Assembly (NCBI RefSeq): GCF_000373965.1
Contig: NZ_KB892836.1
Location: 739 to 64,738 of the forward strand
Reading direction: 5' to 3'
DNA length: 64,000 nt
Source: Uliginosibacterium gangwonense DSM 18521
Lineage (GTDB): Bacteria > Pseudomonadota > Gammaproteobacteria > Burkholderiales > Rhodocyclaceae
This document shows, in pieces, positions 1 to 64,000 of the stretch. The notes below the pieces were generated by a model. It was not told the DNA's origin. It made no database searches and was given only the letters and a program-made list of their open reading frames with translations. The translations under genes and the position numbers were made by a program. Each line of letters opens with the position of its first letter. The first letter of the stretch is position 1.

Positions 1-132
1 CGGATCGTGGATGCGGACTTCGCCTCTGAAACCGCCAACCTGTCGCGTGCGCAAATCCTGCAACAAGCTGGCACGGCCATGCTCTCTCAAGCCAACGCAC
101 TGCCGCAGCAAGTATTGAACCTGCTCAAGTAA
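1..132 (+). CDS. Flagellin, C-terminal end only (5' cut by window)
   Basis: Only the last 43 residues and the TAA stop are inside the window. They read as the conserved flagellin C-terminal D0 helix ([18 protein letters not shown] at its start, ending in [10 protein letters not shown]). The same segment occurs almost unchanged at the end of the complete flagellin gene that follows, so the two are tandem paralogues. In the family this helix pairs with the N-terminal helix to form the filament core and carries the export and polymerisation contacts. The gene ends 29 bases before a strong intrinsic terminator, so it is transcribed separately from the next flagellin. Confidence 0.93.
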
Positions 133-160
133 GCAACCGGCAGTTTTTAACCGGCAACAA

Positions 161-204
161 CTGCCGGGTGGAAGGGGCCCCCCCCGTCCACCCGGCAGTT
201 TTTT
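161..204 (+). terminator. Intrinsic terminator after first flagellin gene
   Basis: A perfect 12-bp stem (CTGCCGGGTGGA at 161-172 with TCCACCCGGCAG at 187-198) is followed directly by six T (199-204). It lies 29 bases after the upstream flagellin stop codon and insulates it from the next flagellin. Confidence 0.93.
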
Positions 205-296
205 ATTCTGTTGGCGCAGGAGAGCCCCCTGCCAAGAAAGGAGAAAGAACCCAAAAAACTGGCGGAAAGCCCCACCACATAAGGATCTACGAAAAC

Positions 297-312
297 TGGC
301 CCACCCTTTGCA
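297..312 (+). promoter_or_regulatory. Sigma-54 (-24/-12) promoter of second flagellin gene
   Basis: TGGC at 297-300 and TTGCA at 308-312 have exact sigma-54 spacing (TGGC-N7-TTGCA; consensus TGGCACG-N4-TTGC). The predicted start near 323 leaves an untranslated leader of about 100 bases before the flagellin ATG. I saw no convincing sigma-28 element in the same interval. Confidence 0.75.
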
Positions 313-425
313 TAGGATGCAGCAAGCCGGTCGGGTTCAGGTCATCGCGATGCAAGACACGCAGTGGTCAACTAAACGATGCCGGCGGCAATCGTAGTTT
401 TCCGCTTTTGTGGAGGATTTGAATC

Positions 426-1271
426 ATGACGATGACTATCAACACCAACGTTCCGTCGCTGAACGCGCAGCGGAATCTCTCTGCCACCCAAACATCGCTG
501 TCGACCTCGTTGCAGCGTTTGTCATCCGGTTTGCGGATCAACAGCGCCAAAGATGACGCCGCTGGACTGGCTATATCCGAGCGCATCCAATCACAGGTAC
601 GCGGCTACAACGTCGCCATGCGTAACGCCAATGATGCCATCTCCCTGATGCAGGTGGCTGACGGTGGCGCCGAGCAGATTTCCGGCAACTTGCAACGCAT
701 GCGTGAATTGGCGGTACAAGCGGCCAACGGTACCTTGAATTCAGGTGACCGTGCCAATATCCAGACCGAATTCGTGGCGCTCGGCAGAGAAATCACACGC
801 TTGTCTCAGGCAACACGCTTCAACAACGTAGCCTTGCTGAACTCTCTGGCGACCACCTTCACATTCCAGGTTGGCGCGGGGACGACCACCAACGACCAGA
901 TCTCGGTGCAGACCCTTGACATTCGAGCATCGGCAGCGGGTATTCTGATTAATTCAGGCAGCATCTTCGTATCTGGCTCAACCAGTGCCAACGCGTTGAA
1001 AGCCATCACCAACCTGGACAGCGCCATCAACAAGATCACCACAACCCGGGCGTCCTTCGGCGCAGCCATGAACCGAACCCAGGCGGTAATTTCGTCCTTG
1101 CAGATCGCAGTGGAAAACCAATCTGCCGCCCGTGGTCGAATTGTAGATGCGGACTTTGCGCAAGAAACCGCCAACTTGTCACGCGCCCAAATCCTGCAAC
1201 AAGCCGGCACAGCCATGCTTTCCCAGGCTAACGCGCTGCCGCAACAAGTTCTGAAACTCTTACAAGGCTAA
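426..1271 (+). CDS. fliC: Flagellin
   Basis: 281-residue flagellin, the filament subunit exported by the flagellar type III system. The N-terminal D0/D1 block (about residues 1-140, with NTNVPSLNAQRNL and SSGLRINSAKDDAAGLAI) and the C-terminal D1/D0 block (about 195-281) are both complete. The middle is very short, so the surface-exposed D2/D3 domains are essentially absent and the filament would be smooth and thin. The ATG follows a TGGAGGA ribosome site. A sigma-54 promoter lies upstream and a GAAA-loop terminator downstream, so it appears monocistronic. The C-terminus is nearly identical to that of the flagellin cut off at the window start, which suggests a tandem duplication; this could be the major or an alternative subunit. 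Confidence 0.96.
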   Translation: MTMTINTNVPSLNAQRNLSATQTSLSTSLQRLSSGLRINSAKDDAAGLAISERIQSQVRGYNVAMRNANDAISLMQVADGGAEQISGNLQRMRELAVQAANGTLNSGDRANIQTEFVALGREITRLSQATRFNNVALLNSLATTFTFQVGAGTTTNDQISVQTLDIRASAAGILINSGSIFVSGSTSANALKAITNLDSAINKITTTRASFGAAMNRTQAVISSLQIAVENQSAARGRIVDADFAQETANLSRAQILQQAGTAMLSQANALPQQVLKLLQG

Positions 1272-1410
1272 TAGCCCAAAACCTGCTTTGGCAGGCACTG
1301 CATCGGCCTCACACGCGCTTGCATTCAGGAGGCGTTTCCAGGCACACCGCTTCCCTGTGGTGTGGGTGGGGCTGGTGTGTATGTGTTGCATTACCACTCA
1401 TTTCCTCCAA

Positions 1411-1437
1411 GGGGCATGAAAATGCCCCCTCTTTTTG
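1411..1437 (+). terminator. Intrinsic terminator after flagellin
   Basis: GGGGCAT (1411-1417) and ATGCCCC (1422-1428) enclose a GAAA tetraloop and are followed by a T-rich run (CTCTTTTTG). It ends the flagellin transcript about 140 bases after the stop codon. Confidence 0.85.
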
Positions 1438-1816
1438 TGTACCCAATCCATTTCACTTCGCGTTTGCAAGCCTCAAAGGTCAGCTAACCCTTTAGACATT
1501 CGCTTTGCTGCCGTAAACCCATGTACAGAGCCTAAATTCCTTGGTGTCAGTCGGTTCAGGATGAGAGGCCAGACGTGGTTGAGGGATTGACAGCGTGTTA
1601 TAGCCAACCCCACAGCCGCCAAAGAGAAACGCGCAAAGAAGATGGAACAAGGTAATGGCAAACTCAGCGACAATTGGCTTGTTGCGCCTCGAAGCATCTC
1701 CTGGCACAGGTAATTGTTCTGTCGATCACAACCTGTCGACCAGTACGCTGTCAAGCGATGTAGGTGTTCGTTTTGTCTTGCTGCCGTGTATCTCTTCTGA
1801 AAACGGAGGTTGAATC
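1438..1816 (+). other. Non-coding interval before flaG
   Basis: About 380 bases with no credible gene on either strand. The short open frames here lack ribosome sites and family resemblance. It must contain the promoter of the flaG-fliD operon. I could not identify a well-spaced sigma-28, sigma-54 or sigma-70 element; a TGGCAC at 1702-1707 has its TTG partner one base too far away. Confidence 0.5.
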
Positions 1817-2269
1817 ATGGCTATGCAACCTATTGCCAGCTACTCTTCCACGCTCTCGGCAAATCCCAACGCCACAGCAAAACCTGTAGAACGCTCTGAG
1901 TCTGTAAAGGCCAAAGTCGACGACAAGTCTCTCATCGCCAATCAAAGCACTGAGACCACCAGCGCGACTAGCCAAGCTTCTGCACAGCCAAGTCGTGAGC
2001 AAGTCGACCAGGCGATGAAGGAAGTTAAGCAGGCTTTGCCGCTACCGGCACGGAATTTGCAGTTCTCCATTGACGAGGACACTGGCAAGACCGTGGTCAA
2101 AGTGGTGGACCCGACAACCAAGGAAGTGATCCGGCAGATTCCCAGCGAGGAAATCCTGGCCATTGCCAAGGCATTGGACAAATCCATGACTGTAGATAAA
2201 GCCATGAATCTGGACAAATCCAGGACATCGGATCAATCCACTGGTTTACTTGTCAAACAGAAGGTGTGA
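1817..2269 (+). CDS. flaG: FlaG family flagellar protein
   Basis: 150-residue FlaG-like protein. The first 75 or so residues are low-complexity and Ser/Thr/Ala-rich. The C-terminal half carries the FlaG signature: NLQFSIDEDTGKTVVKVVD, then KEVIRQIPSEE and an amphipathic helix. The exact role of FlaG is not settled; in Pseudomonas and Campylobacter relatives it influences filament length. It sits where expected, 43 bases ahead of fliD, and is probably the first gene of the flaG-fliD-fliS-fliT run. The ATG is preceded by GGAGG. The last 20 residues repeat a Met/Asp/Lys/Ser-rich motif (KSMTVDKAMNLDKSRTSDQ), which is not a typical FlaG end. Confidence 0.9.
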   Translation: MAMQPIASYSSTLSANPNATAKPVERSESVKAKVDDKSLIANQSTETTSATSQASAQPSREQVDQAMKEVKQALPLPARNLQFSIDEDTGKTVVKVVDPTTKEVIRQIPSEEILAIAKALDKSMTVDKAMNLDKSRTSDQSTGLLVKQKV

Positions 2270-2312
2270 ATGCCGTTTCATGGCATTCCGGTAACAGATT
2301 GCGAGGCAGATC

Positions 2313-3767
2313 ATGGCATCAACGGGTTCCATCACATCAGCAGGACTGGGTTCCGGGATTGATATCGAATCGCTCGTCACCAAACTGATGGCGATTGAAA
2401 GCCAGCCCATCACCACCCTGCAAAAGCGCGAGACCAGCTACCAGTCGAAACTCTCAGCCTATGGCGTACTCAAGAGTTCGCTGTCGAGTTTTCAAACCAC
2501 GGCGGATGCAATTGGCACCGCTACAAAGCTGGCTTCCTATACCGCAACGCTCGCCAATACTGCGGCAGCCACCGCGACCACCAGCGAAAGTGCAAGAGCT
2601 GGCAGCTACAGCCTATCCGTTACCAACCTTGCTGCCGCCCAGAAGGTAAGATCTGCCGGGTACGCCTCGCAAACGGCAACAATTACCAGTGGCACATTGG
2701 CGCTCAACCTTGGCACTTTGTCGAGCGATGGAACCACTTTCACCCCAGACAGCAGTAAAGCCGTCAATATCGAAATCAGTGCTGCCAAGGGTACCAACAC
2801 GCTCTCGGGTCTGCGAGATGCGATCAACGCCTCCAGTGCGGGCGTGACCGCAACCATTGTGAATGACGGTGGCTCATCAAACGCCTATCACCTGATGCTG
2901 ACCTCAAAAGACACAGGGACGACGAATGCATTCTCTGTCAGCGGCATTGATGGCCTCACATATTCGCCTGCCAGTACAGCCACCGGTAATCAACTCACCT
3001 CTGTGCAACAGGCCACGGATGCGAAATTCTCTCTTGATGGCATCAACATCACCAGCGCTTCCAATGTTGTAAGCACCGCCATTGACGGCGTGACGCTTAC
3101 GCTGACAGGTACGACCACGACAGCCACCACATTGACGGTTGCCAGTGATACAGCGGCCATCCAGAAAAAAGTGCAAGCCTTCGTCGACGGCTACAACTCA
3201 ATGATGAGCCTGATGAAGTCGCAAACAAAAACGACTTCAAGCACCAAACTGACCTCATCAACCTCAACAAGCTCCACTTCCAGCGATGGTCCTTTGGCCG
3301 CAGACTCAACGGTTCGCACAATACAGAACCAGCTGCGCTCACTTGCCACTTCATCAGTCGGTAGTGGCAGCATCACCCGTTTGGCAGACGTTGGGATCAG
3401 CATCGACTCGTCTGGAACAATGAGCCTGAACAGCACAAAATTCCAGGCTGCACTGGCAAGCTCACCATCCGGCGTGGCAAATCTGTTTACCAAGACAACG
3501 TCATCAAACGGTATCGCATCACAGGTTTCCGAAAAGATCACGGCATATCTGGGCACGGATGGCCTGCTTGCCACCAGAACAGACGGTATCCAGAAGACCA
3601 TCACCAGTATGGATAAGCAGATCGAAAACCTGCAGAACCGTATGGACACGATCGAAACCAGGTATCGCAAGCAATTCACGGCCATGGACAGCATGGTGGC
3701 GAGTATGAACAGCACCAGTTCTTACCTGACCACCCAGTTCAAGTCGCTGTTGACTTCATACGCCTAA
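2313..3767 (+). CDS. fliD: Flagellar filament cap protein FliD (HAP2)
   Basis: 484 residues, within the usual size of FliD. The N-terminus GLGSGIDIESLVTKLMAIE is the FliD_N signature. The C-terminal FliD_C region (about 240-484) ends in a long coiled coil (about 415-460). The middle is Thr/Ser-rich and variable, as in other caps. FliD forms the oligomeric cap at the filament tip under which flagellin folds. It is followed 16 bases later by fliS, the flagellin chaperone, in the classical order. A Ser/Thr-only stretch around residues 305-330 is low complexity and probably a flexible linker. Confidence 0.96.
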   Translation: MASTGSITSAGLGSGIDIESLVTKLMAIESQPITTLQKRETSYQSKLSAYGVLKSSLSSFQTTADAIGTATKLASYTATLANTAAATATTSESARAGSYSLSVTNLAAAQKVRSAGYASQTATITSGTLALNLGTLSSDGTTFTPDSSKAVNIEISAAKGTNTLSGLRDAINASSAGVTATIVNDGGSSNAYHLMLTSKDTGTTNAFSVSGIDGLTYSPASTATGNQLTSVQQATDAKFSLDGINITSASNVVSTAIDGVTLTLTGTTTTATTLTVASDTAAIQKKVQAFVDGYNSMMSLMKSQTKTTSSTKLTSSTSTSSTSSDGPLAADSTVRTIQNQLRSLATSSVGSGSITRLADVGISIDSSGTMSLNSTKFQAALASSPSGVANLFTKTTSSNGIASQVSEKITAYLGTDGLLATRTDGIQKTITSMDKQIENLQNRMDTIETRYRKQFTAMDSMVASMNSTSSYLTTQFKSLLTSYA

Positions 3768-3783
3768 CGCATAGGAATCATTC

Positions 3784-4209
3784 ATGTTTGCCCCTACTTC
3801 CGCTGCAGCTTATTCCAAGGTTGGCGTTGAGACTCACATTGCAAGCGCAGACCCTCATCAGCTTATCCTCATGCTGTTTGATGGCGCACTGCTCTCAATC
3901 AATTCTGCAGCCATTGCGCTGGAAAACCGCGATGTGGCCACCAAGGTCAAACACATCGGCAAGGCCGTTGAAATCATCACCTTTGGCCTGAAGGCCAGCC
4001 TGGATGGCAACGTTGGAGGCGAACTCCCTGGGCGCCTTGCTACGCTATATGACTATATGTGTTCGCGCCTGGTGCATGCCAATGCCAACAATACGCCCGC
4101 CCCGCTGATCGAGGTAGCCGGACTCTTGCGGGACTTGCGTGAAGCTTGGGCAGGCATTGCTAGCACGAATACAGACAAGACTTACCCAACGGGTAAACTG
4201 GAGGCTTGA
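3784..4209 (+). CDS. fliS: Flagellin export chaperone FliS
   Basis: 141-residue FliS: starts with a segment like YSKVGVETHIASADPHQLILMLFDGAL, the hallmark first helix pair, and is all-helical. FliS binds the C-terminal D0 helix of newly made flagellin in the cytoplasm, preventing premature polymerisation and passing it to the export gate. Position directly after fliD and before fliT supports the call. The stop codon nearly touches the fliT start, so translation is probably coupled. Confidence 0.96.
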   Translation: MFAPTSAAAYSKVGVETHIASADPHQLILMLFDGALLSINSAAIALENRDVATKVKHIGKAVEIITFGLKASLDGNVGGELPGRLATLYDYMCSRLVHANANNTPAPLIEVAGLLRDLREAWAGIASTNTDKTYPTGKLEA

Positions 4210-4211
4210 TC

Positions 4212-4541
4212 ATGGATGCTCAACTCATGCTTTATGAAAATATGCGCCAGATCTCCATCCACATGGTTGACGCTGCACGTGCCAACGACTGGGATCGCCT
4301 GTGCGAACTGGAAACCCAGGTAGCCAGGCTGCGCGATCAGTTGATGGCCCAGCCCAAAGCAGTGCCGCCGGTACGTGACGAGACAGCCAGAACGCGTAAG
4401 CTTGCCTTGATCAAGCAACTGCTTGATGATGACCGGGAAATCCGCTCACACGCAGAGCCCTGGATGGAAAATGTCAGAGTCTTGTTGGCTGGCAATGCTC
4501 GGCAAAAAGCGGTTCAAAAAGCATATGGCGTAGGTCTCTAA
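4212..4541 (+). CDS. fliT: FliT-like flagellar chaperone
   Basis: 109-residue, charged, all-helical protein in the FliT position after fliS. In enterics FliT is the export chaperone for the cap protein FliD and an anti-FlhDC factor; only the chaperone role should be assumed here. I chose ATG 4212 because GGAGG at 4200-4204 is 7 bases upstream. An in-frame TTG at 4206 lies one base after that ribosome site, too close to be used. Sequence conservation of FliT is weak, so the call rests on size, composition and context. Confidence 0.82.
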   Translation: MDAQLMLYENMRQISIHMVDAARANDWDRLCELETQVARLRDQLMAQPKAVPPVRDETARTRKLALIKQLLDDDREIRSHAEPWMENVRVLLAGNARQKAVQKAYGVGL

Positions 4542-4579
4542 CTGAGCCTTGCCTCCTTCAAACGATTGGGGCATAGACC

Positions 4580-5941
4580 ATGATTCCAGGAGATCTCGCC
4601 AGCCGACTCCGGCAGTTGAACGAAACCACTGTTCAGCCTCTGTCCGTCATCCACAAATTACCGGCCAACCTGCCGGAATTGATGACAGGGCAACAGTTTT
4701 CTGCACAAATCCAGAACCCTTTGCCAGATGGCAGCTACCAAGCCCTGGTAGCAGGCAAAACAATCACATTGGCCCTGCCCCATTCCGTAAAAAGCGGAGA
4801 TGTGCTGGAGCTGATTGTTACCGGGCAGCAGGAAGAAACCCTCACCGCAAAGCTGGCCAACGGCTTGAGCACAGCGGAAGAAACCGCTCAATCCACCCTT
4901 AGCCAGACCGGGCGCCTGATCAGCCAACTCCTCACAGGGCGCTTTGGCGAACAACGCGCCGTGACTCTGGCCCAGGGGCAAGCGCTCATGCCCGCCTCAT
5001 CCAGTGACCCCCAGCAGCTTTCAGGCAAGCTACAACAGGCGCTCACGAGCAGCGGTGTGTTTTACGAGTCACACCTCAAAGACTGGGCTGAGGGCCGCAC
5101 ATCGCTTGCTACGCTTTTGCGCGAACCGCAAGCGCAATTCATGCCGGGCAAACTCCCCTTGATGCAGATGCTGGCCGCCGAGACGGCACCGGCCACAATG
5201 GGGCAGGCAAACCTGCCTAGCGCAGCCGAGCAAGCCTCTATCGCCAGCATTATCCCTGCAGCAATACAAACCGAAGATGGTCGGCTTATGCAGGCTCTGT
5301 TTGCGGGCACGCCTGAAACCACCACGCTTGCCGAAACAGAACAAACCCCTGAAGCAATTGCCGAAGACCCCACCCATAATCTACGTCCGGGTACAACAGA
5401 AATAGGCAAGACTGAAAGCCATGACGCAGCCAATCCGGGCACATCACAAACCGGCACACTTCACCAGGCAGGGCCACAGGTCAACGCACACAACCAACCG
5501 ATCTCACAGGGGCAGCAGGCCAACATCTACGCTCAATCGTCCCTGTCCGCAACTCACCAGCAGCGCATTCCAGAACCCCTGATGCCCCTGCTCTACCAGC
5601 AACTGGAAACCATGGCCACGCACCAGATGCAGTGGCAATTCCAGCCCTGGCCAGGCATGAACGTGGAATGGGATCTGGTTGATCCTGATCAGAACGGAAC
5701 CGCCTCCACCACAGAGGACGAGTACGGATGGCGCAGCAACCTGCGCATGCACCTGCCAAACCTGGGGGATGTAGATGCCCAACTGGTTCTCAGCCCCCTG
5801 GGTTTGAGCATCCGTCTGGACACCTCCAGTGAAGAGAGTGCGCAACGCATGCGCTTGGCCGCCCAAAACCTGCTGGATGCCATGAAAACAGCAGGCCTGA
5901 ACATCAACACCCTTTCGGTAAGCGCCCATGGCAGCGCCTGA
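4580..5941 (+). CDS. fliK: FliK-like flagellar hook-length control protein
   Basis: 453 residues with the layout of FliK: a long, Gln/Ala/Thr-rich, poorly conserved N-terminal region (about 1-340) acting in the family as a secreted ruler, then a folded C-terminal domain (about 360-450; WRSNLRMHLPNLGDVDAQLVLSPLG and a closing helix) matching the Flg_hook domain that interacts with FlhB to switch export from hook to filament substrates. The next gene encodes an FlhB C-domain-like protein and overlaps it by 14 bases, which supports an export-switch role. It could be a second FliK paralogue, since it lies with filament rather than hook genes. Confidence 0.82.
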   Translation: MIPGDLASRLRQLNETTVQPLSVIHKLPANLPELMTGQQFSAQIQNPLPDGSYQALVAGKTITLALPHSVKSGDVLELIVTGQQEETLTAKLANGLSTAEETAQSTLSQTGRLISQLLTGRFGEQRAVTLAQGQALMPASSSDPQQLSGKLQQALTSSGVFYESHLKDWAEGRTSLATLLREPQAQFMPGKLPLMQMLAAETAPATMGQANLPSAAEQASIASIIPAAIQTEDGRLMQALFAGTPETTTLAETEQTPEAIAEDPTHNLRPGTTEIGKTESHDAANPGTSQTGTLHQAGPQVNAHNQPISQGQQANIYAQSSLSATHQQRIPEPLMPLLYQQLETMATHQMQWQFQPWPGMNVEWDLVDPDQNGTASTTEDEYGWRSNLRMHLPNLGDVDAQLVLSPLGLSIRLDTSSEESAQRMRLAAQNLLDAMKTAGLNINTLSVSAHGSA

Positions 5942-6266
5942 AGAAAACCGCCGTGCCAGCGCTGTCGCCCTTGCCTATCGCACAGGCGAGATGGCCCCGC
6001 GTGTGGTTGCCAAAGGCCAAGGGCTGATTGCAGAAGAGATCATAGAGCGTGCAAAAGCGGCTGGGGTGTTCGTGCATGAATCGCGCGAATTGGTCTCACT
6101 CCTGATGCAGGTGGACCTGGATAGCCATATTCCTCCCCAACTCTATATCGCCATTGCTGAATTACTTGCCTGGATTTATCAGCTCGAACAGGGAAACACC
6201 GCTCACGATCAACCCCCGCCTATACTTCCTGATGATATAGTCTCGCGTGCCAAGACAACTGGTTGA
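5928..6266 (+). CDS. FlhB cytoplasmic-domain paralogue (FhlB type)
   Basis: 112-residue protein matching only the C-terminal cytoplasmic domain of FlhB/YscU export-gate proteins: AVALAYRTGEMAPRVVAKGQG, followed by the conserved VFVHESRELVSLLMQVDLDSHIPPQLYIAIAELLAWIYQLE. There are no membrane segments and no NPTH autocleavage motif, unlike full FlhB. Stand-alone copies (FhlB/YlqH-like) are known in several bacteria and in some can substitute for the FlhB C-terminal fragment after cleavage. It overlaps the fliK-like gene by 14 bases and is translationally linked to it, so the pair probably acts together in export specificity. Confidence 0.85.
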   Translation: MAAPEENRRASAVALAYRTGEMAPRVVAKGQGLIAEEIIERAKAAGVFVHESRELVSLLMQVDLDSHIPPQLYIAIAELLAWIYQLEQGNTAHDQPPPILPDDIVSRAKTTG

Positions 6267-6316
6267 ATTCATCCCGTTGGTTCGACCACACTTTATCGCA
6301 CGGATTTTGTCAGGGT

Positions 6317-7084
6317 ATGAATACCGCACACACCGCCGAATCTCGCTTTGAACTTCTGCAGTCGGACGACTTCAGCCAATACCTGCTACATGAAAAGCGG
6401 GAAATCGTCTTTATTCTTCGCCAACTGGCCGCCAAGCGCAGCATGATCACTGCGTATTACGCCGACCAGGGAGATTTTCTGATGACCGGCGTGGTTGGCA
6501 TCAGCGCAGACGAACGCAAACTATTTCTGGATCTGGGCAAAGATGAAGGGCAGATCGCCCAAGCCATCGCCCACAAAGAACTGGTCTGCGTTACCCAATT
6601 GGACAAAGTCAAAATCCAGTTCTCACTGGAAAAACCGGAACTGACCGAATTCGACCGCTTCCCGGCACTCCAGGCATCGATACCAGAGGTATTACTGCGC
6701 CTGCAACGCCGCGAATACTATCGTCTGGCAGCACCGACATCTTCTGCCATGGTCTGCCAGATCCCCGCCTCCAGCACAGGCGGCAGCATGATCGAAGTCC
6801 GCGTTGTCGACATCTCGGGGGGAGGTATTGCTGTTGTTGCGCCCCCTCTGGGGGCAGTCTTCCAGCCCGACATGACTTTTCCGCAGTGCAGGCTCTTACT
6901 GCCAGACCAGGGCGTCATCACCACTACGCTACGCGTGCGCAATGTTTTTCGCATGACGAGCCCCAGTGGCGTGGAAACCATCCGCGTGGGCTGCCAGTTC
7001 CTCAATCTGCCTGTACAAATGGCAAACATGGTGCAACGCTATATCCTCAAGGCAGAGCGGGAACGCAAGATTCGCGGCGGCTGA
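6317..7084 (+). CDS. ycgR: YcgR-like flagellar brake protein, PilZ domain
   Basis: 255 residues: an N-terminal YcgR domain (about 15-115) and a C-terminal PilZ domain with both c-di-GMP contacts visible, RREYYR (RxxxR) and DISGGG (D/NxSxxG). In enterics YcgR bound to c-di-GMP contacts the motor/stator and slows swimming. Start chosen at ATG 6317 because it gives the usual family length (about 245) and follows CAGGG; an in-frame TTG at 6263 overlapping the previous stop would add 18 residues. It completes the flagellar run and links filament assembly genes to second-messenger control. Confidence 0.93.
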   Translation: MNTAHTAESRFELLQSDDFSQYLLHEKREIVFILRQLAAKRSMITAYYADQGDFLMTGVVGISADERKLFLDLGKDEGQIAQAIAHKELVCVTQLDKVKIQFSLEKPELTEFDRFPALQASIPEVLLRLQRREYYRLAAPTSSAMVCQIPASSTGGSMIEVRVVDISGGGIAVVAPPLGAVFQPDMTFPQCRLLLPDQGVITTTLRVRNVFRMTSPSGVETIRVGCQFLNLPVQMANMVQRYILKAERERKIRGG

Positions 7085-7320
7085 ATGTTCTCCGTCTGCA
7101 CGCCACCTGGCAAGCATCTATAGTACAAGAGTGCATGCGCAACGGCATTGCCGTGAATACTTGGGCAGAATCTGCATCTAGAGAGGCTACAGGGCTGCTA
7201 TCGCGGCCTTGCAACACACTGCCACCTACACGCATTGAAAACACCTACTACCGGCCAAGCACTGACACCCTTGCAGTAAAATCGCAGGCAGGTTCTGAGA
7301 CGTTTGGGGAGATCCTGAAC

Positions 7321-8292
7321 ATGCAAGCAACCCAAGAGACATCCACCCACCCAGCCCGAAGCGCCATCACCTTCATCTGGCTTTCGGTTGCGGCTTCCAT
7401 CGCCACCATCGTGCTCAAATTCATCGCATGGTGGTTGTCTGGTTCTGTTGGCCTGCTGTCTGACGCCATGGAGTCCTTCGTCAATCTTGCCGGGGCGCTT
7501 TTCGCGCTTTTCATGCTGCATATCGCCAGCTCCCCGGCTGACGAGGATCACCCCTTCGGCCACAGCAAGGCCGAGTATTTTTCCAGTGGTTTTGAAGGCA
7601 CCCTGATCTTCATTGCCGCAGCCTCCATCCTATATGCAGCACTTCCCCGCCTGTTCGCCCCCCAGCCCCTGCAATCGATTGGAATAGGTTTGTGGTTCTC
7701 CATTGCCAGTACCATTCTGAACTACGTTGTTTCCCGTGTGTTGTACAAAGCCGGTCAACGCCTCCACTCTGTCGCACTGGAAGCCGACGCCGCCCACTTA
7801 ATGACAGACGTATGGACATCTGTTGGCGTCATCGGCGCCTTGCTGGCTGTCATGCTGACGGGATGGATCTGGCTGGATGCAGTCATCGCCATTATGGTTG
7901 CAATCCATATTCTCACTGAAGGCTGGCGCCTGATGCGCGCATCGGTAGACGGCCTCATGGATCGCGCACTGGCGCCGGACGAAATCGCCCATGTGCAAAG
8001 CATTCTGGCCGACTACTCCAAACAGGATGTCATCTACCGGGACCTACGCACCCGCAGGGCCGGGGCAGAGCGTTTTGTCAGCGTCGCCATCATGGTGCCC
8101 GGCGATTGGACGGTAGAACGCGCCCACAACCTACTTGATGAAATCGAAGAACGCATCAGCCAAGCCCTTCATAACGCCCATACCAGCACCCATCTGGAGC
8201 CCACCTATTGCGTCATCCCGACGCAAGCAAATGACCCTGATTCATCATCCAAACATTGTTCACCAACAACCGTTCAGCAGCTCATTGAATGA
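7321..8292 (+). CDS. Cation diffusion facilitator family transporter
   Basis: 323-residue inner-membrane CDF protein with six predicted helices and a C-terminal cytoplasmic domain, which in the family exports divalent metals by proton antiport. Helix 2 reads GLLSDAMESFVNLAG and helix 5 reads EADAAHLMTDVWTSVG; HPFGHSKAEYFSS lies in the loop between helices 2 and 3. In helix 5 the HxxxD pair is intact. In helix 2 the usual H/D-xxx-D is E-xxx-N, as in the ZnT9/MMT-like branch, so metal choice cannot be inferred. ATG 7321 is preceded by GGGGAG; in-frame upstream starts fall inside ycgR. It stands alone between the flagellar genes and the HU-like gene. Confidence 0.92.
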   Translation: MQATQETSTHPARSAITFIWLSVAASIATIVLKFIAWWLSGSVGLLSDAMESFVNLAGALFALFMLHIASSPADEDHPFGHSKAEYFSSGFEGTLIFIAAASILYAALPRLFAPQPLQSIGIGLWFSIASTILNYVVSRVLYKAGQRLHSVALEADAAHLMTDVWTSVGVIGALLAVMLTGWIWLDAVIAIMVAIHILTEGWRLMRASVDGLMDRALAPDEIAHVQSILADYSKQDVIYRDLRTRRAGAERFVSVAIMVPGDWTVERAHNLLDEIEERISQALHNAHTSTHLEPTYCVIPTQANDPDSSSKHCSPTTVQQLIE

Positions 8293-8776
8293 AGTAGCGA
8301 CGAGCGCCCTTCACAATACCAGAGACTACAACAATGGCTTTGTCCGTAGAGGATTTCCAGATCACCCCTCCGATCAATCTCGTCGGGCACGATCAGAAAT
8401 TGATACGGGGCAAATTGTGAAAACACGTAAAAACCAGAGGATTCATCGCCTGTAATCCCAAAACATGCTTGTTTGCATGCTCCTTCGCACCTGCTTCCAG
8501 GTCTTGCTGCTGATTTTGCGCATTCCAGTCACCTGCTATCTTGCAATCGCTTGGCTATAAGGTCAGAATTGGCGCAGCGCTCAGGTTAACGCATAGACAT
8601 ATGGGGATTTTGTGCTGCAGGGCTGCTTTGGACGTTTCACCTGCACGTCCATTCGTCGCTTGAGGCATGCACTAAAGTTCATTTTCTGTAATCTGTTACT
8701 CATACTGTCTTTGCAGTTGGCAAAAGCCCCGGTATGATCCAGTACCTTTTTACTTTTTTGAAAGCACACCACGACC
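8293..8776 (+). other. Non-coding interval between CDF gene and HU-like gene
   Basis: About 480 bases with no supportable gene. The open frame that runs through its first part is a shifted reading of the CDF gene end. The 3' part holds the likely promoter of the HU-like gene. Confidence 0.5.
8711..8738 (+). promoter_or_regulatory. Likely sigma-70 promoter of HU-like gene
   Basis: TTGCAG (8711-8716) and TATGAT (8733-8738) are separated by 16 bases. The predicted start lies about 30 bases before the ATG at 8777. Good match to consensus but not tested. Confidence 0.5.
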
Positions 8777-9250
8777 ATGGCAACTACATCCAAGGCAGCA
8801 GCAAGCAAGAAAACCACAAAGGCAGTCGCTCCGAAAGCGGCACCGAAGGTAGCGCCCAAAGCAGCCGCTAAAGCTGCGCCAAAGGCTGCAGCCAAAGCAG
8901 CTGCACCTAAGGCAGCCGCTGCTGCTGTTGCTCCCAAGGCAGTGAAGGCGACCTTCACCAAGCCCTCTCTGATCGCTTACCTGGTAGAACAAACGGGTCT
9001 GGACAGCAAGGCAGTCAAGACCGTGATGGCCACCCTGGAACAAACAATCCTGGGCGCTGCCAACAAAAAAGGCGTTGGCGAATTCACCCTGCCCGGCCTG
9101 CTGAAGATCAGCACCCAAAAGGTTGCCGCAAAGAAAAAGCGCGTCGGCAAGAACCCCTTCACCGGCGAAATGCAAGAATTCGCAGCCAAGCCCGCTACCG
9201 TTCGCGTGAAGATCCGCGCACTGAAGAAGCTCAAAGACGCTGCAATCTAA
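8777..9250 (+). CDS. HU-like DNA-binding protein with histone-H1-like Lys/Ala tail
   Basis: 157 residues in two parts. Residues 1-57 are almost only Lys, Ala, Pro, Val and Thr in repeats such as APKAAPK and AKAAPKA, resembling bacterial histone-H1-like tails. Residues 58-157 are an HU-superfamily fold: helical pair, GVGEFTLPGLLKI, then KKKRVGKNPFTGEMQEFAAKPATVRVKIR corresponding to the DNA-gripping arms and closing helix. Expected role: nucleoid compaction or DNA bending. The tail probably adds sequence-independent DNA binding and could be modified. Single gene with its own promoter and terminator. Related HU-plus-tail proteins are known in betaproteobacteria; the exact family is not certain. 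Confidence 0.88.
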   Translation: MATTSKAAASKKTTKAVAPKAAPKVAPKAAAKAAPKAAAKAAAPKAAAAAVAPKAVKATFTKPSLIAYLVEQTGLDSKAVKTVMATLEQTILGAANKKGVGEFTLPGLLKISTQKVAAKKKRVGKNPFTGEMQEFAAKPATVRVKIRALKKLKDAAI

Positions 9251-9276
9251 GCAATATCCCGGTAGCAACATACCAG

Positions 9277-9311
9277 ATGGGGAATGCTCTGCATGAGCAT
9301 CCCCATTTTTT
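9277..9311. terminator. Terminator after HU-like gene (possibly bidirectional)
   Basis: GGGGAATGCTC pairs with GAGCATCCCC around a TGCAT loop and is followed by ATTTTTTC. It lies between two convergent genes; the minus-strand gene ends at 9322. Confidence 0.85.
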
Positions 9312-9321
9312 CAGAGCTTCC

Positions 9322-11889
9322 TTAATAGACATCCCGACGATAGCGCCCTTGCGCTGTCAATTCATCCAGTATTTGGCGAGTCAGAATCTCGGCCAACACC
9401 TCATCCACACCACGCGCCATGCCTTGCAGGCTTCCGCACACATAGATCACAGCCCCCTGCGCCACCCATTGGCATACTTCCGTAGATGCCTCGCGCAGAC
9501 GATCCTGCACATAGGCAGGGCCATTTCCATCACGGGAAAAGATCCGATCCAGAGTCAGGCTGCCAGCACGACATAAAGCCTCAAACTCCTGTGCGCAAAG
9601 CGTATCGTACTGATGATTGCGCTCACCAAATATCAGCCAATTGCGGTGTTGCTTGCACCGCACCCGTTCGCGCAACAGGCTACGCAATCCTGCAAGGCCG
9701 GAGCCATTGCCAATAAAGATGCACGGCACATCGCTCTTGGCTAGTGCGAAAGCAGGGTTTTCAATCAGCCTGATGGCAATGCGGCTACCAAGCCCGCAGC
9801 GTTGCGTAAGATAACCCGAGGCCAGCCCAATTCCTTTTGCATGAATGTGCTCGCGTACAATCAACTGCAAACTGCCATCCTGCGGAATCGAAGCCACCGA
9901 GTAGCGCCGCGCTGCCAGCGGATTGAGCGCATGGGCACAAGCCTGCTCATCAACAAACGCCTGCACCGCATCTGGAAATTGACTTTCCGACAAAGCGTCA
10001 ACAAGGTACCTCGAACGCCCTTTGTACTGAACCATGGCCTGAGCATTGAGCTTTTGACTCACAAGCCACGCTGCTACATCAGCATCAGCTTGACGCGGCA
10101 TCACCTCGACAAGCGAACCCGCCTGCCAGGCAGGCACTACATTTGTTTGCGTCGGTTGCAGTGCGATTTCATACAAAGCGGAGCCTTGGCTACCGGGGTT
10201 GAGAAGCTGATGCCCGACCACCTCCCATTCGTCATAGGCATACCCAGCCGCTATCTCAGGCGTTGAAACATCGGCACCAAAGCGCTTTAGGCTTGAAAAC
10301 CAGTATTGCAAGGGTGCGGATTCGCTGTCGCAAATCTCAATCATAGGCGCCACAGCCAGGGCACCGTGATACTGCAAAGCGTCATCCAGGGCACGCCCAA
10401 AGCCACAGAAATTGCAATACTGACGATTTCCCAGCGCAAGCAGCGCATATTTCAAGTGCTTTAACGATACTTCGGCAGACGACAATGCCTGCGCAAAACC
10501 TCGCACCGCGTCTGGTGGCCCACCCTCCCCATACGTGCTAGCCACAAACAAGGCTTGCTGATACCTTGCCAACTCGGTCAGAGAATACCCAGCCAGCGAA
10601 GCCACCATCACACGCTGCCCAGCCTGTTCCAGTGCACGGGCAGTCTGCAAAGCCAGCCCCTGAGCTTTGCCGGATTGGCTGGCGTAGGCAACCAGAATGC
10701 TATCTGCATCTTGATCGATAGCCGCCCCCTTCAATCCGGCAGCTTGCGCCTCTGCCCGGCGCCGCATACGCCGCCGCTGCAAGTAAAGCAAATAGCCGGT
10801 TATCGTCAACAAGGGTAAAGCCAAGGCCGACAAGGTAACAACAATGCGCCCGACCAGCCCAAAATAGCTCCCCATATGCAGAGGATAGATCGCCGCCAAT
10901 GCACGCTTGCCTGCGCTTTGATCATTGAAGCGTTCATCCTGGCTCACATGACCCTCTTGCAGATCGATCCGCATGCGATTACGCGCACGTTCATGCACCG
11001 CATCGGCGGCCAGCCAAGAGATATCCAAAGTTGGAGCGTCCTCCTTTGGCAACCGCACGCTCGCCAGTGTCCATGCTTGCGCATGGGTATTGAACGAATG
11101 CCATGCCAGGGAAATATCTGGCAAGACACCAGGGCTGGTGCCAGTCTGCACCTTTTTACCCTTTTTCGTGTCAGCAGCACGCTGCGCACCGGCCCATCCA
11201 TCAACCGTGGAGCGCACACTATCGAATGACCAATATATCCCTGTCGCCGCTAATCCCCGCCAGACCGGCAGCACCCAGGTTCCCACCACGGCATGCAAGG
11301 CCCAGATGAAGGGGCGCCTCTTCAAACGTGGATTGATCATCAGCCAGCTACGCGGACTCATGGCCTTACGTGGCCAGCGCAAATACACCCCCGTCACGAT
11401 CAAGCCCAACAGCAGCAAGGCAAGCCCACCTGCCACTATCCGCCCGGCATCACGCGGCAAAAGCAGCCAGCGATGTAGGCGCTCCACCCATTCAAAGAAG
11501 GCGGTCCCACGAGGCTCTGACAACACCTGGGCCGTATAAGGGTCTGCATAGACAATTGCCCCCTTTCGCTCTCCCGCCTTGGGAGCCAGTTGTGCACGGA
11601 CACTATCCCCTGGTGTGGCAGAGAGCGTCAACATGACAACGTCTTCACCCGTCTGCTCCCTCAAGCGGGTAAGCACGGCTTGAGGGGAAAGTGCTTCCTC
11701 TTCCCGCACGGCAACCTTGAACACGCCGGGGTTGAACACATTGAGCAGTTCCTCACGAAACGCAAGCAAGGCGCCACTCAAACCAATCAGCAAGAGTACA
11801 CTGCCCGCAAAGATGCCCACGAACCAATGCAACTGGAAAACAATCTCGCGTAGCGTTGGCCAACGCGGTTTGGATTTGGCTGTTGTCAT
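9322..11889 (-). CDS. PepSY-TM / flavodoxin / FNR fusion reductase, iron-uptake linked
   Basis: 855-residue inner-membrane oxidoreductase. Residues about 15-375 form a PepSY-associated membrane region with four helices. A flavodoxin domain begins near 392 (ILVAYASQSGKAQ, ASTYGEGGPPDAV, LGNRQYCNFC). An FAD/NADPH reductase half follows, with RRYSVAS (FAD), GNGSGLAGLRSLLRER (pyridine nucleotide) and a C-terminal RYRRDVY like that of sulfite reductase flavoproteins and cytochrome P450 reductases. Likely role: pass electrons from NADPH across the membrane to reduce ferric siderophore after uptake. It lies 9 bases after the TonB receptor in the same direction, so they are one operon. A role in another periplasmic reduction is possible. 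Confidence 0.9.
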   Translation of the reverse strand: MTTAKSKPRWPTLREIVFQLHWFVGIFAGSVLLLIGLSGALLAFREELLNVFNPGVFKVAVREEEALSPQAVLTRLREQTGEDVVMLTLSATPGDSVRAQLAPKAGERKGAIVYADPYTAQVLSEPRGTAFFEWVERLHRWLLLPRDAGRIVAGGLALLLLGLIVTGVYLRWPRKAMSPRSWLMINPRLKRRPFIWALHAVVGTWVLPVWRGLAATGIYWSFDSVRSTVDGWAGAQRAADTKKGKKVQTGTSPGVLPDISLAWHSFNTHAQAWTLASVRLPKEDAPTLDISWLAADAVHERARNRMRIDLQEGHVSQDERFNDQSAGKRALAAIYPLHMGSYFGLVGRIVVTLSALALPLLTITGYLLYLQRRRMRRRAEAQAAGLKGAAIDQDADSILVAYASQSGKAQGLALQTARALEQAGQRVMVASLAGYSLTELARYQQALFVASTYGEGGPPDAVRGFAQALSSAEVSLKHLKYALLALGNRQYCNFCGFGRALDDALQYHGALAVAPMIEICDSESAPLQYWFSSLKRFGADVSTPEIAAGYAYDEWEVVGHQLLNPGSQGSALYEIALQPTQTNVVPAWQAGSLVEVMPRQADADVAAWLVSQKLNAQAMVQYKGRSRYLVDALSESQFPDAVQAFVDEQACAHALNPLAARRYSVASIPQDGSLQLIVREHIHAKGIGLASGYLTQRCGLGSRIAIRLIENPAFALAKSDVPCIFIGNGSGLAGLRSLLRERVRCKQHRNWLIFGERNHQYDTLCAQEFEALCRAGSLTLDRIFSRDGNGPAYVQDRLREASTEVCQWVAQGAVIYVCGSLQGMARGVDEVLAEILTRQILDELTAQGRYRRDVY

Positions 11890-11898
11890 GCCCAGACC

Positions 11899-14028
11899 TC
11901 ACAGATCCATCGTGAAACCGAGCTTGATCGTGCGTGGTGCCCCAGCGGCCAAACGTGTTCCTGCCCCTGCCCAGTAGTGTTTGTCGGTCAGGTTTTCCAC
12001 GTTGAGTTGCCAAGTCGTGCGTTTACCATACAGAGAGGTGACGTAACGCGAGCCTGCGCTGAACAGCGTCACCCCCGGCAGCCACGCCTGATTGAGATCA
12101 TTCACCGGACGGCGCCCTGTATAGTAAGCACCACCATTCAGCGACAGCCCTGCGACCCAGGGCAGCTCATAAGAAAGGAATGCACTGGCCGTGCGCTTGG
12201 CTGCATTCTCCGGCAACTTGCCGTTGTAGGCCGCCGTGGTATGACGGAAGCGAGGATCCAACCACTGCGCGGAGGTCTGCCAAGACAAGGAGGGGCTAAG
12301 TTGCCCCTGCGTAGATAGCTCCAGCCCGCGATACTGTTGCTCACCGTCCGCCACGTACACATTGCTGTCGTTGGTATAAGCACCTGGGCGCTTGATATTA
12401 AAGAACGCAGCAGAAACCAATGTGCCGCCAGCACTGATCCAGCGCATACCCAACTCATGCTGTTTGCTCACGCCGGGCGCCATACGCTCGCCCTGATTGA
12501 CGGTGCCAGTCGGTGCGGTATCCCCTTCTTCCAAGCCCTGTGCGTAGGAAGCGTAGAACGACATGGTGGGCGCCAGCTTGTAGACGACAGAGAGCATGGG
12601 GGTCGTCTTGCTGACGTCATAATGGTTGTCGGCCTGATCACTGTGATACATCGAATGCCGCACTCCGGTAATCAGCAACCAGTTCTGCGACAGGGTAATC
12701 CGGTCGGTGGCATACAAACCAATATCCGTCGTGTTCAACTCCGCCGTAGTCGGGTTGGTGGGCATAGCACCATAGGTAATGGTGGTAATCGGTCGTGGAG
12801 CGTAGAGATTTTGCGAAGTAATCGTGTAGTTTGACTGATAGATCGGGTCTTGCGACTTATCTGTCTGACTCAGCCCCAAGGTCAGTTCGTGGCGCAGATC
12901 GTAGGTATTGAAGGCACCGAAGACTTCCCCCTTAAATAGATCAGATTTCGTCAATTGATTCTGGATATTGCCCTGAATCCGCCCTTCCCCACTTGCCGCG
13001 GTAGCAGCACTATTGAAACGGAAAATGGCCAACCGACGATCCCGCTCGGTTTGTGAATGCCCCGTCTCCAAGGTAAGCGCCCAATCATCACTGAGTGAGT
13101 AATCTGCACGCAGCAGCGCGTTGCTGGTTTCAGTCTCGAATCGGGAGATGTCCGGCCCGACCATCTTTTTCGGGTCAACGGTATGCGGTAGCGTGATCAC
13201 CCCATTGACAGCTGTAGGCAGTGCCACACCAACCTGTTCGGTGGTCTTGCGGCGATCATATTCAAGGTCTGCCTTGATCAACAAACGACTGCTGGCACGC
13301 CAATCGAACGCCGCCGAACCAAATTTACGGCTACCGTTATCCACGCCATCCAGATAAGAGCCCAACGCACCACCTGCCGCATTGACGCGCAGGCCATACT
13401 GCTTTTCAGCACCAAAGCGACGTGCCATATCGGTGCTGAGTACGGCGGTGCCGGTATTGTCCAGAGAGAGCCCCATCCGTGTTACGGGCACCGCGCCTGC
13501 CCGCTTGGTGACAAAATTGACCACGCCAGCGGGTGAGGTAAAACCATAGTAGAGCGCCGAAGCCCCTTTGAGCACCTCCACACGCTCCTTGTCTTCCATC
13601 GGCACCTGGGAGAAATTCATGATCGATAGCGATCCATTGAGCCGATAGTTGGTCCGGTTCTCCACCGTCATCCCACGAATCACCAACTGGTCCCACGTGT
13701 CGCCACCATTTTGCTGACGCGTCACCCCAGCGGTGTTACGTACTGCATCGTAGAGGCCGCCTGCGGCCTGCAAATCCAGGGCCTCACGCGTTACCACGTT
13801 CACTGTTGAGGGCACCTCCATGATGTTTGCCCCACGAAAGCTGCCTGCTTCCACCATGTTGGGGCGCATGCCCTGCACCCTGGCGCCGGTCACAGTCACG
13901 GCCTCCAGCACTTGACTTGCTTGCTCGGAATCCTGAAGGACATCGGCCGCATGGGCCAGATAAGGCGTACACAACAGGGCCAACATCACTGGCCGAAGGC
14001 GAAAAACAGGTTTGGGAGAAATATTCAT
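11899..14028 (-). CDS. TonB-dependent siderophore receptor
   Basis: 709-residue outer-membrane receptor. A signal peptide ends at AHAAD near residue 28. A short EAVTVTGAR segment precedes the plug domain (about 60-165; EVPSTVNVVTREALDLQ, IRGMTVENRTNYRLNG, EVLKGASALYYG). A 22-strand barrel follows, and the protein ends in IKLGFTMDL with a terminal aromatic/aliphatic pattern. The RVEVLKGASALYYG and SPAGVVNFVTKR motifs are typical of FpvA/FhuE-type siderophore receptors; the ligand cannot be named. ATG at 14028 chosen over the TTG immediately before it. A Fur-box-like palindrome lies about 85 bases upstream, and the membrane reductase follows directly. Confidence 0.95.
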   Translation of the reverse strand: MNISPKPVFRLRPVMLALLCTPYLAHAADVLQDSEQASQVLEAVTVTGARVQGMRPNMVEAGSFRGANIMEVPSTVNVVTREALDLQAAGGLYDAVRNTAGVTRQQNGGDTWDQLVIRGMTVENRTNYRLNGSLSIMNFSQVPMEDKERVEVLKGASALYYGFTSPAGVVNFVTKRAGAVPVTRMGLSLDNTGTAVLSTDMARRFGAEKQYGLRVNAAGGALGSYLDGVDNGSRKFGSAAFDWRASSRLLIKADLEYDRRKTTEQVGVALPTAVNGVITLPHTVDPKKMVGPDISRFETETSNALLRADYSLSDDWALTLETGHSQTERDRRLAIFRFNSAATAASGEGRIQGNIQNQLTKSDLFKGEVFGAFNTYDLRHELTLGLSQTDKSQDPIYQSNYTITSQNLYAPRPITTITYGAMPTNPTTAELNTTDIGLYATDRITLSQNWLLITGVRHSMYHSDQADNHYDVSKTTPMLSVVYKLAPTMSFYASYAQGLEEGDTAPTGTVNQGERMAPGVSKQHELGMRWISAGGTLVSAAFFNIKRPGAYTNDSNVYVADGEQQYRGLELSTQGQLSPSLSWQTSAQWLDPRFRHTTAAYNGKLPENAAKRTASAFLSYELPWVAGLSLNGGAYYTGRRPVNDLNQAWLPGVTLFSAGSRYVTSLYGKRTTWQLNVENLTDKHYWAGAGTRLAAGAPRTIKLGFTMDL

Positions 14029-14110
14029 CAAAAAAGCTCAGCTAGGGAATTGTTATTGGCCCCTGTCACCCCGCTGGGACAGTGACAAAGACGATGGCGC
14101 AATTAAACGG

Positions 14111-14131
14111 TAATGAGAATAATACTCATTT
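14111..14131 (-). promoter_or_regulatory. Fur-box-like palindrome upstream of TonB receptor
   Basis: AATGAG (14112-14117) and CTCATT (14125-14130) flank AATAATA, giving a TAATGAGAATAATACTCATT core close to the Fur consensus. It lies upstream of the minus-strand receptor-reductase operon and predicts iron repression. Confidence 0.75.
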
Positions 14132-14263
14132 ACTAATTAATTGGCCAGCCCCCAACCATGAGCAGATGCGCGCATCAGCGCAAAATATGTCTCCGGAATT
14201 CAATCAAACTTCCAGGGCACAGCAAACCACCGCCTCTTGCACAGGCAAGGAGACTTCAATACT

Positions 14264-16051
14264 TCAGCTTCCTTGCAGAGCCTGCAAATCACTCACCACC
14301 TGCTGCAACACGCAGCCCCAATCACCATGCCGTGGTTGCCGATACAGGCGCATGCCTGGATACCAGGGGCTATCATCGCGTACAAGTTGCCAACGCCAGT
14401 CCGGCGCAAAAGGCAGCAACAACCACACAGGGCGCCCCAATGCACCCGCAAGATGGGCGACCGAGGTGTCAACGCTGATCACCAATTCCAGCGAGGCGAT
14501 GATTGCTGCAGTATCCTGAAAATCCCTCAATTCAACGCGCAGATCCAGTAGTTCAGGATTCGCTGCCAGCCATGCGACGTCGGCTTGGCGACATTCCTTC
14601 TGCAATAAACAACAGGGGGCATGCTGCACAAGTGGCGCAAACATCTGCAAAGGGATTGAGCGATGGTGATCATTGAGCAACTTTGGATTCCCCGAGCACA
14701 CCAGGCCGATCTTGGGGCGAACATCAGCCAGACGCTCGGCCCAATATTCTTTTCGAGTTAGATCGGCGGCCAGATAAGGTATGGTGGCCGGGATATTTGC
14801 GGCAGTAATGCCCAAAGCCCCCGGCAAATCCATCACCGAGCACTGATAATCGGTCACAGGCACCACCTCCCCCCGGGCCACTACCGAAATGTGTGGTGAC
14901 AAACTACGGAGCAGATCCACCAGGGGCGCCTGCACTTCAAGCCACACCTGCGCCCCGCGCTCATGTAGTGCGATGGCATGTCGACAAAACTGCAAGGTGT
15001 CGCCCAGACCCTGCTCCGCCCACACAAGGATTGATCTTCCTTGCAGGTCTTCATCCCCTGTCCAGGCAGGCTTGTCTGCATGCCTGAGCGATTCGGCCAG
15101 CGCAGTTTTCCAGCGCCAATGGTAGTCCGCCCACGCCTTTTCAAAATCAGCCTTAAGCAGATGAATCAAGGTGGTGTTCCAATGTGCATCCACATGCTCA
15201 GAGGCGCGCACCAGCACGGCCTGATAGGTTTGCAATGCATCATCCAGGCAGTTTTCGGCACCATAGGTATGTGCCTTGTTGTACAGGGTGTCAACATCGT
15301 TGGGGCTCAACGCCAAGGCATTGTCATAACAGGCATGAGCGGCCACAAAGTCCCCTTTCTGCCGCAGGGCATTGCCCTTGTTGTTCCATGCCTCATGATA
15401 CTTTGGGCGACGTGCCAATGCGGCATCGAAGCTGGCAATCGCATCATCAAAACGCCCCAGCGCATTAAGGGCAAGGCCTCGGTTATTGAGTGCCTCCGCA
15501 TAGCCGGGCTGTAGCGCCAAGGCACGGGCATAGCTGCTCAGCGCATCCTCGTGAAGCCCCAATGCCCTTTGGCTATTTCCCAGATTATTGAGAGCCTCCA
15601 CAAAATTGGCCTGTAGTTTCAAGGCCGTGCGATGCGCATCCATGGCTTCCTGATGCCGATTCAAACCTACCAATGCAATACCACGATTGGTGTGGGCAGC
15701 GGGGTTGTTTCCATCCCCGGCAATCGACAGATCCAGTTGCACCAGTGCCTCTGCATAGCGCCCCAACCGGATCAGGCCATTGGCCAAGTTGGAACGCATG
15801 GCAGCCGTTGGCTCAATCGCCACAGCAGCTTGAATGGCCTCCACCCCCTTTACAGTATGACCCCGTTGCAAACACAGCACACCCGAAAAGTGCAAGGCCT
15901 CTACATGGCGGAAATTTTTATTCAAGACATAGGCATATAGCCTTTCCGCTTTATCAAGCTGCCCCCGCTGATGCGCATCCAGGGCTTGAGACATGGAGTC
16001 AGCAAGCGGATCAAGGCGTGGCTGATTGCCACGGGAAGCATGTTTGGCCAT
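14264..16051 (-). CDS. TPR protein with glycosyltransferase-like C-terminal domain
   Basis: 595 residues. About nine to ten tetratricopeptide repeats occupy residues 15-310 (repeated patterns such as ALNNLGNSQRALG and EAWNNKGNALRQKGD). The C-terminal part (about 335-590) matches the GT-B-fold region found behind TPRs in many proteobacterial proteins: ILVWAEQGLGDTLQFCRHA, PKIGLVCSGNP, ISVDTSVAHLAGALGRPVWLLLPFAPDWRW. Such proteins resemble O-GlcNAc-transferase-like or heptosyltransferase-like (GT9/GT41) enzymes, and some modify flagellin or surface proteins; no substrate is shown for this one. No signal peptide, so cytoplasmic. It stands between the iron operon and the efflux genes, same strand as both, with no clear link to either. 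Confidence 0.85.
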   Translation of the reverse strand: MAKHASRGNQPRLDPLADSMSQALDAHQRGQLDKAERLYAYVLNKNFRHVEALHFSGVLCLQRGHTVKGVEAIQAAVAIEPTAAMRSNLANGLIRLGRYAEALVQLDLSIAGDGNNPAAHTNRGIALVGLNRHQEAMDAHRTALKLQANFVEALNNLGNSQRALGLHEDALSSYARALALQPGYAEALNNRGLALNALGRFDDAIASFDAALARRPKYHEAWNNKGNALRQKGDFVAAHACYDNALALSPNDVDTLYNKAHTYGAENCLDDALQTYQAVLVRASEHVDAHWNTTLIHLLKADFEKAWADYHWRWKTALAESLRHADKPAWTGDEDLQGRSILVWAEQGLGDTLQFCRHAIALHERGAQVWLEVQAPLVDLLRSLSPHISVVARGEVVPVTDYQCSVMDLPGALGITAANIPATIPYLAADLTRKEYWAERLADVRPKIGLVCSGNPKLLNDHHRSIPLQMFAPLVQHAPCCLLQKECRQADVAWLAANPELLDLRVELRDFQDTAAIIASLELVISVDTSVAHLAGALGRPVWLLLPFAPDWRWQLVRDDSPWYPGMRLYRQPRHGDWGCVLQQVVSDLQALQGS

Positions 16052-16123
16052 TGTCAGAATCAGGGCGTAGAAAGCAAGCTCCTAGTTTAACAAGGCTCCA
16101 TCCCCCTTGCATGCCCCTCCCTA

Positions 16124-17521
16124 CTACAAATTGGCCCGGCCTGCAAAAGCCCGGTAAACATCCACCCCGGCAATCCAGTTTGCCCCCTTCGCCTGCAGCA
16201 AGGCATCTCGTGCCTGTAGCAGCGTCTGTTGGCTCTCAAGCACATTGTTCCGATCCGCCAATCCGGCATTAAAGAGTTTCTGGCTGCTCGCCACGGCCGT
16301 TTCACCCGCCACAACCGCCTGTTCGAGTTCCTTCTGGCTGGTAGCCGCAGCATCTTGCTGCACCAGCACTGTTTCAACATTCGCCAAAGCCTCCAGCATG
16401 GCTTTTTCATAAGCCGCCATGGCTTCCTGCAAACGGGCTTCATTCACCTTGATATTGGCGCGAATCCGCCCACCATCGAGAATTGGTAGCGATAGGGACA
16501 CTCCATAGCCCAGTGCAAAATGCGTTGCTGCGTCTTGCCCATCTACCTTGGCACGCTCCCGGACATTGGCCCAACTGAATACAAATTTCGGGTAGAGGTC
16601 CAGCTTGGCCATGCCCAGCCTGGCTGCGGCGGCGTCAACCTCCTTGGCTTGGCGTCGCACATCCGGCCTGCGTTCCAGCAATTCACCGGGTTGCCAGGGC
16701 GCGGGAGCCTCCATACGAAGAGAATCAACCTCTGCAAAAGTCGGCTGCACGCTTCCAGGGCTTGCCCCCAACAACACGGCCAATTGCAGCAGACGTTGCT
16801 GGCGCGCGCTACGCACCTGCTCCAGCTCTGCCGCATAGGCACGCTGCGCAGCCTCTTGCCGGTTGATATCCACCCGCGTCATGCGCCCGGCCACAAATTG
16901 TTTTTGTGCGGTATCCACAGCCAGGGTCAGCACTTCGAGCCGCTGACGCCCCAACTCCTCCCGCTTGGTCAAAATGGCGGCGTCCAGGTAAGCAGTCGCC
17001 ACCTCGGCAGCCACAATGGTTTCCGCCCCTTGGCGAGCCAACTCGACACCCTCTGCGTCCAACTCAGCAGCACGGCTCGCCAAGCCTTTCTGGCCGAACA
17101 CATCCGCCTCCCAGCTTGCCTGTACCCCGGCACGAACAACAGTCGTCTTCGGATCAAGTATCGTCTGCCGCCCTCTGGAAGCCCCTGCTACGGCGGATAC
17201 CTGAGGCATCCGGTCACTCTCGACCACGCCGGCCAAGGCACGAGCCTGCGCCACCCTGGCGGAGGCCATCTGCAAATCCCGGTTGGCACGCAAAGCCTGC
17301 GCGACCAATGTATTGAGTTCCTCGCTCCCCAGGTCTCGCCACCACGCATCAGATACCGCAGTTTGTGGACGCTGACTGATATCAGCCTGCCAGCGTGCAG
17401 GCACATCAACCGTTGGAGTAGGCGCATGTACCGCACTCACACAGCCTGCCAGCAAGAAGGAAACACTCACAGGGAGCAACCAGCGCTCCAACGCTATTGA
17501 GGGGAATGCATATTTATCCAT
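16124..17521 (-). CDS. RND efflux outer-membrane lipoprotein (NodT/OprM family)
   Basis: 465-residue TolC-type outer-membrane channel of the NodT family. The signal peptide ends in the lipobox LLAGC (Cys near residue 27), so it is lipid-anchored. Two OEP repeats follow, with DAWWRDLGSEELNTLVAQALRANRDL and the long alpha-barrel helices. In tripartite pumps this part is the outer-membrane duct. ATG 17521 was chosen because it puts the lipoprotein signal at the N-terminus; a GTG at 17560 would lie inside the operator. It is divergent from tetR-adaptor-pump, with nested palindromes between, so the same repressor probably controls both sides. Confidence 0.93.
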   Translation of the reverse strand: MDKYAFPSIALERWLLPVSVSFLLAGCVSAVHAPTPTVDVPARWQADISQRPQTAVSDAWWRDLGSEELNTLVAQALRANRDLQMASARVAQARALAGVVESDRMPQVSAVAGASRGRQTILDPKTTVVRAGVQASWEADVFGQKGLASRAAELDAEGVELARQGAETIVAAEVATAYLDAAILTKREELGRQRLEVLTLAVDTAQKQFVAGRMTRVDINRQEAAQRAYAAELEQVRSARQQRLLQLAVLLGASPGSVQPTFAEVDSLRMEAPAPWQPGELLERRPDVRRQAKEVDAAAARLGMAKLDLYPKFVFSWANVRERAKVDGQDAATHFALGYGVSLSLPILDGGRIRANIKVNEARLQEAMAAYEKAMLEALANVETVLVQQDAAATSQKELEQAVVAGETAVASSQKLFNAGLADRNNVLESQQTLLQARDALLQAKGANWIAGVDVYRAFAGRANL

Positions 17522-17542
17522 AGGGATCTCGATATCAGGTTG

Positions 17543-17582
17543 ACTGTACTCATAGTACACTTTACTATACGTAAAGTACAGT
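17543..17582. promoter_or_regulatory. Nested palindromic operator between efflux divergons
   Basis: Three inverted repeats share 40 bases: TGTACT-cat-AGTACA (17545-17559), ACTTTAC-tatac-GTAAAGT (17559-17577), and an outer pair ACTGTACT (17543-17550) / AGTACAGT (17575-17582). They lie just before the start of the outer-membrane gene on one strand and the tetR gene on the other. This suits binding by the adjacent TetR-family repressor and control of both promoters. Confidence 0.75.
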
Positions 17583-17603
17583 TAAAGCTAGAAGGTATCC
17601 ACC

Positions 17604-18167
17604 ATGTCCAACACGCCCCTCCCCCGCAGCAGCCACCGGGAAGCCCTGCTTGATGCAGCAGAAGCCATTGTCAGCGAACAAGGTGTTGCCGAACTCACCC
17701 TTGAAGGGGTCGCCGCTCGCACTGGAGTGACCAAGGGAGGATTGATCTACCACTTCAAAACAAAAGAAGCACTGCTGCATGCCCTGGTTGAAAAAATCAT
17801 TCAGCAGATGGAAACCCGCTATCAGGAGAAAGCCAAGGCCCAAGGCTCCAGCCTTGACATCTTGCTGATCGCTATGATCAACGATGTATTTGACATGAGC
17901 CGTGAAGAGAAAGCACTGATGACCAATCTGCTGGCAGCCGTCTCCAGCTACCCCAACCAGCTTGGCCCGGTACAGGACATGTATGAACGGCAAACCCAGG
18001 AACTGACACGCGACCCCCAGCACATGGGTCTGGCCCTGATGGTGTCCTGCGCGCTGGATGGAATCATTTTTCTGGAACTGCTCAACCTCAAGCAATTCAG
18101 CACAGAAGAGCGGGAGGCCATGCGTCAGCACCTGATCAATACCGTCACCCAACACACAAAAATCTGA
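17604..18167 (+). CDS. TetR/AcrR family transcriptional regulator
   Basis: 187 residues. The N-terminal TetR HTH is clear (residues about 10-57: REALLDAAEAIVSEQGVAEL, GVAARTGVTKGGLIYHFKTKEALL). The rest is a helical ligand-binding and dimer domain ending in a segment (DGIIFLELLNLKQFSTEERE) typical of AcrR-like regulators with a TetR_C-type tail. It is followed 30 bases later by the adaptor gene, so it is the first gene of the efflux operon and probably represses it and itself through the palindromes immediately upstream. The inducer is unknown. Confidence 0.94.
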   Translation: MSNTPLPRSSHREALLDAAEAIVSEQGVAELTLEGVAARTGVTKGGLIYHFKTKEALLHALVEKIIQQMETRYQEKAKAQGSSLDILLIAMINDVFDMSREEKALMTNLLAAVSSYPNQLGPVQDMYERQTQELTRDPQHMGLALMVSCALDGIIFLELLNLKQFSTEEREAMRQHLINTVTQHTKI

Positions 18168-18197
18168 TCCCCAGCAAATCCAAAAACAGAGGCCACC

Positions 18198-19313
18198 ATG
18201 ATTCATATACCCAGCCCCCGGGTCTTGCTCGCCAGTATTGCTATCGCAGGTCTGTGCGCCTGCACACAGGAAACTGGAAAAATCATCGAACAGCCCCGCC
18301 CGGTCAAGGTAGAGCAAATCGGTACGAGCAACAGCCAGACGAGCGAATCCTTCATCGGTACTGTCCGTGCCCGTCAGCGTGCCGAGTTGGGATTTGAATC
18401 GGGGGGCAAGATTGCCGCCATCATGGTCGACGTGGGCGACAAGGTAAGCGCCGGACAAATCCTTGCACGCCTGGATGCCATCCCGGCGCAAGAACGTCTG
18501 AGCAAAGCGGAATCGGACCGCAAGGCGGCTGTCGCTGCCGCGACCGAACGTGAAGCGCAACTGCACCGCACCCAGCAGCTGGAACGTGATCAGGTGGTAT
18601 CGCCCGCAGCGCTGGAAAGCGTGCAGGCACAATACCAAGCGGCCATCAGCCAACTCCAGGCAGCAGAGGCCGCACTCACCCTGGCCCGCCGTGATCTAGT
18701 CCTCAGCCAGATCAAAGCACCTTTTGACGGACAGATCGTCGCGCGCACTGCCCAGCCCTATGCAGATATAGCCCCTGGGCAGGCTATCTTCCAGATTGAA
18801 GATGCCGCCGTGCTGGAGGTAGTGGTTTCACTCCCCGACATCGTCACCTCCCGCCTATCCACCGGCCAAGTAGCCAGCCTGACCCTGCCCGGGCAAGTCA
18901 GCAAGAACCTTCCCATACGCCTGGAAAAGCTTTCGGGACGCGCCGACAACGGCTCACAGGTTCAGGCTACTTTCCGCATCGAAGGCCATAACACTGAACT
19001 GCGCACCGGCACTACCGTTTCAGTCGCATTGCCCGGCTCCACGCAATACAGCATCTCCATTCCTGCCTCAGCGCTACTGCCGGGGCAGCAAAAGGGAGAA
19101 GGCGATGTATTCATCCTGGATACAGCGCGGCAACGTGTATCCCTACGCCGTATCCGCATCGATACAGCTTTGGCACAGAATGGCCGTCTGCCGGTGTTAG
19201 GAGGCATCAAACCGGGTGAATGGATCGTCGTGGCTGGTACACCTTTCCTGAGCGATGGGCAGGCCGCCACCCGCTTTACCCCATTGACCCGCCTGGAAGG
19301 AACTCAGCCATGA
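18198..19313 (+). CDS. RND efflux periplasmic adaptor (membrane fusion protein)
   Basis: 371-residue HlyD/AcrA-family adaptor. The N-terminus LLASIAIAGLCACTQ gives a probable lipoprotein site (LCAC). Next come a barrel-sandwich/lipoyl half (ELGFESGGKIAAIMVDVGDKVSAGQILARLD), a helical hairpin (about 100-160), the second lipoyl half (IKAPFDGQIVARTAQPYADIAPGQ), then beta-barrel and membrane-proximal domains. It bridges the inner-membrane pump and outer-membrane channel. It overlaps the pump gene by 4 bases (ATGA), so the two are translationally coupled. Confidence 0.95.
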   Translation: MIHIPSPRVLLASIAIAGLCACTQETGKIIEQPRPVKVEQIGTSNSQTSESFIGTVRARQRAELGFESGGKIAAIMVDVGDKVSAGQILARLDAIPAQERLSKAESDRKAAVAAATEREAQLHRTQQLERDQVVSPAALESVQAQYQAAISQLQAAEAALTLARRDLVLSQIKAPFDGQIVARTAQPYADIAPGQAIFQIEDAAVLEVVVSLPDIVTSRLSTGQVASLTLPGQVSKNLPIRLEKLSGRADNGSQVQATFRIEGHNTELRTGTTVSVALPGSTQYSISIPASALLPGQQKGEGDVFILDTARQRVSLRRIRIDTALAQNGRLPVLGGIKPGEWIVVAGTPFLSDGQAATRFTPLTRLEGTQP

Positions 19314-22300
19314 ATCTTACCCGGTCTGCATTGGGAGCCAGTCGCCTCACTTTGTTTGCGGCCATCCTGGTATCGATTGCGGGTATTTTTACCTTTCTGA
19401 ACTTCCCCTCGCAGGAAGAACCCTCGGTAACGGTACGGGATGCCCTGATCATTGTGCAAAATCCCGGCATGCCGGTCGAGCGCATGGAACAGTTGGTAGC
19501 CCGCCCGCTTGAGGAGCAGCTACGGGAGCTACCCGAGATCAAAAATATACAATCAACCATTCGTGCCGGGTTGTTGATGCAGCAAATCACCCTGCATGAT
19601 CGCTACACGCAACTCACCCCCATCTGGCAGCGGATGCGGGCCAAAGTTGGGGAGGCCGCTCAGCGTTTTCCAGAAGGCACACTTACCCCTGTCATCAACG
19701 ATGATTTTGGCCGCGTGGCCGTCGCGTCTATTGCGGTAACCGCACCAGGCTTTTCCATAAGCGAGATGCGTGAGCCGCTCAAGCGCCTACGTGATCAGTT
19801 GCAACGCCTGCCAGGGGTACAGAACATCAGTTTCTTCGGATTGCAGGATGAGCGCATCTACATCGATTTTGACCGAGCACGACTGGCTGGGCTGGGTTTG
19901 AATGCTGCTGGCGTATTGCAACAATTACAACAGCAAAACGTAGTGCTCTCTGGTGGTCAAGTCACACTCGGCGATGTAAATGGCGCGGTGCAGGTCTCGG
20001 GTGAAATCGAATCCGCCACAGCACTCAAGCAGTTCGTCATCAGCATACCAGGGCGGGCCGGGGCAACAAGCGACATTGTGCGCCTGGGTGACATAGCCCA
20101 GGTAAAGGTGATCCCCCCCGATCCACCCGAGTCTGCCGCGATATATAAGGGTACCCCCGCCGTGGTCATGGCCGTATCGATGAAAGAGGGCCAGAACATC
20201 CGCATTTTTGGTGAAGCGCTCAAAGCCCGCATGGCAGAGCTTCAGCCCCAATTGCCAGCTGGTTTCAGCTGTGATTACGTCACGTTTCAGGCCGACGTGG
20301 TGGCACACGAAATCGGCAATATGAACAGGGTGATGCTCGAAACCATCGCCATCGTCATCACGGTTGTAGTGCTTTTCCTGGGTTGGCGGGCTGGCGTCAT
20401 AGTCGGCAGCATCGTCCCATTGACGATTCTAGGCACGCTGATTGCCATGCGCTCTTTGGGAATTGAGTTGCATATGGTCTCCATGGCCGCCATCATCATC
20501 GCCCTGGGCCTGCTGGTGGACAACGGCATTGTGATTGCCGAGGACATTGAACGCCGCCTCGTGGCAGGAGAAGACCGTTATGAAGCATGCATCCAGGCAG
20601 GGCAGACACTGGCCATCCCCTTGCTGACTTCATCGCTGGTCATCATCTTTGCCTTCTCCCCCTTCTTCTTTGGCAACACACCAACCAATGAATATCTGCG
20701 CCCATTGGTGATTGTATTGGGCCTCACCCTGCTAGGCTCCTGGCTGCTGTGCCTGACCGTAACACCCCTGCTATGCTATTTTTTCCTCAAGCTACCCAAA
20801 CAACATGGAAACCATGGCGCGCAATCTTACAACTCCAAGTTCTACGGAGCATACCGCAAGATCATTGGCTGGGCACTCAATCACAAAGCAATCTTTGCTG
20901 GCAGCATGGTGCTTTTGCTCAGCACCGCCGTTGCTGTGCTCGCCACAGTACCAGAGAGCTTTTTGCCAAAATCTGATCGCACACAATTCCAGATTACCCT
21001 GCAACTAGCACCGGGCACCGACTCACGAGTCACCTTGGATACGGTGCAGTCTATCAGCCGCTGGCTGGACGACAAGAAATCCAACCCAGAGGTGACGCGC
21101 AGCATCGGCTATGTCGCCGATGGTGGCCCCCGGATCATCCTGGGTTTGAATCCCCCGCTGCCCGCAGCCCATGTGGCCTATTTCACCGTGAGTGTGGTCG
21201 ACAAGAGGGATCTGGATAAGGTCATTGAACGCACCCGCAATTATCTGGAGACTCAGCACCCGGAAGTACGGGGTGAGCCCAAGCGCTTCTCGATGGGCGC
21301 CAACGATTCCGGCACAGTTGCATACCGGATTTCGGGGCCGGATGAGGCTGTATTGCGCGACCTGGGCGGGCGCATCCGCGCGGCTCTGCAATCAATACCC
21401 AACAGCATCGACGTGTATGACGATTGGGACAACCGGGTACCGCGTATCGATGTGCTCATTGATCAACGCAAGGCACGCCGCCTAGGCGTGACCAGCGAAG
21501 ACGTAGCCTATTCGCTGCAAGGGCGGTTCAGCGGGATTGCCGCATCCGTATTACGCGATGGCGACACCCTTATCCCGATCATGGTGCGCGGCAGCGATAC
21601 CGAGCGTAAGCGCCCGGAAGACATTGCCAGCAGCCTGATCCACCCTTCGGCTGGCGGAGTACCTGTGCCACTTTCCGCTGTAGCAGAGGTGAGCGTGGCA
21701 TCCGAACCCTCGGTAATCCGTCGCCGCAACCTGATCCGCACACTCACTGTGCAAGGCCGTAACACGCTCTACACCTCGCAACAGGTGGTGGATCAAATGA
21801 CCCCCTTCATCGCCTCACTCAAACTCCCCGCTGGCTACAAGATTGAGCTGGGGGCGGAAATCGAGGAATCTGCCGAGGCCAATGAAGCGCTTGGCCAATA
21901 CCTGCCCCATGCCCTGATAGCCATGCTGTTACTATTCATCTGGCAGTTTAATTCGTTCCGCAAATTGGCCCTGATCATTTCGATTATTCCATTCGGATTG
22001 ATTGGCGTAGCGGTATCCATGAAGATTTCCGGGGAACCTTTGGGCTTTTTGGTAATCTTTGGCCTGCTCTCGCTAGCGGGGATCATCGTCAACAACGCCG
22101 TGCTGCTGCTCGAACGCATCGAGGCTGAGCTACGTGAAGGCTTCGGCTGCCGACAGGCCGTGATCAATGCTGCCGTCAAACGCCTGCGCCCTATTGTGAT
22201 GACCAAGCTCACCTGCATCACAGGCCTGATTCCACTTCTGCTATTTGGCGGGCCGCTCTGGTCTGGCATGGCAGTCAGCATCATCGGGGGTTTGAGCCTG

Positions 22301-22405
22301 GGAACGCTGGTTACGCTCGGACTGGTTCCCGTGCTCTATGAATGGCTCTTCGATGGCCCGGTTGCGAGATTTCTGCAACGCTTCCGCCAGGCGGAATCCA
22401 GATAG
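19310..22405 (+). CDS. RND efflux transporter permease
   Basis: 1031-residue inner-membrane RND pump with twelve predicted helices and two large periplasmic loops. The start ATG 19310 overlaps the adaptor stop and has GGAAGGA upstream; earlier in-frame codons lie in the adaptor gene. The proton-relay region in helix 4 reads IIALGLLVDNGIVIAED, with Asp followed by Asn where AcrB has Asp-Asp. A single catalytic Asp is also seen in some AcrB-related subgroups. FPSQEEPSVTVRDALI near the N-terminus places it in the branch seen with NodT-type channels. Substrates are not predictable; hydrophobic or drug-like compounds are typical. Confidence 0.95.
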   Translation: MNLTRSALGASRLTLFAAILVSIAGIFTFLNFPSQEEPSVTVRDALIIVQNPGMPVERMEQLVARPLEEQLRELPEIKNIQSTIRAGLLMQQITLHDRYTQLTPIWQRMRAKVGEAAQRFPEGTLTPVINDDFGRVAVASIAVTAPGFSISEMREPLKRLRDQLQRLPGVQNISFFGLQDERIYIDFDRARLAGLGLNAAGVLQQLQQQNVVLSGGQVTLGDVNGAVQVSGEIESATALKQFVISIPGRAGATSDIVRLGDIAQVKVIPPDPPESAAIYKGTPAVVMAVSMKEGQNIRIFGEALKARMAELQPQLPAGFSCDYVTFQADVVAHEIGNMNRVMLETIAIVITVVVLFLGWRAGVIVGSIVPLTILGTLIAMRSLGIELHMVSMAAIIIALGLLVDNGIVIAEDIERRLVAGEDRYEACIQAGQTLAIPLLTSSLVIIFAFSPFFFGNTPTNEYLRPLVIVLGLTLLGSWLLCLTVTPLLCYFFLKLPKQHGNHGAQSYNSKFYGAYRKIIGWALNHKAIFAGSMVLLLSTAVAVLATVPESFLPKSDRTQFQITLQLAPGTDSRVTLDTVQSISRWLDDKKSNPEVTRSIGYVADGGPRIILGLNPPLPAAHVAYFTVSVVDKRDLDKVIERTRNYLETQHPEVRGEPKRFSMGANDSGTVAYRISGPDEAVLRDLGGRIRAALQSIPNSIDVYDDWDNRVPRIDVLIDQRKARRLGVTSEDVAYSLQGRFSGIAASVLRDGDTLIPIMVRGSDTERKRPEDIASSLIHPSAGGVPVPLSAVAEVSVASEPSVIRRRNLIRTLTVQGRNTLYTSQQVVDQMTPFIASLKLPAGYKIELGAEIEESAEANEALGQYLPHALIAMLLLFIWQFNSFRKLALIISIIPFGLIGVAVSMKISGEPLGFLVIFGLLSLAGIIVNNAVLLLERIEAELREGFGCRQAVINAAVKRLRPIVMTKLTCITGLIPLLLFGGPLWSGMAVSIIGGLSLGTLVTLGLVPVLYEWLFDGPVARFLQRFRQAESR

Positions 22406-22666
22406 TCTACAGAGTCAGCGCCCCACCACAATCCGCCCTCCTTCCCTTTGGTCTGCAAGCTTTGAAACAATCCCTCCCGAGCGGAGGGCGCACTTGGCAC
22501 GCCAAGTCTTCGACTCATTCCGTTACCTGGGTCCCAAGGCCCATGTGCAGGCAGCAAACAGGCTTCCCAAAGGGCACAAGGCCTCAAGCATTGGTTCGCC
22601 CAGACGTAATCGATAAGATGAGCCCATATTGGATCTTGGCGCCCAACATCTCTCAAGGAGGTCACC

Positions 22667-23656
22667 ATGCACTACGTTCGTCATGTGCTATTGCTCGCTG
22701 CCCTGCTGTTGCTGGGCGCCTGCGGAAATGATCAGCAATCCGTTTCCGGCATTACCCATACAGGCAATAGCACCCCTGCAAAAGCCCCTGAGCAGGTCAA
22801 GAAACCGAATGTAGCCCTGGTGATGAAAACGCTGACCAATCCATTTTTCATTGAAATGGAAAAGGGCGCACGCAGGGCCGAAAAGGAAACCGGCATTGAG
22901 CTTCTGGTCAAGACCGCCACGCAAGAGACCTCCATTGAGCAGCAAATCCAGATCATAGATGAAATGATTCGCGCCAAGGTTGATGCCATCGTGATCGCCC
23001 CAGGAGACTCCCTGCGTCTCGTCCCTGTATTGAAAAAGGCCCAGGATGCAGGAATCAAGATCGTCAATATCGACAACAGGCTGGACGCTGAAGCAGCCAA
23101 GAAGATCGGCCTCACCAATGTTCCATTCATAAGCGTAGACAACGAAAAAGCAGCCTATCTCTCCGCCAAATTCATTGCAGATCAAATCAAGTCCCCCGCC
23201 CAGGCGGCCATCTTTGAAGGCATACGCTCTGCCGACAACGCCCAGCAGCGCAAAAACGGCGCATTGCGGGCATTCGCTGAGAACAAGAACATCAAGATTG
23301 TCGCCCAGGAAAGTGCCAATTGGAAAATCGATGAAGCCCGCGATCTGGCCAAAACCATCTTCAAAACCCAGCCGGACATCAAGCTGGTTTTCTGTGCCAA
23401 CGACATGATGGCCATGGGGGTAATAGAGTACCTGCGCAACAGCAAACATGCGCCGGTCCTTCTCGCCGGTTTTGATGCATTGGAAGACGCCAAGGCTGCC
23501 GTCAAAGCGGGGCAGATGGCGGTCACCATAGACCAGCAGGCCGCAGAGCAAGGCTATCAAGGTATCATGACAGCGCTCCGGGCGCTGCATGGTGAGCCGC
23601 TGCCAACCACAATCCAGGTGGATGTCCGGGTTATCACAAAGAGCAGTCTTGAGTAA
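22667..23656 (+). CDS. Periplasmic sugar-binding lipoprotein (RbsB-like)
   Basis: 329 residues with a lipoprotein signal (LLLLGACG, Cys near residue 19) and a class-1 periplasmic binding fold: VALVMKTLTNPFFIEMEKGA, IDEMIRAKVDAIVIAPGDS, IVNIDNRLD, LVFCANDMMAMGVIEYLR, VLLAGFD. This is the ribose/autoinducer-2-binding family. No ABC permease or ATPase gene lies nearby. Instead a membrane-bound hybrid kinase with a periplasmic sensor domain starts 30 bases downstream in the same transcript. That layout, as in LuxP-LuxQ, suggests the lipoprotein is a ligand-loaded co-receptor rather than a transport component. GGAGG precedes the ATG. Confidence 0.9.
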   Translation: MHYVRHVLLLAALLLLGACGNDQQSVSGITHTGNSTPAKAPEQVKKPNVALVMKTLTNPFFIEMEKGARRAEKETGIELLVKTATQETSIEQQIQIIDEMIRAKVDAIVIAPGDSLRLVPVLKKAQDAGIKIVNIDNRLDAEAAKKIGLTNVPFISVDNEKAAYLSAKFIADQIKSPAQAAIFEGIRSADNAQQRKNGALRAFAENKNIKIVAQESANWKIDEARDLAKTIFKTQPDIKLVFCANDMMAMGVIEYLRNSKHAPVLLAGFDALEDAKAAVKAGQMAVTIDQQAAEQGYQGIMTALRALHGEPLPTTIQVDVRVITKSSLE

Positions 23657-23686
23657 GCAAGAACCAGTTAAGCCGCAGCGAGCGAA

Positions 23687-26824
<3,138 letters not shown>

Positions 26825-26900
26825 AAAGGTAGCTGTAAGATAATCTGATATACCGGCCTGGAAGCAGGCAAGCGCCGCAGAAAACCGCTGATTGACCGCC

Positions 26901-27767
26901 TTACTTACAACTCTTGCGGTAACTTCCATCCAAAAGTGAGGCATAAACAACTGTATAGAGTTTATCCTGGGCGGCACTCACACACAGGGAATCAAAGGCA
27001 CCATTGGTGTTGTTGACATACGTGCTGTTATATTCAACATTCAAAACAGGCTTACCCCGCGAAGTGAAAGCAGAATAGGCGGAACATTCACTATACTGAT
27101 GGCATTGTTCATTGACGGCAAATTCGTAATCACCCACAAGACCACCAAGCTGAGCCACATCGTTCTTCAGGCCAATGGCCAAGCCTCTGGCATGTGCTGC
27201 CGTAGCCAGAAATTTGTTGTAATCCAACTGGGTAGCGGCCGTTAGGGCAAAGCCTGTGGAATTGCTGTAGCCATCAACATTGTCCGGATCAACCCCGTCA
27301 CACCCTTTGCTCACCGCAAGATCCATGCGCGCAAGCATCACGCTGCGCACAGTAGCGGAGCGGGTATCCAGCCATTTCTCATTGGCCCAGCCCGCCAAAC
27401 CGTTGCCCAAATCCCCCGTAGCAAACTTCGTATAATCCGAACGCCAATTCTCCCCGCTGCCCGCAGAGAAATAGCACACCACCCGGCGTCCTTGCTGTTT
27501 TAGGCTGACAATAGTGGCCGCACTGTTGTCAAACAGATCTATGTCATAGACATCTGCAACAACAGAAGTGTCCAGCGTACCCGTCAATTGCAGATTAAAA
27601 CTGGCCGATGAACCGGCCTGCCAGATCGTTGAGACACTTATTGGGCTGGAAGCTGATGTAGACGGTGAGCTATCGCTTCCACCACTTCCACCGCCACCAC
27701 ACCCCGACAGCGCGAAAGATGAAAGACAAGCCAAGACTTTCAGCCCCACAAACTTTGAGACGCGCAT
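26901..27767 (-). CDS. Lipoprotein with GH114 / endo-alpha-1,4-polygalactosaminidase-like domain
   Basis: 288 residues. The signal ends in the lipobox LSGCGGGG (Cys near residue 22), followed by a Gly/Ser-rich linker of about 25 residues. The body is the TIM-barrel family of GH114 and related proteins: VVCYFSAGSGENWRSDYTKF, GCDGVDPDNVDGY and GLKNDVAQLGGLVGDYEFAVNEQC carry the conserved acidic residues. Family members hydrolyse galactosaminogalactan-type polymers, though many bacterial ones are untested. ATG 27767 puts the lipoprotein signal first and has AAGGAA upstream. It faces the hybrid kinase tail to tail, with no obvious operon partner. Biofilm polysaccharide turnover is one possibility. 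Confidence 0.85.
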   Translation of the reverse strand: MRVSKFVGLKVLACLSSFALSGCGGGGSGGSDSSPSTSASSPISVSTIWQAGSSASFNLQLTGTLDTSVVADVYDIDLFDNSAATIVSLKQQGRRVVCYFSAGSGENWRSDYTKFATGDLGNGLAGWANEKWLDTRSATVRSVMLARMDLAVSKGCDGVDPDNVDGYSNSTGFALTAATQLDYNKFLATAAHARGLAIGLKNDVAQLGGLVGDYEFAVNEQCHQYSECSAYSAFTSRGKPVLNVEYNSTYVNNTNGAFDSLCVSAAQDKLYTVVYASLLDGSYRKSCK

Positions 27768-27880
27768 GGAACACCATTCCTTCAGCCAAAATATGATCTT
27801 CACTTCCACGCGCAATGTGCCTGAATCCCGATGAAAACAAAATGCATTTCGTCGGAAATGCCTCCTATCAAAAAGTTCCC

Positions 27881-28087
27881 ACTCAACACACGCCCGCTGA
27901 TCCGCGCATATCGTCCGCTCATGAAAACCCAGAGGTGCGCGCAGCAATCAGCGAAGGCATTCCTATAGAGCGTTTCGGCACAACAGAGGAAATGGCGCCC
28001 GCCTAGCTGTTCTTTGCCTCACTCGCTTGCAGCGGCTATATCACAGGACAGATTCTGAATATCAATGGCGGCCAATTCACGCATTGA
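27881..28087 (+). pseudogene. Remnant of a short-chain dehydrogenase (SDR) gene, C-terminal part with in-frame TAG
   Basis: One frame reads ENPEVRAAISEGIPIERFGTTEEMAPA, then TAG (28004-28006), then LFFASLACSGYITGQILNINGGQ and a TGA at 28085-28087. This is the C-terminal end of SDR oxidoreductases (IPxxRFGxxEE, then LFLAS...SxxITGQxLxVDGG). The nucleotide-binding fold and catalytic Tyr-Lys are missing, so only about a quarter of the gene remains. The last bases overlap the end of the convergent kinase gene. It looks like a decayed remnant of a lost or rearranged gene, not a functional product. Confidence 0.75.
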
Positions 28088-29498
28088 TCGCTACGCTGCC
28101 AGGCTGAGTCAGTGGTAGCTCAAAAACAAACTCTGCCCCACCCTCACGCCTGTTGTGGGCGTAGATGCGCCCATGATGGGCGGTGATGATACGACGACTG
28201 ATTGCCAGCCCTAAACCAGACCCTCCTGCTCCGGTACTGGTTTTGCTGCTTTGGACGAATTCATCAAATACAAGCTCCAACTCATCCTCAGGAATCCCTG
28301 GCCCTTGATCTTTTATAGCAAAGCAACAAACCCTGTCATGCTCAGCGTGCATCGCCACATCAATCGTAATGTCACCGCCTTTAGGGGAAAATTTCACAGC
28401 ATTGGACAAGAGATTATGCACCACCTGCCCCACGCGCAAAGCATCGCAAACCACGGGGGGCAGATCCGGTTGTGCGTGGAGCGCTACTTTAAGGCCGCGT
28501 TCATTCAGCAAGGACTCAATCTCGTGCACAGCCGCTTCGACAAGTGGCACGAGCGCATGTTTCTGAAAATGCATATCCAGACGGCCTGCTTCAAGCCTTG
28601 ATAGATCAAGCAGATCATTGATCAGCGCCAGCAAACGGTTACCACTCAGACGGATGCGATTGAAGTAGTCACGAATCTTTTGATCCTGCGCTCGTTCTCC
28701 ACCTAATTGTGCAAACCCAAGGATGGCATGAATCGGTGTTCTCAACTCATGCGATATATTTGACAGGAAACGGCTCTTGGCTAGATTGGCTTCTTCCGCA
28801 TGTCGGCGGGCCGTTTGTGCTTCCTCTACAGCGGCGGCCAGTTCGAGCCGAAGCCGCATGGCTTGGCGAACCTCTTTGGAAGCACGCCACCCGTTGATCA
28901 TCATGACAATCAGGAACATCGACAAAATGAATGCTGTCCAGTGCAACAAGGTTCCCGGTTGCAGCAAAAAGCAGGCAATACTGGGTAGCAGCATGCATAA
29001 ATAAAAAGCGCTGTATGCCGAAAGCAAAATTGATAAGGACAATACGCCACCCGCTGCAACCCCCATCAAACACATGGCTATAATCAGGCGATACTCTTCA
29101 TTGCCGTAATAGAGCAGAAGAATGCAAGGCACACTCCAAAGAGCCCCTGAGCATGCTGAAAGCAAAGCGATTTTTCGCTCCCATGCGGAAGCCTTGAACA
29201 GACGATCGATATCTGTGCGCCAAACCCTGGCAAGACGATGACGAATCAGTGAAATGCCATTAAGCGCTGCCATCCAGGCAAGCAGTATCCAAACAGGCTT
29301 AATCGCGTCATAGAACACAATCAAAATGATTATGCTGGCCATGAGTGAAGCCAGATAGGCGTGCTGGCTCTTGTCCAGATGTTCGTCAATCAAAAGCTCC
29401 TGGACGCGGGCGGCAAACAACGTCTGTCGAGCTGACCCCATATCTGACACAAAACCTCCAAAACCAAGCACTAGTCCGAACGACATAGAAAAAGTCAT
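28077..29498 (-). CDS. Membrane sensor histidine kinase (orphan)
   Basis: 473 residues. The N-terminal half (about 45-210) holds five or six membrane helices with short loops and no clear periplasmic domain, resembling the membrane-embedded input regions of MASE-like kinases. A coiled linker (AVEEAQTARRHAEEANLAKS) leads to HisKA with His250 (FLSNISHELRTPIHAILGF) and a full ATPase domain (NLLSNAVKFSP, DQGPGIPEDE, GSGLGLAISRRI). No receiver domain and no response regulator gene lies nearby, so its partner is elsewhere. ATG 29498 is used; later ATGs at residues 5 and 20 are possible. Signal sensed is unknown. Confidence 0.9.
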   Translation of the reverse strand: MTFSMSFGLVLGFGGFVSDMGSARQTLFAARVQELLIDEHLDKSQHAYLASLMASIIILIVFYDAIKPVWILLAWMAALNGISLIRHRLARVWRTDIDRLFKASAWERKIALLSACSGALWSVPCILLLYYGNEEYRLIIAMCLMGVAAGGVLSLSILLSAYSAFYLCMLLPSIACFLLQPGTLLHWTAFILSMFLIVMMINGWRASKEVRQAMRLRLELAAAVEEAQTARRHAEEANLAKSRFLSNISHELRTPIHAILGFAQLGGERAQDQKIRDYFNRIRLSGNRLLALINDLLDLSRLEAGRLDMHFQKHALVPLVEAAVHEIESLLNERGLKVALHAQPDLPPVVCDALRVGQVVHNLLSNAVKFSPKGGDITIDVAMHAEHDRVCCFAIKDQGPGIPEDELELVFDEFVQSSKTSTGAGGSGLGLAISRRIITAHHGRIYAHNRREGGAEFVFELPLTQPGSVAINA

Positions 29499-29607
29499 TC
29501 TCTACACTGAATAGTACGTGCTTTTGCCAGCCTTGCCCGTCTTCACTTATAACTTGTGTAGCATAGACAGGTTTTTCTGTGAATAGTTGTAGCCATCGCC
29601 TCAAGAA

Positions 29608-30369
29608 TCAAAACAGCGTCAAATTATGATTCTTCTGCCAGATTTCTTCGGACCATGGCACAGGTGAAAAGAGATAGCGCCGCAAGCTATTCACTCTGAT
29701 CGGAGGCTCATCGGTCGCCAGCCCTACCGCAGTCGTGCAACGTTCACGCGTAAAATGTGGCTGCCCCGCAAGCAGGGCGCGTATCTCTTTGTCATCATTT
29801 CCCATTCTGAATGCCATGGGAACGATCTCATCAGCCTGCAGTTGATCCAGCCAATAATCTCCTGCGCACCAGGATGCCAGTGCAGTCACTGACAAGGCGT
29901 AATCGCGCGGCAAACCGGCCCTGATTCTTTTGACAAGCTCTTCAAGAAACGCGCGTTGTGAGCGCCTGACTTCAAAATCGAGTTGCACCACCTTCTGGTT
30001 GCCCGCACCCGCCAAACGCAGCACCTGACCCACTATCGCATCGCGCTGCTTGCCACTCAGCGAGGGTGAAGGATGCCACAGCGCATCAACATGGATCACC
30101 GGAACCAAAGGTGTCTCAGACCTCAGCAGCAAGGGGCGGGAACGTGGGCGTAGATGTATTCTCCGACCATCCAGCTCGATGACAAGCGCCACATACGCCA
30201 CCCCCACCTCAGCGGGCAACCAGCGTAAATCCTCAGCACGCTCCCAGGCCCAGACCATCTGCCTAGGCAGGCGAGACACTGCAGGGTGCATCTGGCGTTC
30301 AGTGCCCGCTGCCGAGATTTGCAGGCAGAGCACAGCCAGAAGGAGGCAGAAGATTCTTTTCACAATCAC
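29608..30369 (-). CDS. DUF3142 domain-containing exported protein
   Basis: 253 residues with a hydrophobic N-terminal signal (FCLLLAVLCLQISAAG). It matches the DUF3142 family, whose members look TIM-barrel-like: QMVWAWERAEDLRWLP, VIELDGRRIHLRPRSRPLL, VVQLDFEVRRSQRAFLEEL, LSVTALASWCAGDYWL and IVPMAFRMG. Conserved acidic residues in QLDFEV and the TALASWC segment hint at a hydrolase-like site, but no activity is established for the family to my knowledge. Start is GTG at 30369 or GTG at 30363; neither has a strong ribosome site. It follows pnp in the same direction but behind a terminator. Confidence 0.85.
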   Translation of the reverse strand: MIVKRIFCLLLAVLCLQISAAGTERQMHPAVSRLPRQMVWAWERAEDLRWLPAEVGVAYVALVIELDGRRIHLRPRSRPLLLRSETPLVPVIHVDALWHPSPSLSGKQRDAIVGQVLRLAGAGNQKVVQLDFEVRRSQRAFLEELVKRIRAGLPRDYALSVTALASWCAGDYWLDQLQADEIVPMAFRMGNDDKEIRALLAGQPHFTRERCTTAVGLATDEPPIRVNSLRRYLFSPVPWSEEIWQKNHNLTLF

Positions 30370-30375
30370 GATGAT

Positions 30376-30404
30376 AAAGAAAAAGGACGCCGAAGCGTCC
30401 TTTT
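30376..30404 (-). terminator. Intrinsic terminator after pnp
   Basis: On the minus strand AAAGGACGC-TTCG-GCGTCCTTT (stem over 30382-30403) is followed by a T-rich tract. The stable UUCG-type tetraloop is typical. It lies about 25 bases beyond the pnp stop and just before the DUF3142 start. Confidence 0.9.
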
Positions 30405-30427
30405 GCGAAACACCTGTACAACAAAGC

Positions 30428-32530
30428 TTACTGTTGTGCCGGTTCTTCGCTCAGCAGCGCTTTCATGGACAGCTTGACCTTGCCCTTTTCGTCGGTTTCC
30501 AGCACCTTGACGCGCACGACCTGACCTTCCTTGAGGTAGTCAGAAACGTTGTTGACGCGTTCTTTGGCGATCTGGGATACGTGCAACAGACCATCACGGC
30601 CCGGCATGATGTTGACGATAGCGCCGAAGTCCAGGATGCGGATGACCGGGCCTTCGTAGATCTTGCCGACTTCCACATCGGCGGTGATCGCGTCAATGCG
30701 GCGACGGGCTTCGTCAGCCTTGAGCTGGTCGTTTGACGACAGAGTCACGGTGCCATCATCCTGAATATCAATGATGCAGCCGGTCTCTTCGGTCAGCGCA
30801 CGGATCACAGCGCCGCCCTTGCCGATCACGTCACGGATCTTTTCCGGATTGATCTTGAAGGTGGTCATGCGCGGAGCGAATTCGGAGAGTTCCTGGGGCT
30901 TGCTGATCGACTGTTCCATCAGGCCGAGGATGTGCATACGGCCTTCCTTGGCCTGATCCAGCGCCTTGTTCATGATGGCAGGCGAGATGGAATCGATCTT
31001 CAGGTCCATCTGCAGTGCAGTCACACCATTGCGGGTACCCGCCACCTTGAAGTCCATGTCACCCAGGTGATCTTCGTCACCCAAAATGTCAGTCAGCACA
31101 GCGAAGCGGCCACCGTCCTTGATCAGGCCCATGGCGATACCCGCAACAGGTTCCTTCAACGGCACACCGGCGTCCATCATCGACAGCGAACCGCCACAGA
31201 CGGAAGCCATTGAGGAGGAACCATTGGATTCCATGATTTCGGAAACCACACGGATGGTATAGGCAAATTCCTTGGCGCTGGGCAGCACGGCAGCCAGGGC
31301 ACGCTTGGCCAAACGACCGTGGCCGATTTCACGGCGCTTGGGAGAACCCACGCGACCCGTTTCACCGGTGGAGTACGGGGGGAAGTTGTAATGGAGCATA
31401 TAGCGCTCCTTGTACTCGCCCGCAATCGCATCGATAACTTGCTCATCGCGGCCCGTACCCAGTGTGGTCACAACCAGAGCCTGGGTTTCGCCGCGCGTGA
31501 ACAACGCGGAACCGTGGGTGCGCGGCAGCACGCCGGTACGGATGGTGATGGGGCGCACGGTGCGCGTGTCGCGCCCGTCGATACGCGGCTCACCGGCCAG
31601 GATACGGTTACGCACAATGGCGGATTCCAGCTCGAACAACACGTTCTTGACGGTGTTGTCGCTGGGCGCGCCTTCTTCACCAGTTACCAAGGCCGCAATC
31701 GCCTTTTTGGTAACGGCCTTGAGCATGTCGCTCCGGGCAGACTTGCTGGTGGTGCCAAAAGCGGCTTCCAGATCAGCCTGGGCCACTTCCTTGACGCGAG
31801 CCACCAGGGCTTCGTCCTTGGCCGGAGCAGTCCATTCCCATTCAGGCTTGCCAGCCACTTCAACCAGTTCATGGATGGCTTGGATGGCGGCTTGCATTTG
31901 TTGGTGGCCGAACACGACAGCGCCCAGCATCACGTCTTCGGACAGCTCGGAAGCTTCGGATTCCACCATCAGCACGCCGACTTCCGTACCTGCAACCACC
32001 AGATCCATCTGGCTGGATTGCAGTTGGGTCACAGTCGGGTTCAGGATGTACTGGCCATCGACATAACCCACGCGGGCAGCGCCAATCGGACCATTGAAGG
32101 GGATGCCGGAAACAGCCAGCGCGGCCGAGGTAGCCAGCATGGCGGGAATATCGCCATCGACTTCCGGGTTTTGCGACAGCACGGTGGCCACAACCTGAAC
32201 CTCGTTGTAGAAGCCATCCGGGAAAAGCGGGCGGATCGGGCGGTCGATCAGACGGGAAGTCAGCGTTTCCTTCTCGGTCGGACGGCCTTCACGCTTGAAG
32301 AAGCCCCCGGGAATACGACCCGCAGCGTAGAACTTCTCCATGTAATCAACGGTCAGCGGAAAAAAGTCCTGACCAGGCTTGGCATCCTTGGCACCCACAA
32401 CAGTAGCCAGCACCACGGTGTCATCCATGGTCACGATCACGGCACCATGCGCTTGACGGGCAACCTCGCCCGTTTCGAAGGTTACGGTATGTTGACCGTA
32501 CTGAAAGCTTTTCTTGATAGCAGTAGGCAC
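30428..32530 (-). CDS. pnp: Polyribonucleotide nucleotidyltransferase (PNPase)
   Basis: 700 residues, full length. Two RNase PH-like halves (about 5-230 and 315-540, with [18 protein letters not shown] and [21 protein letters not shown]), then KH ([20 protein letters not shown]) and S1 ([33 protein letters not shown]) RNA-binding domains. It degrades RNA 3' to 5' by phosphorolysis and is a degradosome partner. The start is GTG at 32530 behind AAAGGA. It lies downstream of rpsO in the conserved order, separated from it by a terminator hairpin, so it can be read through from rpsO or from its own leader. Confidence 0.98.
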
Positions 32531-32642
32531 GGAAATTCCTTTCTTATTCGATAACGGTCATCATCGAACGATGCGACCCATTTAAGTATTGTCCAAAAGC
32601 GTCCTGGCACAACACGCATACACATGCATGCCAAAAAAACGC

Positions 32643-32680
32643 AAAAAAGCCGGCGTGCCTAACAGGCTAGCGCCGGCTTT
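32643..32680 (-). terminator. Terminator between rpsO and pnp
   Basis: On the minus strand AAAGCCGGCG pairs with CGCCGGCTTT (32671-32680 with 32646-32655), with an inner AGCCTGTTAGGC hairpin, and runs into six T. In the rpsO-pnp family of operons a hairpin here ends part of the rpsO transcripts. Confidence 0.9.
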
Positions 32681-32737
32681 GCCGTGTCAACGCGGGGCCA
32701 GCCCGCGCTGATTGGACGCTTTAGAGAGCATTACTGA

Positions 32738-33007
32738 TTACTTGCGCAGGCCGAGGCGCTCGATCAGGGCGCGGTAACCTTGGAAGTTCTTCTTCTTCAG
32801 GTAGTCCAGCAGCTTGCGACGCTGACTAACCATCTTGAGCAGACCACGACGGGAATGGTGATCCTTAACGTTGGCCTTGAAGTGATCGGTCAGGCCGTTG
32901 ATGCGAGCGGTCAGCAGCGCAACCTGCACCTCGGGGGAACCAGTGTCGCCAGCGGCGCGCTGAAAGTCAGCAACGATTTGCGCTTTTTGTTCGGTAGCAA
33001 TAGCCAT
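32738..33007 (-). CDS. rpsO: 30S ribosomal protein S15
   Basis: 89 residues, the exact bacterial S15 length, with the signature [43 protein letters not shown]15 binds 16S rRNA at the three-way junction of helices 20-22 early in small-subunit assembly. In E. coli it also represses its own translation through a leader structure; I did not find an equivalent here by eye. It lies between truB and pnp in the standard order. Confidence 0.99.
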
Positions 33008-33103
33008 ATTCTGTCTCTTGAAACGATTGTCCTTTTAGCAAGCTGGTGATTATATACAAGCCTGCTGCATTAACACAAGCACTTGATTCAGTGCCCCCTT
33101 TTT

Positions 33104-34015
33104 TCAACCCGCCTGACTGGCCAACAAGCGCACAGGTTTGAGTCCCCCTGCGCCATCGGCCAGCCCCAGGCCCAGAAAATTTCCTTCTCCGCCATACATG
33201 CGCACTTCCCCTGCAGCGCAGGGCAGCATGGTTGGCTGGCCGTGCATGATCCGTTGCACGCCCTGCTCGTCCAGATTTACCGCTGGTAGATGTGCCAAAA
33301 GGGCATCTGGCGGCGCCAGCAGAGTACCACGCTGGCTTTCATCAATCTCAGTCAGCGCCTCAAGCGTATGGGCTGACTGCACATCCAGCTCACCGATGGC
33401 GGTACGACGCAAGGCAATCAGATGCGCGCCACATCCCAAGGCTTCTCCCATGTCTTCAGCCAGGGTCCGCACATAGGTACCCTTGCTGCATCGCACGGAA
33501 AAAGCCACGTCATTGCCATTGCGCCACTGGATATCCAGTGAAATGATCACAACACGGCGCTTTTCACGCTCAATCTCAATCCCCGCCCTGGCGTACTCGT
33601 ACAAGGCACGGCCTTGATGCTTGAGCGCCGAATGCATGGGCGGGATTTGTTCAATCTCGCCCCAAAAACGCAACTCCATAGCATCCAGCGCCGCCTCACT
33701 GACATCCACCGGACGTTCGCGCAGAATCTCGCCCTCGGCGTCGCCTGTCGTAGTGGTTTGCCCCAGGCGCATCACCGCCTCATAGGTCTTGTCGGCTTCA
33801 AGCAAGCGATTGGAAAACTTGGTTGCCTCGCCAAAGCACAGCGGTAACAAGCCAGTCGCCATCGGGTCAAGTGTGCCGGTATGACCCGCCTTGGCGGCAG
33901 AAAACAACCTGCGCACCTTTTGCAGCGCGTCGTTGGAACTCAAGCCACCGGGTTTATCCAGCAGAAGTACACCGTCTACATTCTGCCAACGTTTACGTAT
34001 GGGTGTCTGAGTCAT
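33104..34015 (-). CDS. truB: tRNA pseudouridine-55 synthase
   Basis: 303 residues. The N-terminal motif DGVLLLDKPGGLSSNDALQKV and the catalytic motif GHTGTLDPMATGLLPLCFG (nucleophile Asp50) identify TruB, which makes pseudouridine 55 in the T loop of tRNAs. The conserved YxAxxxLG-type segment appears as YEAVMRLGQ, and a C-terminal PUA-like part is present. Its ATG overlaps the rbfA stop by 4 bases, so both come from the nusA-infB transcript. Confidence 0.98.
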   Translation of the reverse strand: MTQTPIRKRWQNVDGVLLLDKPGGLSSNDALQKVRRLFSAAKAGHTGTLDPMATGLLPLCFGEATKFSNRLLEADKTYEAVMRLGQTTTTGDAEGEILRERPVDVSEAALDAMELRFWGEIEQIPPMHSALKHQGRALYEYARAGIEIEREKRRVVIISLDIQWRNGNDVAFSVRCSKGTYVRTLAEDMGEALGCGAHLIALRRTAIGELDVQSAHTLEALTEIDESQRGTLLAPPDALLAHLPAVNLDEQGVQRIMHGQPTMLPCAAGEVRMYGGEGNFLGLGLADGAGGLKPVRLLASQAG

Positions 34016-34419
34016 GCCTGCGAGTCTTGTCCTTCGGGCGATGCATCGTCCTCAGGCTCATGTGCCCTGTCAGTTGCAATAGCCTCATCAATCAGGGCAG
34101 AAAGACGATTGCCTTCGATGATCGAGTTGTCATATACAAAATGCAATTCCGGGGTGGTATGGATACGCACCCTGCGGCGCAGCTCGCGGCGCAAGAAGCC
34201 GCTGGCGCGCTTGAGCCCGATGAGAATGGACTCCAACCCCTCCTCGCCATTCATCGAGGTGAAATACACCTTGGCGTGTGCATAGTCCGGCGTCAATTCC
34301 ACATCGGTGAGCGAAATAAAACCCACACGCGGATCTTTGACTTCAAGCCGGATCAATTCAGCCAGCTCGCGTTTGATTTGTTCGGCCACCCGGGCGCTGC
34401 GAGAAAATTCCTTAGGCAT
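34012..34419 (-). CDS. rbfA: 30S ribosome-binding factor A
   Basis: 135 residues with the RbfA motifs RSARVAEQIKRELAELI, DPRVGFISLTDVELTPDYAHAKVYF and LRRRVRIHTTPELHFVYD. RbfA is a KH-fold factor for late 30S maturation (16S rRNA 5' end and helix 1) and for growth in the cold. GGAGG precedes the ATG. The C-terminal 20 residues are acidic and poorly conserved. It sits between infB and truB; an intrinsic-terminator-like hairpin separates it from infB. Confidence 0.98.
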   Translation of the reverse strand: MPKEFSRSARVAEQIKRELAELIRLEVKDPRVGFISLTDVELTPDYAHAKVYFTSMNGEEGLESILIGLKRASGFLRRELRRRVRIHTTPELHFVYDNSIIEGNRLSALIDEAIATDRAHEPEDDASPEGQDSQA

Positions 34420-34445
34420 ATCCGCCTCCTATACTAATACACGCT

Positions 34446-34472
34446 GAAAACAAACGGGCCCCGCAGGGCCCG
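34446..34472 (-). terminator. Terminator-like hairpin between infB and rbfA
   Basis: CGGGCCC (34455-34461) and GGGCCCG (34466-34472) form a 7-bp GC stem with a 4-base loop; on the minus strand it is followed by TTTGTTTTC. It lies inside the conserved operon, so it would lower rather than block rbfA-truB expression. Confidence 0.65.
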
Positions 34473-34500
34473 CTTGCCGCCGCATTCAGTGGCGACGCAA

Positions 34501-37458
34501 TTACAACGTGCGGGCAATTTCCTGGATTTCGTACACTTCCAGTTGATCACCAACCTGGATGTCGTTGAAATTCTTCAAGGACAGACCACATTCGTAGGCT
34601 GACTTGACTTCCTTAACGTCATCCTTAAAGCGCTTGAGCGACTCCAACTCGCCATCATGCATCACCACGTGATTGCGCAGTACGCGAACACGCGAAGAAC
34701 GCTTGATCACACCGTCGAGCACATAACAACCGGCAATCGAACCCACCTTCGAGATGACGAAGACCTGACGGATCTCCACCGTACCGATGACCTGTTCGCG
34801 TTTTTCTGGTGCCAACATGCCAGACAGCGCCGACTTCACTTCATCCACAGCATCGTAAATGATGTTGTAGTAGCGGATATCCACACCGAAGCTCTCTGCG
34901 AGCTTGCGGGCATTGGCATCAGCACGGGTGTTGAAGCCGATAATGACAGCACCGGAAGCCTGCGCCAGATTGACGTCGGACTCGGAAATGCCGCCCACCG
35001 CACCGTGGATGACATTGACGCGGACTTCCTCGTTCGACAGCTTGGCCAAGGCATGCACCAAGGCTTCTTGCGAACCCTGCACGTCTGCCTTGACGATCAA
35101 GGCCAGCGACTTGGTCTCGCCTTCCTTCATCTGATCCATGATGGATTCGAGCTTGGCGGCCTGCTGCTTGGCCAGCTTCACATCGCGGAACTTGCCTTGA
35201 CGGAACAGGGCAATTTCACGGGCACGGCGCTCGTCAGTCATGCCCATCGCCTCATCACCGGCACCCGGCACATCGGACAAGCCGAGGATTTCCACGGGAA
35301 TCGACGGACCGGCTTCGTTGATCGACTTACCGTTCTCATCCAGCATGGCGCGAACCCTGCCGAAGGTTGCCCCTGCCAGCACCACGTCACCACGACGCAG
35401 GGTGCCACTGAGCACCAGCATGGTTGCGACTGGGCCACGGCCCTTGTCCAGACGGGCCTCAATGATCAGCCCCTTGGCAGGCGCCTCGACAGCGGCCTTG
35501 AGTTCCAGCACTTCAGCCTGCAGCAGGACGTTTTCGAGCAGTTCATCAATCCCTTGCCCCGTCTTGGCAGACACCGGGCAGAATGGAGAATCACCACCGT
35601 ACTCTTCCGGCACCACGCCTTCAGCCACCAGTTCCTGCTTGACGCGCTCTGGGTTGGCTTCGGGCTTGTCGATCTTGTTGACCGCCACCACGATTGGCAC
35701 ACCTGCGGCCTTGGCGTGGTGAATAGCTTCCTTGGTCTGGGGCATCACACCGTCGTCGGCAGCCACCACTAGAATCACAATGTCGGTTGCCTTGGCACCC
35801 CGTGCACGCATGGCCGTAAAGGCTTCGTGCCCCGGGGTATCCAGGAAGGAAATCACGCCACGCGGCGTTTTCACATGGTAGGCACCAATGTGCTGCGTGA
35901 TCCCGCCCGCTTCACCCGCTGCCACCTTGGTACGGCGGATGTGGTCAAGCAAAGAGGTCTTGCCGTGGTCGACGTGACCCATGATGGTCACCACCGGCGC
36001 ACGCGGTTCCAGCTTCACATCTTGCGCTTCTGTACCATCGACCAGGAAGGCTTCCGGATCATCCAGCTTGGCTGCAACAGCGACGTGCCCCAACTCTTCA
36101 ACCACGATCATCGCGGTTTCCTGGTCAAGCACCTGGTTGATGGTCACCATCTGACCCAACATCATCATCTTCTTGATGACTTCGGTCGCCTTCACCGACA
36201 TCTTGTGGGCCAAATCAGCCACGCTGATGGTCTCAGGCACGTGAACTTCACGCGCAACAGGTTCGGTCGGAGCCTGGAACTGTGACTGCTCATTATTGCC
36301 ATGACGGCCACCGCCATGCTTGCCCCCCCCCTTGCCGCCACGCCAGCCGCCTGCGCCGCCCGCTGTATCGCCACGGGTCTTGATGCTGCCGCGCTTCTTG
36401 GCATCATCCTGTTTCCAGCCCGGATTGTTGTTACCCTTGGAAGCGGGCTGCCCTGGTTGCTTTTTACCAGCATTCGCATCAGCAGCCTTGGCAGGCTTGT
36501 GCAATGTATTGCCAGAATCCTTGCGGGCCTGAGGCGCAGCAGGAGCGGGCTTTGGACGCGCAGCCGCCGCCGCGTCGGCAACAGCCTTGGCTTCAGCCGC
36601 CTTGCGGGCAACCTCCTCCGCAGTCTTGCGGGCCGCAATGCGCTCCTGCTTTTCCTTCAGCTCGGCAGCCTGACGCGCCAACAGCTCACGGTGCCGCATC
36701 GCTTCACGCTCACTATTGGTCATAGGACGCGGTGCAGCTGATGCTTCGGCAGGTTTCTGCACGACGGTAGCGCGACTATGGGGCTTTGCTGGCGCCGCAG
36801 GTGTCGGCTCCTTGGCTGCCACGGGCGCGACCACCGGCTCTGCTTTGGGTTCAGGTGCCGGAGCGGGTTTGGGCTCCATGACAGGTTCCGGCTTGGGTTC
36901 AGGCACAGGTTCTGGTTTCGGCTCGGGCTTAGGTTCGGGAACCGGCTCAGGCTTGGGCTCCGGTTCAGGTTGCGGAGCAGGCTCTACAACCGGTGCGGGC
37001 TCGGGCTTTGGTTCAGGCTGAGGCGCGGGCGCAGCAACAATCTCCGGCTCCGGTGCAGAGACTTCAGCCACAACCACGGGAGCGGCGACCTCAGGCTCAA
37101 CAACGCTGGGTTGTACCTCCAATGTAGCATCCTGCTCCACGGTCTCTTCAGGCGCATTCTCATCGCGCTTGACGAAAACCCGCTTCTTGCGAACCTCAAC
37201 CTGGATAGTGCGAGCCTTACCGGTGGCGTCAGCAGACTTGATCTCGGAGGTCTGTTTGCGAGTCAAGGTAATCTTGGACTTGGCGAGCGAATCGCCATGG
37301 GCCTTACGCAGATATTCGAGCAAACGAGCCTTATCCTGCTCGCTGACGAGGTCGGACGGACCCTTATTCGCCACACCAGCCTTCCCGAATTGTTCGAGCA
37401 GCGCCTGTATGGGCATTTTCAATTCAGTAGCGAAATCCGCCACACTCATTTGGGCCAT
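34501..37458 (-). CDS. infB: Translation initiation factor IF-2
   Basis: 985 residues. An IF2_N domain starts the protein ([28 protein letters not shown]). Residues about 110-400 are a charged, low-complexity linker with Pro-Glu-Lys repeats and a Gly-rich end ([18 protein letters not shown]). The GTPase core follows (GHVDHGKT near 490, [16 protein letters not shown]), then domains II-IV. IF-2 brings formyl-Met-tRNA to the ribosome and promotes subunit joining. ATG 37458 is preceded by GGAGGG; an upstream in-frame start would add 14 residues that do not fit the family. Lies between nusA and rbfA as usual. Confidence 0.98.
36830..37020 (-). repeat. Pro-Glu-Lys repeat tract within infB
   Basis: The linker of IF-2 encodes tandem PEPKPEP and PVPEPKPEP units, about 60 residues, visible as repeated GGTTCAGG/GGCTTGGG-type blocks on the plus strand. 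Such tracts vary in length between strains and act as a flexible tether. Confidence 0.85.
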
Positions 37459-37480
37459 CGTGTACTTCCCTCCCCGCTCT

Positions 37481-38953
37481 TTACTCGAACCAATGCGCAC
37501 GCGCCTTGGTAATCAGATCCTTGGCACGCGCCTCGTCGATCGAACCGATCTCGACCAACTCATCGACCGCCAGATCTGCAAGGTCGTCGCGTGTCTTCAC
37601 ATTGGCCTTGGCGAGACTTGCCGCCAGCGCCTTATCCATACCATCGATGCTGAGCAGGTCGTCAGAAACACCTTCTAACTGCTCTTCATTCACGATGGCT
37701 TCGGTCAGCAACACATTGCGTGCGCGCTGACGCAACTCATTTACCGTGTCTTCGTCGAAGGCTTCAATCTCAAGCATTTCGGCAATCGGCACGTAGGCAA
37801 CTTCTTCCAGCGAGGAGAAACCTTCCTCGATCAGAATGTCGGCCACTTCTTCATCCACATCCATCTTGTCGCAGAACAGCGCACGCAGGCGACCACGCTC
37901 TACTTCGCTCTTCTGGGCGGCATCCTCAACCGTCATCAGGTTGATATTCCAGCCGGTCAGCTCAGAAGCCAGCTTGACGTTCTGACCACCACGGCCGATA
38001 GCCATGGCCAGATTGTTATCATCCACCACCACATCCATCGAGTGTGCTTCTTCATCCACCACGATGGAGCTGACTTCGGCAGGCGCCAGGGCGTTGATCA
38101 CGAACTGGGCGGCCTCAGGCGACCACAGCACAATATCAACGTTCTCGCCACCCAGCTCATTGCGCACAGCGGTCACGCGGGAGCCACGCAGGCCCACGCA
38201 GGTACCGATGGGGTCAATGCGTGAATCATTGGCCTTGACAGCAATCTTGGCACGCAAACCTGCATCACGCGCAGCCGCCTTGATCTCCAGAAGGCCGTCT
38301 TCAATTTCCGGCACTTCGAGCTCAAACAGCTTCATGATGAACTGCGGAGCGCTACGCGAGAGCACCAATTGCGGGCCACGGGCACCACGGTCGATGCGCA
38401 ACAAGAAGGCGCGCACACGATCGCCAACCCGCAGGTTTTCTTTCGGAATCTGTTGGTCACGCGGCAGGACGGCTTCCATCCGGCCCACTTCGATAATGGC
38501 GTTGCCACGCTCGATGCGCTTGACCGAACCAACCACCAGGCTTTCCTGGCGCTCCAAGAAATCATTGAGAATCTGCTCACGCTCGGCGTCGCGGATTTTT
38601 TGCAGAATCACCTGCTTGGCGGCCTGGGCGCCGATGCGACCAAAATCGACCGGCTCAAGCGGCTCTTCAATGAATTCCCCAATCTGGATATCCGGGAATT
38701 GCTCGCGTGCATCGATGACCCCCATCTGGGCTTCATCATTTTCAACTTCTGCATCAAGCAAGACTTCCCAGCGCCGGAAAGCTTCGTAATCGCCCGTTTC
38801 ACGGTTGATCGAAACCCTCACATCTGCGTCGTCATGAATCCACTTCTTGGTTGCAGAAGCAAGCGCCATTTCCAGCGCAGTAAAGACGATTTCTTTGGAC
38901 ACGTTCTTTTCGCGTGCCAGAGCGTCGACAAGCAGCAACACTTCGCGGCTCAT
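37481..38953 (-). CDS. nusA: Transcription termination/antitermination factor NusA
   Basis: 490 residues with the full proteobacterial layout: an N-terminal RNAP-binding domain (1-125), S1 (about 135-200), two KH domains (about 205-345, with [24 protein letters not shown] and [24 protein letters not shown]) and two acidic C-terminal AR repeats. NusA binds RNA polymerase and modulates pausing, hairpin-dependent termination and antitermination. It lies between rimP and infB. In E. coli NusA represses its own operon through the leader; a T-tailed hairpin in the leader here (39422-39447) makes that plausible. Confidence 0.98.
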
Positions 38954-38981
38954 TGTTTCTATCCCCTGAAAGCGAACTCAA

Positions 38982-39410
38982 TCAAAACTTCGGCACCAGA
39001 CGCGCCTTATCCACCTGATCCAGCGGAAAAGCGAACTCGCCCTTTTCGGTCCGAACGACCACAGTACCGTCACGCACCCCTTCAAGGACACCAGCAAAAT
39101 TACGCTGATTGCCCACAGGGATACGCACCCGGATCTGCACGTTCTGCCCAGCAAAGCGTTCAAAATCAGCCTGTTTCTTCAATGGCCGATCAAGCCCTGG
39201 GGATGATATTTCCAGACGATCGTAATCGACATTTTCAACTTCAAACACGCGCTGCAGATGACTGCTTACTGTGGCACAGTCATCCACATTCACTCCGCGT
39301 TCGATATCGATAAACACGCGCAGCAGTCTAGCCTTGGGGGACATCTCGATATCCACGAGTTCATATCCAAGGCCATTTACCGCTTGCTCAACAATCTGTA
39401 CTAGATCCAT
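38982..39410 (-). CDS. rimP: Ribosome maturation factor RimP
   Basis: 142 residues, typical of RimP, with the N-terminal alpha/beta domain (GYELVDIEMSPKARLLRVFID), the conserved VDDCATVSSHLQRVFEVEN and LEISSPGLDRPLKK, and the C-terminal Sm-like barrel. RimP is needed for 30S assembly. ATG 39410 was chosen; an upstream in-frame start would add 20 residues encoded by the leader hairpin region. It is the first gene of the rimP-nusA-infB-rbfA-truB transcript. Confidence 0.97.
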   Translation of the reverse strand: MDLVQIVEQAVNGLGYELVDIEMSPKARLLRVFIDIERGVNVDDCATVSSHLQRVFEVENVDYDRLEISSPGLDRPLKKQADFERFAGQNVQIRVRIPVGNQRNFAGVLEGVRDGTVVVRTEKGEFAFPLDQVDKARLVPKF

Positions 39411-39421
39411 TCCGGCGCCAC

Positions 39422-39447
39422 AAATAAAAAATGGGCACAATGCCCAT
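39422..39447 (-). terminator. T-tailed hairpin in rimP-nusA leader (terminator or attenuator)
   Basis: On the minus strand ATGGGCA-TTG-TGCCCAT is followed directly by TTTTTATTTG. It ends 12 bases before the rimP ATG and lies downstream of a good sigma-70 promoter, so it would be transcribed as part of the leader. It can also stop read-through from rluB. Confidence 0.75.
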
Positions 39448-39511
39448 CTCGATAACCGAACCGAACGCACCTCTTGCGAGGTCAGCCAGCCCGAATCAAC
39501 AAAACAAAGCG

Positions 39512-39540
39512 ATCATAACACGTTGAAGGCGCGCAGTAAA
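39512..39540 (-). promoter_or_regulatory. Sigma-70-like promoter for rimP-nusA-infB operon
   Basis: On the minus strand TTTACT (39540-39535) and TATGAT (39517-39512) are separated by exactly 17 bases. The predicted start near 39505 gives a leader of about 95 bases that includes the T-tailed hairpin. Confidence 0.6.
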
Positions 39541-39600
39541 TCGCTATGACACATTCCCAACCCTCATCTAGAGGATTGGGATGCAAAAGCAAACGACTGA

Positions 39601-41418
39601 TCAAGCTTCCCTGGGAGGCCCGCCCGAGGGCCGAATACGCCGAGGTCCGCGCGAGCGACGCTTGCCGTTGTTATGCTTGCCGCCATTATTGGGGCTATTG
39701 GCATTGTCACGGTTATTCGCGTGATCGTGGTTGTTGGCATTCGGCTTCGGCCCCATCGCGGCTTGCGGCCTGGGGGCACCACCACTCCCCCCCCCCTCCT
39801 TGACCGGATGTGGCCGCGTGCTGCGCGGGCCCTTGGGCTTGCGCTGGTCTTGCGGACGAACCTGACGCTTCTCGACCGGCTTGCCGGTCAAACGCTGTAC
39901 CAGATCGGCAGCCATTTCTTCATACATGCCACGCTTGAGGCGACGCGGCAACTCCACCGGGCCATACCGCACCCGCATCAGGCGGCTGACCGTCAAGCCC
40001 AGGCTTTCAAACATGCGCCGGACTTCGCGGTTGCGGCCTTCGGAGATGGTGACGCGATACCAGCGGTTAGCCCCGTCGCCGCCTTCAGGGCGAACAGTGC
40101 CGAACTTTGCCAGACCATCTTCCAGTTGAATGCCATCGAGCAATTGCTTGATCTGTTCATCGCTCAGCTCGCCCATCAGGCGCACGGCGTATTCACGATC
40201 CAGCTCATAGCGCGGATGCATCATACGGTTGGCCAGCTCACCATCATCGGTAAACAGCAGCAAACCAGAAGTGTTGAAGTCCAGACGGCCGATGGCGATC
40301 CAGCGCCCACGCTTGAGCATAGGCAGGCGATCAAATACGCTGGGGCGACCCTCCGGGTCATCACGCGATACGATCTCGCCTTCCGGCTTGTGATAGACCA
40401 GCACGCGCGCAGCGCGCTCGGCAAAGCGCACGTTGATGAGCCTGCCATTGACCTTGACGCGGTCCCCCGGCACGATTTTCTGCCCCAGGAAAGATGGCAT
40501 GCCGTTGACGCTCACACGCCCGGCCATGATCCAATCTTCCACCTCACGGCGTGAGGCATACCCGGCAGCGGCCAGCACTTTCTGGATGCGCTCCCCCTCG
40601 GCATCCAGCAGTTCACTCTTGCCATTACGGGCCTGGGGTTGTGCCCCCTTGCGCCCGCCATGCCCTGTTGCTGCGGGTTCGCCGCCAACTACGCCGGGCT
40701 GGTTGATACGGTGGAGAAAGGCCAATTGACTGTCATCCTCATTTTCGTCAAATTCTTCATCATCCTTGCTGCCACCGGGATAAGCATCGTTGCGATAATC
40801 ATCACTCAGATAATCGTCGTCGGAATCAGCGCTAGGTTGCACCTGGGTTGGTGCCTGGACTGGAACGGCAGACGTCACAACCGTAGGCGCAGGTCTTGAA
40901 ACGGGGGCAGAAACAGGTGCGAGTGCTGGTACTGGCGTTGGCTCAAGCTCAACAGGTGCAATGGGCAGCTCCAACTGCACGTCCACCGGGATCAAGATTG
41001 CTTTTTTGCGCGGAGTCCGCAGCTTGACAAGCTTCACTTCAGGCTCAACAACGGCTGGCTCTGGCTTCTTGCGAGAGACACGCGGCTTGGTAGCCTTTAC
41101 CACCTCGGCTTCTACAACCGCAGCTTCCGCTTTTTTGCGCGAAGCCTTTGGTTTGACAAGCTTCACTTCAGGCTCAACGACAACGGCTTCCGGCTTTTTG
41201 CGGGAAGCGCGAGGCTTGGCGGCTGGCGCTTGAACCTCCGTGTCAACTGGCGCTGCTTTTTTGCGTGAGGCGCGTGGCTTGCTCACGGGGGCCTCTATTT
41301 CAGGCACCTCTGGTTTGGCGCGCGGGGTACGCGGCTTACGGGCGCTCACAGGCGCAACCGTCTCACCCGTCTCCGGGTTCGTGCGCGTCTGACGACGCGG
41401 CTTCTGCGGTGTCGACAA
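39601..41418 (-). CDS. rluB: 23S rRNA pseudouridine-2605 synthase (RluB type) with repeat-rich N-terminal extension
   Basis: 605 residues, about twice E. coli RluB. An S4 domain (about 245-305: [30 protein letters not shown]) and the catalytic domain ([23 protein letters not shown], nucleophile Asp380) identify the RsuA/RluB family. Residues 28-142 contain five or six imperfect KPRASRKK repeats with acidic spacers; the last 80 residues are rich in Arg, Gly, Asn and Pro. Such basic ends are common in betaproteobacterial RluB and probably bind rRNA. The start appears to be TTG at 41418, overlapping the scpB end by 56 bases; GGAG lies upstream. Confidence 0.93.
40992..41337 (-). repeat. KPRASRKK repeat tract within rluB
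   Basis: About five imperfect units of 20-22 residues, each a basic KPRxSRKK core followed by an acidic spacer such as [10 protein letters not shown]. At the DNA level the GCTTTTTTGCG/GGCTTTTTGCG blocks recur at about 66-base spacing. Confidence 0.85.
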
Positions 41419-42136
41419 GGTCGAAAACTCCTTCCACTTCGGCCAAAGGGGGCAGCTCAGTCAGGCTGCGCAGGCCGAGATCATCCAAGAATTTCTTTGT
41501 GGTGGCATAAAGGGCCGGGCGGCCCGGGGTCTCGCGGTGACCGATTGTATCGATCCAACCTCGCATTTCCAGCACCTTGATAATCTGGCTGGAAACCGTA
41601 ACTCCGCGTATATCTTCGATATCTCCGCGCGTCACAGGCTGACGATACACGATGATGGCCAATGTTTCCATAACCGCGCGTGAATATCTTGCAGATCTTG
41701 TCTCTTTGAGGCGGTCCAGATAATGCTGCAAATCGCTGCGAGTCTGGAAACGCCAACCAGAAGACAAGCGCACCAACTCGGCGCTACGCCCTTGCCAGTC
41801 GGTCTGTAGATCGGCCAGCAGGTGATTGAGCATATCAGAACCCAGGTCAGGCTCAAACAGGCGACGCAAAGTATTGGGCGTCAGCGGCTCAGTGGCAGAC
41901 AACAGGGCAGCCTCCAGCACCTGCTTGACCAGGGTGACGTCAACGGCTGTCTGCACGCCTGTTTCAGACGGCTTGCTGGCCGACGCTTCAAGCTCTTCTG
42001 AACTCAGCGCCTGGACGCCCTCAGAGTTCATGGCCTCCGCCATCGGATTCTCCGACGTAGAGACCCGTGTCGTCTCCTGCGGATTCATCTGCTCCACCCT
42101 CTGCGGTAGCGTCGTCGTTTGATCTGAGTCGGACAT
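41363..42136 (-). CDS. scpB: Segregation and condensation protein B
   Basis: 257 residues. The conserved ScpB winged-helix region spans about 68-225 ([73 protein letters not shown]-like segment, [23 protein letters not shown]). ScpB dimers bind ScpA in the SMC-ScpAB condensin. ATG 42136 has a GGAG but overlaps scpA by 116 bases. ATG 42043 also has GGAG with better spacing, overlaps scpA by only 23 bases, and would give a more usual 226 residues, so the true start is uncertain. Confidence 0.93.
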
Positions 42137-42944
42137 AAATCGGCTCCATCGGCGCGTTCTGGCTGATCAGAATCATGCGCTCCTTGACCATCTCCAACAC
42201 GGCCAAAAACCCCACCACTACGCTCGACACCCCATGGGTGATGTCAAACAGAGTTTCAAAGGGTTGATTCCCTGCGCCTTGCAGGCGACGCAGGATCTGG
42301 CTCATGTATTCCCGTACCGAAAGCTCATCGCGGCTAATGCGATGATGCTGATTCAACTTGGCCCGGCGCAAAATCTCCAACCAGGCATTTTGCAGGTCGG
42401 CAAAACTTACATCGGGCAGGCGCTCCACCGTTTTTTCGGCCACGTGGACGGCAACCCATTCAAAATCCCGCTCAACGCGTGGCACGGTATCAATCACACG
42501 GGCACTGAGCTTGATCCGTTCGTATTCAACCAAACGGCGCACCAGTTCGGCGCGTGGATCTTGATCCCCCTCGGCCTCTTTCTCACGCGGCGGCTTGGGC
42601 AGCAGCATACGGGACTTGATGTCCAGCAAGGTCGCCGCCATCAGCAAATAATCAGCAGCCAATTCCAGATTGTGCCGCTGCATTGATTCGATGTACTTCA
42701 AATACTGAGCCGTCAACGGCGCCATCTGGATATCCAGAATATCCAGATTCGCCCGCCGGATGAGGTAGAGCAACAAATCCAACGGCCCCTCGAAGGTATC
42801 GAGAAAGACTTCCAGCGCATCCGGCGGAATGTACAGATCCGTCGGCATTTCCAGCAAGGGCTGGCCGTGGATGCGGGCGAGCACCAACTCGCCCTGCATG
42901 GGGGCAGACGCTGATGCCTGAACCTCCGTCTCGGCCATGCTCAC
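42021..42944 (-). CDS. scpA: Segregation and condensation protein A
   Basis: 307 residues from GTG 42944, or 305 from ATG 42938. The kleisin signature is clear: [36 protein letters not shown], then [21 protein letters not shown]. The C-terminal winged helix follows. ScpA bridges the SMC ATPase heads. The GTG immediately follows the trpS stop codon (TAAGTG), so translation is probably coupled. The C-terminal 25 residues are Asp/Gly/Glu-rich and unconserved, and the overlap with scpB falls there. Confidence 0.95.
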
Positions 42945-44147
42945 TTAGCGATACGCCAGCCCCATGGCAGCGCGCACGTCCGCCATGGTTTCTTCCGCCA
43001 CCACGCGGGCACGCTCGCAGCCGTGTTCCACCACTTCGCGTACCAGCTTGGGGTTCTCGATGTAACGCATGGCCCGCTCATGCATGGGGGCTTGTTCGGC
43101 CATCATGCCTTCAATCACCGGTTGCTTGCATTCGATACAGCCGATGCCAGCGGAGCGGCACCCTGTCTGTACCCATTCGCGCGTCTCCGGGGTCGAATAG
43201 ACCTGATGAAGTTGCCACACCGGACAACGCTCCGGCTCACCCGGATCGGTACGACGCACCCGGTTGGTATCGGTCGGCATGGTCTTGATCTTCTTGGCCA
43301 GCGCCTCCGGCTCCTCACGCATCATCACCGTGTTGCCGTAGGACTTGGACATCTTCTGCCCATCCAGCCCCACCACGCGGGAGGCTTCGGTCAGCCAGGC
43401 TTCCGGCTCCACCAGAATCTGCTTGCCGCTGCCATCCAGATAGCCATACAGCCGCTCACGGTCTGCCGTGCCCAAGCTCTGCGATTGGGCAATCAGCGCA
43501 CGTCCTTCTTCCAAGGCAGCACGGTCGCCCTCTTGCTGGAAGCGCTGGCGCAGCTCCATGAAGAGCTTGTCGCGCTTGCCACCGAGCTTCTTCAGCGCAG
43601 CCTTGGCCTTGTCTTCAAACCCCGGCTCACGCCCATAGAGGTGGTTGAAGCGGCGGGCCAGTTCCCGCGTGAATTCCACATGCGGCACCTGATCTTCACC
43701 CACCGGCACACCGGCAGCACGGTAGAGCAGAATGTCTGCACTCATCAGCAAGGGGTAGCCCAGGAAGCCGTAGGTGGACAAATCCTTGTTGGAGAGCTTT
43801 TCCTGCTGATCCTTGTAGGTGGGGATGCGTTCGAGCCAGCCCAGCGGCGTCATCATGGACATCAGCAGATGCAACTCGGCATGCTGCGGCAGGCGGGACT
43901 GGATGAAGATCGAGGCCTTCTCCGGGTCAACGCCTGCGGCCAACCAGTCGATCACCATGTCCCACACGCTGTTTTCAATCACCTGCACATCATCGTAAGC
44001 CGTGGTCAACGCGTGCCAATCGGCCACGAAGAAGAAGCATTCCTTCTCTTCTTGCAAACGCACCCAGTTCTTGAGTGCGCCGTGGTAGTGGCCGATATGC
44101 AGGCGCCCGGTGGGGCGCATGCCTGATAGAACACGCTGTTTGCTCAT
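42945..44147 (-). CDS. trpS: Tryptophanyl-tRNA synthetase
   Basis: 400 residues. Class I motifs are intact: HIGH as HIGH at residues 17-20 (LHIGHYHGALKNW) and KMSKS as QKMSKSYGNT. Compared with the E. coli enzyme (334 residues) there is an extra helical segment of about 65 residues between the Rossmann fold and KMSKS (about residues 170-235, KAALKKLGGKRDKLFMELRQ), a form also found in other betaproteobacteria. It attaches Trp to tRNA-Trp. ATG 44147 chosen; a GTG at 44165 would add six residues. Confidence 0.97.
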   Translation of the reverse strand: MSKQRVLSGMRPTGRLHIGHYHGALKNWVRLQEEKECFFFVADWHALTTAYDDVQVIENSVWDMVIDWLAAGVDPEKASIFIQSRLPQHAELHLLMSMMTPLGWLERIPTYKDQQEKLSNKDLSTYGFLGYPLLMSADILLYRAAGVPVGEDQVPHVEFTRELARRFNHLYGREPGFEDKAKAALKKLGGKRDKLFMELRQRFQQEGDRAALEEGRALIAQSQSLGTADRERLYGYLDGSGKQILVEPEAWLTEASRVVGLDGQKMSKSYGNTVMMREEPEALAKKIKTMPTDTNRVRRTDPGEPERCPVWQLHQVYSTPETREWVQTGCRSAGIGCIECKQPVIEGMMAEQAPMHERAMRYIENPKLVREVVEHGCERARVVAEETMADVRAAMGLAYR

Positions 44148-44337
44148 TTTTAACTCAAGCTCCACTTAGATATACGCAAGAGCCGACTCCAAGGGCTGCA
44201 CAACCAGCCCTCCCCGGCTCAAAACACTGGGAATACTTCCTCAATAAACTCTCAGAACAGCAGGCCGTCGCAACACGACATCCCCGAGGGGCAACAAATT
44301 ACCCACCTTGGCCCTGCGGCGCAAGTGGGCAAGCGAC

Positions 44338-44961
44338 CTACAAGCCCAACGGTGCCAACGCGCCCTTGCCTTCGCGCAGCAATTCAGGGGCGCCGGAGGT
44401 GAGATCTACAATGGTCGTGGCTTCCAGACCACAGGCGCCAGCCTCAATCACCAGTTCAAGCTGACGTTCCAGCCGATCACGGATATCGCTCGCGTCAGTC
44501 GGAGGCAAGTCTTCATCCGGAAGCAGCAAAGTGGAAGACAGCAGCGGTTCGCCCAACTCTGCGAGCAAGGCACTCAACACGGGATGATCCGGCACACGCA
44601 GGCCGATGGTCTTGCGTTTGGGGTGCAGCACCCGGCGCGGCAGTTCCTTGGTTGCTTCAAGAATGAAGGTGTAAGGCCCAGGGGTGGTTGCCTTGAGCAA
44701 GCGGTACTGCGTGTTGTCCACGTGTGCGTAGATGGCAATCTCGGATAGATCGCGGCACATCAAGGTGAAATGGTGGCGTTCATCCACACCACGGATGCGG
44801 CGGATGCGATCCAGCACGGCAGCATTACCCGTCAGCCCGACCAGCGAATACGCACAATCGGTCGGCACCGCAATCAAGCCGCCGTCGCGCAGAATCTGCA
44901 CTGCCTGGCGGATCAGACGAGGCTGAGGTTGTACGGGGTGAATCTCAAAATATTGCGCCAT
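44338..44961 (-). CDS. Sua5/YciO/YrdC family protein (L-threonylcarbamoyladenylate synthase-like)
   Basis: 207 residues with the YrdC fold: AVQILRDGGLIAVPTDCAYSLVG, the RIRGVDERHHFTLMCRDLSEIA segment, GPYTFILEATKELPRRVLHPKRKTIGLRVPDHPV. YrdC/Sua5 enzymes make threonylcarbamoyl-AMP for tRNA t6A37. This sequence looks closer to the YciO branch (KRKTIGLRVP; ends soon after the core), whose role is less clear. It is followed on the same strand by the PHP protein gene, the same neighbour YciO has in E. coli (YciV), which supports the YciO reading. Confidence 0.88.
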   Translation of the reverse strand: MAQYFEIHPVQPQPRLIRQAVQILRDGGLIAVPTDCAYSLVGLTGNAAVLDRIRRIRGVDERHHFTLMCRDLSEIAIYAHVDNTQYRLLKATTPGPYTFILEATKELPRRVLHPKRKTIGLRVPDHPVLSALLAELGEPLLSSTLLLPDEDLPPTDASDIRDRLERQLELVIEAGACGLEATTIVDLTSGAPELLREGKGALAPLGL

Positions 44962-45004
44962 AACACGGTTTCCTACTGTGGCTTGCGCGAGCGAAGGCAG
45001 AACC

Positions 45005-45844
45005 TTACACCAAACGCTCCCAAACGGGCGTCAAATCCGGCGGCAGTATCTCGCTGCGGCCAATATCCACAACACTTTCACCGGGGCCGTGGAAATCCGA
45101 GGCACGCGAGGCCAGGAACCCATAACGGCGTGCGACACGAGCATATTCCAGCGCATCAGCCCCCATCTGAACGCCTGAGACGACCTCGATGGCTTCGCCC
45201 CCCAGATCCTTGAAACGCTCAAAGAGCTTGGTCATCCCGGCCTTGTCGACGCGGGTGCGCCCAGGGTGAGCGATCACCGCGATACCCCCTGCACCATGAA
45301 TCCAGCCCAATACATCTTCCAGGCTGGCCCACTCGTGTTCCACAAAACCCGGCTTGCCGCGCACAAGGTAATGTTCAAACACATTGCCCACATCACGCGC
45401 CACACCAATACTCACAAGGTGACGTGCAAAATGCGAACGGCTGATGAGCGCGGGATTTCCCGCATATTTTAGCGCGCCCTCAAGCGCGCCGCGTATGCCG
45501 ATCTGCGCCAGACCATCGCTCATGCGCTGGGCACGGGTATCCCGCCCCTGGCGAATCTGATGCAGACCTTCAACAAGCGCAGGACTGGCAGAATCAAAGG
45601 CCAGACCAACGATATGCACCGTCTGATCCAGCCAGGAGACGGAAAATTCCGCCCCATTCACAAAACGCAAACCAAGTGCCTGAGCCGTGGCACGTGCCTC
45701 CTCAAGCCCCGCCAGTTCATCATGATCCGTCAGCGCCAGGAGGTCGACTCCGTTGGCATGTGCGCGCTCAACCACAGCGGCAGGGCTCAACAAGCCATCA
45801 GATGCGGTAGAGTGGCAGTGCAAATCTGCATTGATTGTACTCAT
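45005..45844 (-). CDS. PHP-domain phosphoesterase (RNase AM / YciV-like)
   Basis: 279 residues of the PHP family with its metal-binding motifs: DLHCHSTASDG, LLALTDHDELAG, HIVGLAFD, GGIAVIAHPGRTR and a late RASDFHGPGE. E. coli YciV (RNase AM) is a 5'-3' exonuclease that trims rRNA 5' ends and hydrolyses pAp; the same activity is likely here. Start set at ATG 45844 where the conserved region begins; an ATG six bases upstream is equally possible and neither has a strong ribosome site. Conserved neighbour of the YciO-like gene. Confidence 0.92.
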   Translation of the reverse strand: MSTINADLHCHSTASDGLLSPAAVVERAHANGVDLLALTDHDELAGLEEARATAQALGLRFVNGAEFSVSWLDQTVHIVGLAFDSASPALVEGLHQIRQGRDTRAQRMSDGLAQIGIRGALEGALKYAGNPALISRSHFARHLVSIGVARDVGNVFEHYLVRGKPGFVEHEWASLEDVLGWIHGAGGIAVIAHPGRTRVDKAGMTKLFERFKDLGGEAIEVVSGVQMGADALEYARVARRYGFLASRASDFHGPGESVVDIGRSEILPPDLTPVWERLV

Positions 45845-45892
45845 GTGCATAGTGTAACAGTTGCCACACACAACTTCAGAGCCCCCTCCTCA

Positions 45893-46729
45893 ATGTTCTT
45901 TGATCAAATTGCATTTGCGCTTCTTTTCTGTGCCCTGGCCACAAGCCTTTGGCAGACTGCCCCGCTACGCCTGAAACTCGGCCTTGCAGCAACCTCCATC
46001 ACAATGGCAAGCCTAGGGCATACGCTAAACCCGGGCGCCATACCTGCATTATTGACAGGGGCATTGATTCTTGTTGCAAAGCACGCCAGCCATCCACCAC
46101 AACGTCATGTCCGCTCACTGATTCTGATCGCAGCAGCCATCTGGGCACTCTGCGCGGGTTTACATCTCTGGCAAGGCTTCTCCCCTTTGCGCTGGATGGA
46201 ACACTTCGGGCGCAACAGCCAGCCTTTGCAATGGAACTATGACAAAGCATTAGGTGGACTATTGCTGCTACTATGCCTTCCTGACCGCCCCCACCAAGAA
46301 AAGCAAAACTGGCGATGGCTGGGTTTCTTGTTGATTGGCTCTTCCGGCCTCTTGCTTGTCACCATGCTGCTGGGATTAGCCAGTTTCGACCTGCGGTGGC
46401 CAGAGGACATGACGCTATGACTGGCCGGTAACCTGTTCCTGACTGTATTCGCAGAAGAAGCCTTCTTCCGTGGCCTGATCCAGGGTGGTCTCACCCGCAT
46501 GCTGGCATCACGCACTCCGTATGCCTACCCCATCGCGCTAGGTGTGAGCAGTACGCTGTTCGCGCTGGTTCATCTGCCCTGGGGGATCGCATTCAGCGCA
46601 ATGGCCCTGTTGGCCGGACTTTTTTATGGCACCATGGCTGGGCGCACACCGCACCTTGATAGAGCCATTGCTGCACACTTCCTCACCAATGCCAGCATCG
46701 CGCTGTGCCTGCATTCGCCTCTCGCGTAA
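45893..46729 (+). pseudogene. CPBP (CAAX) intramembrane metalloprotease gene interrupted by TGA
   Basis: One frame of 279 codons encodes an eight-helix CPBP-family protein, but codon 176 (46418-46420) is TGA. The second half keeps all family motifs: EEAFFRG (EExxxR), FALVHL (FxxxH) and HFLTNA (HxxxN). The disrupted position falls where DMTL-x-LAGNLFL is expected; TGG to TGA (Trp to stop) is the simplest change. Codon use is undisturbed on both sides, so the lesion is recent, or a sequencing error, or read through. TGA serves as a normal stop in many genes here. Family members cleave membrane substrates, and some confer bacteriocin immunity. Divergent from the PHP gene. Confidence 0.85.
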
Positions 46730-46791
46730 ATTGCGCAGACAGATTTTCAACGCCCTATTGAGTTTCGACAAAAGCCACGGTAGAGTGAGAG

Positions 46792-46966
46792 CCTTGTTTG
46801 GGAGAGCATCTGTTGAGCAGATCGCCGAAGGCGTAACCCCCCGGGAACGCTCAGGTAAAAGGACCGAGCAAGGAATGCAAATCTGGAGAGTGATGCCACA
46901 AGGGCATCCACCGAAGGGGCACGGAGAGCACAGCGCTTTCCAATCTCTCAGGTATCAGGGACAGAT
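46792..46966 (+). promoter_or_regulatory. Tandem glycine riboswitch (gcvT motif)
   Basis: Two aptamers in series. The first has P1 from CCTTG (46792-46796) with CAAGG (46869-46873) and contains GGGAGAG...CGCCGAAGG...CTCAGGTAAAAGGACCGAG. The second has P1 from ATCTG (46881-46885) with CAGAT (46962-46966) and contains GGAGAG...CACCGAAGGGG...CTCTCAGGTATCAGGGACAG. This is the standard tandem glycine sensor, placed just ahead of the cleavage-system genes; family members turn expression on when glycine is abundant. Confidence 0.95.
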
Positions 46967-46967
46967 G

Positions 46968-47010
46968 GGGGCTGATGCACACTGCGTGCACTCGGCCCCT
47001 TTTTCATTTT
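46968..47010 (+). terminator. Expression-platform terminator of glycine riboswitch
   Basis: GGGGC (46968-46972) pairs with GCCCC (46995-46999) and TGCAC (46976-46980) with GTGCA (46986-46990), followed by TTTTTCATTTTT. It abuts the P1 strand of aptamer 2, so glycine binding and terminator formation can compete. The gcvT ribosome site (GGAGAG) comes right after. Confidence 0.8.
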
Positions 47011-47028
47011 TGCCCCTGGAGAGAAGTC

Positions 47029-48117
47029 TTGGCCAAACAAACCCCGTTGTATGCCACGCACGTGGCCGCTGGTGCGAAGATCGTTGATTTTGCCGGATGG
47101 GACATGCCCATCCATTACGGCTCCCAGCTTGAAGAACACAAATCTGTGCGCCAAGACGCTGGCATGTTTGATGTCTCCCACATGCTGCCGGTGGACATCT
47201 CCGGCGCAGGCGCCTTTGCCTTTTTGCAGCGCCTCTTGGCCAATGACGTGGCCCGCCTCAAAGAACCCGGCAAGGCCCTGTATTCCTGCATGCTGCGCGA
47301 AGATGGCGGCATCCTTGACGACCTGATCGTATATGGCTTCGCAACTGATGACTATCGCATCGTTGTCAATGCAGGCACGGCCGACAAGGACGTTGCCTGG
47401 ATGCGCGCCCAAGCCGCCAAGATGCCCGGTGGTGGCAATGTCACCATTACCGCCCGGCGCGATCTGGCCATCATCGCGGTGCAAGGCCCGCAAGCCCAAG
47501 CCAAGGTATGGGCAGCCCTGCCCGGTACGGAAGCCGTCTCGGCCTCGCTCAAATATTTTCAGGCTGCCCGCATGGGCGAGCTAATGGTCTGTAACACGGG
47601 TTACACCGGTGAAGCAGGCTATGAGCTGATCTTCCCCGCCCCCCGTGCAGCAGAAATCTGGGATGCGCTCGTTGCGGCAGGCGTCAAGCCCATCGGGCTG
47701 GGCGCACGGGACACCCTGCGCCTGGAAGCCGGTATGAACCTCTATGGCTCGGATATGGACGAGTCCGTCACGCCGCTGGAGTCCGGCCTGGCCTGGACCG
47801 TGGATTTTGCCGACCCGGCCCGTGACTTCATCGGCCGCCAAGCCCTCGAAGCCGCCCCGCCCAGCCGCTCTCTGGTCGGTCTGTTGCTTGAAGACCGTGG
47901 CGTTTTGCGCAGCCACATGGCAGTGTTCACCCCGCATGGCGCGGGTGAGACCACCAGTGGCAGCTTCGCCCCCAGCATGAACGCTTCGATTGCCTTTGCC
48001 CGCGTGCCCGTGGCGGTGGCCGTTGGCGACACCGTCGAGGTGGACGTGCGGGGCAAGCGACTCAAGGCTCGCGTCGTGAAAACGCCCTTTGTACGCAAGG
48101 GCAAGGTTCTGATCTGA
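47029..48117 (+). CDS. gcvT: Glycine cleavage system T protein (aminomethyltransferase)
   Basis: 362 residues from TTG 47029, the normal GcvT length. GGAGAG lies 5 bases upstream; the earlier in-frame ATG at 46975 is inside the riboswitch terminator. Family signatures: [74 protein letters not shown]. GcvT transfers the methylene carbon from the GcvH-bound intermediate to tetrahydrofolate and releases ammonia. First gene of gcvT-gcvH-gcvP and directly under the glycine riboswitch. Confidence 0.98.
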
Positions 48118-48171
48118 TGCCGATGCAATACGGCATCAAACAAATATATTGACATGACAAGGAGCAAGGCC

Positions 48172-48555
48172 ATGAGCATTCCCACCAATCTGCGCTACAC
48201 CAATTCCCACGAATGGGTCCGCAAGGAACCCGACAACACCCTGAACATCGGTATCACCGATCATGCCCAAAGCGCGCTGGGCGATGTGGTGTTCCTCGAA
48301 TTACCCGCTGCGGGTCGTGTAGTGGTTGCAGGTGAAGAAGTCGCCGTCATCGAATCAGTCAAGGCGGCTTCCGGCATCTACGCCCCGGTTGCCGGCGAAA
48401 TTATTGAATCCAACACCGGGCTCACCGACGCACCGGACACCATCAATAACGATCCGTATGGTGCTTGGCTGTTCAAGATCAAGCCCACCAACCTGGATGA
48501 CATCGACGCTCTGCTTGATGCAGCGGCCTACACCAAGATTGCCGACGCAGAGTAA
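48172..48555 (+). CDS. gcvH: Glycine cleavage system H protein (lipoyl carrier)
   Basis: 127 residues. The lipoyl-lysine is Lys64 in AVIESVKAASGIYAPVAGEI. Other conserved parts are YTNSHEWVRKE and the C-terminal INNDPYGAWLFKIK. H protein shuttles the aminomethyl group among P, T and L proteins on its lipoyl arm. ATG 48172 follows AAGGAG; an in-frame ATG 18 bases earlier precedes the ribosome site. Lies 54 bases after gcvT. Confidence 0.98.
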   Translation: MSIPTNLRYTNSHEWVRKEPDNTLNIGITDHAQSALGDVVFLELPAAGRVVVAGEEVAVIESVKAASGIYAPVAGEIIESNTGLTDAPDTINNDPYGAWLFKIKPTNLDDIDALLDAAAYTKIADAE

Positions 48556-48565
48556 GCCCACAACC

Positions 48566-48736
48566 ATGCCCACCCCGGAACGCAATCCGCTGCTCGAACT
48601 GGCGAAATATGCCATTGTCGCAGCAGGCATGTGCCTTGCCATGCTTGTACTGACGCGCGGAAAATGGCTCACGGCCTTGCTGATCGGGGTGTGGCTGGTG
48701 TTTGCGGTGCTCCGCCTCAAGCGCAGTCGCAGGTAA
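48566..48736 (+). CDS. Small membrane protein between gcvH and gcvP
   Basis: 56 residues: a short polar N-terminus ([15 protein letters not shown]), two hydrophobic segments (about 15-30 and 34-48) split by TRGKW, and a basic tail LRLKRSRR. It starts 10 bases after the gcvH stop, with ATG 48566 and only a weak AGAG-type ribosome site. I recognise no family. The composition is that of a real small inner-membrane protein rather than random translation, with a positive C-terminus. Its position inside the riboswitch operon would make it glycine-inducible, but any function in glycine metabolism is only inference. Confidence 0.6.
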
Positions 48737-48788
48737 ATTCTCCCTCTTTTCTCCCCCTCGCCCCCTCCCCAGAACACTAGAGACCGCC

Positions 48789-51659
48789 ATGTCCCATGCC
48801 CTCAGCACGCTCGAACAGCATGACAATTTCATTCACCGTCACATCGGTTCAGATGAATCCGGTATCGCAGACATGCTTGCAGCCGTTGGCGCGACAAGCG
48901 TGGATGCGCTGATTGCGCAAACCGTACCTGCGGCGATTCGCCTGGAAAAGCCTTTGCCTTTGGCTGCACCAACGCCCGAGCATGTTGCGCTGGCAGAGCT
49001 GAAACAGATTGCGGGCAAGAACAAGATCATGCGTTCGCTGATCGGCATGGGCTACTACGACACCCTCACCCCGACCGTCATTCTGCGCAACCTGCTGGAA
49101 AATCCCGGTTGGTACACGGCCTATACGCCGTATCAGGCAGAAATTGCCCAAGGACGTCTGGAGGCGCTGCTCAACTGGCAACAGATGGTCTGCGACCTCA
49201 CCGGCATGGGGCTGGCCAACGCCTCACTGCTCGATGAAGCCACGGCTGCAGCCGAGGCCATGACCATGGCAAGACGGGTGTCGAAATCCAAGAGCAACGT
49301 GTTTTTTGTTGATCAGGCCTGTTTCCCGCAGACGATTGACGTCATCAAGACCCGCGCCGCTTATTTTGGTTATGATTTGGTCATCGAATCAGCCGCCAAG
49401 GCTGCAGAGATTGATGCGTTTGGTGTGCTGCTGCAATACCCGAATACCCATGGCCACGTTACCGACCACACAGCACTGATCGCCGCCTGCAAGGCCAAGG
49501 GCGCCTGCGTGGCACTGGCTACCGACCTAATGGCGCTGGTGCTGCTGAAAAGCCCGGGCGAATTGGGCGCAGACATTGCCTTTGGCTCGGGGCAACGCTT
49601 TGGCGTGCCAATGGGCTTTGGCGGCCCCCATGCAGCATTCTTTGCCACACATGAAGCCAACGCCCGCTCCATGCCGGGGCGTATCATTGGCGTATCCAAA
49701 GACGCAGCAGGAAAGACCGCCCTGCGCATGGCCCTGCAGACACGCGAACAGCATATCCGCCGCGAAAAGGCCAACTCCAATATCTGTACCTCACAGGTGC
49801 TGCTCGCCAATATCGCAGGCATGTACGCGATCTACCACGGCCCGGAAGGTCTCAAGACAATCGCCCAGCGTATTCATCGCTTGGCCGCGATCTTCGCCAC
49901 CGGCCTGAAGTCCGCAGGCTTCACACTGAGTGGGGAGGCCTTCTTTGACTCGTTTGACATTGCAACCGGCACCCACACTGCAGCCATCGCGCAGGCAGCG
50001 CAAAACGCGGGCTACAACCTGCGTCAGGTATCCGCAGAGACCCTGGGGGTGAGCTTCGATGAAACGACTAGCCGCGAAGATGTGGCAACACTGTTTGCCA
50101 TCTTTGGGGTGAAGACAGATGTTGCCGAGCTGGACGCAGGCTTCCCGAGTGCCATTCCTGCCGGATTGTTGCGTACGGATGCCATCCTGAGCCACCCGGT
50201 ATTCAATTCGCATCACACCGAACACGAGATGCTGCGCTACCTCAAGCGCCTGCAGAACAAGGATCTGGCGCTGGATTACTCCATGATCTCGCTGGGTTCA
50301 TGCACCATGAAGCTCAATGCCACCAGCGAGATGATCCCCATCACCTGGCCAGAGTTTGCGCGCATTCACCCCTTTGCCCCGCGCGACCAGGTGCAAGGCT
50401 ATCTGGAGATGATCGAAGGCCTCGCCGGTTATCTCTCTGCCATCACCGGCTTCCCGGCAATCTGCATGCAGCCCAACTCCGGCGCCCAAGGCGAATACGC
50501 CGGGCTGGTCGCCATCCGCCGCTACCATGCGGCCCGAGGTGAAGCAGGCCGCAATGTGTGCCTCATCCCGCGTTCCGCCCACGGCACCAACCCGGCCTCC
50601 GCGCAGATGTGCGGACTGGAAGTAGTGGTGGTCAACTGCGATGACAACGGCAACGTTGACCTGGAAGACCTGAAAGCCAAGATCGCCCAGACGGGCGCAC
50701 GCCTTGCCGCCTTGATGATCACCTACCCTTCCACGCATGGCGTGTTTGAAGAGTCGGTCAAGGAAATCTGCGCACTGGTGCACGCTGCCGGTGGGCAGGT
50801 ATATATGGACGGCGCCAACCTCAACGCCCAAGTTGGGCTAACCTCTCCGGCCACGATTGGTGCGGATGTCAGCCACATGAACCTGCACAAAACCTTCAGC
50901 ATCCCGCACGGCGGTGGCGGCCCTGGCATGGGGCCCATCGGTTTGGCGGCACATCTGGCTCCGTTCATGTCAGACCACGCTGTTGCGCCAACCGGCCCGC
51001 AATCCCGCGCCCATGCGGGGCAAGGCGCAGTGTCCGCAGCACCCTTCGGCTCTGCAAGCGTGCTGCCAATTAGCTGGATGTACATTCGCATGATGGGCGG
51101 CACAGGCCTGAAGCGCGCAACCGAGATCGCTATCCTCAATGCCAATTACATCGCCAGCCGCCTTGCCCCGCATTATCCAGTGCTCTACACCGGCACGAAT
51201 GGACGCGTGGCACATGAATGCATTCTGGATATCCGTCCCATCAAGGCAGCCAGCGGCATCACGGAAATGGACATTGCCAAGCGTCTGATGGATTATGGTT
51301 TCCACGCGCCCACGGTAAGTTTCCCGGTTGCGGGCACTATCATGGTGGAGCCGACGGAATCCGAATCCAAGGCAGAACTGGACCGCTTCATCGCCGCGAT
51401 GATCGCCATTCGGGGCGAGATCAGCAGGGTTGAAAGGGGTGAGCTGGATGCCACAAACAACCCGCTCAAGCATGCACCGCATACGCAGGATGACCTGATC
51501 TGTCGCGAATGGACGCGCCCCTACAGCCGCGCCGAAGCAGTCTTTCCCCTGCTCTATGTGCATGCGAACAAGTTCTGGCCGAGCGTGAACCGCATTGATG
51601 ACGTGTGGGGCGACCGTAACCTGTTCTGTGCTTGTGTGCCCACCGGCGAACTAGCCTAA
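48789..51659 (+). CDS. gcvP: Glycine dehydrogenase (decarboxylating), P protein
   Basis: 956 residues, the single-chain form of the P protein with two fused homologous halves. The pyridoxal phosphate lysine is Lys701 in [23 protein letters not shown]-terminal [17 protein letters not shown] and [35 protein letters not shown] are typical. It decarboxylates glycine and loads the aminomethyl group onto GcvH. ATG 48789 precedes the conserved start [14 protein letters not shown]; the ribosome site is weak. A strong terminator follows, closing the operon. No lpd (L protein) gene is in the window. Confidence 0.98.
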
Positions 51660-51680
51660 GAAAATCAGGGTAAATTCCAG

Positions 51681-51722
51681 CAAACCGCCGTAGCAGCAAT
51701 ATTTGCTACGGCGGTTTGTTTT
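51681..51722 (+). terminator. Intrinsic terminator after gcvP
   Basis: A perfect 15-bp stem (CAAACCGCCGTAGCA at 51681-51695 with its complement at 51704-51718) ends in TTTT. It closes the gcv operon. Confidence 0.93.
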
Positions 51723-51758
51723 AGCATCGATGCTTCCGGTATCGCCTGCTGTGGAATC

Positions 51759-52970
51759 ATGCCTTACAGTACACCTCTTTTCACCTTGCGCATCGCTTGC
51801 GCCTTATGCCTTGGCATTCTTGTAGCATGCTCAAGTGCGCCTGACAAACGCCAGAAGCCAGAAGACCCCGCCCTGCGAAGCCTTACTGAGCATGCCTACA
51901 GCCCGGGCCCTAGTGTCGGCACCCAGCAACACACTGAAACGCTCGACGGGCCGGATGGCGGGCTGCAGATCAGCCTGATCGCCCCCAACCTTGCAGGCAG
52001 CTATCCGCTTGTCATCTATCTTCCAGGCCTGGGGGATCAGGTCACAGGCGGAGAACCTTGGCGCAAGGCATGGGCTGGTGCAGGGTATGCCGTATTGTCG
52101 GTGCAGGACAGGCAGGACGGGATGCCGCTGCTCGCCTCTGAAAAGGCACGCAAGGGCGACATTGGCGGCATGGCGCGCGATGCTTCAAGCAGTGAGCGGC
52201 GCACCACCCGCATCAAGAACACACTCTTTGCCCTGAAGACGGCCCAACAGCGGGCACGGCAGAACCAGCCCCTGTTTGCCTCCATCGATTTCTCCCGGGT
52301 CGTTGTAGCGGGCTTTGACACCGGGGCATTTGCTGCCTTGGCTTTCAGTGCGGAAGCCGGCAGCCCGGCCCCCGCAGATGCCATTCCGGGCTTGAAGGGC
52401 ATCATCGCCATCAGCCCCGCCCCGCCAGAGAACTTCAGTGCGCATGGCCGCTATGGAGCCACTCATCTTCCGGTTCTGCTGGTCAGCTCAGATGCCGATT
52501 TCGATGAATACGGCATTATCAACGACATTGGCATCCGCATCGCGCCCTTCCAGGCCATGCCCAAGGAAGACAAGTATCTGCTCTCCTTCAAGCAAATCAG
52601 CCACCGGGCCTTGTCAGGTGACACCTCTTCACGCATGCCAGATGAAATGCAGGGCTCGCGCCAGCGCGGAGGTGACAAAGGCGGGCCACCAGGAGGCGGC
52701 GGACGTGGCAGAGAAGGTGGTCCAAATGGAGGTGGGGGCAACAGGCCTGGCATGGAAGGTGGCGGCCCCGGCATGGGTAAAGGCCCAGATGGCGGCCCTG
52801 ATCAACGAGGCGGACCGGGGCAAGGAGGGGAAGCGCTGCAAACCGTGATGAATAGTGTGAGCCTTGCCTTCCTGCAGGCCTACGTTCATCAAAACGAGCA
52901 GGCGCTTGATTGGCTGAGCCTGGATGCCTCGCGCTGGCTACGCCCATACGGAAGCCTCAGCATCAAGTAG
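51759..52970 (+). CDS. Lipoprotein with alpha/beta-hydrolase-like fold and Gly-rich insert
   Basis: 403 residues. The lipobox LVACS puts a lipid-modified Cys near residue 24. Residues about 65-285 look like a dienelactone-hydrolase or PAF-acetylhydrolase-type fold: LVIYLPGLGDQVTGGEPWRKAWAGAGYAVLSVQDR, VVVAGFDTGAFAALAFSAEAG, GIIAISPAP, LPVLLVSSDADFDEY. The nucleophile elbow, normally GxSxG, is GFDTG with Asp187 where Ser is expected, so it is either inactive or uses Asp. Residues about 305-360 are a Gly/Pro-rich insert (GGPPGGGGRGREGGPNGGGG). A helical C-terminus follows (LQTVMNSVSLAFLQAYVHQ). Function unknown; stands alone with its own terminator-bounded position. Confidence 0.75.
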   Translation: MPYSTPLFTLRIACALCLGILVACSSAPDKRQKPEDPALRSLTEHAYSPGPSVGTQQHTETLDGPDGGLQISLIAPNLAGSYPLVIYLPGLGDQVTGGEPWRKAWAGAGYAVLSVQDRQDGMPLLASEKARKGDIGGMARDASSSERRTTRIKNTLFALKTAQQRARQNQPLFASIDFSRVVVAGFDTGAFAALAFSAEAGSPAPADAIPGLKGIIAISPAPPENFSAHGRYGATHLPVLLVSSDADFDEYGIINDIGIRIAPFQAMPKEDKYLLSFKQISHRALSGDTSSRMPDEMQGSRQRGGDKGGPPGGGGRGREGGPNGGGGNRPGMEGGGPGMGKGPDGGPDQRGGPGQGGEALQTVMNSVSLAFLQAYVHQNEQALDWLSLDASRWLRPYGSLSIK

Positions 52971-52976
52971 CTTGCT

Positions 52977-53011
52977 ACTGTGTGGCTGAGTACGAAAAAC
53001 AGCCGCACAGT
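52977..53011. other. Hairpin after the lipoprotein gene
   Basis: ACTGTGTGGCTG (52977-52988) pairs with CAGCCGCACAGT (53000-53011), 12 bp with one G-T wobble. There is no T run, so it is not a normal intrinsic terminator. It lies between the lipoprotein stop and the transporter-kinase gene. Confidence 0.6.
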
Positions 53012-53072
53012 GCCACAACTCAAGTAGTCACTTCAGAGGTTACAATCGGGCCTGATTTCCGTATGGCCCGCG

Positions 53073-56000
53073 ATGACACATCCCGACTCCGCCACTCCGA
53101 TTGTTGAGCCCCCACAGCGCGTTGTCAAAGTGCGGCGCGACTACAACACCTGGGTGGCAAACGAAACGCTTGAGGATTACGCCCTGCGCTTCACCCCACA
53201 TGGCTTCCGCAAGTGGTCAGAAATGCGCGTGGCCAACACAGCGTTTGGCGCAGCCTCCTTTCTGGTGCTGGAAGCCGTCGGGGCGACCATGCTGGTCAAC
53301 GCAGGCTTCATCAATGCGTTCTGGGCGATCCTGGCGACCGGGCTGATCATTTTTCTGATCGGCCTGCCCATCAGCCATGCGGCCGCCCGCTGTGGTCTGG
53401 ATATGGACCTGCTGACCCGTGGCGCAGGCTTTGGCTACATCGGCTCGACCATCACCTCTTTCATCTACGCCTCTTTCACCTTCATCTTCTTTGCGCTTGA
53501 AGCAGCCATCATGGCCTATGCGCTGGAGCTGGCATTCCACCTCCCCCCCGCCTGGGGCTATCTGGTCAGCGCACTGGTCATCATTCCACTGGTCACCCAC
53601 GGGGTCACCGCGATCACCCGGCTGCAGGCCTGGACGCAACCCATCTGGCTGGCCCTGCTCGTTTTGCCATACGCTTTTGTGCTGGTGCAGGAACCTGCTG
53701 TACTGACGGGGCTGCTCCACTACCCTGGCAAGGACGCCACGGGCGCCGCGTTTTCAATGCCCTTGTTTGGTGCTGCATTAACCGTAGGCATCGCGCTGGT
53801 GACCCAGATGGGCGAGCAGGCCGATTACCTGCGCTTCATGCCTGCACGCTCGGCCAAAAACAGACGCCGTTGGTGGCTGGCCGTTGTGCTGGGTGGCCCC
53901 GGCTGGGTTGTGCCGGGTGTAGCCAAGATGCTGGGCGGCGCGCTGCTTGCCTATCTGGCCTTGCGCAACGCCGTGCCTGCAGCAAAGGCGGTCGACCCCA
54001 ACCAGATGTATCTGATCGGCTTCTCTCACGTTGTTAACAACGGAACGCTGGCAGTCGGTCTCACAGTGCTGTTTGTTGTGCTCTCGCAGATCAAGATCAA
54101 CGTCACCAACGCCTACGCGGGCTCGCTGGCATGGTCCAACTTCTTTGCGCGCCTCACGCACAGCCACCCGGGCCGTGTGGTGTGGGTCGTGTTCAACACC
54201 CTGATCGCGTTATTGCTGATGGAGCTGGACGTATTCCAGGCGCTCGGCCAAGTCCTGGGCCTGTACTCCAACGTGGCCATATCCTGGATGAGCGCAGTAG
54301 TCGCCGATCTGGTCATCAACAAGCCCCTCGGGCTCTCCCCCCGCCACATCGAATTCAAGCGCAGCCATCTCTACGACATCAACCCGGTCGGCGTGGGGGC
54401 CATGGCAATTGCCTCGGCAGCCTCCATCGCAGCATTCAGTGGCATCCTGGGCATAAGTGTGCAGCCTTATGCATGCTTCATTGCCATACTCACCGCGTTT
54501 GTGATGGCGCCCTTGATTGCGTGGCTCACCGGCGGCAAATACTATCTGGTCAGGCACGCGGCAACACCAGCAACAGGCATGCAGCGTTGCAGCATCTGTG
54601 AGCGCGAATACGAAGCGCAAGACACCACCCATTGCCCCGCCTATGCGGGCACCATCTGCTCGCTGTGCTGCTCGCTCGATGCGCGTTGCCACGACCTGTG
54701 CAAACCCGGCGCCAACCTCTCGGGCCAATGGAACGGGCTCTTGCAACGCCTGCTGCCTCGCTCCGTTACGCCCTATCTTGACGCGGGGCTGGTCCATTAC
54801 CTGCTGCTGATGTTGGGCATCACCCCTGTGCTGGCAGGCTTGCTGGGCCTGCTCTACATCCATGAGGTCATGACCCTGGCCCCCACACAGGCGACACTGG
54901 TCCCGCATCTGCAGCAAGTTTTCATCAAAGCCTTCTCGGCACTTTTTCTGCTCTCGGGCATTGGTGCATGGTGGATGGTGCTGACGCACAAAAGCAGGCA
55001 GGTGGCGCAGGAAGAATCCAACCGCCAGACCCACCTGCTGATGCAGGAAATTGACGCCCACCAACGCACCGACAGCCAGTTGCAAAAGGCCAAGCAAGCC
55101 GCAGATCAGGCCAACCTCGCCAAGAGCCGCTACATCACCGCCATCAGCCATGAGTTACGTACACCGCTGAACAGCATTCTTGGCTATGCGCAAATCCTGG
55201 ATGGTGATGAATCCATCCCGGCCAACCGCAGGCAGGCAATCAGCGTGATCCGCAAGAGCGGGGACCACCTGCTGTCTGTCATTGAAGGCACACTGGATAT
55301 TGCCCGCATCGAAGGGGGCAAGCTCACGCTGGAAGCCAAGCCCTTCGATTTCCCCGATTTTCTGCAACAGATCGTCGGCATGTTTGAATTACAGGCGCAT
55401 AACAAGGGTCTGCATTTCCGCTACGCACCAACAGGTGAAATGCCGCGCATCGTGCGGGCGGATCAGCACCGCCTGCGCCAGATTCTGATCAACGTGCTGG
55501 GCAATGCAGTCAAATTCACCAATCTGGGGGGCGTAGACTTCCGCGTGGAATATCGGCGGGATATGGCCACCTTTGAAATCCATGACAGCGGCCCGGGCAT
55601 CCCTGCTGACGACATCGAACGCATCTTTGAACCCTTTGTACGCGGCAGCAAGGCGCAGGCGGGCGGCAGTGGCGTGGGGCTGACCATTGCGCGCATGCTC
55701 ACCACGCTGATGGGCGGTGAGATGCAGGTTGCCAGCAAACCCGGCCAAGGCAGCACCTTCCGCATCCGGCTCTTCCTGCCACAAATCCATTCAGCCCAGG
55801 CCGCGCAAGATCTCCCACGGCTCAACCGAGTGGGTTATGTGGGCATCCGGCGGCGCATCCTGGTCGTGGATAACGAAAAGGTCGACCGGGATATGCTGCA
55901 AAGCGTGCTGGACCCATTGGGCTTCCAGGTCGAACAGGCGGCCAGCGGCGAAGAATGCCTTGAAATGCTGGCTGGTTTTGCGCCCCATCTCATTTTCATG

Positions 56001-56477
56001 GATCTGGCCATGCCCGGCATTGATGGCTGGGAAACCATTCGCCGCATCCGTGCCCAAGGTCTCAGTGATGCGCATATCGCCATCCTCTCGGCCAATGCCT
56101 TTGACAAGGGGCTGGAAAATGACGTTCAGATCAGCACGGAGGATTTCATCCTCAAGCCCTTGCGTGTTGAGGAACTGCTGGACTGGCTTGGCCGCAAGCT
56201 CGACTTGAGCTGGGTGAGTGCAGATGTACCTGTCACGCCCCCTGCACCGCCACCCAGTCAGCCCAAGGCACTCATCCCGCCAGCAGCACATCAGACGCTT
56301 GCGCTGGAAGAACTCATAAAACTTGGTTATCTGCGTGGCATTCTCAACAAACTGGGTGAAATCGAGCGGGAGAAGGAGGAGTACACCGAGTTTGTCAAAG
56401 TCCTGCGTGATCTGGCCCGGCAGTTCCAATTCGATGCCATGCTGGAAATTCTAAGAAAGGCCCGCGATGTCCGCTGA
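53073..56477 (+). CDS. NCS1-type transporter fused to hybrid histidine kinase
   Basis: 1134 residues. Residues about 35-470 are a nucleobase:cation symporter-1 (purine/uracil/allantoin/hydantoin) transporter with about twelve helices (RVANTAFGAASFLVLEAVGATMLVNAG, GFGYIGSTITSF, VTQMGEQADYLRFMP). A cytoplasmic cysteine-rich module follows (eight Cys between 506 and 543: CxxC...CPAYAGTICSLCC...RCHDLC). Then come two helices (about 570-595, 620-640), a coiled coil, HisKA with His693 (SHELRTPLNSILGY), ATPase (DSGPGIPADD, GSGVGLTIARML), a receiver with Asp977 (IFMDLAMPG) and a helical tail. It probably senses or transports a ureide or nucleobase and phosphorylates the overlapping LuxR-type regulator. 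No clear ribosome site at ATG 53073. Confidence 0.93.
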   Translation: MTHPDSATPIVEPPQRVVKVRRDYNTWVANETLEDYALRFTPHGFRKWSEMRVANTAFGAASFLVLEAVGATMLVNAGFINAFWAILATGLIIFLIGLPISHAAARCGLDMDLLTRGAGFGYIGSTITSFIYASFTFIFFALEAAIMAYALELAFHLPPAWGYLVSALVIIPLVTHGVTAITRLQAWTQPIWLALLVLPYAFVLVQEPAVLTGLLHYPGKDATGAAFSMPLFGAALTVGIALVTQMGEQADYLRFMPARSAKNRRRWWLAVVLGGPGWVVPGVAKMLGGALLAYLALRNAVPAAKAVDPNQMYLIGFSHVVNNGTLAVGLTVLFVVLSQIKINVTNAYAGSLAWSNFFARLTHSHPGRVVWVVFNTLIALLLMELDVFQALGQVLGLYSNVAISWMSAVVADLVINKPLGLSPRHIEFKRSHLYDINPVGVGAMAIASAASIAAFSGILGISVQPYACFIAILTAFVMAPLIAWLTGGKYYLVRHAATPATGMQRCSICEREYEAQDTTHCPAYAGTICSLCCSLDARCHDLCKPGANLSGQWNGLLQRLLPRSVTPYLDAGLVHYLLLMLGITPVLAGLLGLLYIHEVMTLAPTQATLVPHLQQVFIKAFSALFLLSGIGAWWMVLTHKSRQVAQEESNRQTHLLMQEIDAHQRTDSQLQKAKQAADQANLAKSRYITAISHELRTPLNSILGYAQILDGDESIPANRRQAISVIRKSGDHLLSVIEGTLDIARIEGGKLTLEAKPFDFPDFLQQIVGMFELQAHNKGLHFRYAPTGEMPRIVRADQHRLRQILINVLGNAVKFTNLGGVDFRVEYRRDMATFEIHDSGPGIPADDIERIFEPFVRGSKAQAGGSGVGLTIARMLTTLMGGEMQVASKPGQGSTFRIRLFLPQIHSAQAAQDLPRLNRVGYVGIRRRILVVDNEKVDRDMLQSVLDPLGFQVEQAASGEECLEMLAGFAPHLIFMDLAMPGIDGWETIRRIRAQGLSDAHIAILSANAFDKGLENDVQISTEDFILKPLRVEELLDWLGRKLDLSWVSADVPVTPPAPPPSQPKALIPPAAHQTLALEELIKLGYLRGILNKLGEIEREKEEYTEFVKVLRDLARQFQFDAMLEILRKARDVR

Positions 56478-57399
56478 AGCTCTCGAACGCGAAATATCCG
56501 ATATCGTCCTGATCGTGGATGATGTGCCGGAAAATCTGGCGCTGTTGCATGACGCGCTGGACGAAGCGGGCTACACCGTATTGGTGGCCACCAATGGCGA
56601 ATCCGCGCTGCAACGCGCCCATCAAAGTCTGCCAGACGTCATTCTGCTCGATGCCCTCATGCCCGGCATGGATGGGTTTGAAGTTGCCCGTCGCCTCAAG
56701 GCCGACTACGCCACGCACCATATCCCCATTGTATTCATGACGGGGCTGACCGAAACCGAGCATGTGGTCGCGGCCTTTTCCGCAGGGGGTGCCGATTACG
56801 TCACCAAGCCCATCCGCCCCGCAGAAGTGCTGGCACGAATCGCTGCGCATATGCAAAATGCAAGGCAGATGCGCCAGGCCCGAACCGCACTGGACGCATT
56901 CGGACAGGCAACAGTGGCCGTGCGTGCCAGTGATGGCAAGCTGGTCTGGCAAACACCCCTTTCGCGCAAAATGCTCAAAGAGTATTTCAACATTGCCGAA
57001 GGCGAGACGCCAGTACGTCTGCTGGCCTGGATCGCTGAAGCAGACGCCGCACACAAACAAGGCCGGGAAGCCAACCCCTTGCTTCTGGAAGATGGACAAC
57101 GCAGATTGCTGGCCTCTTTTCATGACCAGACGGGCGACCAGGAGTGGCTGGTGGTATTGCGCGAAGAAAATGATGCCTCATCGGTTGAGGCGCTGATCGC
57201 TGCATTCCGCCTGACCCAGCGGGAGGCTGAAGTGCTCTACTGGGTCACCATGGGCAAGACCAGCAAGGATATCGGGGACATCCTCGGCAGCAGCCCACGC
57301 ACCGTCAACAAGCATCTTGAACACGTCTTTGAGAAACTAGGCGTAGAGACACGCACTGCCGCAGCCAACCTAGCCATGAGCAAGCTGCGCAGCAACTGA
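56467..57399 (+). CDS. LuxR-family response regulator
   Basis: 310 residues. Receiver domain (about 15-130) with phospho-acceptor Asp62 (VILLDALMPGMDG), the acidic pair in IVDDVPE and Lys in VTKPIRP. A central PAS-like segment (about 140-230; QATVAVRASDGKLVWQTPL) lies before a LuxR-type HTH (about 245-305: LTQREAEVLYWVTMGKTSKDIGDILGSSPRTVNKHLEHVFEKLGV). It overlaps the transporter-kinase gene by 11 bases and is surely its output partner. Targets are not shown, but the adjacent urea/ureide genes are obvious candidates. Its TGA stop lies inside the target duplication of the element that follows. Confidence 0.95.
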   Translation: MSAEALEREISDIVLIVDDVPENLALLHDALDEAGYTVLVATNGESALQRAHQSLPDVILLDALMPGMDGFEVARRLKADYATHHIPIVFMTGLTETEHVVAAFSAGGADYVTKPIRPAEVLARIAAHMQNARQMRQARTALDAFGQATVAVRASDGKLVWQTPLSRKMLKEYFNIAEGETPVRLLAWIAEADAAHKQGREANPLLLEDGQRRLLASFHDQTGDQEWLVVLREENDASSVEALIAAFRLTQREAEVLYWVTMGKTSKDIGDILGSSPRTVNKHLEHVFEKLGVETRTAAANLAMSKLRSN

Positions 57400-57400
57400 G

Positions 57401-57541
57401 AACCTGTTCAGAATCTGTAGCGAGAGGCCATGATCGGGGCTCATGCGCTGCTCGAAATCCTCATTTATCAAACATAAACTCCGGTTTCTGCGCTGCTCTT
57501 CACCCCGCTGACGGCCTCTCGCTACAGATTCTGAACAGGTT
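57401..57541. mobile_element. MITE-like element with 29-bp inverted repeats and 5-bp target duplication
   Basis: Perfect 29-bp terminal inverted repeats (57401-57429, beginning AACCTGTTCAGAATC, and 57513-57541) flank 83 bases without a gene. The direct repeat CTGAG stands immediately outside both ends (57396-57400 and 57542-57546), a clear target-site duplication. Total length is 141 bases and there is no transposase, so it is non-autonomous. It landed on the stop codon of the response regulator and kept it intact. When transcribed, the arms would fold into a very stable hairpin that may affect transcription into urtA. Confidence 0.88.
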
Positions 57542-57685
57542 CTGAGAGAGGTGGCGATCCCCGACTACGCAATCTGACGTATTTTCGCTCCAGCCCGGCT
57601 TCCTTAATCTGGCACTGCGCCGTGATCAAACCCACGGCAAAGCATGACACCTGCAAACCCAGCCAGCATTAAGGAGCCATTCCTC

Positions 57686-58957
57686 ATGAAAGACCGTCGC
57701 ACCTTCATCAAGGCAACAGTAATCTCCAGCGCCATTGCGGCAATGGGGCTCGCGTCCTTCTCCGCCAGCGCAGCTGATACCATCAAGGTTGGCATCCTGC
57801 ATTCACTGTCTGGCACCATGGCCATCTCGGAAACCGCGCTCAAAGAAACCGCGCTGATGACCATCGACGAGATCAACAAATCCGGCGGCGTACTCGGCAA
57901 AAAGCTTGAGCCCGTGGTGGTCGACCCCGCCTCCAACTGGCCGCTGTTTGCCGAAAAGGCCCGCCAGTTACTCAGCAAGGATAAGGTAGCCGTCACTTTT
58001 GGCTGTTGGACTTCCGTATCCCGCAAGTCGGTTTTGCCGGTCTATAAGGAACTGAATGGCCTGCTCTTCTACCCCGTGCAATATGAAGGCGAAGAGCTTG
58101 AAAAGAACGTGTTCTACACGGGCGCTGCGCCCAACCAACAGGCGATTCCCGCTGTGGAATACCTGATGAGCAAGGATGGTGGCGAGGCCAAACGCTTTGT
58201 GCTGCTGGGCACCGACTATGTATATCCGCGCACGACCAACAAGATCCTGCGCGCCTTCCTGAAGTCCAAAGGCGTAGCCGATGCCGACATCATGGAAGAG
58301 TACACGCCGTTCGGCCACAGTGATTATCAGACCATCATTGCCAAGATCAAGAAGTTCGCTTCCGAAGGCAAGAAGACTGCCGTGGTATCCACCATCAATG
58401 GCGACTCGAATGTGCCTTTCTACAAGGAACTTGGCAACGCAGGGCTGAAGGCAACCGATGTACCGGTTGTGGCTTTCTCGGTGGGCGAAGAGGAACTGCG
58501 TGGCGTGGATACCAAACCGCTAGTTGGTCACCTCGCCTCCTGGAACTACTTCATGTCGCTGAAGAATCCCGAGAACGACAAGTTCGTGAAGATGTACAAG
58601 GAATGGGCCAAGAAGCAAAAGCTCCCCAATGCTGACAAGGTTGTGACCAACGACCCGATGGAAGCCACCTACATCGGCATCCACATGTGGAAGCAAGCGG
58701 TGGAAAAGGCCAAGAGCACGGATGTCGACAAGGTGATTGCAGCCATGTCGGGGCAAACCTTCAAGGCCCCCAGCGGATTTGTCGCCAAGATGGATGAGAA
58801 GAACCACCACCTACACAAACCGGTCTTCATCGGTGAGGTCAAAGCAGACGGCCAATTCAACGTTGTGTGGAAGACGCCCGGTCCGGTCAAAGCCCAGCCT
58901 TGGAGCCCATTTATTGCGGGTAACGACAAGAAGAAAGACGAACCGGATAGCAAATAG
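57686..58957 (+). CDS. urtA: UrtA-like urea/short-chain-amide ABC substrate-binding protein
   Basis: 423 residues with a twin-arginine-type signal (DRRTFIKATVISSAIAAMGLASFSASAAD). The body is a type-1 periplasmic binding fold of the UrtA/AmiC/FmdD group: KVGILHSLSGTMAISE, VVVDPASNWPLFAEKARQL, VTFGCWTSVSRKSVLPV, FYPVQYEGEE, FYTGAAPNQQAIPAVEYL, TDYVYPRTTNKI. UrtA captures urea for the UrtBCDE importer. None of urtBCDE follows; the gene is solitary, ending in a terminator. ATG 57686 has AAGGAG 9 bases upstream. It may serve an importer elsewhere or present ligand to the transporter-kinase encoded upstream. Confidence 0.93.
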   Translation: MKDRRTFIKATVISSAIAAMGLASFSASAADTIKVGILHSLSGTMAISETALKETALMTIDEINKSGGVLGKKLEPVVVDPASNWPLFAEKARQLLSKDKVAVTFGCWTSVSRKSVLPVYKELNGLLFYPVQYEGEELEKNVFYTGAAPNQQAIPAVEYLMSKDGGEAKRFVLLGTDYVYPRTTNKILRAFLKSKGVADADIMEEYTPFGHSDYQTIIAKIKKFASEGKKTAVVSTINGDSNVPFYKELGNAGLKATDVPVVAFSVGEEELRGVDTKPLVGHLASWNYFMSLKNPENDKFVKMYKEWAKKQKLPNADKVVTNDPMEATYIGIHMWKQAVEKAKSTDVDKVIAAMSGQTFKAPSGFVAKMDEKNHHLHKPVFIGEVKADGQFNVVWKTPGPVKAQPWSPFIAGNDKKKDEPDSK

Positions 58958-58980
58958 GCACATCTTAGTCTCCCCAATAC

Positions 58981-59008
58981 GCCTCACCCCTACAGGTGGG
59001 GCGTTTTT
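58981..59008 (+). terminator. Intrinsic terminator after urtA
   Basis: GCCTCACC (58981-58988) pairs with GGTGGGGC (58995-59002), one T-G wobble, followed by GTTTTT. It separates urtA from the GntR operon. Confidence 0.85.
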
Positions 59009-59077
59009 CTTTGTGCGCGCGCCTCATGAGAAGAACGTTTCTATTTCTTTTATTCAATATCCCACAATTACGGTAAT

Positions 59078-59125
59078 GCCATTCGAAATGGTGCAGCGGT
59101 GCAAAAACACACCCGCCTTGGTGCA
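59078..59125 (+). promoter_or_regulatory. Possible NtrC-type enhancer half-sites
   Basis: Three GGTGCA half-sites (59090-59095, 59098-59103, 59120-59125), the first as AAATGGTGCA, which matches the right half of the NtrC consensus. They lie about 85-130 bases upstream of the sigma-54 promoter, the usual enhancer distance. Left halves are poorly conserved. Confidence 0.35.
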
Positions 59126-59208
59126 AGCGTCTCCCTCTTTACCAGATCATTCACGCACATCAAAATATAAATCCTTTAAAAACAATAAATTGAGAAATAA
59201 TTAGTGAT

Positions 59209-59224
59209 TGGCACGTAGGTTGCT
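59209..59224 (+). promoter_or_regulatory. Consensus sigma-54 promoter of ureide operon
   Basis: TGGCACG (59209-59215), four bases, TTGC (59220-59223), then T: a full match to the -24/-12 consensus. The predicted start near 59235 falls inside the GntR palindrome and about 40 bases before the gntR ATG. It predicts activation by an enhancer-binding protein such as NtrC. Confidence 0.85.
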
Positions 59225-59228
59225 ATGA

Positions 59229-59261
59229 ACTGGTACAACCAGTCATACCAGTTGTACCAGT
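59229..59261. promoter_or_regulatory. GntR operator palindrome over start site and leader
   Basis: ACTGGTACAAC (59229-59239) and GTTGTACCAGT (59251-59261) are perfect 11-bp inverted arms. TGGTACAACCA within it fits the FadR-type TGGT-N3-ACCA pattern. It ends a base or two before the gntR ribosome site (AGAGGA), so the encoded regulator probably represses its own operon. Confidence 0.85.
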
Positions 59262-59272
59262 GAGAGGACAAC

Positions 59273-59947
59273 ATGCCAAGCCTATCAAATGTAGCCGCAC
59301 AAAATCTGCAAAGGCTCATTGCCGATGGCACTTATGCCCCTGGGGTTGCACTGCCGTCCCAAAGAGATCTGGCAGAAACCTTGGGTATCAGCCGAACCAG
59401 CCTGCGAGAGGCCATCTCCATGCTTGAAGCATTGGGCTTCGTTCGATCCCATGCTGGAAAAGGGGTTTTTGTCACGGCAGGAAAGGGGCGAGACGCTGGT
59501 GACATTCCTGCCAATCCATTAGGCATGAGGCCTGAGGCCATTTTCCAGTTCCGCTTTGTACTGGAACCCGCCGCCGCCAGCATGGTAGCGGCCAATCCAC
59601 AAAACAACAGTAGTGAGCTGCAGGAAATCCAGTCAAACCTGGAAGCAGCACTACACAGCATGGATCTGGTGACCGCCGCCGAGTGCGACATGACCTTTCA
59701 CCACTGCATTGCCCGCCTCAGCGGAAACGAAGCCTTTGCTTCTGTATTGAAACAATATGAAACCCAGGTGGCCTATAGCCTGCAGTTGCCATTTGCAAAC
59801 CCGCAGGGCATCTGGGATACCGCAGACGAACACCTGGCCGTGATCAACGCCATCAATCAGCACGATCCCGCTACGGCCCGGCAAGCCATGCAAACCCATT
59901 TATTACGTGCCGCCAGCCGCGTCGGCATTCATTTTTACCAACCATGA
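59273..59947 (+). CDS. GntR family (FadR subfamily) transcriptional regulator
   Basis: 224 residues. N-terminal winged HTH (residues about 5-72: LPSQRDLAETLGISRTSLREAISMLEALGFVRSHAGKGVFV) and a C-terminal FCD ligand-binding domain with metal-site residues (AECDMTFHHCIARLSGN, DEHLAVINAINQHD, HLLRAASR). It heads an operon of ureide uptake and breakdown genes and is preceded by a palindrome of its family's type, so it should be a local repressor released by a pathway compound (allantoin, allantoate, ureidoglycolate or glyoxylate are candidates). AGAGGA precedes the ATG. Confidence 0.94.
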   Translation: MPSLSNVAAQNLQRLIADGTYAPGVALPSQRDLAETLGISRTSLREAISMLEALGFVRSHAGKGVFVTAGKGRDAGDIPANPLGMRPEAIFQFRFVLEPAAASMVAANPQNNSSELQEIQSNLEAALHSMDLVTAAECDMTFHHCIARLSGNEAFASVLKQYETQVAYSLQLPFANPQGIWDTADEHLAVINAINQHDPATARQAMQTHLLRAASRVGIHFYQP

Positions 59948-59964
59948 AGCGAAGGAGAAGTACC

Positions 59965-60756
59965 ATGAAAGTTTCCCATATGTTCCACTCCCTGGCGCTG
60001 GTTGGCGCCCTGGCGCTTGGATCGTTTGCGTCCGTCGCCCAGGCCGACGTATTGGCCAACATCACCAAGGCCAACACCATCAAGATCGCCGTACCACAGG
60101 ACTTCCCGCCCTTTGGCAGCGTAGGTGCAGACATGAAGCCCACTGGTTATGACATAGATGTAGCCAACCTGATCGCCAAGGAATTGGGAACCAAGGTAGA
60201 ACTCGTTCCGGTCACCAGTGCCAACCGCATCCCCTTCCTCACTACCGGCAAGGTTGATCTGGTGATCTCCAGCATGGGCAAGAACCCCGACCGTGAAAAG
60301 GTGATTGATTTCTCGGCTGCATATGCCCCATTTTTCAACGGGGTGTTTGGTCCGGCTGACGTAAAGATCAGCAAGCCGGAAGAGCTCGCCGGTAAAACCA
60401 TTGGCGTGACCCGTGGTTCAATTGAAGATCTGGAACTCTCCAAGATTGCCCCGTCCAGCGCCACCATCAAACGCTTTGAAGACAACAACGGCACCATCAC
60501 TGCCTATCTCTCCGGCCAGACCCAACTCATTGCCACCGGCAACGTTGTAGCGGCGGCTGTCAATGAACGAACCAAGCTGCGCTCGCTGTCGGTGAAGTTC
60601 CTCGTCAAGAACTCCCCTTGTTTCGTCGGTCTGGCAAAAGGAGAAACCGCCCTGCAAACCAAGGTGAATGACATCATCCAGAAGGCCAAGAAATCCGGCG
60701 CATTAAACGAAATCTCCAAGCGCTGGCTGCATGCATCACTACCAACGGATCTGTAA
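59965..60756 (+). CDS. Polar-amino-acid-type ABC substrate-binding protein (ureide uptake candidate)
   Basis: 263 residues: Sec signal ending at ASVAQAD, then a type-2 periplasmic binding fold of the SBP_bac_3 family (IKIAVPQDFPPFGSVGADMKPTGYDIDVANLIAKELG, RIPFLTTGKVDLVISSMGKNPDREKVIDFS, ELAGKTIGVTRGSIEDLEL). Relatives bind glutamine, arginine or opines. Here the operon with allantoicase and ureidoglycolate lyase suggests allantoin, allantoate or another ureide. ATG 59965 follows AAGGAG; an earlier ATG (59944) overlaps the gntR stop and precedes the ribosome site. Confidence 0.92.
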   Translation: MKVSHMFHSLALVGALALGSFASVAQADVLANITKANTIKIAVPQDFPPFGSVGADMKPTGYDIDVANLIAKELGTKVELVPVTSANRIPFLTTGKVDLVISSMGKNPDREKVIDFSAAYAPFFNGVFGPADVKISKPEELAGKTIGVTRGSIEDLELSKIAPSSATIKRFEDNNGTITAYLSGQTQLIATGNVVAAAVNERTKLRSLSVKFLVKNSPCFVGLAKGETALQTKVNDIIQKAKKSGALNEISKRWLHASLPTDL

Positions 60757-60778
60757 AACGCTGTTTCATCATCAATAC

Positions 60779-60806
60779 CCACCCCACATAAAACCGGGGT
60801 GGTTTT
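60779..60806 (+). terminator. Hairpin with T run between binding protein and permease
   Basis: CCACCCC (60779-60785) pairs with GGGGTGG (60796-60802), followed by TTTTG. Inside an operon such a site lets most transcripts stop after the binding-protein gene, or protects its mRNA end. Confidence 0.6.
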
Positions 60807-60820
60807 GAAAGATTCTGACC

Positions 60821-61492
60821 ATGGCCTACCACTTCGATTTCAATTTTGTACCTGACTATGCGGGCATGCTTGCCCACGGCATAGGCTATACGCTCGGCCT
60901 GACCCTGCTGGGTGGCACGCTGGGAACGTTGATCGGCATTGGTGGCGCCATCAGTCGAACCTGGAATGTGCGCCCCTTTGCTGGCCTCTATAGGTGCTAC
61001 GTAGAGTTGTTCCGCAACACGCCTTTCCTGGTGCAACTGTTTCTCATCTTCTTTGGCCTGCCATCGCTGGGTATCAAGCTGACGGAATGGCAAGCCGCCA
61101 TACTGGCAATGGTGCTCAACCTGGGAGCCTATAGCACCGAAATCATCCGCGCAGGCTTACAGGCAATACCCAAGGGCTTGATTGAAGCCTCTGAATCACT
61201 GGCTTTCACACGCTGGCAGACTTTCTTTTACGTCATGCTGCGCCCTGCCCTGCTCAAGGTGTGGCCAGCACTGAGCAGCCAGATCGTGATCACCATGCTG
61301 GGCTCATCCGTATGCTCACAAATCTCAGCAGAAGAACTGACCTTTGTCGCCAACTTCATCCAGTCCCGCAACTTCCGGGCCTTTGAAACCTATTTCCTGA
61401 CCACTGCCATCTATTTCGCCCTAGCTGTCATCATCCGGCAGGCTTTGGCAGCAATCGGGCGCTATGCCATCGCACGGAGGCCACAAGCATGA
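60821..61492 (+). CDS. ABC transporter permease, HisM/GlnP type (first)
   Basis: 223 residues with five predicted helices and the polar-amino-acid permease pattern: FRNTPFLVQLFLIFFGLPSLGI and the EAA loop GLIEASESLAFTRWQTFFYVMLRPALLKVWPAL. It forms a heterodimeric channel with the next gene's product in the inner membrane. It overlaps the next gene by 4 bases (ATGA). The ligand is inferred only from the operon. Confidence 0.95.
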   Translation: MAYHFDFNFVPDYAGMLAHGIGYTLGLTLLGGTLGTLIGIGGAISRTWNVRPFAGLYRCYVELFRNTPFLVQLFLIFFGLPSLGIKLTEWQAAILAMVLNLGAYSTEIIRAGLQAIPKGLIEASESLAFTRWQTFFYVMLRPALLKVWPALSSQIVITMLGSSVCSQISAEELTFVANFIQSRNFRAFETYFLTTAIYFALAVIIRQALAAIGRYAIARRPQA

Positions 61493-62148
61493 TGATGACA
61501 TTTACCCTGTGGGACATTATCCGCAACCTTGCCATCAGCGGGCTCCTCACCATCGTTCTTTCTGTGGCTGCCTTTGTGTTTGGCGGGCTGGCCGGGCTGG
61601 CAGTCCTATTTGCACGCATCAGCAAGATCCGGGCAATCAACGCCTCGGCCCGGCTCTATATCGAGATGTTCCAGGGCACCCCTTTGCTGATGCAGTTGTT
61701 CATCCTGTTCTTCGGTCTCTCACTCTTCGGGCTTGATCTGCCCGCATGGCTCGCCGCAGGCGTAGGCCTGACCTTGTTTACCAGTGCCTTCCTCGCGGAA
61801 ATCTGGCGTGGCTGTGTTGAATCAGTACCGCGCGGCCAATGGGAAGCCAGCACCAGTCTGGCGATGACTTATGCTGAACAGATGCGCCACGTCATCCTCC
61901 CCCAAGCCATGCGCATGGCAATTGCCCCCACCGTTGGCTTTGCCGTTCAGGTGGTAAAGGGTACTGCGGTGACTTCCATCATCGGTTTTGCCGAACTCAC
62001 CAAAACCGGCTCGATGCTCAGCAACGCCACCTATCAACCCTTCCTGCTCTATAGCCTGGTGGCCCTGGGCTATTTCATTCTCTGCTATCCGCTGTCCTGG
62101 TATGCCCAGCGTCTGGAAAGGAAAGTCCATGCCCCTCGTACAAACTAA
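61489..62148 (+). CDS. ABC transporter permease, HisM/GlnP type (second)
   Basis: 219 residues, paralogous to the preceding permease: FQGTPLLMQLFILFFGLSLFGLDLP and the EAA loop WEASTSLAMTYAEQMRHVILPQAMRMAIAP. Three ATG codons stand in a row at the start (61489, 61492, 61495); GGAGG lies just upstream, so the exact first residue is uncertain by two. Pairs with the first permease. Overlaps the ATPase gene by 20 bases. Confidence 0.95.
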   Translation: MMMTFTLWDIIRNLAISGLLTIVLSVAAFVFGGLAGLAVLFARISKIRAINASARLYIEMFQGTPLLMQLFILFFGLSLFGLDLPAWLAAGVGLTLFTSAFLAEIWRGCVESVPRGQWEASTSLAMTYAEQMRHVILPQAMRMAIAPTVGFAVQVVKGTAVTSIIGFAELTKTGSMLSNATYQPFLLYSLVALGYFILCYPLSWYAQRLERKVHAPRTN

Positions 62149-62857
62149 GCGCCTGCACAAGTTCTTTGGTAAAAACCATGTGCTCAAAGGCATCAATCTG
62201 GACATCCAGGAAGGCGAAGTCGTCACCATCATCGGGCGTAGTGGCTCAGGCAAAAGCACCCTGCTGCGCACACTGAACGGCCTGGAAAGCATTGATGACG
62301 GCACCATCGAAGTCGATGGCACCGCATTGGTTGCAGGCCAGGGCGATCTGCGCGCACTGCGCCAGAAAGTCGGCATGGTCTTCCAACAATTCAACCTCTT
62401 CCCGCACCTGAGTGCGGGGCAGAACGTGATGCTCGCCCCACAGGTCGTCAAGGGCACCAAGAAGGATGAGGCCGAAACCATAGCCCGTAACATGCTGGCC
62501 CGGGTTGGTCTGGCCGAAAAATTCGACGCCTTCCCCGATCAGCTCTCCGGCGGACAGCAGCAACGCGTGGCAATCGCCAGAGCACTGGCCATGTCGCCAA
62601 AAGTGCTGCTCTGTGATGAAATCACCTCTGCGCTGGACCCAGAGCTTGTCAATGAAGTGCTCAGCGTGGTGCGCCAGCTTGCCAGCGAGGGCATGACATT
62701 GGTCATGGTGACGCATGAAATGCGCTTTGCCCGCGAAGTCAGCGATAAACTCGTGTTCATGTACGAAGGCCGCATTCACGAATCCGGCCATCCGCAGGAA
62801 ATGTTCAACAACCCGACCACGCCGGAATTTGCCAACTTTATCCGTACGCAAAACTAG
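62129..62857 (+). CDS. ABC transporter ATP-binding protein, GlnQ type
   Basis: 242 residues with every ABC motif: Walker A GRSGSGKST, Q-loop VFQQFNLFPHLS, signature LSGGQQQRVAIARAL, Walker B VLLCDEITSALDP and the switch His in MVTHEMRFAREVSD. It powers the two permeases. ATG 62129 follows GGAAAGGAAAG; the longer open frame upstream is an out-of-frame reading of the permease gene. Confidence 0.96.
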   Translation: MPLVQTKRLHKFFGKNHVLKGINLDIQEGEVVTIIGRSGSGKSTLLRTLNGLESIDDGTIEVDGTALVAGQGDLRALRQKVGMVFQQFNLFPHLSAGQNVMLAPQVVKGTKKDEAETIARNMLARVGLAEKFDAFPDQLSGGQQQRVAIARALAMSPKVLLCDEITSALDPELVNEVLSVVRQLASEGMTLVMVTHEMRFAREVSDKLVFMYEGRIHESGHPQEMFNNPTTPEFANFIRTQN

Positions 62858-62864
62858 AACAGCC

Positions 62865-63893
62865 ATGACCTCGACCACCCTGATCGCCCCACCCGCCGAG
62901 CTGCCACGCTGGGCCGCCCGCGCCATCAACCTTGCCGACCCACGCCTGGGTGCCAAGGCCGTGGCCTGCTCGGATGATTTCTTCGCCCCAATGGGCCGCA
63001 TGCTCAACCCGGAACCTGCCTGCTTCATCCCCGGCAAGTATGATGACAACGGCAAGTGGATGGATGGCTGGGAAAGCCGCCGCAAGCGCGTTGCCGGGCA
63101 CGACTGGTGCATCGTCAAGCTTGGCTGCCCCGGCAGCATTGCAGGCTTCGATCTGGATACGAGCTTTTTCACCGGCAACTATCCGCCCGCAGCCACCATA
63201 GAAGGTTGCCCGGTGGGCAGCGACCCAGCCCACGCACAATGGTTGCCACTCACAGCCATGGTTCAACTCCAGGGTAACCGGCATCATGTGCAGGAAGCCT
63301 TGGCGCACCCCGGCGTAGTGTTTTCGCATATCCGCGTCAGCATCTACCCCGATGGCGGGCTGGCCCGCCTGCGCGTCTATGGACAACCCGCCAGCCTTGC
63401 CCGCGAAACGGGGCCGGATGGCCTCATCGACCTGATAGCCATGCGTCACGGTGGCCGCGCCATCGCTTGGAACGATGCCCACTTTGGCATCGCCGCCAAT
63501 CTGCTGCTGCCAGGGCGTGGCATCAACATGGGCGAAGGCTGGGAAACCCGGCGGCGCCGGGAACCGGGCCATGACTGGTGCATCCTTGCACTGGGCATTC
63601 CCGGCGAAATTGTACGCGTTGAGGTCGACACGGCCCACTTCAAGGGCAACTTTCCGGACCGCAGCTCGCTGCAGGCCGCTTTTATACCCACGCTCGATGA
63701 ATCGGCCATGCCCGCTCAATCGCAATTCTGGCAGACGCTGTTGCCAGAGAGCCCGCTTACGGCCGACGGAATCCACAATTTCGCGGCACAGGCGCTCGGC
63801 CCTGTCAGCCATATCCGCTTCAACCTGCACCCGGATGGTGGCGTATCCCGCTTGCGCTTGTGGGGGCGGCCCGTTGAGGAGAAAGCATGCTGA
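62865..63893 (+). CDS. alc: Allantoicase
   Basis: 342 residues made of two homologous allantoicase domains (about 15-175 and 200-340), each with the family's pattern: KWMDGWESRRKR...GHDWCIVKLG...FDLDTSFFTGNYPP in the first and GEGWETRRRREPGHDWCILALG...EVDTAHFKGNFPD in the second. Each ends in a HIRxxxYPDGGLARLR-like strand. It hydrolyses allantoate to ureidoglycolate and urea. Start ATG 62865 is 7 bases after the ATPase stop. The stop overlaps the ATG of the ureidoglycolate lyase gene, so purine-derived ureide breakdown is coupled. Confidence 0.96.
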   Translation: MTSTTLIAPPAELPRWAARAINLADPRLGAKAVACSDDFFAPMGRMLNPEPACFIPGKYDDNGKWMDGWESRRKRVAGHDWCIVKLGCPGSIAGFDLDTSFFTGNYPPAATIEGCPVGSDPAHAQWLPLTAMVQLQGNRHHVQEALAHPGVVFSHIRVSIYPDGGLARLRVYGQPASLARETGPDGLIDLIAMRHGGRAIAWNDAHFGIAANLLLPGRGINMGEGWETRRRREPGHDWCILALGIPGEIVRVEVDTAHFKGNFPDRSSLQAAFIPTLDESAMPAQSQFWQTLLPESPLTADGIHNFAAQALGPVSHIRFNLHPDGGVSRLRLWGRPVEEKAC

Positions 63894-64000
63894 TACTCCC
63901 CGTCGAGCCACTCACCCGCCAGGCATTTTCAGCATTTGGCGATGTCATGGAAGCAGACCCGAGCCATCAACAATATGCCATCAATGCAGGCACCAGTCAG
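63887..64000 (+). CDS. allA: Ureidoglycolate lyase, N-terminal part (3' cut by window)
   Basis: The first 38 residues are present and run off the window end. The start (MLILPVEPLTRQAFSAFGDVME, then INAGTSQ) matches ureidoglycolate lyase AllA, which splits ureidoglycolate into glyoxylate and urea. GAGGAG precedes the ATG, which overlaps the allantoicase stop by 7 bases. The combination allantoicase plus ureidoglycolate lyase yields two urea per allantoate, matching the urea-type binding protein encoded upstream. Confidence 0.88.
   Translation, partial: MLILPVEPLTRQAFSAFGDVMEADPSHQQYAINAGTSQ

Follow-up and report, generated by a model that had tools for sequence, protein, structure and literature searches.

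The 64,000-nucleotide stretch of Uliginosibacterium gangwonense DNA analysed here (the window) harbors a hybrid sensor kinase gene (53073..56477) and, overlapping it by 11 bases (56467-56477), the gene of a response regulator (56467..57399); these and the other genes and domains of the window whose coordinates are given below lie on the forward (+) strand. The open reading frame list yields products of 1134 and 310 aa, each counted from an ATG, and its coordinates agree with a first-pass annotation made from the sequence alone. According to Pfam, AF2 modelling, and fold searches, the kinase consists of an NCS1-like membrane domain, a module with eight cysteines, two long helices (residues 572-602 and 607-675), HisKA (residues 683-749; 55119..55319), HATPase_c (797-902; 55461..55778), and a receiver (929-1037; 55857..56183). 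The last three, which the first reading had also placed in this protein, are all Pfam matches, and the acceptor residues His693 and Asp977 are invariant in a 15-row alignment. In the regulator, Pfam recovers the receiver (14-125) and the LuxR-type GerE domain (249-303) that had been proposed; the PAS domain expected between them has no Pfam match, and residues of about 140-245 carry no assigned domain. HisKA, HATPase, receiver, acceptor His and Asp, and an adjoining regulator thus form a hybrid two-component system. Fourteen relatives of the sensor, several from other genera, align over nearly their full length at 45-72% identity, so a chance fusion is of no concern, and kin of the regulator adjoin the sensor in 53/55 and 72/80 family loci of two locus sets. 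Downstream follows urtA, encoding the binding protein of a urea ABC transporter (57644..58957; TIGR03407, 595.5 bits at a cut-off of 492.75). The first base of a candidate operator, CTACGCAATCTGACGTAT (57565..57582), precedes that of urtA by 79 bases. A block with genes for a GntR/FCD regulator, a family-3 binding protein, two permeases, an ATPase, and allantoicase (59273..63893; Pfam and NCBIfam, the ATPase by reading) is situated, together with allA, between urtA and urtB; beyond it, locus L205 contains allA, urtBCDE, and ure genes.

The membrane domain (residues about 32-490; 53166..54542) was delimited by VIA-align on CodB and by hhalign. Its AF2 model (pLDDT 89.8, pTM 0.89) retrieves exclusively CodB and Mhp1 at Foldseek ranks 1-5 and in the first four VIA-align rows. 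The alignment with CodB (7qoa) reaches Z 35.0 over model residues 32..488, with 397 residues aligned to a target of 400. CodB is well clear of the best non-NCS1 row (Z 26.1), whereas Mhp1 (Z 27.4-29.2) is ahead of it by only 1.3-3.1; SSS structures occupy lower ranks in both lists, NCS1 being closer. In a profile comparison by hhalign, the family matches an NCS1 set over 405 columns (probability 99.7, E 1.4e-25); the 22 rows of NCS1 type in this set include two (L165, L166) that came up with the sensor family itself. The Pfam profile PF02133 does not match the sensor's membrane domain at E 0.001, at E 1, or at E 10, where filters discard weak matches; PDB sequences give no match at E 10, and searches of NCBIfam and PHROGs returned nothing usable. 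PF02133 is passed by the kinase-less relative P0001, which is 47% identical (38.1 bits, cut-off 23.5), and by kinase-less L285 (31.8 bits), while kinase-less L284 fails. The predicted fold, the profile comparison, and the match of P0001 make the domain a divergent NCS1-type carrier, as modelled; it is not termed a canonical NCS1 symporter because the direct Pfam match is found only in some kinase-less relatives. The NCS1 assignment of the first-pass annotation is thus upheld by structure prediction and profiles despite the missing Pfam match, and a complete predicted carrier fold and a complete kinase reside in one reading frame, a transporter-histidine kinase fusion comparable to CbrA, as had been suggested.

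The cysteine-rich module noticed at first reading (residues about 504-546; 54582..54710) is defined by alignment conservation: Cys 506, 509, 521, 529, 532, 533, 539, and 543 are all kept in 95/95 aligned sequences. It occupies the stretch between carrier and HisKA, where Pfam finds no match, STAC included. Modelled alone (pLDDT 71.6), it has no significant fold match (best Foldseek E 0.22); the non-significant list contains many zinc proteins of the RING/PHD/FYVE type. The idea that other carrier-kinases use the module as well was abandoned, as all 23 strong matches in 120 genomes of the order fall within open reading frames of at least 1132 aa; the NCS1 domain is also present in the three that are unusually long (1408-1695 aa), and four further matches (E 0.0009-0.008) are probably due to chance.

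The sensor is frequently linked to genes for the use of urea or short amides. Urea or formamide/acetamide genes lie near it in 53/55 fetched loci, and urt or ure genes in 49/51 well-flanked family loci, compared with 0/20 loci of other kinases, which also lack FmdA and AmiE (0/20); these controls were picked by a match to the kinase part alone, with two from one genome and two below 19 kb. The linkage is not universal. No urt/ure gene is present in the covered DNA of 20/80 family loci from genome contigs; among those of them that extend for 6 kb or more upstream and 7 kb or more downstream, the figure is 12/55. Among later family loci, 16/27 possess urea or amide genes and 11/27 do not (L232, L233, L236, L286, L287, L289, L290, L291, L294, L298, L299), several of those from L286 onwards being short. 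Loci L165, L166, L169, L170, and L205 were left out of the counts as non-family, and 9/57 fused rows of the phylum survey were left out of the locus set. Among 61 relatives, UrtA exceeds the cut-off in 17/18 sensor-bearing and 11/43 other genomes (p 5.5e-7), or in 11/11 and 11/43 after removal of seven same-genus genomes.

Two branches can be discerned. Where the UrtA-like protein is below 58%, a formamidase/amidase match occurs in 35/35 loci (in L209 only through a 36%-identical amidase-type match) and urease in none; the ten loci with UrtA at 58% or above contain no formamidase/amidase match. This split is not absolute, since L231, L234, and L235 hold urease and formamidase. The recurrent neighbours, absent from some loci, are accordingly urt/ure genes or those of an amide ABC transporter with formamidase/amidase. 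Allantoicase and AllA queries found no match in the family loci surveyed; the allantoate block does not recur with the system. The nitrogen theme of the first reading persists in these neighbours, and of the co-occurrence it envisaged, the urt/ure part recurs while allantoate genes are no constant neighbour. Its ligand guess of uracil, allantoin, or hydantoin is not supported by them; urea or short amides, rather than nucleobases or allantoin, are the likely ligands.

The palindrome also accompanies the sensor. Of 34 upstream regions from amide-branch sensors, 15 contain TACGT-N6-ACGTA, compared with at most 3 after shuffling. The palindrome was derived from amide-branch regions, so the contrast of 35 sites/16 kb inside with 11/667 kb outside is in part a description of where it came from. 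The site before urtA matches the relaxed core TACG[CT]N6[AG]CGTA exactly, a core written after this site and that of L205 were known, and differs from the amide-branch 18-mer at three positions. Beyond the window, urtB is preceded at the same distance of 79 bases by the start of a weaker copy (L205:3296), which has four mismatches and is one off the core. In the urea branch, 26 of the 30 core sites found in 1.99 Mb stand before urtA or the sensor gene. Upstream of UrtA-type genes, the core is found in 14/20 regions of sensor-bearing genomes and 0/20 of sensor-free ones; counted by genome, the contrast is 13/16 versus 0/12 (p 1.5e-5), and without three discovery-stage regions it is 11/17 versus 0/20 (p 1.4e-5). 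The six sensor-genome regions without it are those of G060 and G011, the urea-type urtA of G043, and the second UrtA-type copies of G012, G014, and G032. The exact core is missing from 18/55 loci, and from 7/25 and 4/10 urea-type loci with urtA. A whole-genome pattern was built from the window and L205 sites, so that its two exact matches are description only; its eight one-mismatch matches, compared with 13 in a reversed control, are at background level. Dyad and 8-mer counts upstream of urea-branch sensor genes were dominated by sequence common to close relatives and were not used.

It is probable that the pair constitutes a urea-responsive two-component system, with a short-chain-amide-responsive sister branch, which activates urea uptake and urease through the palindrome. 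The carrier-type domain would bind urea or an amide, and its occupancy or cycling would be relayed through the cysteine module, presumed to be a zinc-binding coupler, and a long helix to the core formed by HisKA and the ATPase. From there, the phosphoryl group would end on the LuxR-type regulator, although no HPt domain that might pass it on from the fused receiver was detected by Pfam in kinase or regulator. The regulator would then bind TACG[CT]N6[AG]CGTA before urtA and probably also the weaker copy at urtB, which has the urease genes downstream of it, and thereby switch on urea uptake and urease.

The residues of the carrier site bear on the ligand and on whether it is transported. By alignment, the Mhp1 substrate residues Trp117, Gln121, and Trp220 correspond to Phe139, Glu143, and Leu242 of the sensor, while Asn318 is kept as Asn346. 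The check suggested at first reading, whether substrate residues are kept, hence has a mixed outcome: one stays and three are replaced, yet the replacement set is strictly conserved in the family. Thr278 and Thr279 of CodB, reported as Na+ ligands (PMC9379551), align with Lys341 and Ile342; neither the Na+ site nor the Trp/Gln substrate residues of Mhp1/CodB are present. The membrane domain displays a family motif of its own, Q-x-GEQ-x-D-Y-L-R-F.

Four close relatives lack the kinase, and all belong to urease or formamidase clusters: L264 follows ureDABCEFG, L312 lies between urtABCDE and ureDABCEFG, L285 follows ureG and precedes a nickel permease, and L284 takes the place of the ABC transporter ahead of fmdA/amiE, with a fused sensor next to it. 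These kinase-less forms, one annotated as 'cytosine permease', have a full or shortened Cys tail and share with the sensors the Glu, Q-x-GEQ-x-D, and K-x-N-x-x-N. In the tree, they are nested among fused forms (98/93, 100/100); whether fusion or loss came first is not read from it, since support at their nearest fork is weak (89/76) and the midpoint root falls on very long outgroup branches. Chances appear even that this is an NCS1-type branch specialised on urea and short amides, occurring as kinase-less permeases and as sensors with their own operator. If true, it would provide a new class of urea/amide transporters and the missing urea/formamide sensor of many Pseudomonadota, and the 8-Cys module would be a new carrier-to-kinase coupler where CbrA has STAC.

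Within the preferred reading, the carrier fold could bind urea or an amide without transporting it, uptake being left to UrtABCDE, and this sub-case comes close to an even chance. The ABC transporter often encoded next to the sensor and the replaced CodB Na+ ligands would suit it, and Ks-Amt5, a nitrogen-compound transporter recruited as a histidine kinase sensor, is reported to bind but not translocate ammonium (PMC5764959). However, the kinase-less relatives from urease/formamidase operons keep the same residues, suggesting a transport-competent site, and CbrA, also with a Lys in the Na2 site, is said to transport histidine by proton motive force (PMC13022988).

It is unlikely that what the membrane domain senses is ammonium, the overall nitrogen state, an ion gradient, or pH, with the system merely gating urea use. 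A response to protons could come from the basic residue at the Na2 position, neighbours for urea or amide use are lacking in some loci, and urea transport and urease genes of Azoarcus are reported to rise under N2-fixing conditions (PMC8467165), but a substrate-specific site agrees better with the near split of the branches by neighbours and with the kinase-less relatives in urea/amide operons. The palindrome, for its part, could belong to another regulator travelling with the system. That an unrelated nitrogen regulator binds there, with a regulon other than that of the sensor pair, is a shade less probable still; the core is missing from a good part of the loci, yet it is absent from all 20 sensor-free UrtA-type upstream regions and accompanies the sensor even in genomes far apart within the phylum, and its 7-2-7 inverted layout resembles sites of NarL-type regulators with the same DNA-binding domain. 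A transceptor for nucleobase-type substrates, as first proposed, would suit NCS1 carriers of known function and the allantoicase and allA genes of this cluster, but is very improbable given that allantoin genes do not recur where urea/amide genes do and that three Mhp1 substrate residues are not kept.

The proposed urea/amide sensor shares with the SLC5-STAC kinases CbrA, CrbS, and RpuS the joining of a carrier to a histidine kinase via a small cytoplasmic module, and with CbrA a basic residue at the Na2 position (Lys196; Lys341 by alignment). It differs from them in its carrier, predicted to be of NCS1 type rather than SLC5, the 8-Cys module and two long helices in the position of STAC, its urea/amide neighbours, the fused receiver, and the LuxR-type partner. 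Ks-Amt5 has an Amt carrier (PMC5764959). With CodB and Mhp1 it has in common the predicted fold over residues 32-488, the NCS1-set motif Asp-x-x-Arg, and the Asn318 position; at 15-17% identity, it departs from them in the Na+ site, most substrate residues, the family motif, the Cys module, and the kinase. No description of NCS1-kinase fusions or of a membrane sensor of urea was found in the literature searched. The pair is a candidate membrane urea sensor with a proposed operator, and it would add a carrier family to the transporter-kinase fusions found described (SLC5, Amt), thereby bearing on how carriers become receptors.

In Dechloromonas aromatica, a histidine kinase (583663, 1131 aa) and a 'Che-Y like receiver' (583664, 308 aa) are listed by UrtA (PMC2907700, Table 4); judged by size and the adjacent UrtA, they are very probably the same pair, for which the relevant part of that paper gives these two names only, with no carrier domain, ligand, or operator. 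The sensor on plasmid pESBL-PH-41 directly adjoins a urea/amide ABC and formamidase cluster, which, from gene names, appears to be the UTS cluster (UrtABC/AmiF) described for Klebsiella pneumoniae CG307 (PMC13060141); the main text of that paper contains neither 'histidine kinase' nor 'two-component'. Induction of fmd genes by formamide and urea has been reported (PMC10781810). GrtK of Burkholderia glumae, an ammonia sensor, was dismissed as prior art, being described as a 427-aa PilS-like kinase.

At least 581 stretches of one species-level collection encode the membrane domain. Among 398 genomes of the phylum, 52 have strong matches and 56 any match; the weak ones of G131, G283, and G229 were not counted as family members, and G324 is a fragment. 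A further 531 plasmid records, 342 of them from Klebsiella, match the membrane domain, the part of the sensor on which this count is based. Non-pathogenic carriers include Azonexus hydrophilus, Propionivibrio limicola, and Variovorax. The first-pass annotation had supposed unannotated relatives in betaproteobacteria; the poor naming was confirmed, and the distribution extends beyond that group. Among the 40 plasmid rows listed, 21 are annotated as 'ATP-binding protein', six as ArcB, two as 'response regulator', and one as 'cytosine permease', and ten carry no annotation.

The sensor (53073-56477, plus strand, 1134 aa) and its regulator (56467-57399, plus strand, 310 aa) are encoded by reading frames sharing 11 bases, in agreement with the overlap given in the first-pass annotation. 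Pfam places HisKA at sensor residues 683-749, HATPase_c at 797-902 and a receiver at 929-1037, and His693 and Asp977 are invariant in a 15-row alignment of the sensor family. The regulator, initially read as a receiver-PAS-LuxR protein, comprises a receiver and a LuxR-type GerE domain; a PAS domain was not found in it by Pfam.

Sensor residues 1-500 gave no usable match in Pfam, NCBIfam, PHROGs or PDB sequences. Residues 1-676 were predicted by AlphaFold2 with 95 sequences (pLDDT 89.8, pTM 0.89), and the top five Foldseek rows for the predicted domain are CodB and Mhp1. VIA-align yielded Z 35.0 for CodB (397 residues aligned, rmsd 3.3) and 27.4-29.2 for Mhp1, the best non-NCS1 row reaching 26.1. 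Comparison of the sensor family (alignment A2, 15 rows) with 22 NCS1-type sequences by hhalign, two of which had turned up with the sensor family itself, returned a probability of 99.7 and E 1.4e-25, and a kinase-less relative (47% identical) passes the PF02133 cut-off. Structure match, hhalign result and this relative together argue that the membrane domain is an NCS1-type carrier, as originally proposed, though a divergent one.

Relatives of the membrane domain are encoded in at least 581 stretches of a scan with one genome per species. The 80 top matches, mostly Betaproteobacteria by their titles, were taken as loci; they are not evenly sampled. The suspected betaproteobacterial relatives exist and are poorly named. 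In a set of 398 genomes sampled from the whole phylum, the domain is matched in 56 (strongly in 52). Of the 62 match rows, 57 fall in open frames of 894-1365 aa and one in a frame of 552 aa; the remainder are a fragment or weak matches. Plasmid records with a match number 531, including 342 from Klebsiella; on a K. pneumoniae IncFIB/IncFII plasmid (L263, NZ_CP121136.1 164670-190112), the sensor adjoins urtABCDE-formamidase with an operator-like site between. The sensor-regulator system is genuine and conserved, and the records examined name it poorly.

Its genomic surroundings were compared at 55 flanked loci, i.e. 48 of 57 fused rows from the 398-genome scan plus seven from a search of relatives' genomes. 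The regulator adjoins the sensor in 53/55, and urt or ure genes occur in 51/55 (49/51 with flanks of 6 kb or more upstream and 7 kb or more downstream), while urt/ure, FmdA and AmiE were found at 0/20 loci of other kinases. For the 80 scan loci, the regulator adjoins in 72 and urt/ure genes are within reach in 60 and not in 20, 12 of the latter being among the 55 scan loci with equally long flanks. NCBIfam models over cut-off identify the query proteins FmdA, amidase, UrtA-E, UreA, UreE and UreG; the UreB, UreC, UreD, UreF and UreJ queries were assigned by reading, with a TIGR01792 match as well for UreC of the window's genome. Two branches emerge. Amide-type loci (35/55) carry a UrtA-like protein below 58% identity, a formamidase/amidase match in 35/35 (L209 by a 36%-identical amidase-type match alone) and urease in none. 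Urea-type loci (10/55) carry UrtA at 58% or more, formamidase/amidase in 0/10 and urease in 4/10. Six further loci have urease with UrtA not in reach, and neither urea nor amide genes were found at L171 and L193, both at contig ends. L167 and L168 contain FmdA; their sensors are shorter (892-894 aa) and the usual regulator is not adjoining; L167 seems, from reading, to encode response regulators in separate genes. Later sensor loci show urea or amide genes in 16/27 (7/10 for L231-L240, 7/15 among L284-L299, and both L315 and L316), several of the others being short stretches. Urease and formamidase/amidase occur together in L231, L234 and L235; the targets of the two branches can therefore be combined.

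On pBVIE02 of Burkholderia vietnamiensis, the order is nitrilase-type hydrolase, FmdB, formamidase, HAAT transporter, sensor and LuxR regulator. In the window's genome, sensor, regulator and urtA are followed by a block encoding GntR, an ABC importer, allantoicase and allA (59273-63893, continuing at 626-1135 of L205, a stretch of the same genome), then by urtBCDE and the ure genes. The downstream genes concern urea and allantoate, as the first-pass annotation had it; urt/ure genes recur across sensor loci, and the allantoate block is a local feature of this genome.

A survey of 61 related genomes, 18 of which have the fused sensor (match rows covering the membrane domain), supports the association with urt and ure genes. 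UrtA over cut-off is present in 17/18 sensor-bearing vs 11/43 other genomes (Fisher p 5.5e-7), and urease alpha in 17/18 vs 13/43 (p 3.1e-6); the exceptions, G004 for UrtA and G011 for urease, have pieces at contig ends. Leaving out seven same-genus genomes gives p 7.4e-6 and 3.8e-4, respectively.

The strongest pointer to the sensor's ligand comes from relatives without a kinase. Four close ones were found, 4/4 in urea or amide clusters. P0001 (L264:7944-9551), annotated as 'cytosine permease', lies 3' of ureDABCEFG. Its record carries the deposited label K. pneumoniae 176, which is doubtful because the 'plasmid' measures 5.4 Mb. The second (L285:9092-10711) is encoded between ureG and a NicO-family nickel permease gene, and the third (L312:9260-10885) between urtABCDE and ureDABCEFG. 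The fourth gene, in L284, points away from a fused sensor gene and stands immediately 5' of formamidase and amidase, the usual position of the ABC transporter. The proteins of L264, L285 and L312 are candidates for a new NCS1-type urea permease family. Among distant forms, that of L165 (30%) adjoins a nitrilase-type hydrolase and an AmiR-type regulator; no urea genes were found near two in genome G953 (28-29%), one of which adjoins a hydantoinase-like gene, by reading.

Of the Mhp1 substrate residues, singled out for comparison in the first-pass annotation, Asn318 is kept (Asn346), and Trp117, Gln121 and Trp220 are replaced by Phe139, Glu143 and Leu242, as read from alignments. Mhp1 Ser312/Thr313 align with Lys341 and Ile342; they correspond to CodB Thr278/Thr279, described as Na+ ligands (PMC9379551). 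Lys341 and Asn346 are invariant in 95 rows, Glu143 is present in 94/95, and Gln245, Glu248, Gln249, Asp251 and Arg254 are kept in 95/95. With most of the Mhp1/CodB residues replaced and a new set conserved, the aligned sequences indicate a site that differs from that of hydantoin/cytosine carriers, yet is strictly constrained. Its motifs are common to all four close kinase-less relatives; in distant L165 the Glu is kept and Arg replaces Lys. Lys also occupies the Na2 position of the SLC5-STAC kinase CbrA (PMC13022988). Eight Cys between residues 506 and 543 are kept in 95/95 rows and occupy, by position, the place of STAC in CbrA. In the four close kinase-less relatives, too, the carrier is followed by this module, which is shortened in three (L264, L285 and L312).

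A candidate operator was found on the DNA side. TACGT-N6-ACGTA occurs in 15/34 regions of 420 bases 5' of amide-branch sensor genes (one of the 35 being left out as similar); in ten shuffled sets, no dyad exceeded 3. The 18-base form ATACGTCANNTGACGTAT has a site with up to three mismatches in 24/35 amide loci, and up to four mismatches yield 35 sites in 16 kb of sensor-upstream regions vs 11 in the remaining 667 kb; this comparison partly describes its own source, as the pattern was derived from those regions. Some amide loci also have sites 5' of fmdA (L184, L293, L316). In the urea branch (104 sequences, 1.99 Mb), the core TACG[CT]N6[AG]CGTA occurs 30 times, the first 40 loci holding 10 vs 0, 1 and 1 in shuffles. 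Twenty-four of the 30 lie 27-106 bases before urtA and two before the sensor gene; those of the window (57565-57582) and L239 also precede urtA, judged by coordinates, and L077 and L201 have stray sites. In two sets of urea-type loci with urtA, the core precedes it in 18/25 and 6/10. UrtA-type upstream regions contain the core in 14/20 cases from 16 sensor-bearing genomes vs 0/20 from 12 sensor-free ones, two of the latter regions overlapping (p 3.3e-6). Counted by genome, the figures are 13/16 vs 0/12 (p ~1.5e-5), and after removal of three discovery-set regions 11/17 vs 0/20 (p ~1.5e-5). No core site was found at the three urease-operon kinase-less relatives in the stretches analysed. The palindrome's layout as a 7-2-7 inverted heptamer resembles that of sites for NarL, which has the same DNA-binding domain as the regulator.

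The most likely mechanism is that urea (or an amide) would occupy the carrier domain, whose shift would move the Cys module and helix 607-675 and alter the kinase; the regulator would then bind the palindrome, raising urea/amide uptake and hydrolysis. Comparative evidence supports the first and last links, and the middle one would follow by analogy with CbrA and Ks-Amt5 (PMC5764959), both described transporter-kinase fusions. The carrier domain may be a pure sensor without transport, as the partner ABC system suggests, or may also be a working carrier, as the kinase-less relatives with the same site suggest. The pair offers a specific, testable predicted ligand and regulon. CrbS and RpuS are further SLC5-STAC kinases described, and the available part of PMC2907700 lists, without a carrier domain, a histidine kinase and receiver of Dechloromonas aromatica that are very probably the same pair. 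No description of an NCS1-histidine kinase fusion or a urea transceptor was found in the literature searched, in part as excerpts and mostly outside subscription journals.

Several variants deserve mention. The sensor gene of Sinorhizobium meliloti ml45 (L262:12001-13454) may be broken, since it matched in two pieces with no protein listed, in a record with an incomplete gene table. On contig C1 of G772 (L288, L289), two fused sensor genes lie some 9 kb from each other, the first adjoining the amide cluster. No HPt domain was found by Pfam in the window's kinase; a third, divergent sensor form (L232:8123-12310, L233:8642-12760) does have HPt in both members, with PAS in L232. Neither urt, ure, FmdA nor AmiE was found near these two, and L232 has neighbours that read like phenol hydroxylase genes.

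In the window's genome, the urtA site is exact to the core and the urtB site one base off; each begins 79 bases upstream of the respective start codon, and a pattern written from the two has no other exact match in the 5.02 Mb. An operator-like site accompanies each half of the urt cluster, on either side of the allantoate block, an arrangement suggestive of an insertion that left both promoters in place. Directly before the candidate operator, between regulator and urtA, lies a perfect 29-base inverted repeat (57401-57429 and 57513-57541, 83 bases apart), with only these two copies in the window at three mismatches allowed, which may be a terminator, a small mobile element or something else.
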